A stretch of 35,207 bases of DNA from Gammaproteobacteria bacterium (GTDB taxonomy: Bacteria; Pseudomonadota; Gammaproteobacteria; Enterobacterales; Alteromonadaceae). A program made the position numbers and the translations under genes. Positions 1-35,207 of the stretch are shown piece after piece. Position 1 is the stretch's first letter; every line of letters begins with the position of its first letter. The notes under the pieces were generated by a model. The model searched no databases, was not told where the DNA came from, and saw nothing but the letters and a program-made list of their open reading frames with translations. The stretch spans positions 1 through 35,207 of the forward strand of contig JAHIWM010000151.1 in the NCBI GenBank assembly GCA_018815765.1. Reading direction: 5' to 3'.

Positions 1-38
1 AAAGGCCAAAGGATGGGCAGAATAATCAGGTGGTTCAT
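1..38 (-). CDS. mnhD: Mrp/Mnh Na+/H+ antiporter subunit D, N-terminal fragment cut by the window edge
   Basis: ATG on the minus strand at 36-38 overlaps the mnhC stop (ATGA); reads MNHLIILPILWP; position downstream of mnhC fits the mnhA-C-D order. Confidence 0.6.
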   Translation of the reverse strand, partial: MNHLIILPILWP

Positions 39-391
39 GACGAAGCCCCTTGTCGGGTATTTTTCGCTAGCGGTAATTTACCGTCCACATGATCATTGCC
101 TAAATCAGCCCGGGCGCGGATCGACAGCACCACCAAAAAAGCGGTCATCGCAAAACCAATGACAATAGCAGTTAAGACTAAAGCCTGCGGCAAAGGGTCG
201 GCATAGTCTTCCGTCGCTTTAAGCACGGCGCCAGCACCCATTTTTAAACCACCACTGGCAAAAATGAATAAATTAACAGCGTAAGACAACATGGTCAGCC
301 CCAGCATCACAGCAAAAGTTCTAGCCCGTAAAATCAAAAATACCGCACTGCAGGTTAAAACCCCTATGATGATTGCAACCAGTAATTCCAT
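35..391 (-). CDS. mnhC: Na+/H+ antiporter subunit C (NuoK-like, MnhC/MrpC)
   Basis: 118 aa, three hydrophobic segments, NuoK-like; overlaps upstream mnhA by the stop/start TAATG. Confidence 0.9.
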   Translation of the reverse strand: MELLVAIIIGVLTCSAVFLILRARTFAVMLGLTMLSYAVNLFIFASGGLKMGAGAVLKATEDYADPLPQALVLTAIVIGFAMTAFLVVLSIRARADLGNDHVDGKLPLAKNTRQGASS

Positions 392-3189
392 TAGTTTTGC
401 CCCTCATGCACAGGTCTGTGATCTGTAGTCATTTTGCCCAGATTAGCCAGTATCATTAAGGTTGAACCTACTACTGTCAGATAAACACCTAAATCAAAAG
501 CGATAGCACTGGCCAGCTCTATTTCACCTAAAAGCGGCAGTTGGAAATAGTCAAACCAGGAGGTTAAAAAAGGTCGTTCAAACAGCCAACTGGCAGCACC
601 TGTCAGGGCGGAAATCAGCACACCGGCTGCAACAAGCCTGTGGTATTCCAGAGTCAGTCGCTGTTTTACCCAATCCACTCCCTGAGCTACATACTGCAGA
701 ATAATAGCGATAGCCGTAATCAAACCCGCCACAAATCCTCCACCAGGTAAGTTATGACCGCGGAAAAAGATATACACCGATACCAGCAGCGCCAGAGGCA
801 ATAAGGCCTGTGACACTACGGCCAGCAGCATAGGGTGTTTATCCAGCGCCCATTGCCTTCCTTCTGCATCTGAGCTGGGTTTAAACAGCGGCAAGCGGGT
901 TAACAACTTAAAGATCCCTAAAGCAGCGATACCCAATACAGTAATTTCACCTAAGGTATCAAAACCGCGGAAGTCGACCAGAATCACGTTGACAACGTTA
1001 TAGCCACCACCACCGCTTTTTGCGTTAGCGAGAAAAAAGTCGGAGATCCGCTGCTGTGGTTCCAACATCATGGCATAACTTAAGCTGCCAATCACCACAC
1101 CACAAACAGAGGCTATAGCACCATCGCGGATCAGTCGGCCAGCATTGGAGGCTCTGCTGATTTTATGCGGCAGAAAAAACAGCGCCAACATCAGCAGCAC
1201 TATAGTGACGACTTCAACAGACAACTGAGTTAATGCCAAATCCGGTGCTGAAAATCGTACAAAAATCAGCGTCACAACCAGACCGACGATAGAAATCATC
1301 ACCAAGGCCAATAAACGCTGGCGTTGGCACAATACAGTAGCAAAAGCGGCGATGATGGCGACCAGCATGGCAGTTAGCATCAACCCATCAACAGGTTGCA
1401 TGGCTTTATGCTGAGTGAACTGGCCCATTTGCTGCAACGGCCAAATCAGCAGCACCACGACGATCAAAAACATCCACAATAAATAGCGTTGTAACTCAGA
1501 AGATTCAAACTTCTGGTGCCATTTTTGCGCAGAACTCAGTACAGCTTTGATTTTTTGCTCAAACAATAGCAAGGGGTTCAGCTCTGGCAACTCAGCCTGA
1601 AAACGAAACAGGTGTTTGCGGTTCAGATACAACAAAATACCTAACGTCAGCGCCATCACACTCATCATCAGCGGCAAGTTCACCCCATGCCAAATCGACA
1701 AACTGTATTCAGGTAAAGGACCGCCCAGAGCGGCACTGGATGCAACGGCCAGTAAGTCCCCCACTATGTATTGCGGTGCCAGGCCTACCAGAATACAAAG
1801 CGCTACTAAAATTTCGACCGGCACCCGCATATAACGGGGTGGTTCATGCGGAGTGCGTGGCAAGCCCTTCGGCTGACCGTTAAAAAATACGTCATGAATA
1901 AAACGAGCTGAATAAGCCACAGATAAAGTTGCGGCTAATGTAGCCAGCACAGGGATCAGCCAGGACAAAGCGCCTAATACGTCCTGATGCAAAGTTTCCG
2001 CAAAAAACATCTCTTTGGACAAGAAGCCATTGAGTAAAGGCACACCAGCCATAGAGGCTGATGCCACCATAGCTAGCGTGGCTGTGACCGGCATAAATTG
2101 CCAGAGGCCGTTCAGTTTTCGCATATCCCGCGAACCTGATTCATGGTCAATAATACCGGCAGCCATAAACAACGAAGCCTTAAAAATGGCGTGGTTAATA
2201 ATATGGAAAATTGCAGCTACCGTCGCCAAGTCAGTGTCCAAACCCAGCAACAGTGTAATTAAACCTAAATGACTAATAGTGGAATAGGCCAGCAGGCCTT
2301 TTAAATCGTGCTGGAACAACGCCAGATAAGCACCGACCAGCAGCGTCGTCATACCGGTAATAGTCACCAATAAGAACCACAAATCTGAGCCAGCTAATAA
2401 CGGGTACATTCGTGCCAGCAAAAAAATACCAGCTTTGACCATAGTGGCCGAATGCAGATAAGCACTGACTGGAGTCGGCGCCGACATTGCATTAGGTAAC
2501 CAGAAATGAAACGGGAACTGGGCAGATTTAGTAAAAGCACCTAACAGCACCAGAATTAAAATCACTGGATACAAGCTGTGCTGCTGCAACACTTGAGCTT
2601 GAGATAACACCACATCCAGCTCAAAACTCCCCAGTACCTGGCCAATCAATAAAATGCCAGCCAATAAGGCCAAACCACCAAACCCCGTGATGGTTAGCGC
2701 CATACGGGCGCCCACCCGCGCATCCGCTCTGTGCCACCAGAAACTAATCAATAAAAAGGAGCTGATGCTGGTGAGCTCCCAAAATATCCAGAGCTGTATC
2801 AGGTTATTCGATAACACTATGCCGAGCATGGCCGTCATAAACAGCATTAAAAAGCCGTAAAAACGCGCCATCGAATCTTTAGCGGCCAGATAATAACGGG
2901 CATATAAAATCACCAGTAAACCAATACCCAGGATCAAAAATACAAAAAGCAGTGATAAACCATCCAGCCTGAAGCTTAAAGACAAGCCCAAAGCGTCCAC
3001 CCATGGCAACTTATAAAGCAGAGTTTCGCCGGAAAACACAGCTGGAGCCAGATGCAACACAAGGGCTAATGCAAGAGCGGGTAATACTGCAGTAGCCAAG
3101 GTGCTATAGCTACGTGACCAGCGAGCGGTCAGCACTGGCACTAAGGAGCCTAGTAAGGGGAATAAAACTAAAAACAGAAGTTCAATCAT
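391..3189 (-). CDS. mnhA: Monovalent cation/H+ antiporter subunit A (MnhA/MrpA, with fused MnhB-like C-terminus)
   Basis: 932 aa NuoL-like polytopic protein; motifs such as [31 protein letters not shown]-terminal [16 protein letters not shown] typical of the MnhB part. Confidence 0.93.
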
Positions 3190-3394
3190 GTAATTGCGTC
3201 CTCTTTGCAGGCTTAATGGTGTTCATTTTCATCAACAAAGAAAACGACATAAGCAGTGTGGCAAGCAATCAACTTTTTTGCGCCAGACAGAGGGTGAAAT
3301 ACCCTGAAAATTTTATATGCTGTACTTTATACCTGTCTGACTGTGGGCTGTCCAGACGTTCTGGTGGATGACAAGCTGAAGTGGGAAAAACAAA

Positions 3395-3420
3395 GGATCA
3401 GAGGAATACCCCTCTGATCC
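3395..3420 (-). terminator. Intrinsic terminator of nhaB
   Basis: Perfect 10 bp stem GGATCAGAGG/CCTCTGATCC with 6 nt loop, followed on the minus strand by TTTGTTTTT. Confidence 0.8.
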
Positions 3421-3428
3421 ATAACAAC

Positions 3429-5018
3429 TTAGTGTCCTGTAGCTACTGCTGCAGCAGCCGCTGCGGCATCATAATGATGGATCCAACCTGCGGCATACAT
3501 CCAATGCGTCACTTCAGGCAGCAGGAAGGTAGTACTAAGCAGACCCACTATGCCCAGCACTATAGTGTAGGGAATTGCCATCCATACCATTTTCATATAG
3601 GACAAGCGAATGAGTGGAGCCAGAGCGCTGGTGAGCAGGAACAAAAACGCCGCCTGACCATTAGGTGTTGCCACGCTGGGTAAATTTGTACCGGCATTAA
3701 TGGCAATAGCCAACATTTCAAACTGTTCACGACTGATGGTGCCAGCTTGCCATGCGGTTTTCACTTCATTGATATAAACAGTGCCAACAAAGACGTTGTC
3801 ACTGACCATGGATAACAAACCATTGGCCAAAAACAGCACTGCCATTTGTTCCTGACCATCAAAGGTTAAAACAAAATCAATCACAGGTTTAAATAAATGC
3901 TGGTCGATAATGACGGCCACAACGGCAAAAAACACCACCAATAAAGAGGTAAAAGGTAAGGCTTCCTGGAAGGCTTTGCCAATAGCGTGCTCATCAGTTA
4001 CACCACAGAAGGTGGTCGCCAGAATAATCACCATTAAGCCAATTAAGCCAACTGAAGCCAAATGCAGGCTTAAACAAATAATCAGCAGGATCGCGATAAT
4101 GCTCTGAACCCATAATTTACTGACGTCAGAAGCAGTCATGCGCTCGGTCTGGTAATTATCATAAGCAATTAATACATCCTGCACAGCCACAGGCAAACGC
4201 ACACCAAAATCAAACAAGCGGAACTTTTCCAGCACTATGGTCGTCAGTAAGCCTGCAATTAACACTGGAATACTGATAGCAGCCATACGCAAAGCAAACT
4301 CGCCAAAGCCCCAGCCTACAGCTTCAGCAATAATCAGGTTTTGTGGCTCTCCAACCATAGTGGAAACACCACCCAAAGCAGTACCTACACCCGCATGCAT
4401 CAACAAGTTACGCAAGAAACCACGGAACGCATCTAAATCAGCACGGGATAATTCAGCGACATCGGTATCTTCATTATGGTTGTGTGGATCCGGGAATTTT
4501 TTGCCTGAGGATATCTTGTGGTAAATCGCATAAAAGCCTATACCTACGGCAATAATGACCGCAACCACAGTTAACGCATCTAAAAACGCTGACAAAAATG
4601 CGGCCATACAAACAAAAGCTAACGACAAATTGGTTTTTGAACGCACGCGGATCAATAACTTGGTAAAGACAAACAGCAGCAGGTCTTTGACAAAGTGAAT
4701 ACCAGCCACCATAAAGACCAGCAGTAAAATCACTTCAATATTTACTTCAATTTCATGCATCACCTTAGTGGTACTGGTCATGCCCATCGCAATAGCCTGT
4801 AACACCAATAAACCGCCAGGCTGTAATGGATAACATTTCAGCGCCATCGCCAAAGTGAAGATAAACTCAACCACTAAAGCCCAACCCGCTATGTAGGGGT
4901 TTTGCAAAAACAAAATAGGATTAATAAAAAGAAAAGCGATGATACTTAGTTTGTACCAGTTTGGCGCCTGCCCGAGAAAGTTGTTGTACAAGGCCAAAGC
5001 CATGCCTGATGGTTTCAT
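3429..5018 (-). CDS. nhaB: Na+/H+ antiporter NhaB
   Basis: 529 aa; close resemblance to NhaB ([83 protein letters not shown]). Confidence 0.95.
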
Positions 5019-5436
5019 AGTGTTTACCCGAGTTCGAATTGTTGCGTGTTGGATTTATGTTTTGTTATTTACCATAGTTCAATTCTGTGTAAAGGTGATG
5101 ACAATTAGCACAGAAATTATCAGGTAGTTCAGTTTGTTATACCTAGCACACCCGTTTTTGTCCAGACAGATTACAACGCCAATGAGACCAGAGGAATAAA
5201 TAAAAGGCGAGCACCAGTCACCCGGGTTCATTTGGCTAAAAATCAGCTTTTGATGATGAAAACAGGATGTAACCAACATAAAGCAAAGAAAAACACAAAA
5301 AAACACAAAATTCATAGCTTCCTGAGTTGTCACTCTGCAAAAAAGTGAGTAAAACATCTGTGCTTGTTTGAACTTTATTCACAAAAACTAAAATATCAGC
5401 TTAACTTAATTGAAGTAATTACTGCAGGAACTCATT

Positions 5437-5619
5437 ATGGCAATACTCAACGTTGCACAAGTCGCCGCCTTTTTAGGCATTCAGGAGATCCGTGTCGAAC
5501 GTCTGGCTCGCGAAAATCTGCTGGTTGCCAATGGCAAGGATGAACAAGGCAAACCTGTGTTTGATGAGGAAGATGTAAAACGCTACAAAATTCTGGCCGA
5601 AAGACTAGGCGGACTTTAA
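5437..5619 (+). CDS. Small helix-turn-helix (MerR/excisionase-like) protein
   Basis: 60 aa, MAILNVAQVAAFLGIQEIRVERLARENLLVANGKDEQGKPVFDEEDVKRY matches the HTH_17/excisionase pattern. Confidence 0.6.
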   Translation: MAILNVAQVAAFLGIQEIRVERLARENLLVANGKDEQGKPVFDEEDVKRYKILAERLGGL

Positions 5620-5623
5620 AGCT

Positions 5624-6517
5624 CTAGCTCTGAACAAGCCGCAGTAAAAGCTGGTAACAGTCTGCTGCGGCTTGTTTGTATCTGGGATCCTGATTTTCCA
5701 ACTCTTCCTGCCAGTACCATAACCAGCAAAAACCTGAATACACCACTTTCGCCAATGCTACTTTTTCCATTAACTGCACACTGCAGGATGCTCCCCTGGA
5801 GGCTCTGTAACTATCAAGCAGTTGCTGTTGTTCTGTGTCCGATAAATCAAACTGCACTATAAGTGCCACTAAATCAAAGACCACATCCGCCAGTTGGCAG
5901 TATTCAAAATCTATCAGCCACAACTTGTTCTGCCACAGCAACATATTCTGCGCATGCAAATCCATATGGCATAAGCCAATATCAGCCTGAAAATACTGCA
6001 AATCACGGGCTGCGGTGATCAAAGGCGACCAGATTTTTTCCGCTTCGGCCGTCCAGTGTGGCTCCAGTTGTTTTTTCAGTTGTTGTAAATAAAGCCAGGG
6101 ATCCAGTACAGCGGTTTGCACAGGCAACTGGTGCAAGGTCGCCAGCTTTTGAGCCAAACCAGCAAGGTTCTGCCTGATGTATGCAGCTGAAGGAGCTTGA
6201 GCATCAGGTAAAAACTCAGTGATCAGCATCCGCTGATGATTATTCAGACACAAAGGGGCTGGAGCTAAGCCAACAGCAGCTGCAGCGTGCTGGCAACGTA
6301 ATTCCTGTTGCCGGCATACTCCCAACACTGAAGGGCCATAGTGCCGTAACACGTAATGCCCTCTGTCAGTCTGAACCTGAAAAGAGCTGGTTCTTTTGCC
6401 TTGGGTCAGTTGCTTAAGCAGCACAGGCTTATGCTCGGCAAAAAACTCCAGCTGTTGGCATAAATGCCAGATCACGCGGGATGAGTCTGCTGTTGTTGCT
6501 GATAGCTGCTGCGCCAT
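5624..6517 (-). CDS. Aminoglycoside phosphotransferase/choline kinase-fold kinase, probable thiamine kinase (ThiK-like)
   Basis: Brenner motif HMDLHAQNMLLWQNKLWLIDFEYC; ORF runs from 6628 but the likely start is MAQQLSATT at 6517; last gene of the TPP-riboswitch operon. Confidence 0.75.
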   Translation of the reverse strand: MAQQLSATTADSSRVIWHLCQQLEFFAEHKPVLLKQLTQGKRTSSFQVQTDRGHYVLRHYGPSVLGVCRQQELRCQHAAAAVGLAPAPLCLNNHQRMLITEFLPDAQAPSAAYIRQNLAGLAQKLATLHQLPVQTAVLDPWLYLQQLKKQLEPHWTAEAEKIWSPLITAARDLQYFQADIGLCHMDLHAQNMLLWQNKLWLIDFEYCQLADVVFDLVALIVQFDLSDTEQQQLLDSYRASRGASCSVQLMEKVALAKVVYSGFCWLWYWQEELENQDPRYKQAAADCYQLLLRLVQS

Positions 6518-7098
6518 ACAAAAAATCCGATCAAGGCAATGATGGTATAGAGTACAAAAAGTGCCGTCGTAAAATACAGATGTTTTTGTATATACACATA
6601 AATACAGACGGCATCGATCACCACCCAATACAGCCAGTTCGATACCACTTTGCGTGCCACCAGATAAGTCGTCATCACACTAAAAGCTGTAGTTTGTGCA
6701 TCTATGTAAGCAAAATCAGCGTGAGTGTACTGGCTCATCAGATAACCCAGAACCACGCCAGCAAGTGCAGTACCTGTAATTAAATTCAGATGAGTGCTGG
6801 CTGACCATTCGGTCATACCGGACTGCCCTGCTGGTAATTGCAGATTCTGCTGACGCCAACTGTACCAGCCATACAACGCCATACCGGCGTAATACAACTG
6901 CAGCAGCGCATCGGATAACAGCGCCGAATGCCACATGATGTGGGTATACAACAAGGTGCTGAGTAAAGCGGCTGGCCAGCACCATAAGCTTTGCCGCATC
7001 GCCAGCAGTACATAAGCCAGCGCCGACAAAGTCGCCGCCAGCTCCAGCTGAGTCAAGGTTTGCCAGCCGCTAAACAGCTGCCACCAGGATTCCGTCAT
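6472..7098 (-). CDS. pnuT: PnuC-family transporter, probable thiamine transporter PnuT
   Basis: 208 aa PnuC-like with several TM segments; overlaps the thiamine-binding gene (ATGA) in the TPP-riboswitch operon. Confidence 0.78.
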   Translation of the reverse strand: MTESWWQLFSGWQTLTQLELAATLSALAYVLLAMRQSLWCWPAALLSTLLYTHIMWHSALLSDALLQLYYAGMALYGWYSWRQQNLQLPAGQSGMTEWSASTHLNLITGTALAGVVLGYLMSQYTHADFAYIDAQTTAFSVMTTYLVARKVVSNWLYWVVIDAVCIYVYIQKHLYFTTALFVLYTIIALIGFFVWRSSYQQQQQTHPA

Positions 7099-7349
7099 GG
7101 CCGTAAATCACCGTGCAGAAACTTCACCACAAACACCACTTTGCCATAAGTTTCAAAAGACCAGCGAATGCCCTGCTGCAACAACGCCATCACTTCGTCG
7201 TAATCACCAAAAACTTGCGTGCTCAGTGTATTGGTGATCACCAGCACGTTAGGGTTAGTATTTAACAGTTCAATAAAACCTTTGATAGGCTCAATGTAAT
7301 CACTGGTGAGTGGGTATTTACTGATTTCAATAGATAATTTCATCATCAA
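7095..7349 (-). CDS. Thiamine-binding protein (MTH1187/YkoF-like fold)
   Basis: 84 aa, MKLSIEISKYPLTSDYIEPIKGFIELLN..VLVITNTLSTQVFGDYDEVMALL; operon context. Confidence 0.72.
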   Translation of the reverse strand: MMMKLSIEISKYPLTSDYIEPIKGFIELLNTNPNVLVITNTLSTQVFGDYDEVMALLQQGIRWSFETYGKVVFVVKFLHGDLRP

Positions 7350-7364
7350 TTCCTTAATTAATGC

Positions 7365-9455
7365 TTAAAACTGGTAGCTGGCTGTCACACCAATACGGCG
7401 TGGTTCACCTAATTGTTCATAGGTATGAGGCTCGTAGTCATCACGTGGGTCGTTACCAAAGTAAAAGCCCCGAACGCCGTAGTCTTCATCCAGCGCATTG
7501 CGACTCCAGAGCGCCAGTTGCAGATCATCCCACTGGTACTGCAGGCGTAAATTCACTAAGTGCATTTGCTCTGAACGGGAGTCGTGGCTGTCGGAATAAT
7601 AAAATGCTGCTTTGCTTTGCAGACCCAGATTAAAACTCAAGTCAGAGGTCAGTAACCACTCACTGTTGACACTGTATTGATACTTTGGCGCATGCGCCTG
7701 ATCGCGGCCCGTTTTATCTATGCCCTCTTCCGTGACAAAACCACGGATTTCACTATCAAGCCAGGCGGCATTGGCAAACAAAGTCCAGCTGTCCGTCAGT
7801 TGCACCCGACTTTCCACTTCCAGGCCATGATTACGGCCTGAAGCGGCGTTATCCATAAAGCCAATAAAGGACTGATCACGGGTGACCCAACTATTGACCT
7901 GCATCTCATCACGCCACATGGCAAATAAAGCCACCCGACTGACGACACGTTGATCAGCAGAACTGGCTTTAACACCAAACTCGGCATTCCATAACGTCTC
8001 AGGCGAAAAATTGGCTTTGCTGTTTAAGTAGTCTGCCAAATCCTCGGAGCCGCTGCCCTGCGCTTTACCCAGAGCTTCACCATTGACGCCACCTGCTTTG
8101 TAACCCCTTGACCCCAACAAATAAAGGCTTGTTGAATCGGTAAGCGCTAAACTTAAACTCAGTTTGCCGCCCCACATCAGTTCGTCGTTTTGCTGAGCAA
8201 TGCCATTGCTGTCGCTGTATTCATCGTCATAACGTTCAGCTCGGGCGCCAGAAGTTAAACTCCAGCCATCCCCTAAATCGCTGGTCCACTCCCCAAATAA
8301 CGCCAGATTCTGGCGTTTAAAATCACTGAAAAACTGTGCAGCCTGCCATAAATCCCAGTTCCAGAATTGACGTTCTAAATCAGTTTGCTGACCACTGGCA
8401 TACCAGCCGGCAACCCAATTGCTTTGATCTTTGCCTAAAAAACGCTGTTCCAGACTCCACTGATCACGCTGCCGTAAATATCTGTCTGTGGTGGCATAGC
8501 CATCAGGGTGAATACCTTCATAACTCCAGTCTTCGTCAAAGCCATAGTCGGTATCGGCAGTCAGGCCACTGAGTTGTGTGTAGACATTAGCCCAACTTAA
8601 GCCCTGATAATCCGCTTTGATAGCTAAAGCACGGCTTTGCTGTTCATCTTGCCCTGGTTTATCCGATAAGGTGGTGCGGTTGCGATCTAAAGAAAACACA
8701 TCGTAGCCATTATTGATATCACGGTAATGGCCAATAAAATCCAGCGTCAGATCGCTCGTCGCCAGATAACGCAGCGCAGCACGGGCTGAGGTTTCGTCAA
8801 TATTGTTGGTATCGTCACGCTTTAAAAAGCTGTTGTCGATAAAGCCGTCTGAGCTTTGATGATCAGCTGCCACACGATAAGCCCACTGCTGGTTGATCGC
8901 ATTGCTGTAAGCGCCGCTTAGCTGGTAGCTATCGTAGTTAGCCAAAGTAGCGCTCAACTGACCTTCACCTTCAAAGCTCGGAGCATTAGAAGTTAAATTC
9001 AGCATACCGGCCATCGCATTGGCACCAAAGCGGGTAGCTTCAGGGCCGCGGAATATCTCCACTTGCTGCACATCAGCCAAAGAGCTGACACCTAAAGCTG
9101 AATAATCAATGCCATCAATCAGCACACCCACCGATGGATTGATGCTGTCGACAAACTCACTGCGCTCGCCTATACCCCGAATTTGTAAAAAACGACCACG
9201 GGACGCACCAGCCGAAAAGTTCACGTTGGCGGCTTGTTGCAACAAATCATCTAAATGTTGGGCGTTCTGACGGCTGATATCCTGTTGACTCAACACCAGG
9301 ATACTACCAGGCAGCTTTTGTAACTGCTGCTGCCGGAAATCGCCTTGCACCAGAATACGCTCTACCCCTTGTTCAGGCGTAGGGCTTTCTTCAGCACTAA
9401 TAGTTGGTGATAAGGCGGCCAGAATGGCCAGGGATAAATAAGAAACTCGAGACAT
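7365..9455 (-). CDS. TonB-dependent receptor, predicted thiamin(e) outer-membrane receptor
   Basis: 696 aa with signal peptide, plug domain (GSILVLSQQDISRQNAQHLDDLLQQ), beta-barrel ending in YQF; directly downstream of a TPP riboswitch. Confidence 0.9.
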   Translation of the reverse strand: MSRVSYLSLAILAALSPTISAEESPTPEQGVERILVQGDFRQQQLQKLPGSILVLSQQDISRQNAQHLDDLLQQAANVNFSAGASRGRFLQIRGIGERSEFVDSINPSVGVLIDGIDYSALGVSSLADVQQVEIFRGPEATRFGANAMAGMLNLTSNAPSFEGEGQLSATLANYDSYQLSGAYSNAINQQWAYRVAADHQSSDGFIDNSFLKRDDTNNIDETSARAALRYLATSDLTLDFIGHYRDINNGYDVFSLDRNRTTLSDKPGQDEQQSRALAIKADYQGLSWANVYTQLSGLTADTDYGFDEDWSYEGIHPDGYATTDRYLRQRDQWSLEQRFLGKDQSNWVAGWYASGQQTDLERQFWNWDLWQAAQFFSDFKRQNLALFGEWTSDLGDGWSLTSGARAERYDDEYSDSNGIAQQNDELMWGGKLSLSLALTDSTSLYLLGSRGYKAGGVNGEALGKAQGSGSEDLADYLNSKANFSPETLWNAEFGVKASSADQRVVSRVALFAMWRDEMQVNSWVTRDQSFIGFMDNAASGRNHGLEVESRVQLTDSWTLFANAAWLDSEIRGFVTEEGIDKTGRDQAHAPKYQYSVNSEWLLTSDLSFNLGLQSKAAFYYSDSHDSRSEQMHLVNLRLQYQWDDLQLALWSRNALDEDYGVRGFYFGNDPRDDYEPHTYEQLGEPRRIGVTASYQF

Positions 9456-9511
9456 ATGATTCTACTCCATATCGAAAAGTAGGATCACCAAAGCAAAAGG
9501 AATACAGAAGT

Positions 9512-9597
9512 ACCATCCCTCCGCCGGTATGATCCGGATCAGGTTCGAAGGGTTCGCGTTTGACGGCGTCTCAGCTAAAAGCACCCCTTGGTTCGCG
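9512..9597 (-). promoter_or_regulatory. TPP (THI-element) riboswitch
   Basis: Minus strand: AAGGGGTGCTTTTAGCTGAGACGCC...ACCCTTCGAACCTGATCCGGATCATACCGGCGGAGGGATGG, containing the conserved CTGAGA and GAACCTGATCCGGATCATACCGGCG boxes. Confidence 0.95.
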
Positions 9598-9670
9598 GCG
9601 GAGTGTAACGGCTTTTTTTCAGACAGGCAATTGCCAGATTTGCAATCTTTATACAAATCTGGCCTGAGGA

Positions 9671-11020
9671 TTACACCAAAACAGGTAAATACCAGCTGGC
9701 AATAGAGAAATAAATCACGACGCCAGCCACGTCAGCAATAGAGGTGATCAGAGGTCCGCTGGCGGTTGCAGGGTCCATACCAAAACGGCTGAGTAAAAAG
9801 GGTAAAGACAAGCCAACTAAACTGCCAACCAGCACCACAATCAGCATAGTGGCAGCGACCACCAGCGCTATGTCCAGCCCGCCGCGCCAGTAACCCAGCG
9901 CATAGACAGCAACAGCCATAGTGATCCCCAATAAACCAGCCACCAGTACTTCTTTGCCGAGCATCTTGCCCCAGTGGCGTAATTTAATATCGCCAGTGGC
10001 TAAAGCCCGCACCATCAAAGTACCAGCCTGAGCGCCGGCATTGCCGCTACTGGCAATCAATAACGGCAGGAAAAACAGCAAGGCTATATGTTCAGAAATA
10101 ATTTGCTCAAAAGCAGCTAAACCTGCGCCTGAGAAAATATTGCCAAACACCAGCACCACCAGCCACACCACGCGTTTGCGATATAACAGGCTGATTTTGG
10201 CATCTCTGACACTGCCTTCCAGCTTGCCGATAGTGGCTGTTTTGTGAAAATCTTCAGTCGCTTCGGCGGCTGCTACGTCCATCGCGTCATCGTGCGTGAC
10301 AATACCGACTAACTGCCCTTGCGCATTGACCACAGGAATAGCAATTAAGTCGTACTTCGCCACCAGCGAAGCCACTTCTTCCTGCGCAGTATCAACATGC
10401 ACATGAATAGGATCATGTTTCATCACGTCATCAACCAACGCATAAGTCGGCGCCAGAATCAACTCACGCAACGACAAAGCGCCAATCAAAATACGGTCCT
10501 GATCCACCACATAAGACAGGTAAATAGTTTCTTTATCCGGCGCTTCGTTTCTGAGTACTTCAATAGCTTGAGCAGCAGTTAAGTCCGGCGACAACATGGC
10601 GTAATCCGAACTCATAATGGCGCCAGCCGTGCCTTCTGAATAAGCTGACAAACTCAATACATCATCGCGCTCAGCCTGAGCTAAAGCGGGTAATAAGGCT
10701 TGTTTTTGCGCATCGGACAGCTTATTAAACAAGTCAGCCCGTTCATCCGACGACATTTGGCGAATCACAGGAGTAAAGTCGTGACGACTGACATTATGTG
10801 CCAGTTCAACCTGCTGATCTTCAGGCAAGTAGCTGAATACTTCGGCCTGTGTGCTTAATGGAAAACAACTTAACAGTTGCCACTGATGTTCAGTGGAAAA
10901 TTCAGCCAAAGCGCCAGCTAAGTCGGCTGCGTGCGTATCAGCCAAACGAATATGCAATACAGAGAAATCGCCGCTCTCCAGAGCAGCACGTAATGTATGG
11001 ATCAGAACTAAGGGTTCCAT
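9671..11020 (-). CDS. mgtE: Magnesium transporter MgtE
   Basis: MgtE N domain, two CBS domains and C-terminal TM domain (SSGNAGAQAGTLMVRALATGDI); start chosen at ATG 11020 with SD GGAGGTG rather than TTG 11053. Confidence 0.93.
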   Translation of the reverse strand: MEPLVLIHTLRAALESGDFSVLHIRLADTHAADLAGALAEFSTEHQWQLLSCFPLSTQAEVFSYLPEDQQVELAHNVSRHDFTPVIRQMSSDERADLFNKLSDAQKQALLPALAQAERDDVLSLSAYSEGTAGAIMSSDYAMLSPDLTAAQAIEVLRNEAPDKETIYLSYVVDQDRILIGALSLRELILAPTYALVDDVMKHDPIHVHVDTAQEEVASLVAKYDLIAIPVVNAQGQLVGIVTHDDAMDVAAAEATEDFHKTATIGKLEGSVRDAKISLLYRKRVVWLVVLVFGNIFSGAGLAAFEQIISEHIALLFFLPLLIASSGNAGAQAGTLMVRALATGDIKLRHWGKMLGKEVLVAGLLGITMAVAVYALGYWRGGLDIALVVAATMLIVVLVGSLVGLSLPFLLSRFGMDPATASGPLITSIADVAGVVIYFSIASWYLPVLV

Positions 11021-11309
11021 GTTTTCACCTCCAACTACGGGCCGTAGTCGCAAGGTTCAGACAAACCAGCGGTCTACAGCAAAACTACAGGGTTAAGTTG
11101 TATGTCAGGCTAGGCCTGTGACTGGGTACGTCCATAAAAACGGAACTCTCCTTTATAAAAATATGGGCAGGAAAATCAGACTAACTTATTGCTGATACTG
11201 TAAAAAACGAGCATCATTTTACCCCTGTAACGACTTAACCTCAACTTAATCGCGGTCATAAGTGCACGATTTAATCCGTGCCCACGCCTGATCATCAAAA
11301 GGACACAAC

Positions 11310-12125
11310 ATGTTTGGCGAAAATCAGGCTTTATGGTGGCAAGCTCAAACCTTGCTGAACGAGCAAAGTTGTAAAATCCAGCTTGGCCCTCTGCATATTT
11401 TTTTGCAACGTAAAGCCGGTGAATGGCGACTCGCCACTGAGTTGCGACCCCAGGCAGAACATCAGCATGTGGAGTCACAACTACTGACGCAATGGCCACA
11501 AAATCGCCTGGCCAGCCGCTTTGTATTTGAAAACGAACCGCTGCAATTTTGCCTGAAACCCGTGCTGGCAGACCGTCCTGTGGTGGTCAAAACGCACCAG
11601 CCTGTTTATGTGCCGCCTGGCGAACAAGTGACTTTTTACATCAGTAGCCCTGTCAGTATTCGTATTGAGTTGCAACAGCCCAACTTGTTGCTGCAGGAAG
11701 TCCAGACCCAACGTTTGTCTGACACCTGGTTTGGCCCCAATACTCAGGTAGGTGAACTCTGTTATGCCGATAAAACCCAAGCCAGGCACAGCAAAGAAGA
11801 ATTGCCAAAACGGGTGCATAAAGCTGTCACCCCTGTCACGGTCAAAAATAACTCCAGCCAGATGATGAGTATCGAAAAACTCAGTTTGCCTGTGCCTTAT
11901 CTATCCTTGTATGGTCTTGCTGATGGCAGCTTGTGGACAGATCAAGTGTTGCTGGATCATCAGGACGATGCCGAACTCAGCCGGCTACAAATCAGCAAAC
12001 AAATGCCTGCCGGTTCAGATGGCGCAGAACGTTTAGCTAAGCCACGTTTGTATATGGAAAAACATGGCCTGTTCCGTGCCTTCAGCGACTTATTTGCCCA
12101 TGCCGCAAGCAGAGGTTCTTTATGA
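11310..12125 (+). CDS. DUF432-like protein
   Basis: 271 aa; YVPPGEQVTFYISSPVSIRIEL...; overlaps the following mscS gene by ATGA, and DUF432 genes are commonly paired with MscS. Confidence 0.65.
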   Translation: MFGENQALWWQAQTLLNEQSCKIQLGPLHIFLQRKAGEWRLATELRPQAEHQHVESQLLTQWPQNRLASRFVFENEPLQFCLKPVLADRPVVVKTHQPVYVPPGEQVTFYISSPVSIRIELQQPNLLLQEVQTQRLSDTWFGPNTQVGELCYADKTQARHSKEELPKRVHKAVTPVTVKNNSSQMMSIEKLSLPVPYLSLYGLADGSLWTDQVLLDHQDDAELSRLQISKQMPAGSDGAERLAKPRLYMEKHGLFRAFSDLFAHAASRGSL

Positions 12126-12964
12126 TTGACCTAATCATTAACTACTTAGATTCCGACAAATTTTTTTCCTTAATGCAGGCTGGTTTGCTGTTTATTGTCG
12201 GCTTTTTAGCTGCCAGTTTGTTATCGCGAGCTATCTACAAAGTATGCTTAAAACGCTTTAGCCCCCATCATGCCAGTTTAAGCCGTCGCCTGGTGTACTG
12301 GCTGGTATTGGCCTTGTTTATTGCCAGCGGTTTAAAGCAGTTAGGTTTTAACTTAGGGGTATTACTCGGTGCTGCAGGGGTGTTGTCTGTTGCTATAGGC
12401 TTTGCCTCTCAAACCTCAGTGTCGAACCTGATCAGTGGCTTATTTTTAATAGGAGAGCGGCCGTTTCAGATTGGCGATACCATTCAGGTAGGAAATACGA
12501 CGGGGGAAATTCTGTCCATCGACCTGCTTTCCATTAAATTGCGCACTTTTGATAACCTTTTTGTGCGTATTCCCAATGAGAGTCTGATAAAAACCGAAGT
12601 CACCAATTTAACCCGCTTTCCTATTCGCAGGCTGGATCTCAAAATTGGTGTGGCGTACAAAGAAAATATCAGCCAGGTTCGGCAAGTACTGCTGCAAGTT
12701 GCAGAACAAAATCCTCTGAGTCTGGATGAGCCAACTCCTGTGTTTCAGTTTTTAAGTTTTGCCGAGTCGTCGTTGGATTTGCAGTTTTCTGTCTGGACCA
12801 GAAAAGAAAACTACAGAGAATTGCGCACATCACTACTCGAAGAAATCAAACTGGCCTTTGATCAACAGGATATTGACCTGCCTTTCCCACAGCGGGAGCT
12901 TAGCCTGAGCCAAAGCACTTTGGCATTGTTAGGCTCTGAACAAAATAACAGGAACCAAAAGTAA
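12122..12964 (+). CDS. MscS-family small-conductance mechanosensitive channel
   Basis: 280 aa; LGVLLGAAGVLSVAIGFASQTSVSNLISGLFLIGERPFQIGDTIQV is the MscS pore/beta domain signature. Confidence 0.92.
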   Translation: MIDLIINYLDSDKFFSLMQAGLLFIVGFLAASLLSRAIYKVCLKRFSPHHASLSRRLVYWLVLALFIASGLKQLGFNLGVLLGAAGVLSVAIGFASQTSVSNLISGLFLIGERPFQIGDTIQVGNTTGEILSIDLLSIKLRTFDNLFVRIPNESLIKTEVTNLTRFPIRRLDLKIGVAYKENISQVRQVLLQVAEQNPLSLDEPTPVFQFLSFAESSLDLQFSVWTRKENYRELRTSLLEEIKLAFDQQDIDLPFPQRELSLSQSTLALLGSEQNNRNQK

Positions 12965-13068
12965 GCGGAGCAAGACTAAAAGATGATCTCAGTCTTTTTC
13001 CTGCCTTCTGCGGAAAACTGTGTCATGATAAAACTCAATCAACAGGAATGGATGTTGTAGTGTTGAGA

Positions 13069-14724
13069 ATGCCGAAAAAGTATAGTCTTACTTTACTGAA
13101 GCCGCTGACAGCAGCTGTGGCAGTATTATTGCTTAGTCTAAGTAGCCCAACTCTGGCCTCAGAGTTATGCTCTTCGGTGGACACAAAAGCAGATTTTAGT
13201 GCCTATCAGGGGAAGACTATTGCCGAAGTTCGTTTTATCCGCAACGACGTGTTCGATTTAACACAAGACAATACCTACTGGTTTCACCACTTCGCTAATC
13301 GCACTCATATGATCACCACTGAAGCAACCTTGCAGGAAGATGTGCTATTTAAAGCAGGTGATCCTCTGGATGCAGACAGCCTGGCAGAGACTGAGCGTTT
13401 ATTAAGAACAAGGGGCTATTTGCGCAAAGTTGAAGTGCGGGTCACTCATCAATGCCCGGATCAGCAAGTCATAGTGACCATCAGCAGCTGGGATAACTGG
13501 TCGCTGTTACCCAAAATATCAGCCAGCCGTGAAGGTGGAGAAAGCCGTTCTACCTTTGGTTTAGCCGAAGATAACTTGTTTGGATCAGGTAATCAGGTCA
13601 ACCTTGATTATGAACATGACAGCGAACGCACCAGTTACTTACTCAACTTCCGCTCACCTAATATGTTTGGCAGTCACTGGGGTTTAAATACCCGCTACGC
13701 AGACAAATCCGATGGTGAATCCTACTTAATTGCGGTAGAAAAACCTTTTTATCGTCTGAATGCGCCCTGGTCTTTTGCTTTAACTTTGGATAAAGACAGT
13801 CAGGATATAAACGAATACCTGTTGGGCGATGAAGCCAATGAATTCCGTAAGCAGAAAAACTACTTTGAGATCCAGGGTGGCCTGAAATTCTTAGCAAATG
13901 ACAACTGGGTACAACGGGTTTTCGTCGGTGCAACCCACAACGAAGTTCAATTTGAAGAAACCCCGGATACCTTGTTTGGCACACCAATCAAACGTGATTT
14001 ATCACAGTTCTGGCTGGCCTGGCAGTACTTGCAGTCGGATTACCGACAGATGTTTAATATTTACCAGTTTAACAGGGTAGAAGACATTAACTTAGGCTGG
14101 CAGGCCGATGTGAAACTGGCTTATCTGGCTCCAATGTTGGGTGCTGATGATCAAGGCTGGCAAGCAACTGCCTCCATTTCTAAAGCCACAGAATTAACAG
14201 CAGATAACTATTTGCTGACCTCGGCCTCAGCCAGTCAGTTAGAACAGGCAGAACTCAGCCAGACAATACTGAAAAGCCATCTGATGTGGATCCATAAGTT
14301 TGACCCACAACAGAGTCTGGTCGGGCAGCTGACTTACCAGTACGGCAACGATTTATTCCGCGACGAGCGCTTAAGTTTAGGTGGCGACACAGGCCTGCGG
14401 GCTTTCCCTTTGTATTATCAAACAGGTGAACGTTTGGCGCTGGCCACTATGGAATACCGCTATTACAGCAACTTATCCATAGCGCAGATTTTTGATGTAG
14501 GGTACGCCACCTTTGCCGACATGGGCCGCACCTGGGGTGACAACCCTGATTTACCGGGCAGTTCAGGCGATCAAACCTTATATGGCATAGGTGCAGGCAT
14601 ACGTTTGCTGTCGAGCCACAGCAGCCGCGGCACCATGATCCATATCGACCTGACCAAAGCTTATGGCGGCGATGACGATTTATCTGGTGTGGAATGGCGG
14701 GTACTGGCCAAACAGAGTTTCTAG
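13069..14724 (+). CDS. BamA/TamA-family outer membrane protein (POTRA + beta-barrel)
   Basis: Signal peptide from M at 13069 (MPKKYSLTLLKPLTAAVAVLLLSLSSPTLASE); POTRA-like ETERLLRTRGYLRKVEVRV; LSLGGDTGLRAFPLYYQTGE insertion motif; C-terminal F. Confidence 0.8.
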   Translation: MPKKYSLTLLKPLTAAVAVLLLSLSSPTLASELCSSVDTKADFSAYQGKTIAEVRFIRNDVFDLTQDNTYWFHHFANRTHMITTEATLQEDVLFKAGDPLDADSLAETERLLRTRGYLRKVEVRVTHQCPDQQVIVTISSWDNWSLLPKISASREGGESRSTFGLAEDNLFGSGNQVNLDYEHDSERTSYLLNFRSPNMFGSHWGLNTRYADKSDGESYLIAVEKPFYRLNAPWSFALTLDKDSQDINEYLLGDEANEFRKQKNYFEIQGGLKFLANDNWVQRVFVGATHNEVQFEETPDTLFGTPIKRDLSQFWLAWQYLQSDYRQMFNIYQFNRVEDINLGWQADVKLAYLAPMLGADDQGWQATASISKATELTADNYLLTSASASQLEQAELSQTILKSHLMWIHKFDPQQSLVGQLTYQYGNDLFRDERLSLGGDTGLRAFPLYYQTGERLALATMEYRYYSNLSIAQIFDVGYATFADMGRTWGDNPDLPGSSGDQTLYGIGAGIRLLSSHSSRGTMIHIDLTKAYGGDDDLSGVEWRVLAKQSF

Positions 14725-15536
14725 TGTTCGCCCTGACAGGCCGGGCAATAGACGGTACTGCGCTGACCTAAACGTATTTCTTTTAATTCAGTCTGACAGC
14801 TGAAACACTCCTCACCGCCACGACCATAAACCAGAAGTTGCTGGGCAAAATAGCCCGGCTTGCCATCGGTTTGGCTAAAGTCTTTTAAAGTAGTGCCGCC
14901 TTGAGTAATAGCCTTCGCCAGTATTTGCTTCACCACCTGCACCAGTAGTTCAGCTTTTTCTGCGGTGAGTTGATTCGCCGGCATTTTTGGATGAATACCA
15001 GCCTGAAACAATGCTTCATTGGCATAAATATTACCCACACCAACTACGACATGATTATCCATCAACACCAGTTTGATGGCGCTGCTGCGTTTTTGACAAG
15101 CGGCCAGCAACATAGCCCCGTGGAAATCCCCCAGCAAAGGCTCTGGCCCTAAGTTCGCCATTAGGGTATGCATAGTGTCTTTCGGCTGCCACAGTACAGC
15201 ACCGAAGCGTCTGGTGTCGTTTAAACGCAGCACTAAGCCGTTACTCAAATAAATATCTACATGGTCATGCTTTCCGGCTGCAGTCACTGCGGGCACTACT
15301 TTCAGATGACCTGACATACCAAGGTGAATAATCAATTCGCCTTCAGGCAAGTGAATTAACAGGTATTTAGCCCGTCTTGTCACATCAAGTACAGGCTGCT
15401 GGTTAATCTGCAGTACTTCATCAGGTATTAACCAGCGCAGCTGGCGTTGCCGCACCAGCACTTTTTCAATACGTTGCTGCTGTAAATGCGGGCTAATGCC
15501 TAAACGGGAAACTTCTACTTCTGGTAATTCTGGCAT
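14721..15536 (-). CDS. mutM: Formamidopyrimidine-DNA glycosylase
   Basis: N-terminal PELPEVEVSR, C-terminal zinc finger CFSCQTELKEIRLGQRSTVYCPACQ; start corrected to 15536. Confidence 0.95.
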   Translation of the reverse strand: MPELPEVEVSRLGISPHLQQQRIEKVLVRQRQLRWLIPDEVLQINQQPVLDVTRRAKYLLIHLPEGELIIHLGMSGHLKVVPAVTAAGKHDHVDIYLSNGLVLRLNDTRRFGAVLWQPKDTMHTLMANLGPEPLLGDFHGAMLLAACQKRSSAIKLVLMDNHVVVGVGNIYANEALFQAGIHPKMPANQLTAEKAELLVQVVKQILAKAITQGGTTLKDFSQTDGKPGYFAQQLLVYGRGGEECFSCQTELKEIRLGQRSTVYCPACQGEH

Positions 15537-15543
15537 AACACCC

Positions 15544-16014
15544 TCAACGTAAAACGGCTGGAAATAACAAATCGGCCTGACCAGGTGGCAAGCGGTACCA
15601 TAAATCAGCTTCAACAGCTTTCAGCCAATAATACTCACCGGCCTGATACAACTGCCATTGCTGCTGCGCAGGTTTGCCAGTCAGCCAGACAGATACTTCA
15701 GTCACAAGCACTGGATTGATTGGATTCAATGGCGATTGTTCTGGCAAAGTCGCTTGTTGCCAATGCTGCAGTAAAACCGTTAATTGATCTTCAGTCAGTA
15801 AAGCAGGTTGTGAACGCCAATTAGGCCCTGCCCGCTCAATCTGATGCTGCGGAAAATGCAGAGCCAATAAAGTCTGGCTTGCAGAAATCAGTTGTGGCTG
15901 GGGCTCGTTACGCGCTTGTTTTAAGTATTCAGGTAAACCTACAAACAGGGCGACTAAAATCACCACTGTGTAAATCATGAAGTTATTCCAGCCTTTTTGA
16001 CTTAAACGGATCAT
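15544..16014 (-). CDS. Hypothetical single-TM protein upstream of mutM
   Basis: 156 aa ORF with N-terminal hydrophobic helix (FMIYTVVILVALFVGLPEYL), ending 8 nt before the mutM start. Confidence 0.6.
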   Translation of the reverse strand: MIRLSQKGWNNFMIYTVVILVALFVGLPEYLKQARNEPQPQLISASQTLLALHFPQHQIERAGPNWRSQPALLTEDQLTVLLQHWQQATLPEQSPLNPINPVLVTEVSVWLTGKPAQQQWQLYQAGEYYWLKAVEADLWYRLPPGQADLLFPAVLR

Positions 16015-16176
16015 AAAGATAAAAACCGAGACAGAAGAAAAACAGCAGTGTAAACCAGAGTCAGGCGGAACAACCAGAAGAAATACAAATGCGGAGTACT
16101 AATAAAATACAAAAAGGTCAGGAACCTTTTTCACTCACATCGTCCATGATGTTCGCATTCGGCAGCTTACGCTGTG

Positions 16177-16200
16177 CAAAATAGCTGTCCTGCTATTTTG
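16177..16200. repeat. Perfect inverted repeat CAAAATAGC-TGTCCT-GCTATTTTG
   Basis: 9 bp arms, 6 nt loop, adjacent to the dispersed repeat at 16201-16265. Confidence 0.75.
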
Positions 16201-16232
16201 TGAACATTGGAGCGAAGCGACGATGGCCCGAC

Positions 16233-16265
16233 AGGGTGAGCGCCATGGATGGCGGCGAATAAAAA
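16233..16265. repeat. Dispersed repeat A, copy 1 (AGGGTGAGCGCCATGGATGGCGGCGAATAAAAA)
   Basis: Identical 33-mer at 31888-31920; each copy abuts an intrinsic terminator. Confidence 0.85.
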
Positions 16266-16288
16266 ACCCGACTTGCGTCGGGTTTTTT
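16261..16288. terminator. Bidirectional intrinsic terminator downstream of rpmG
   Basis: AAAAAACCCGAC-TTGC-GTCGGGTTTTTT. Confidence 0.85.
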
Positions 16289-16296
16289 AAGTTCAA

Positions 16297-16452
16297 TTAC
16301 TTGATTTTCGCTTCTTTGAAAATCACGTGCTTACGCACTTTAGGATCGAACTTTTTGATTTCCATTTTTTCCGGCATGGTGCGTTTGTTCTTCGTAGTTG
16401 TATAGAAGAAGCCAGTACCAGCAGAAGAAACTAAACGAATTTTATCGCGCAT
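16297..16452 (-). CDS. rpmG: 50S ribosomal protein L33
   Basis: 51 aa (below the ORF track cutoff): [51 protein letters not shown]. Confidence 0.96.
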
Positions 16453-16463
16453 AATTTAATTCC

Positions 16464-16700
16464 TTAAACCTTCTGACCTTTAGCACGCAGATCGGCTAAA
16501 ACAGTATCGATGCCATTTTTGTCGATAATACGCATACCACGAGTGGAGATACGTAAAGTCACAAAACGGTTTTCGCTTTCAACCCAGAAACGGTGAGTTT
16601 GCAGGTTAGGCAGGAAACGGCGCTTAGTTGCGTTGTTGGCGTGTGAACGACGGTTACCTACCATCGGACCCTTACCAGTGATTTGGCACACTCTAGACAT
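16464..16700 (-). CDS. rpmB: 50S ribosomal protein L28
   Basis: 78 aa [34 protein letters not shown]. Confidence 0.97.
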
Positions 16701-16866
16701 GTCAATGTTTCTCCAAAATTACTTCAGCTCGAGCTTCGTTCATCCTTCTGGCCAAGAAGAATGCCCCGGATTTCTGAAAGGGCGCAATTTATACACGAAA
16801 GCCTGATCAAATTCAAGCAAATCTGTACGGTTCAGGCGATCGTTTGCACATCCAAACTTCAGACCT

Positions 16867-17541
16867 TTATAGCCAGCCGCGTTCGGCAAAGGAAATAACC
16901 TCTGCATCACCTACCACAAAATGATCCAGCAACTTAATGTCGACAAGAGACATGGCTTGAGTCAGGCGTTCCGTTATAACCCGATCGGCACGGCTCGGCT
17001 CTGCAACTCCGGATGGATGATTGTGAGCCAAAATAACGGCGGCGGCATTATGCGCTAAAGCACTCTGAACTACAATACGCGGATACACAGGAGATGCATC
17101 AATAGTGCCGAAAAATAACGGCTCGGCGCAAATTAGCCGGTGTTGGCTGTCTAAATACAGCAACATAAAAACTTCGCGTTTTTGCGAAGCTAAACTTTGT
17201 TGCAGATAACGTTTCACCATAGCGGGTTCGGTAAAGACAGTATCCCGCTGCATACTTTGCACCAGGTAGCGCCTGCTTAGCTCCATAACTGCTTGTAATT
17301 GAACATATTTAGCCTGACCTAAACCATGGCCTTTGCAAAAGTCCGCCTGACTGGCTGCTAATAAAGGCCGCAGGCCACCAAACTGATGCAATAAAGTGCG
17401 GGACAATTCCACCGCATCCATACCGGCCACACCAGTACGTAAAAAAATAGCCAGCAATTCGCCGTCCGATAGATGTTCTGCGCCATGCGCCAGCAGTTTT
17501 TCTCTTGGCCTTTCACCTTCAGGCCAGCTTTTGATACTCAT
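16867..17541 (-). CDS. radC: RadC family JAB-domain protein
   Basis: Motif [37 protein letters not shown]-terminus. Confidence 0.95.
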
Positions 17542-17623
17542 CTTCGCCTCCTTGAGTTTTTGTTTTCCTTCATCTTTCCGTGTTATCTTAACGCCAACTT
17601 AACCACTTTTTGCTGCGACAGAC

Positions 17624-18847
17624 ATGGCACTATTACTGGCAGGAAAACGCATTTTATTAGGCATTAGCGGCGGTATTGCCGCTTACAAAAGTGCCGACTT
17701 AATTCGCCGTCTGAAAGAACGTGGCGCTGAAGTACGGGTTATTCAAACCGACGCAGCGCGCGAATTTATTACGCCTTTAACATTGCAGGCCTTATCCGGT
17801 CATCCGGTGGCCAACAGCTTGCTCGACCCAGCTGCTGAAGCCGCTATGGGTCATATTGAGCTGGCCAAATGGGCCGATTTATTACTGATAGCACCGGCTT
17901 CGGCTGATCTCATTGCCCGCTTGGCCCATGGTCTGGCCAACGACTTGTTGAGCACTTGTGTGCTGGCCACTGATGCCCCAGTGGCAGTGGCTCCTGCAAT
18001 GAATCAGCAGATGTATAAAAATATAGCCACCAAACACAATATAGACACATTAAAGTCACGCAATTTTTACATCTGGGGCCCAGCCGCAGGCGAACAAGCC
18101 TGTGGTGATGTGGGTATGGGCCGGATGTTAGAACCTTTGCAGCTGGTGGATTTAGTACTTGAGCATTTTGCGCCGCGAGTTCAGCCTTTAACTGGCGTAT
18201 CGCTGGTGATTACCGCTGGCCCTACCCGCGAGCCGATAGATCCTGTGCGTTATATCTCTAATCATAGCTCGGGCAAGATGGGTTTTGCTTTAGCTGAAGC
18301 CGCTGTGCAATTGGGTGCACAGGTCACTTTAATTGCAGGACCAGTGCAGCTAAAGACCCCTGATCAGGTCAAGCGTATAGATGTAGTCACTGCCGATCAG
18401 ATGTATCAGGCCGCATTAGAGCAGGCGACCAGTGCAAGCATCTTTATTGGCTGCGCCGCTGTAGCAGATTATAAAGTGGCGCAGGTCGCAACACAGAAAC
18501 TGAAAAAAACCAGCGACGACAGCACCAACCTGACCTTAGTGAAAAACCCAGACATTATTGCTGCCGTGGCTGCATTAAAGTCACAACGTCCATTTACTGT
18601 GGGTTTTGCCGCTGAAACTCAGGATGTCGCCAATTATGCCCGCCAGAAACTGGCGAAGAAAAAACTGGACTTGATTTGCGCCAACGACGTATCAGTCACA
18701 GGCCAGGGCTTTAACAGCGAACACAATGCACTTACTGTATTTTGGGCTGACGGCGAACAGCAGTTTGGCTTACAAGCCAAAACAGAGCTGGCACACCAAC
18801 TTCTTTTATTGATTAACGAGCGTTATCTGCATGAAAAAAGCCATTGA
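17624..18847 (+). CDS. coaBC: Bifunctional phosphopantothenoylcysteine decarboxylase/phosphopantothenate-cysteine ligase
   Basis: [64 protein letters not shown]. Confidence 0.96.
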
Positions 18848-19289
18848 TTTAAAAATTCTCGACCCACGTATCGGCACTGAATTCCCATTACCGGCTTATG
18901 CCACACCGGGCAGCGCTGGTTTAGATTTACGGGCTTGTCTGGATGCAGAAGTACAACTGGCTCCGGGCCAAACCACTTTGATCCCAACAGGTTTGGCTAT
19001 TCATATTGGTGACGCAAACTTATGCGCCACTATACTGCCGCGCTCTGGTTTAGGTCATAAACACGGCATAGTGCTGGGTAACTTAGTAGGTTTAATCGAC
19101 TCGGATTATCAGGGCCAGTTAATGGTATCTATGTGGAACCGTTCGCAGGAACACTTCGCTATTAACCCGGGCGATCGCATAGCTCAGCTGGTGTTTATGC
19201 CGGTGGTACAGGCAGAATTTACTATAGTTTCAGATTTTGACGCTTCAGACAGAGGCGAAGGTGGATTTGGCCATTCGGGCAGGCAGTGA
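18831..19289 (+). CDS. dut: dUTP diphosphatase
   Basis: [38 protein letters not shown]-terminal [10 protein letters not shown]. Confidence 0.97.
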
Positions 19290-19300
19290 CAAGGATATCC

Positions 19301-19894
19301 ATGGCAACGACTAAACGCCCCAACCGCAAAGAAGATATTTTGCAGGCTCTGGCCGCTATGCTGCAAAGCCATGCGGGCCAGCGTATCACCACAGCAGCTT
19401 TGGCTGCTCAGGTGGGTGTATCCGAAGCGGCTTTGTACCGGCATTTCCCCAGCAAAGCCCGGATGTTTGAAGGCTTGATCGACTTTATTGAAGACACCTT
19501 GTTGTCGCGTATTAATGCGATAGTGCAGGAGCACAAACAAACAGAGCAGCGTATCGAGCTGATTATGCAGCTGTTGCTGATCTTCGCCGAGCGTAACCCT
19601 GGTATCTGCCGTATTCTGACCGGCGATGCCTTACAGGGTGAACAGGAACGTTTGCAGGAGCGCATCAGCGCCTTGTATGAAAAGCTGGAAACTCAGCTAA
19701 AACAATGTTTACGCGAACGTAAGTTACGTGAAGGCAAAAGTTTTCCTGTGGATGAAGGTGATTTAGCCAACCTGTTGCTGGGAATTTGTGAAGGCAAAAT
19801 GCAGCAGTTTGTCCGCTCAGGTTTTGCCCGTTTGCCTACAGCTCAGTGGCCTAACCAATGGGCTTTGCTGCAGAAAACACTTTTTGCGGTTTAA
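19301..19894 (+). CDS. slmA: Nucleoid occlusion factor SlmA (TetR family)
   Basis: [64 protein letters not shown]; position after dut. Confidence 0.94.
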
Positions 19895-19920
19895 GCTTTA
19901 CTGTTTAAGCGAGAGATAAA

Positions 19921-19954
19921 AAAACCGGTCAGTTTTGAAGTTGACCGGTTTTTT
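19921..19954 (+). terminator. Intrinsic terminator downstream of slmA
   Basis: AAAACCGGTCA...TGACCGGTTTTTT hairpin with T-tract. Confidence 0.85.
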
Positions 19955-20014
19955 GTTTTCTGTTTAAACACAGTTAACTCAAAAAAAACCATTAAGCCAA
20001 AGTAATTGGAGTTG

Positions 20015-20117
20015 TGGCGAGGCGACAAGTGAAGGAGACCCCAGGAGCATAGTTGTCCTATGTGACTGGGGCTACAAGCGTAGTCAACAAAGCTACGGCT
20101 TCAAGTACGAAGGGTTA
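20015..20117. repeat. Dispersed repeat B: intergenic element with CCCCAG-GAGCATAG/CTATGTGA-CTGGGG hairpin
   Basis: CCCCAG(20039-44)/CTGGGG(20066-71) and CATAG(20048-52)/CTATG(20058-62); overall sequence resembles a family of intergenic repeats I recall from Shewanella/Pseudoalteromonas-type genomes; abuts the dgkA stop. Confidence 0.55.
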
Positions 20118-20486
20118 TGAGAATTTTTGCCAGATAGCGGCTGCCCAAACTAATGTGACAAAAGCCAAGGCTGAAGTCACAGCAGCTGAGCCCATATCTT
20201 TAGCCCGGCCTGATAATTCGTGCCGCTCTAAACTGACACGGTCGGTTAAGGCTTCAATGGCAGAGTTTAATAACTCCACAATAATCACCAGTAACCACAC
20301 GCCCATCAAAATAGCAAAGTGACCAAAATCAGCAGCTAAATACCAGGCAAAAGGAATAGCAGCTAAAGTAAGCCCGGCTTCCTGACGAAAGGCGGCTTCG
20401 TTCACCCAAGCTGCAGTAAAACCTTTACGGCTACAATCCGCAGCTTTAATAATACGTCCAAAACCTGTGCCGTTTGGCTTACTCAT
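20115..20486 (-). CDS. dgkA: Diacylglycerol kinase
   Basis: 123 aa; LLVIIVELLNSAIEALTDRVSLERHELSGRAKDMGSAAV. Confidence 0.95.
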   Translation of the reverse strand: MSKPNGTGFGRIIKAADCSRKGFTAAWVNEAAFRQEAGLTLAAIPFAWYLAADFGHFAILMGVWLLVIIVELLNSAIEALTDRVSLERHELSGRAKDMGSAAVTSALAFVTLVWAAAIWQKFS

Positions 20487-20516
20487 ACCTTGTCCTTAAT
20501 AAAACCAGCTTACAGC

Positions 20517-21161
20517 CTAGCTAACACCATATTGGGCACGGTAAGCAGACACAGCTTCTAAATACTGGGCCAGCTCTGGTTTGCCTTGCAGGTAGTTGAT
20601 TAAGTCGTTTAAACAAATGATAGAAACTACTTGAGTACCAAAGTCGCGTTCGACTTCCTGAATAGCTGAAAGTTCGCCCTGCCCTTTTTCCTGACGGTCG
20701 AGCGCAATCAGCACACCACTTAAACTGGCACCTTGTGCCTGGATCAGCTGCATCGATTCACGAATTGCAGTACCGGCCGTGATCACATCATCTACCAACA
20801 TCACTTTACCCTGTAAAGGCGAGCCGACTAAGTTGCCGCCTTCACCATGGGTTTTCGCTTCTTTGCGGTTGAAACAATAAGGCACATCTTTACCGTACTG
20901 ATCAAACAAAGCCACAGCTGTCGTAGTTGCTATAGGAATACCTTTGTAGGCAGGGCCAAACAGCAGGTCAAACTCTACGCCTGCGTCTTCTAAAGCAGCG
21001 GCATAAAACCGGCCTAAACGGGCTAAATCGCCACCTGTATTAAATAAACCTGCGTTAAAAAAGTACGGGCTGGTACGGCCGGATTTCAGCGTAAAACTGC
21101 CAAACTTCAGTACCTGACGCGACAATGCAAATTCAATAAAGTCTTTTTGAAACTGTTTCAT
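20517..21161 (-). CDS. pyrE: Orotate phosphoribosyltransferase
   Basis: 214 aa; [39 protein letters not shown]. Confidence 0.97.
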
Positions 21162-21194
21162 AACTTAGTGTGACCTCAAAACCTTAAGCGAAAC

Positions 21195-21908
21195 TTAAGC
21201 TAAAACGCGTTTTTGTTCGTCGATAATTTCACGGATGGCGTGTTTGCCTAATTCCATCATCTGCTGCATTTCTTCAAAGCTAAATGGCGCTTCTTCGGCT
21301 GTGCCCTGAATTTCAATGATTTTGCCGGTTTCAGTCATGACGATATTCATATCGGTTTCAGCGTTTGAATCTTCGGCGTAGTCTAAATCGGCAACAGCAG
21401 TGCCTTTATAAACACCCACAGAAACTGCAGCGACCATAAAATTCAACGGGTTGGTTTTGATCATGCCTTTAGCGCGCATAAAATTCAGCGCATCCACTAA
21501 AGCCACACAAGCACCGGTAATAGAGGCAGTGCGGGTGCCACCATCGGCCTGGATCACGTCACAGTCGATAGTAATAGTGTTTTCACCTAACAGCTTTAAA
21601 TCCACAGCAGTACGCAAAGCACGACCAATCAGGCGCTGAATTTCCATAGTACGGCCACCCTGCTTACCACGAGCCGCTTCACGGTCGTTACGGGTATGAG
21701 TTGCGCGTGGCAACATGCCATATTCAGCTGTGATCCAGCCTTTGCCCTGGCCTTTCATAAAACGTGGCACACCTTCAATCACGCTGGCAGTACAAATAAC
21801 TTTGGTGTTACCAAACTCAACCAATACTGAACCTTCAGCATGAGCCGTAAATTGACGGGTGAAAGTAATAGGACGAATTTGACTCGCTGTTCTGCCGCTA
21901 GGACGCAT
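21195..21908 (-). CDS. rph: Ribonuclease PH
   Basis: 237 aa; [33 protein letters not shown]. Confidence 0.97.
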
Positions 21909-22035
21909 GGTGAAGCCTCAACCTGATATTAAAAGTGCTTCATTATAGGGATTTCACCCTTGCTGTGCCATCTATTAGACGAAACATCACCGATCTGGGT
22001 ATACTCGGAATTATTTTGTATTTCAGGACTTCATT

Positions 22036-22896
22036 ATGATCCACAGTATGACCGCTTATGCCCGCCACGAAATTCGTGCCAGCTGGGGCAATGCCGTTTG
22101 GGAAATCCGCTCCGTTAACCAACGTTATCTGGAAAGCTATTTCCGCCTGCCAGAACAGTTTCGTTGCTTAGAAGGTTTATTACGCGACAAACTGCGGCAG
22201 AAACTGCACCGCGGCAAACTGGAAATCAACCTGAAATACAGCGCGTCGAACACTGCTGGTGAGTTAAAAATTAACGAAGCTTTGGCCAAACAACTGATGC
22301 AAAGCGCAAGCGTATTAGCCGAGCAAAGCGGCAAAGCCCAACTGAACGTGGTTGATATTCTGCGCTGGCCTGGTGTGATGGAAACTCAGGAAGAAGACAT
22401 CGACAGCTTACAAGCCGAACTGATGGCCGCCTTTGACGCCGCCTTAGTCGACTTTGTCGCAGGCCGCGGCCGTGAAGGCGTAGCGATAGAGCATATGATC
22501 CGCGACCGTCTGGATCAAATCTCCATTCATGTCAGCACCTTACGCACCCATTTACCACAAGCCCTGCAATGGCAACGCGACAAAATGCTCAACCGCCTGC
22601 AAGAAGTAAAAGCCGAACTAGACCAAAACCGCCTCGAGCAGGAAATGGCCTTTTTAGCCCAGAAATCTGACGTGGCAGAAGAGCTGGACCGTTTAGACGC
22701 TCATATCAAAGAAACCCGCCACAGCCTAAAACAAGGCGGAGCCATAGGCCGCCGCCTCGATTTTATGATGCAAGAATTCAACCGCGAAGCGAACACCTTA
22801 TCCTCTAAAGCCATCTCAACCGAGATCACCAATACAGCGGTGGAGCTTAAAGTTTTAATCGAACAGATGCGGGAACAAATTCAAAATATCGAATAA
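22036..22896 (+). CDS. yicC: YicC family endoribonuclease
   Basis: 286 aa; MIHSMTAYARHEI...IEQMREQIQNIE; divergent from rph-pyrE. Confidence 0.95.
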   Translation: MIHSMTAYARHEIRASWGNAVWEIRSVNQRYLESYFRLPEQFRCLEGLLRDKLRQKLHRGKLEINLKYSASNTAGELKINEALAKQLMQSASVLAEQSGKAQLNVVDILRWPGVMETQEEDIDSLQAELMAAFDAALVDFVAGRGREGVAIEHMIRDRLDQISIHVSTLRTHLPQALQWQRDKMLNRLQEVKAELDQNRLEQEMAFLAQKSDVAEELDRLDAHIKETRHSLKQGGAIGRRLDFMMQEFNREANTLSSKAISTEITNTAVELKVLIEQMREQIQNIE

Positions 22897-22902
22897 AATC
22901 AA
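22876..22902. repeat. Putative att-like core, left copy (3' end of yicC)
   Basis: CAAATTCAAAATATCGAATAAAATCAA; 24/27 match to 26563-26589. Confidence 0.65.
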
Positions 22903-23010
22903 TTGCTTATAATAAACCTCTACTCATGAAGCTAGTTAAAGTCTTTGCTTGGTCTTAGCTCAAGCAAAGACCCTTTCTGGCAGTACATTGAAAAATGCTT
23001 TATGTCATAC
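22891..23010. repeat. Direct repeat R1 with internal inverted repeat GTCTTTGCTTG/CAAGCAAAGAC
   Basis: AATAAAATCAATT...CTACTCATGAAGCT-GTTAAAGTCTTTGCTTG-TCTTAGCTCAAGCAAAGACC-TTTCTGGCAGT shared with 24711-24832. Confidence 0.9.
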
Positions 23011-23246
23011 CCTCAACATAGCATTGAGTTTTCCACCTCAAACGTCTGTCACAGATGCAATTCATCTTACTAGTCTCTACGACGTTAGGGTTATTTCAAG
23101 CAATGTTTTATCCTCTCTACTAATCAACGATTTACAAAAAATTAGAATTAAGTACTCCTCTGAATCACTTATTAATACTGGATAAAATTTCATTTAACTG
23201 TCGTATTTTTGCTTATGCTACAACTATGATAAACGGGAGATATCAG

Positions 23247-23651
23247 ATGACGATACAAGACAGAATACAAACCAGAGTGAAGCGCTCTAAGCGTTCTGTT
23301 TTTCTACGTTCTGATTTTACTGATATCGCTGATTATGATCAGGTTGGCCGTGGGCTCAGAAGCCTGGTACGCGAAGGCTTGCTGTTGAAAATTGGCTACG
23401 GCCTGTATGTACGCGCCAGAATCAATCGTATTACCGGCCAGCTAATGCCTGACAACCCTGCAGGTAACGATGGGGTAATGATTGAGGCCATGGAAAGGTT
23501 AGGTGTTGATTATCAACTTGATGATCTGTCTCTAAAAAATTTGTCGGGCGAAAGTACTCAAATTCCAGCAAACGTTAAGATTATTCCTAAGAGTTCACGC
23601 TTTACCCGCAAGATTGCGGTAGGGAAACAGCGTGTCAACGAAGTTCGATAG
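23247..23651 (+). CDS. DUF6088/AbiEi-like type IV toxin-antitoxin antitoxin
   Basis: Winged-helix N-terminus RSDFTDIADYDQVGRGLRSLVREGLLLKIGYGLYVRARINRITGQLMPD; RFTRKIAVGKQRV near the C-terminus. Confidence 0.65.
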   Translation: MTIQDRIQTRVKRSKRSVFLRSDFTDIADYDQVGRGLRSLVREGLLLKIGYGLYVRARINRITGQLMPDNPAGNDGVMIEAMERLGVDYQLDDLSLKNLSGESTQIPANVKIIPKSSRFTRKIAVGKQRVNEVR

Positions 23652-23792
23652 CTCACTTTTTGTCGATGTTGCGAATGCTTTAGGGCTTGGCAAAGCAAAA
23701 AACAGTTGGTAGCGTCAGTTATTGCGCTGAATGAATATAGATACTTCGGCTTTGACAGCTTCAAGATGGAAATCCCTGCATTGATACGTTAG
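23632..23792 (+). pseudogene. Truncated/frameshifted remnant of the partner gene (possible AbiEii-like nucleotidyltransferase toxin)
   Basis: GTG start overlapping the DUF6088 gene reads (M)STKFDSSLFVDVANALGLGKAKNSW*; the next frame continues KKQLVASVIALNEYRYFGFDSFKMEIPALIR*; no room for a catalytic domain. Confidence 0.5.
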
Positions 23793-23819
23793 AATCCAAC
23801 TAAAGTCAGGGGGTAATCT

Positions 23820-23978
23820 ATGTCAAAAACAGCGACCAAAACTACCGATGAACGCAAGGCTAAATTTTCCCCTAATATGGAAAATTATAAGGTTAGCCTG
23901 AGTTACGAAGGGCTGTCTTTGAAAAAAAGCAGCGAACATAAATCTATTGCAGACTTAAAACGTCAATATGCGCGATAA
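23820..23978 (+). CDS. Small YhfG-like Fic antitoxin
   Basis: 52 aa (below ORF cutoff): MSKTATKTTDERKAKFSPNMENYKVSLSYEGLSLKKSSEHKSIADLKRQYAR; SD CAGGGGG; overlaps the fic start by 11 nt. Confidence 0.65.
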   Translation: MSKTATKTTDERKAKFSPNMENYKVSLSYEGLSLKKSSEHKSIADLKRQYAR

Positions 23979-24561
23979 GTATGGCGTAGAACACGACAGC
24001 TACTGCTACCCAGGTTCAGATGTCTTAATTAACCTGTTAAATATCAAAAATCCGCAAGAACTTGCCGAAGCAGAAACCGAGTTTAGTGCAGAGCGCTACA
24101 GAACCTACGAATCCGGGCAACTTTCACCGCAAGACTTCTCGTTCGAACATTTACAGCATCTGCATCACCATCTTTTTCAAGACTTGTACGAATGGGCGGG
24201 TAAAGTAAGAGAAGTTGATATCTCAAAAGGAGCTACCAGGTTTTGCACTTGCACTCGAATCGAACCTGAGGCAAGAAAGCTATTTGCCACAATCCCTGCC
24301 TTGGTTAACCTTAATAATGAGCATGATTTAATTACCAAGGTAGCCGATTTATACTGCGAAATGAATATTTTGCATCCGTTCCGGGAAGGCAACGGCCGTG
24401 TTCAGCGGTTCTTTTTTGAAGAACTGCTTTTTACACTAGGCTATGAATTACGATGGCCACAAATTTCCAAAGAAACATGGATTGACGCCAATATCGCTGG
24501 CTATGATCTTAATCTTGAACCACTAAAAGCAATATTCTCTCAAGCAATCATCAGGCGCTAG
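23968..24561 (+). CDS. fic: Fic family protein (class I, E. coli Fic-like) with intact HPFREGNGR motif
   Basis: 197 aa; MNILHPFREGNGRVQRFFFEELL; DSYCYPGSDVLINLLNIKNPQEL resembles E. coli Fic N-terminus. Confidence 0.9.
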   Translation: MRDKYGVEHDSYCYPGSDVLINLLNIKNPQELAEAETEFSAERYRTYESGQLSPQDFSFEHLQHLHHHLFQDLYEWAGKVREVDISKGATRFCTCTRIEPEARKLFATIPALVNLNNEHDLITKVADLYCEMNILHPFREGNGRVQRFFFEELLFTLGYELRWPQISKETWIDANIAGYDLNLEPLKAIFSQAIIRR

Positions 24562-24632
24562 AACAAAGCCAGTATCGCAGTTAATTATCTGGTTATTGGT
24601 CTTTTAGAGCGATAAATTCAGCAGCACACAAA

Positions 24633-24655
24633 TGGCGGGTAAAGTGGTGGGTAAA
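24633..24655. repeat. Tandem TGGCGGGTAAA / TGGTGGGTAAA
   Basis: Two 11-mers with 1 mismatch, 12 bp period, just before repeat R2. Confidence 0.6.
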
Positions 24656-24710
24656 ATGAAAAAACCACCATCGACTTTAAGATTAAATAATTAATTTAAA
24701 ACAACTTATA

Positions 24711-24832
24711 AAATAAAATCAATTACTTAGAATAAAACCCTACTCATGAAGCTGGTTAAAGTCTTTGCTTGATCTTAGCTCAAGCAAAGACCGTTTCTGG
24801 CAGTCCATCGCAAAATATTTTACTTCATAGCC
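24711..24832. repeat. Direct repeat R2 (second copy of the 22891-23010 repeat)
   Basis: Same internal inverted repeat GTCTTTGCTTG (24761-71) / CAAGCAAAGAC (24781-91). Confidence 0.9.
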
Positions 24833-24850
24833 CCAGCCTCCCAGCTCAAG

Positions 24851-24962
24851 TGTCCTTATTCAAAAGGAAATAGAGACAAACCACTAAAAATGTCCTTATC
24901 AGCTTGATTTATGTCCTTATAGCGATTAAGTTTAGAGACAATTATTCTATTTTTGTCCTTAT
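24851..24962 (+). promoter_or_regulatory. Operator array: four direct TGTCCTTAT boxes upstream of wHTH-Fic gene
   Basis: Exact copies at 24851, 24891, 24912, 24954; spacings 40, 21, 42 bp. Confidence 0.8.
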
Positions 24963-24966
24963 CTAC

Positions 24967-26388
24967 ATGACTAAAGAGAGCTTAATACAGCAAGAAAAAG
25001 CATGCATTTTATTGTTTCTAGAGCAACTAGGCTCGCCTGCGCGCTTAGGAGAGATAGAAAAAAAACTATCTATATCAATAAATAAAAAAACTCTGCAACG
25101 TCGAATGAAAGACTTGCAGGCTGACGGTTACGTGAGCACTGAAGGTGAAAAAAGAAATACCAAATACTATGTAAATAAGGACAAAAACGTTTTAAAAAAT
25201 GTCTCTAAAGACTCTGATAAGGACAGCGCCAGCCAGGGTATACAGACAAATAACGAAAACAAAGACTCGCATCCCATCTTTTCAAATGCTGCCATGTCTC
25301 AACTTAGTTATTTAGACACCCCTTCTTATGCGCGTAAGAAGTCTAGCTATCAGTTCGCCCTGGTTGATGACTACATTCCTAATCAAACACACTATGTCCC
25401 AAAACCAATGCGGGCGCGGCTTCTTGAGGCTGGAAAGCGGTTTGATCACAAAGTGGCTGCCGGGACTTATGCAAAAAATATTAGTCAAAAACTGTTAATT
25501 GATTTGTCTTACAACTCTAGCCGACTAGAGGGCAACACCTACTCAAAACTTGATACTCAGCGCTTGCTTGAGCAAGGGCTGTCTGCCGAAGGCAAAGTGC
25601 ACGAAGAAACCGTGATGATTATGAATCACAAAGAAGCTATCGGGTTCTTGATCGAGAATGCCGAAGAAATTGCCCTCAACGCTTTTACAATCCGAAATAT
25701 TCATGCCCTCCTGTCACAAGACCTATTAGCCAACGCTGCTGCCTGTGGCAATGTCAGGCGGATTGAAGTCACTATTGGAAAATCAGCTTATTTGCCGCTA
25801 AATAACCCACATCAACTGGAAGAATATTTAGCGCTACTGCTGCGAAAAGCAGCACAAATTAGTGATCCGTTTGAACAGAGCTTTTTCTTATTGATCCATT
25901 TATCTTATTTGCAAGCTTTTGAGGATGTGAATAAGCGAACAGCTCGCCTCTCCTGCAATATCCCATTTATTCAGCACAACTTGTGCCCATTAAGTTTTAT
26001 TGATGTACCACAGGAAGATTATTTTAAGTCATTACTGTTTTTCTACGAAACAAATGAGCTGCAACCTGCATTAGAACTCTTTGAGTGGGCTTATCTACGC
26101 TCATGTCAGCAGTACGATGTTGTCAAAGAATCACTTGGAGAAATTGATGCATACAGAGTGCAGCACAGAGCGGCACGAAAGTTTGCGATGGGCCATATTA
26201 TTCGTCAAAACCTCGATGAGCGCTCAGCGACTCAGTATCTCGAACAATACTGTGCAGACAATAGCATTCCCTCTGCTGACAAATTTGTAAGCATGGCACT
26301 GAGTGATTTAGAACAACTCCACACCGGTTCAATCATTGGACTGGGTATTACTGAGAAGATGTTTACGGAGTGGAAGAAACAGCGTTAA
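24967..26388 (+). CDS. Winged-HTH Fic-fold protein with His-less (QAFEDVNKRTAR) active-site loop and SxxxEGN inhibitory helix motif
   Basis: Start at MTKESLIQQEK; N-terminal wHTH LGEIEKKLSISINKKTLQRRMKDLQADGYVST; SSRLEGN motif; LLIHLSYLQAFEDVNKRTARLSCNIPFI. Confidence 0.85.
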   Translation: MTKESLIQQEKACILLFLEQLGSPARLGEIEKKLSISINKKTLQRRMKDLQADGYVSTEGEKRNTKYYVNKDKNVLKNVSKDSDKDSASQGIQTNNENKDSHPIFSNAAMSQLSYLDTPSYARKKSSYQFALVDDYIPNQTHYVPKPMRARLLEAGKRFDHKVAAGTYAKNISQKLLIDLSYNSSRLEGNTYSKLDTQRLLEQGLSAEGKVHEETVMIMNHKEAIGFLIENAEEIALNAFTIRNIHALLSQDLLANAAACGNVRRIEVTIGKSAYLPLNNPHQLEEYLALLLRKAAQISDPFEQSFFLLIHLSYLQAFEDVNKRTARLSCNIPFIQHNLCPLSFIDVPQEDYFKSLLFFYETNELQPALELFEWAYLRSCQQYDVVKESLGEIDAYRVQHRAARKFAMGHIIRQNLDERSATQYLEQYCADNSIPSADKFVSMALSDLEQLHTGSIIGLGITEKMFTEWKKQR

Positions 26389-26562
26389 AAGCTGATTTCT
26401 TTAGTGTCATTTCAATTGGGTTTCGTACTCAAATGAACATTGAATAAATGAGGGAAATGGTAATCACCATTTGTCATTTTGGTGACCAAAGTGGCGGTTT
26501 TGATAAGATTAAAGCAACGTAACCGTTTGAAACTTAAATAATTACAACAGCCATTCTCATGG

Positions 26563-26589
26563 CAGATCCAAAATATTGAATAAAATCAA
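26563..26589. repeat. Putative att-like core, right copy (vestige of yicC C-terminus QIQNIE*)
   Basis: CAGATCCAAAATATTGAATAAAATCAA encodes QIQNIE-stop, with three synonymous differences from yicC. Confidence 0.65.
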
Positions 26590-26597
26590 AAAATTAA

Positions 26598-26629
26598 AAC
26601 ACCCTGCATTTACGTAAATACAGGGTGTT
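26598..26629 (-). terminator. Terminator of the helicase gene (long imperfect palindrome)
   Basis: AACACCCTG C ATTTAC/GTAAAT A CAGGGTGTT; followed on the minus strand by TTTAATTTTTTGATTTTA. Confidence 0.8.
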
Positions 26630-26653
26630 GTAGTTTATAACAGCCCTACCATT

Positions 26654-29600
26654 TTACCCTACAGCTAATTTCGCCGCTTGTTGCCACATAAAGCTCGGCA
26701 TAGGCGACTGAAGCTTCCAGGTAATGCTCATGGGTTGTGAGCCAGTGTGTGATACATATTCAACTTCACCATAGTTAACAAAGCCCATAGTGCGACCATA
26801 TTCATCGGCGGTTTGCTCACGAACAAATAAGAAAATCCTCTTGCCCGTCATTTTATGCTTTAGATAATCCAAACCTCGACCACGATCTGGACGCGCGCTA
26901 TTTTGGGACTGCCAATGAAACAGCGATTCATTAATGGCGTAATCGTGATACATGGTCGTCGGAGAAAATTGTTTTTCGCTCTTATTTAAAGTGACAAATA
27001 ACAGCTCAATATTTTGGTCTTGAATAACATAAACCCCTTCCCTCGCAGGAGGTTGTCGCTCGAAAGTTATGGCTCCAAAACCAGTTAATATTTGCTCACG
27101 TGTATAGCGGGCATGAAGTCGTAGTGGCACTTCTGGTAAACCTGCCAAAGCTAACTGTTCATGCTTAGTCCGCGCGATTTGCCACTCCAAAACGTCGAGC
27201 AACTCATTTCTAAGAGATAGGCAGTTTAAAGCCTTTAAACTTTGCTCAAGTGTTTCAAAACCTACGGCAGAACCCGGCTTTTGCCAAAAGTCGTAATGAC
27301 ACATTAGCGCCAACCGTTGGTTCTGACAGCCTTCAACAACAAAATGGTGCGAGACGAGCTTTTTCAGGAATACCAAATAGTGATAGTCGTCACAGGCCAA
27401 AATCCTGAGTTTGATAGCCCGTTTGTATACTTCAACCAATACATCATCGGTATCTGTTTCTCTGACCTCATCAAATGAACGCGAGACTAATTCGCCCCAC
27501 CCACCCCGTTGATATAAATCACGGATACCAATATGTGGATGTAATTTCAGGAAATTACCAAGGGTTAATGGCAATTCGAAAGAATGAGGGTATTGCCTGA
27601 TAAGTCCGACTAACCTGTTACTCGTCAGTGTCGCCTGACGAATATTATTTAGGACGATCTCTTGCGTGATCTTCGATAGCTCAATGCGACAGCCAAGTGG
27701 TGCGTGCGGGAAACCTTGTTTAATTTCGTCGCTAATCCCTTTATTTGTTTTACCAATCAGCGCACGGAATTTATTGGAAAAATCATATTCAGCTCGTGAA
27801 TTACCAACAAAATCCAATACAGTACAACACTCTTTGTCATCGGCTAGACGCAAGCCACGCCCCAGTTGTTGCAGGAAAATAGTCAAACTTTCGGTAGGTC
27901 GTAGCAATAACAATGTATCAATTTCTGGAATATCTACACCTTCGTTAAAGATATCAACCACACATAGCACATTGATTGAGCCTGATCGGATTGCCTGCTG
28001 CTTTTGCTGCCGCTCATGACTGTTATCACTGATCAATACGTCACTTTTGATACCTTTGAGCAAAAATTGTTTGCACATATACATGGCGTGCTCACGACTC
28101 ACACAAAAGGCGAGTGCTTTCATGCAGCCGATATCTGTGATGATTTGCTGCATGCTTTGCAAAATCTTATTTACGCGGCTTTGATTATGAGTGTAAAGAT
28201 TGCTTAGCTGCGAAATATCATAGCGGCCACGATTCCAACTAATGCTCCGGAGATCCGTATCATCATCAATACCAAAATACTGAAATGGGCAGAGATGCCG
28301 GCGGTTGATCGCTTCTGGCAATCGCATTTCCGCAGCAATGACACCACAAAAATCATCTAAAATATTTGCGCCGTCATGACGTTCCGGCGTAGCAGTCAAT
28401 CCTAATAGGATTTTAGGCCGGAAGTAATCAAGCACTGCACGGTAGCTATTAGCAGCGATATGATGCACTTCATCAATCACCAGATAGTCATAAAAGTCTG
28501 CCGACAATTTCATAGTGGCTAATTGATTATTCAGCGTCTGGATCGACACAAATAGCTGATGGTGATGCTCAGGCCTGTAGCCACCCACCCACAATTCACC
28601 AAACTGACTGCGTTTCAATACACCACGATAAGCCATTCGAGCTTGTATTAAGATCTCTTCTTTATGCGCAATAAACAAAAACTTGGCGTCTGGTTTTTCT
28701 TTGATAAAACGGGCGAAATCAAATGCGGAAATTAAAGTCTTGCCTGTGCCGGTTGCTGCGACCACTAAATTACGGAACCTATTGTGAATTTGTCGCTCGA
28801 TACTAAGTTGTTCCAAAATCTCGAGTTGGTGTGGAAAGGGCTTTAGATCGAAATAATGCTGATGATCCTCGCTAACACTACCTCGGGCAGCCTTTAAAGC
28901 TAACTTGAGCTTCTCACGACTCTCTACTTGACCGTCAAATAGTTCAAACTCACTGGATTGCCAATAGGTTTCAAAAGTGTTCAGTGACTTATCAATAATA
29001 TGTGGAATTTCCTGCGATGTGATTTTCAGATTCCACTCAAGGCCATTCGTCAGTGCAGAGTGCGATAGATTGGATGAACCAATGTATCCTGTGTGGAAAC
29101 CGGTATGGCGTAAAAATAGATAACTTTTGGCATGTAGCCGCTCACGTTCAGTGTTGTAGCTCAGTTTCACTTCAGTGTTAGGTAAGCTTGCCAGATACTC
29201 AACCGCCTTAGCATCTGTAGCTCCCATATAAGACGTGGTAATAATTTTCAACTCACGGCCACTACGAGCAAAGGATTCCAACTCGTTGCGAAATACCCGA
29301 ATACCAGTCCACTTGATAAAAGACACCAGCCAGTAAATTTTATCTGCTGACAAAATCTCACGTTTTAGCTCAGATTCAAGCGATAAACCTGCATTGCTAC
29401 CGCAAAACAACTCGCTTTCAGTTAAACCTGTAAGTGGAAAAATATCCTCAACGTATTTCTTTAAATCAGCAGCTATTGGATTATCCAGCGTGTACAACGC
29501 TGTTAGAATCTTTCCTCTACTACTTAGTAAGTTTTCTTCAATAAAACCATCATCTTGAATTTTATCCTTCAGCCACATCAGCATCTGGTTAGCGAGCTCA

Positions 29601-29797
29601 ATTTGCAGCTGTAACTGATCCTCACCCGTTGGAACTGCGGCTATAGCAAATTCCATAATTTTACTGAGAAAGCGGGACAACCAAACTGAGGCCTCATTAG
29701 AAGACAGCTCTCGCTCACCGACGTAAAATCGTGTTCGATCCAAGTTCCGTTCAACCAACTGAGTGATCAATTGCTCATAAAGGCCAATTTGCTGCAT
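26654..29797 (-). CDS. PLD-like nuclease domain + DEAD/DEAH (SF2) helicase + DUF3427 protein
   Basis: 1047 aa; PLD HxK motif HAKSYLFLRHTGFHTGYIGSSNLSHSAL; Walker A VVAATGTGKT; DEVH box; LTATPERHDG; QQLGRGLRLADD; C-terminal DUF3427-like region. Confidence 0.88.
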   Translation of the reverse strand: MQQIGLYEQLITQLVERNLDRTRFYVGERELSSNEASVWLSRFLSKIMEFAIAAVPTGEDQLQLQIELANQMLMWLKDKIQDDGFIEENLLSSRGKILTALYTLDNPIAADLKKYVEDIFPLTGLTESELFCGSNAGLSLESELKREILSADKIYWLVSFIKWTGIRVFRNELESFARSGRELKIITTSYMGATDAKAVEYLASLPNTEVKLSYNTERERLHAKSYLFLRHTGFHTGYIGSSNLSHSALTNGLEWNLKITSQEIPHIIDKSLNTFETYWQSSEFELFDGQVESREKLKLALKAARGSVSEDHQHYFDLKPFPHQLEILEQLSIERQIHNRFRNLVVAATGTGKTLISAFDFARFIKEKPDAKFLFIAHKEEILIQARMAYRGVLKRSQFGELWVGGYRPEHHHQLFVSIQTLNNQLATMKLSADFYDYLVIDEVHHIAANSYRAVLDYFRPKILLGLTATPERHDGANILDDFCGVIAAEMRLPEAINRRHLCPFQYFGIDDDTDLRSISWNRGRYDISQLSNLYTHNQSRVNKILQSMQQIITDIGCMKALAFCVSREHAMYMCKQFLLKGIKSDVLISDNSHERQQKQQAIRSGSINVLCVVDIFNEGVDIPEIDTLLLLRPTESLTIFLQQLGRGLRLADDKECCTVLDFVGNSRAEYDFSNKFRALIGKTNKGISDEIKQGFPHAPLGCRIELSKITQEIVLNNIRQATLTSNRLVGLIRQYPHSFELPLTLGNFLKLHPHIGIRDLYQRGGWGELVSRSFDEVRETDTDDVLVEVYKRAIKLRILACDDYHYLVFLKKLVSHHFVVEGCQNQRLALMCHYDFWQKPGSAVGFETLEQSLKALNCLSLRNELLDVLEWQIARTKHEQLALAGLPEVPLRLHARYTREQILTGFGAITFERQPPAREGVYVIQDQNIELLFVTLNKSEKQFSPTTMYHDYAINESLFHWQSQNSARPDRGRGLDYLKHKMTGKRIFLFVREQTADEYGRTMGFVNYGEVEYVSHTGSQPMSITWKLQSPMPSFMWQQAAKLAVG

Positions 29798-29999
29798 TAA
29801 AAAATCCTTTTCATTCCGGTGGTGGCGCAGTGAATGCTCTGTATAACGATTTGGGGGTTAGCAAGTTGTGCCAGGATATCGTACTAGCAGCTGTACCGTA
29901 AAATAATAGCGACTGATGCGACATAAAAAACGGCTTGGCGTTCAGTCGATGTACGATCCAAACCTGCGGATAATAAAGCACTAGACAACGATTCATGGT

Positions 30000-30057
30000 T
30001 TTATAAGCATCATCAATCAGTTGCATCTGATCTACCGCGTCGCGGTCACCTGTCAGC
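30000..30057 (-). pseudogene. Duplicated 3'-end fragment of the Gfo/Idh/MocA oxidoreductase gene
   Basis: 53/58 nt match to 32002-32059; encodes LTGDRDAVDQMQLIDDAYK vs LTGGRDAIDQMQLIDDAYK. Confidence 0.85.
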
Positions 30058-30093
30058 AATTTGATGATTTACAGCTCAAAATCGGATCAAAAG

Positions 30094-30235
30094 GAAACTA
30101 TAGTTTCACAATCAAGCAGAAAAGGTAATTTTAGTTTCACATCAATTCAGTTAAGGATATCGATTTGTCACTTTGCTTAAAGTTAAAAATGAAACTATAA
30201 TTTCACCAAATGCTGATTAGAGAAAATATAGTTTC
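30094..30235. promoter_or_regulatory. hipB operator array: four GAAACTATAGTTTC-type palindromes
   Basis: 30094-30107 (perfect palindrome), 30125-30138 (11/14), 30191-30204 (13/14), 30222-30235 (13/14). Confidence 0.8.
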
Positions 30236-30238
30236 ACT

Positions 30239-30553
30239 ATGAATACTATCGAATCAAAAACAAAGCGCACCGCTGTCGTTTTCCCAAAACACAAAAAGGT
30301 GTTAAGTATCTTGGGTGAAAACTTAACGCTGGCGATGAAGCGGCGCGGCATTACCCAAGACATGATGCACAGCAGAACAGGGTTGTCTAAACCGACGCTA
30401 CGAAAAATCTTAAAGGGTGATCCTTCTGTTTCGCTTGGCCACTACGTCAACGTATTAGCCTGCCTCGGCCTGGTGGACGACCTAACTAAAGTTGCCTTTG
30501 ATGACGAGCTGGGAAGAAAGCTGCAAGACATCCAATTGCTGAACAAAAAATAA
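30239..30553 (+). CDS. hipB: HipB-like XRE-family antitoxin
   Basis: 104 aa HTH ENLTLAMKRRGITQDMMHSRTGLSKPTLRKILKGDPSVSLGHYVNVLACLGL; precedes hipA by 12 nt. Confidence 0.82.
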   Translation: MNTIESKTKRTAVVFPKHKKVLSILGENLTLAMKRRGITQDMMHSRTGLSKPTLRKILKGDPSVSLGHYVNVLACLGLVDDLTKVAFDDELGRKLQDIQLLNKK

Positions 30554-30565
30554 GAGCGCCAGATT

Positions 30566-31804
30566 ATGGAAATCTACGTTTACGCTGATTGGACTGAGTC
30601 AACTGACCCTATATTGGTCGGTACTTTACGCTCCTCAGAAATTAGAGGCAAAGAGCATTTCAGCTTTAGTTATGATGATAAGTGGCTGGCCTCTGACTAT
30701 GTTCGCCAGCTCGATCCCTCTCTAAAGTTATTCATTGGAGAGCAACATGCGCAGGGCGATAAAAACTTCAAAACATTTCTCGACTCATGCCCTGATCGTT
30801 GGGGACGGTTGCTGATGCAACGCAGAGAAGCGGTGATCGCCCGACAAGAGAAGCGACGAGCAAGAAGTCTGTATGAAACAGATTACTTGCTGGGTGTTCA
30901 TGATTCATTTCGCATGGGCGCACTGCGCTTTCGCACATCGCCAACAGGTCCATTTTTAGACGATAGCCATGAGCTGTCTGCACCCGCAATAACCAGCCTA
31001 CCCGAGCTGCAACACGCCGCACATAAAATAGAAGAAACTCCAGATTTAGATCATCCAGATTATCTAAAATGGCTCAATATGCTGATCTCTCCAGGTTCAT
31101 CCTTAGGTGGTGCCAGGCCAAAGGCGTCAATCAGAAATCATGATAACAGTTTGTGGTTGGCCAAGTTCCCCAGTCGTCATGACGATTACGATATTGGCTT
31201 ATGGGAGTTCATTGTTTACCAAATGGCCATTGAGTCAGGCATCGAAATGGCAGAGTCCAAAGTTGAAGCAATTGGCAGTCATCATATTTTTCTAACAAAA
31301 AGGTTCGACCGCACCGAGTCTGGCAAGCGGCTTCACTTCAGTTCTGCAATGACTCAGCTTGAGTACTTTGATGGTCAGGATGATGGTGCAAGTTACTTAG
31401 AACTGGCTGAGTTTCTGATACAGCACGGCTCCAACACTCAGCAAGACCTTGAACAACTTTGGACAAGAATGCTGTTTAACATCATGGTCTCTAATTGTGA
31501 TGATCATCTGAGAAATCACGGATTCATTCTGGAGCCCACAGGCTGGCGACTATCTCCCGCCTACGATATCAACCCCATGTTATACGCCACTGGCTTACAC
31601 CTTAATATTGATGATGTGAGTAACTCGCTCTTGGTAGAGTTAGCATTTGACGTTGCGGAGTATTTTCACGTTAACGCTAGTAAAGCAAAGGCTATCCACC
31701 AAAGATTGTTAAAGGCCGTCTCAAAGTGGGAAAGCCTTGCCCAACAAGCTGGTATCCGCAAAGAAGAAAGAGAGCTATTGAGGGGCTGCTTTATACTCGA
31801 TTAG
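30566..31804 (+). CDS. hipA: HipA-family serine/threonine kinase toxin
   Basis: 412 aa; PGSSLGGARPKA loop, FLTKRFDR, NIMVSNCDDHLRNHGFIL, LSPAYDINP. Confidence 0.88.
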   Translation: MEIYVYADWTESTDPILVGTLRSSEIRGKEHFSFSYDDKWLASDYVRQLDPSLKLFIGEQHAQGDKNFKTFLDSCPDRWGRLLMQRREAVIARQEKRRARSLYETDYLLGVHDSFRMGALRFRTSPTGPFLDDSHELSAPAITSLPELQHAAHKIEETPDLDHPDYLKWLNMLISPGSSLGGARPKASIRNHDNSLWLAKFPSRHDDYDIGLWEFIVYQMAIESGIEMAESKVEAIGSHHIFLTKRFDRTESGKRLHFSSAMTQLEYFDGQDDGASYLELAEFLIQHGSNTQQDLEQLWTRMLFNIMVSNCDDHLRNHGFILEPTGWRLSPAYDINPMLYATGLHLNIDDVSNSLLVELAFDVAEYFHVNASKAKAIHQRLLKAVSKWESLAQQAGIRKEERELLRGCFILD

Positions 31805-31887
31805 AACGTCACAACACTTTTATGCTTCGACTCTAAAGTAAAAAAACATCTGGAATGTTTTTGAACAATGCGAAGCGTTGGCCCTTT

Positions 31888-31920
31888 AGGGTGAGCGCCA
31901 TGGATGGCGGCGAATAAAAA
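31888..31920. repeat. Dispersed repeat A, copy 2
   Basis: 33 nt identical to 16233-16265. Confidence 0.85.
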
Positions 31921-31938
31921 GCCGCTATAAAAAGCGGC
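31916..31938 (-). terminator. Terminator of the oxidoreductase gene
   Basis: GCCGCT-ATAAAA-AGCGGC followed on the minus strand by TTTTTATT. Confidence 0.75.
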
Positions 31939-31965
31939 CTCCAAATTCAGAATTAACACCCAAAA

Positions 31966-32958
31966 CTACCTACAAAGCCCCCTCGGCAATAACCCTGCTG
32001 CTTTATATGCATCATCAATCAGTTGCATCTGATCTATTGCGTCGCGGCCCCCTGTCAGCGGCTTGGTTTCGCCTTTGATGCAGGCGACTACGTGAGCTAG
32101 TTGATGGTCGTAGGTGGAGTCGCCGTTCATTTGATAGTCGTGGGCTTCGCCGTATTTGGTGAGTCGTAAGTGGTGGCCTTGATGTGGGGCGACCAGGTTA
32201 AAGACTTCCAGTTGGGCTTTGTCGCCTTCGAGGCACAAATAAGCGTCGTGTTGGCGGTTTAAATGTTCGCTCATCGAGCAGCCGACATAACACAAAGGGC
32301 CGTTCGGGAACTGCATACGAAGTTCAAAAGCGCTGTCGAGTTGAGGTTTAGGGCAAATGGCATCGGCCCACAAAATCTCTGGTGTGCTACCAAATAAAGT
32401 GCGTAACCAGTGCAGCGGGTAGCAACCTAAGTCCATTAAAGCGCCACCACCTAAAGGTACGTTGTGGCGCAATGAGCCTGGTGTTTCGGCAATACGCACT
32501 GAAAAATTGCTGCGCACTGTGTGAATAGTGCCCAGCTCGCCACTCTTTAATAACCGCTCTACTTCCGCAAACACCGGATGAAAGCGGTAGTGATACCCTT
32601 CAATCAGTAAACGGCCACTGGCATCAGCCGCCGCCACCATGTCTTTGGCTTCTTCGGCGTCCATCGCAAAAGGCTTTTCACACAAGACGTGTTTGCCCTG
32701 TTGCAAAGCTTTAATGGACCACTCTGCATGCAAAGACGGCGGTAAAGCGTTATAAATCAGGTCGATATCATCACGGGCCAATAGCTCGTCATAACTGCCT
32801 AAAGCCAGTTCTATATCAAACTGCTGGGCAAAAGCCTGAGCTTTTTCAAGATTCGATGCAGCCACTGCTGCTATGACTACATCACGGCGCAAAGCGGCGG
32901 GCTGAATAATAGCCCGCTCGGCAATACGTGCGGCACCTAATAAACCTATACGGATCAT
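31966..32958 (-). CDS. Gfo/Idh/MocA family NAD(P)-dependent oxidoreductase
   Basis: 330 aa; MIRIGLLGAARIAERAII, GKHVLCEKPFAMDAEEAK. Confidence 0.92.
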   Translation of the reverse strand: MIRIGLLGAARIAERAIIQPAALRRDVVIAAVAASNLEKAQAFAQQFDIELALGSYDELLARDDIDLIYNALPPSLHAEWSIKALQQGKHVLCEKPFAMDAEEAKDMVAAADASGRLLIEGYHYRFHPVFAEVERLLKSGELGTIHTVRSNFSVRIAETPGSLRHNVPLGGGALMDLGCYPLHWLRTLFGSTPEILWADAICPKPQLDSAFELRMQFPNGPLCYVGCSMSEHLNRQHDAYLCLEGDKAQLEVFNLVAPHQGHHLRLTKYGEAHDYQMNGDSTYDHQLAHVVACIKGETKPLTGGRDAIDQMQLIDDAYKAAGLLPRGLCR

Positions 32959-33026
32959 AGTTATACCTTCTGTTTAGCCCATTCCCTTAAAGCTCTGCTT
33001 TTAACAAACAGCCTTTGCAAACTGCC

Positions 33027-35201
33027 TTAAAGCGGTAATTGCAGCAGCAACTGATAACTTTGGCCTGCCGTGATATTGCGTACCGCCAACTCCGCCTGCT
33101 GCACACCGTCCAGCCAGAGTGTTGGAGCTTTGACATCAGCAACTCGTTCAAACCGGATATGGAAGTCTGCGCCACGGAAACGGCGTAACACAGAGGCTTC
33201 GTTCCAACTGGCTGGCAGTTGAGGCGCCAAAGTTAAACCTTGTTGGTCGCCTTTCACTCCAAACAAACCTTCGACTAAACAACGATACACCCAGTGCACA
33301 GTGCCTGTATTAAACAGCTGGCTGGAGCGACCTGCAGTGCGTGGTAACGTCTGGTAAGCGCCACGGTAATAATTTGGAATAAATACCGGCAACTGGCCAC
33401 GTTGTAACTGATCCTGTGGATCGTCCGACGGCAGCATTTGTTTTAATACCTGATAGGCTTTGTCGGCTTGATTCACCTGATACAAAGCGAACAGATAAAA
33501 AGCCGCAGCGTGGTTATAGACCGAGCCGTTTTCTGCCGAACCCGGATATTTCTGGGTTACACGGCCTACGTCTTCACGCATGGCTGTATAAGCAGGAGCC
33601 AACATTTGCGGACCATAAGGCGTATGCAATTGCTGCTCTACGGCTTTTAACAGTTGCTGCTGTTGTTCGCTGTTGGCGGCACCACTCAACAACGCCCAAC
33701 TTTGTGGGTTCAGATAAATACGGCCTTCGGTATCTTTGCTGATGCCAAACACCACGTTATCGTCTGTGATACCACGGCCATACCAGTTGCCGTCCCACAA
33801 ATACTTATTTACTGCGGCATTAAATTCACTGGCTTGCTGTTGATACAAAGCGGCCTGTTCGTCAAAATTTAAATCACGGCAAATTTGCGCCCAAACATTC
33901 AGTGCATAAGCCGCAGCTAAGCTCAACCAACCCGATACACCTTTGCCTTTGTAACCCACCATATTCATTGGGTCACACCAGTCGCCCTGCTCAATATAAC
34001 TTAAGCAACGCTCGTCTTTTTTCAGCCATAACCAACCCATAGCGCGGTGGATATGTTCAGCCACAGTGTGTTGTTCTCTCGAGTCTTTATAGGCTACTTT
34101 TTCGCTTAAAAGCGCGTAATCATTGGTTTCAGCCAGATAAGCACTGATACAGACAGGTAACCAGACACATTGGTCGGTATGAGGCACCTGGTTGATGTAT
34201 TTCAGTTCGGCGTCTTTGTGCAACAAGATACCGTCCGGCATTTCACCCGACAGATGCTGCTGCGATAAAGCCGTTAAAAAGGCCTGACGTGCCACAGCCG
34301 GTGCCAGATAGCTCATGCCCATATTATCCTGCAGATAATTACGGGTTTGTGGATCTGTGGTTAAGCGGTTGACGTCGCCGTGGTAATACACCTGACGCGC
34401 CAGCCAGTGGTTGACATAGTTATTCAGCTCCTGGTCCGGCGTGTCGATTTCCAGACAAGGCACAGCCTGGGCTACATAAGCGGCATAAGCCTGTTGGATC
34501 TGGCCGAAGCTCTCTGGCGTGCCAAACACTTGCTGACGAATTTGCGCAACTTCAGCTTTGTCATAAGCCGGACCAAACACAAAACGGTATTGCTCTGTCT
34601 GGCCAGAAGCTAAAGAAGCTCTGTATTGCATCACACAAGCTGGTGTTTCGTAATCCGAATCACCACAGCCTAAAAACGGCTGTTGCACTGCAGAAGGCGC
34701 ATGTAAACCGCCCTGCCCTTCGAAGTGTTGCTGGTTCACTTCCCAGAAATCCGGTGTGCGTTCGGCCAACAAGAAGGTTTTGTCTTTTAAGAACTTGTTT
34801 TTAAAGTAATCCGGATACTTTTGATAAGGCGTGACTGATGAGCAGATAATAGCTTTTAAATCCGCATCATAACGGCCAGACTGGTTCATCCAGGACATAT
34901 AACCGACCGGAAAATACGGATACAAGCTTAAGCGCCGGCTTTGCGTTGAATCATTGCGTACCGTCAGTTGCCATAACTCCAACGGTTGATCCGGGGTTAA
35001 GGTCAATAGCCATTCCACAGTTAAACCAGAGTCCAGCGTCAGCTGCCAGCGGATATCCGACTGGCCTGCTGAAAACACAAAGTTTTGAGCTTCTTTGCGC
35101 ACCGGCTCGTAAGGCACAGACCAAATTTCACCGCTGTTTTCATCTTTGATATAAACAAAACGGCCCGGATGATGAGCGTAATAGGGCTGCTCCGGCTGCA
35201 T
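33027..35201 (-). CDS. GH94-like glycoside phosphorylase / GH36-type domain protein, 5' end probably beyond the window
   Basis: YIEQGDWCDPMNMVGYKGKGVSGWLSLA, NGSVYNHAAAFYLFALY, YRGAYQTLPRTAGRSSQLFNTGTVHWVYRCLVEGLFGVKG; reading frame stays open toward the window edge. Confidence 0.82.
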   Translation of the reverse strand: MQPEQPYYAHHPGRFVYIKDENSGEIWSVPYEPVRKEAQNFVFSAGQSDIRWQLTLDSGLTVEWLLTLTPDQPLELWQLTVRNDSTQSRRLSLYPYFPVGYMSWMNQSGRYDADLKAIICSSVTPYQKYPDYFKNKFLKDKTFLLAERTPDFWEVNQQHFEGQGGLHAPSAVQQPFLGCGDSDYETPACVMQYRASLASGQTEQYRFVFGPAYDKAEVAQIRQQVFGTPESFGQIQQAYAAYVAQAVPCLEIDTPDQELNNYVNHWLARQVYYHGDVNRLTTDPQTRNYLQDNMGMSYLAPAVARQAFLTALSQQHLSGEMPDGILLHKDAELKYINQVPHTDQCVWLPVCISAYLAETNDYALLSEKVAYKDSREQHTVAEHIHRAMGWLWLKKDERCLSYIEQGDWCDPMNMVGYKGKGVSGWLSLAAAYALNVWAQICRDLNFDEQAALYQQQASEFNAAVNKYLWDGNWYGRGITDDNVVFGISKDTEGRIYLNPQSWALLSGAANSEQQQQLLKAVEQQLHTPYGPQMLAPAYTAMREDVGRVTQKYPGSAENGSVYNHAAAFYLFALYQVNQADKAYQVLKQMLPSDDPQDQLQRGQLPVFIPNYYRGAYQTLPRTAGRSSQLFNTGTVHWVYRCLVEGLFGVKGDQQGLTLAPQLPASWNEASVLRRFRGADFHIRFERVADVKAPTLWLDGVQQAELAVRNITAGQSYQLLLQLPL

Positions 35202-35207
35202 AAAAGT

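What the first reader, a model, noticed from the sequence alone, without database searches (positions are those of the whole stretch)
24851..25225. Six exact copies of a 9-mer (TGTCCTTAT/ATAAGGACA) around the start of the wHTH-Fic gene, phased at ~21 bp multiples
Four direct copies lie upstream (24851, 24891, 24912, 24954) and two inverted copies inside the 5' coding region (25175-25183, 25217-25225). Spacings are 40, 21, 42 and, for the internal pair, 42 bp, close to whole helical turns. A related box appears as TTTAGAGACA (24931) and its complement TGTCTCTAAA (25200). Six exact 9-mers in ~375 bp is far above chance. The protein has its own N-terminal winged helix, so the simplest model is autoregulation with cooperative or looping binding between upstream and intragenic sites.
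Basis: partly seen in the sequence, partly recalled or inferred. Interest (0 to 1): 0.82.

Follow-up and report, generated by a model that had tools for sequence, protein, structure and literature searches.

The report
Self-targeting operator array, pseudo-Fic regulator
A short DNA word repeated around one bacterial gene is very probably the docking site for that gene's own protein, and the same arrangement, with a word and DNA-reading helix that change together, recurs in front of a large, apparently undescribed family of DNA-binding proteins built on a Fic domain that has lost its catalytic histidine.

Summary
The six exact 9-mers are real: about 3e-20 by chance, and nowhere else in the 4.1-Mb genome are such boxes paired. 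Three related boxes (TGTCTCTAT/AAA) make nine. The gene encodes an N-terminal winged helix, a disordered linker and a Fic fold. In all 101 non-redundant homologues examined, from Pseudomonadota, Chlamydiota, Verrucomicrobiota, Bacteroidota and others, the catalytic FIC histidine is glutamine. About 79% carry at least three copies of a clade-specific box (TGKCnnnn: TGTCCTTA, TGTCGCGA, TGGCGCAA...) within 160 bp upstream, against 0-6% in control segments. Same-strand boxes are spaced with a 10.45-bp period, one turn of DNA. Box and recognition helix co-vary: homologues with Arg45 changed to Tyr/Phe lose the box's TG but keep CGCAA, and four held-out Tyr45 homologues follow this. So the protein most likely binds its own array; repression is inferred. 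Boxes inside the gene are specific to the window's subclade and exceed what its protein sequence explains (30 vs 5.1±2.0), so they look selected as DNA sites; looping is possible, not shown. Autorepression by a Fic-HTH protein is known (CccR). New here is a histidine-less Fic family with helically phased, partly intragenic arrays.

The parts
24851..24859 (+). box 1, TGTCCTTAT
   Evidence: exact match; retained in three 95-97% orthologues
   Evidence: sequence; pair found genome-wide only here
24891..24899 (+). box 3, TGTCCTTAT
   Evidence: one base changed in orthologue L012
24912..24920 (+). box 4, TGTCCTTAT, 21 bp after box 3
24931..24940 (-). box 5, TGTCTCTAAA, convergent with box 4
24954..24962 (+). 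box 6, TGTCCTTAT, starting 13 bp before the ATG
24967..26388 (+). wHTH-pseudoFic gene, 473 aa (P0001)
24967..25188 (+). winged-helix domain, residues 1-74; recognition helix 40-52 with Q44 and R45
   Evidence: AlphaFold2 models; PadR/LmrR- and AspA-like folds
25175..25183 (-). intragenic box 7, TGTCCTTAT
   Evidence: same codon position (+209) in L035, L036, L154
25200..25209 (+). intragenic box 8, TGTCTCTAAA
25217..25225 (-). intragenic box 9, TGTCCTTAT, convergent with box 8
25186..25266 (+). disordered linker, residues 74-100 (pLDDT below 50), holding intragenic boxes 8 and 9
25675..25959 (+). Fic domain (residues 237-331) with Q316-A-F-E-D-V-N-K-R-T-A-R in place of HxFx(D/E)GN(G/K)R; inhibitory S184xxxE188GN lies N-terminal to it
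   Evidence: PF02661; Q316 and E188 in 101/101 homologues

Best explanation
The boxes are the operator array of the gene they surround. The encoded protein binds them through its N-terminal winged helix, with recognition-helix residues including R45 (reading the TG at box positions 1-2) and probably Q44 (positions 5-6). Several molecules sit on one face of the DNA because boxes are spaced by whole helical turns, as direct repeats and convergent pairs. Since boxes reach to within about 13 bp of the start codon, binding most likely shuts off its own transcription (negative autoregulation). The boxes in the linker-coding DNA are extra sites that in this subclade extend or loop the complex. The Fic domain, without its catalytic His but with the inhibitory Glu and phosphate-binding Arg kept, is probably a dimerisation and/or nucleotide-sensing module, not an AMP transferase. 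Shown computationally: the array, its conservation, phasing, gene specificity, selection on intragenic boxes and box/helix covariation. Inferred: direct binding, repression, looping, the role of the Fic domain.
For: Array unique in the genome. In orthologues box columns vary less than spacers (1/48 vs 12/78, p=0.017). 79/101 homologues have >=3 similar TGKC boxes at -160..+15 against 0-6% in six control segments; outside the promoter and gene such boxes fall to 0.75 per kb against 25.6 per kb in the promoter. Same-strand spacing period 10.45 bp, Rayleigh power 113 against a maximum of 10.7 in 300 random placements. R45 is the column best tied to the TGKC core among 317 (80/93 vs 0/8, p=1e-6; next 5e-4); Y/F45 loci keep CGCAA but lose G2 (66% to 17%). 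Held-out loci: 4/4 Y45 lack TGKC arrays and carry AnnCGCAA boxes. Non-Q44 loci have boxes without GC at positions 5-6. Residues 40-52 are the recognition helix in the model. Intragenic boxes: 30 against 5.1+-2.0 in synonymous shuffles. Precedent: CccR (PMC9755527).
Against: No binding data. Independent changes at residue 45 are few (5 pairs on the best tree, 2 on well-supported branches, nearly always in the expected direction and never the other way; a sign test on so few cannot be significant). For other box positions the best-associated columns lie partly in the Fic domain, as shared descent alone would give. About 20% of homologues fail the >=3-box rule, some with weak or other arrays. Start codons were assigned mechanically. 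No promoter was identified, so repression rests on box position and precedent.
Confidence: 0.86

Rival explanations
1. The boxes bind a different regulator that controls this gene; the wHTH of the protein acts elsewhere.
For: Nothing here measures binding.
Against: Box identity follows the gene's own recognition helix, above all residue 45; box pairs occur at no other locus of the genome; arrays accompany the gene in many phyla and on plasmids.
Confidence: 0.07
2. RNA-level control: the box at the start codon pairs with the intragenic inverted copy (+201..+219) and hides the start codon in the mRNA.
For: 19-nt, 95% complementary arms; predicted in L009, L012, L035 and L036.
Against: Not predicted in L037 or L038; the L013/L115/L041/L116 subgroup has no box at the start codon; most of the family has arrays without intragenic boxes; it explains neither 10.45-bp phasing nor R45 covariation. 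It could still act on top of DNA binding in the closest relatives.
Confidence: 0.06
3. The protein activates, rather than represses, its own promoter or a divergent one.
For: Sign of regulation was not tested.
Against: Boxes are densest at -100..-20 and the nearest often lies within 4-25 bp of the start codon, a position suited to occlusion; no array toward a divergent gene.
Confidence: 0.15
4. The intragenic boxes are a by-product of a Lys/Asp-rich linker, not sites.
For: They are translated as NKDK, NVSK, DKDS in or next to a disordered linker.
Against: 30 boxes against 5.1+-2.0 (max 11 in 1000) with amino acids held fixed and codons shuffled; Fic part 4 vs 5.9; L013 keeps boxes with a different linker peptide.
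Confidence: 0.07

Closest known systems
CccR of Yersinia pseudotuberculosis (Fic-HTH autorepressor, PMC9755527)
   Same: Fic plus HTH in one protein; binds inverted 10-bp repeats in its own promoter (DNase footprint) and represses itself; class II inhibitory helix
   Different: HTH at the C terminus; catalytic His present and needed for toxicity; two repeats with a 26-bp spacer, not an array; no intragenic sites in the passages read
CbFic2 (PMC10628234) and SoFic (SO_4266)
   Same: Fic fold plus winged HTH; matched by the structure model
   Different: C-terminal wHTH, HPF motif in CbFic2, active enzymes; CbFic2 binding studied on random DNA; DNA binding not shown for SoFic according to PMC10628234
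Fic/Doc clade D2, Qx[F/Y]x[D/E][G/V]NKR (Khater and Mohanty 2015, PMC4454073)
   Same: His-to-Gln change and NKR motif as in this family
   Different: 45 sequences, described as usually single-domain; no winged helix or operator described in the passages read. Three distant Q-type Fic genes found here (24-26% identity, matching only over the Fic part) had no array
PadR/LmrR-type winged helix and AspA centromere-binding protein
   Same: nearest folds of the wHTH domain
   Different: E-values only 1e-3 and weaker; no Fic domain
PADLOC PDC-S04 / SoFic phage-defence candidates
   Same: Fic part matches the profiles
   Different: partial match over the Fic part only; no defence test of this family found

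Membership tests
Fic/DOC fold (PF02661) | Pfam gathering score and Fic fold | tested here: met
   37.8 bits vs 24; model matches FICD, SoFic, CbFic2
Catalytic Fic AMP transferase | HxFx(D/E)GN(G/K)R with catalytic His | tested here: not met
   Q in 101/101 homologues, G of GN(G/K) mostly V
Class II Fic (N-terminal inhibitory helix) | (S/T)xxxE(G/N) N-terminal to the FIC motif | tested here: met
   S184xxxE188G189 invariant; its function was not testable
CccR/SoFic-type Fic-HTH | HTH C-terminal to the Fic domain | tested here: not met
   wHTH is residues 1-74
Self-binding Fic-HTH regulator (works like CccR) | own-promoter binding and repression | not testable with these tools
   indirect:
Fic/Doc clade D2 (PMC4454073) | Qx[F/Y]x[D/E][G/V]NKR | tested here: met
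   QAFEDVNKR
Fic/Doc clade D2 (PMC4454073) | usually single-domain; placement in the published tree | tested here: inconclusive
   this family has a wHTH; the published tree was not rebuilt
Type II toxin-antitoxin pair (FicTA) | separate antitoxin gene in the operon | tested here: not met
   no shared partner gene in the annotated plasmid loci seen or in the close homologues' flanks

The most novel reading that the evidence does not exclude
A widespread family of one-component regulators in which a catalytically dead Fic domain has become a nucleotide (or other ligand) sensor that switches a winged helix on and off a helically phased array, whose only target is its own gene: a self-contained sensor module carried by mobile and defence-rich regions.
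Probability: 0.3. Interest if true: 0.78.

Novelty: new variant of a known kind. Interest (0 to 1): 0.62.

Why it matters
It gives a large group of genes annotated only as 'Fic family protein' a testable job as DNA-binding regulators, predicts which bases and residues meet, and raises the question of what a Fic domain without catalytic histidine is for. It also offers a natural series of matched helix/box pairs for studying winged-helix specificity and cooperative binding, including sites placed inside coding sequence.

Tried and rejected
Unconstrained 8-mer ranking per locus was too noisy in AT-rich promoters; replaced by a TGKC-anchored count with control segments. Promoter/terminator scan gave nothing usable. 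Covariation at box positions 3, 5, 6, 7, 8 was not separable from shared descent, so only residue 45, and more weakly 44, is claimed. Searches for other targets of the array in the genome and 4-kb flanks found none convincing. Companion or defence gene: no consistent neighbour. Three viral-contig scans gave no answer, so phage carriage was tested only against the annotated phage set, which held only partial matches below 60% identity. Literature searches found no description of these boxes or this domain order, within an open-access library.

Full report
Observation. The whole genome, a Rheinheimera by its nearest named relative, has 24 exact copies in 4.1 Mb, of which 18 are scattered, so six in 375 bp has a chance of about 3e-20. 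With the related form TGTCTCTA(T/AA), at 24870-24878, 24931-24940 and 25200-25209, there are nine boxes. Searching the genome for two boxes in convergent or direct arrangement returns this locus only.

The gene. Window 24967-26388 (+) encodes 473 residues. AlphaFold2 gives a confident winged helix (helices 3-21, 27-33, 40-52; wing strands 56-59 and 66-69), a disordered stretch 74-100, and a Fic fold (mean pLDDT 88.8) that matches FICD, SoFic and CbFic2. The isolated wHTH resembles PadR/LmrR and AspA winged helices, weakly. The FIC motif reads QAFEDVNKRTAR: the catalytic His is Gln. In 101 non-redundant homologues this position is Gln in all, and the S184, E188, G189 and N190 of the inhibitory motif are invariant.

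Family-wide arrays. Homologues from Pseudomonadota, Chlamydiota, Verrucomicrobiota, Bacteroidota, Myxococcota and others were scanned. 79 of 101 have at least three TGKCnnnn boxes within one mismatch of each other at -160..+15; six control segments of equal length give 0 to 6%. The word differs by clade: TGTCCTTA in the window's clade, elsewhere TGTCGCGA, TGGCGCGA, TGGCGCAA, TGTCGCAA, TGGCGCAGTT, TGGCACGA and so on. Distances between same-strand boxes have a period of 10.45 bp (power 113; maximum of 10.7 in 300 random placements), with peaks at 20-22, 31, 40-42 and 62; convergent pairs are offset mostly by 14-16 bp. Outside the promoter and gene, boxes fall to background.

Does the protein read the box? 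Among 317 alignment columns tested, residue 45 in the recognition helix is by far the best associated with the TGKC core (80 of 93 with Arg, 0 of 8 without; p=1e-6, next column 5e-4). Loci with Tyr or Phe there still have phased arrays, but with CGCAA kept and the leading TG lost: G at position 2 falls from 66% to 17%. Loci fetched afterwards served as a check: four of four Tyr45 homologues lack TGKC arrays and have boxes of the form AnnCGCAA, and the Arg45 ones have arrays of varying strength. Changes at residue 44 go with loss of GC at positions 5-6 (four of four, p=0.0014, tied with a Fic-domain column; three more in the later set). The caution is descent: residue 45 changes only four or five times on the tree and two of the contrasts rest on well-supported branches, none against expectation.

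Intragenic boxes. They are specific to the window's subclade (Lys41 clade, 17 rows). With amino acids fixed and synonymous codons shuffled within each gene, 30 boxes are observed in +120..+360 against 5.1+-2.0 (maximum 11 in 1000), while the Fic part shows 4 against 5.9. The rows are related, so the 30 are not independent, and the pattern was chosen from this clade; but positions differ between subgroups, and one relative with a different linker peptide still carries them (L013). One relative at 66% identity with a changed box lacks them (L155). So the linker DNA appears to be under selection as DNA. Whether it loops to the promoter or simply extends the complex is open. A start-codon/intragenic mRNA pairing is possible in the closest relatives but not general.

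Mechanism. The best reading is cooperative self-binding with negative autoregulation. Repression is inferred from boxes reaching the start codon and from CccR, a Fic-HTH protein shown by footprinting and reporters to repress itself through two 10-bp inverted repeats (PMC9755527). The Fic domain keeps residues that contact nucleotide in active relatives but lacks the general base; ligand sensing or dimerisation is the likely use, untested. PMC4454073 noted a Gln-for-His clade (D2, 45 sequences) as usually single-domain and speculated on residual activity.

Context. In the plasmid loci examined the gene has no constant partner and lies beside integrase/recombinase, conjugation or other plasmid genes. 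In the window it follows yicC, an AbiEi-like gene and a canonical Fic gene, and precedes a type IV restriction-like gene and HipBA. In R. faecalis it directly follows a 286-aa ORF of the size of yicC and is next to HsdR. This is a defence-rich site, but a defence role for this gene is not shown.

Verdict. Observation confirmed, interpretation supported, extended to a family. New variant of a known kind: self-binding Fic-HTH, here with N-terminal wHTH, no catalytic His, phased multi-box arrays, some intragenic.

Noticed in passing
23226-24561: AbiEi/DUF6088-like gene followed by a canonical Fic gene (HPFREGNGRVQR, VbhT/PRK10347-like), in the same stretch as the wHTH-pseudoFic gene; possibly a separate regulator/toxin-like pair.
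   Followed up: partly
22036-31804: Segment after yicC looks like a defence hotspot: AbiEi-like, Fic, wHTH-Fic, type IV restriction-like helicase (26654-29797), HipB/HipA (30239-31804); R. faecalis (L034) has HsdR beside the gene instead.
   Followed up: partly
24761-24791: 15-bp near-perfect inverted repeat with 1-nt loop (GTCTTTGCTTGATCT/AGCTCAAGCAAAGAC), largely conserved in three orthologues upstream of the array; no T-run; function unknown.
   Followed up: no
L014 and L102 (Algicola): Tandem repeats of about 40 bp each carrying a TGTCGCGA inverted pair upstream of the wHTH-Fic gene; array growth by unit duplication.
   Followed up: no
L026: A canonical HPF Fic gene (340 aa, distant) also shows four similar TGKC boxes upstream, perhaps a CccR-like self-operator.
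   Followed up: no
L139: Unusually long array: 15 or more TGGCGYAA boxes over about 400 bp, mostly at 18-20-bp steps.
   Followed up: no
G001 genome, L011 and L028: One genome of the same genus carries two paralogues with different boxes (TGTCCTTAT and TGGCGCAGTT), consistent with insulated self-regulation.
   Followed up: no
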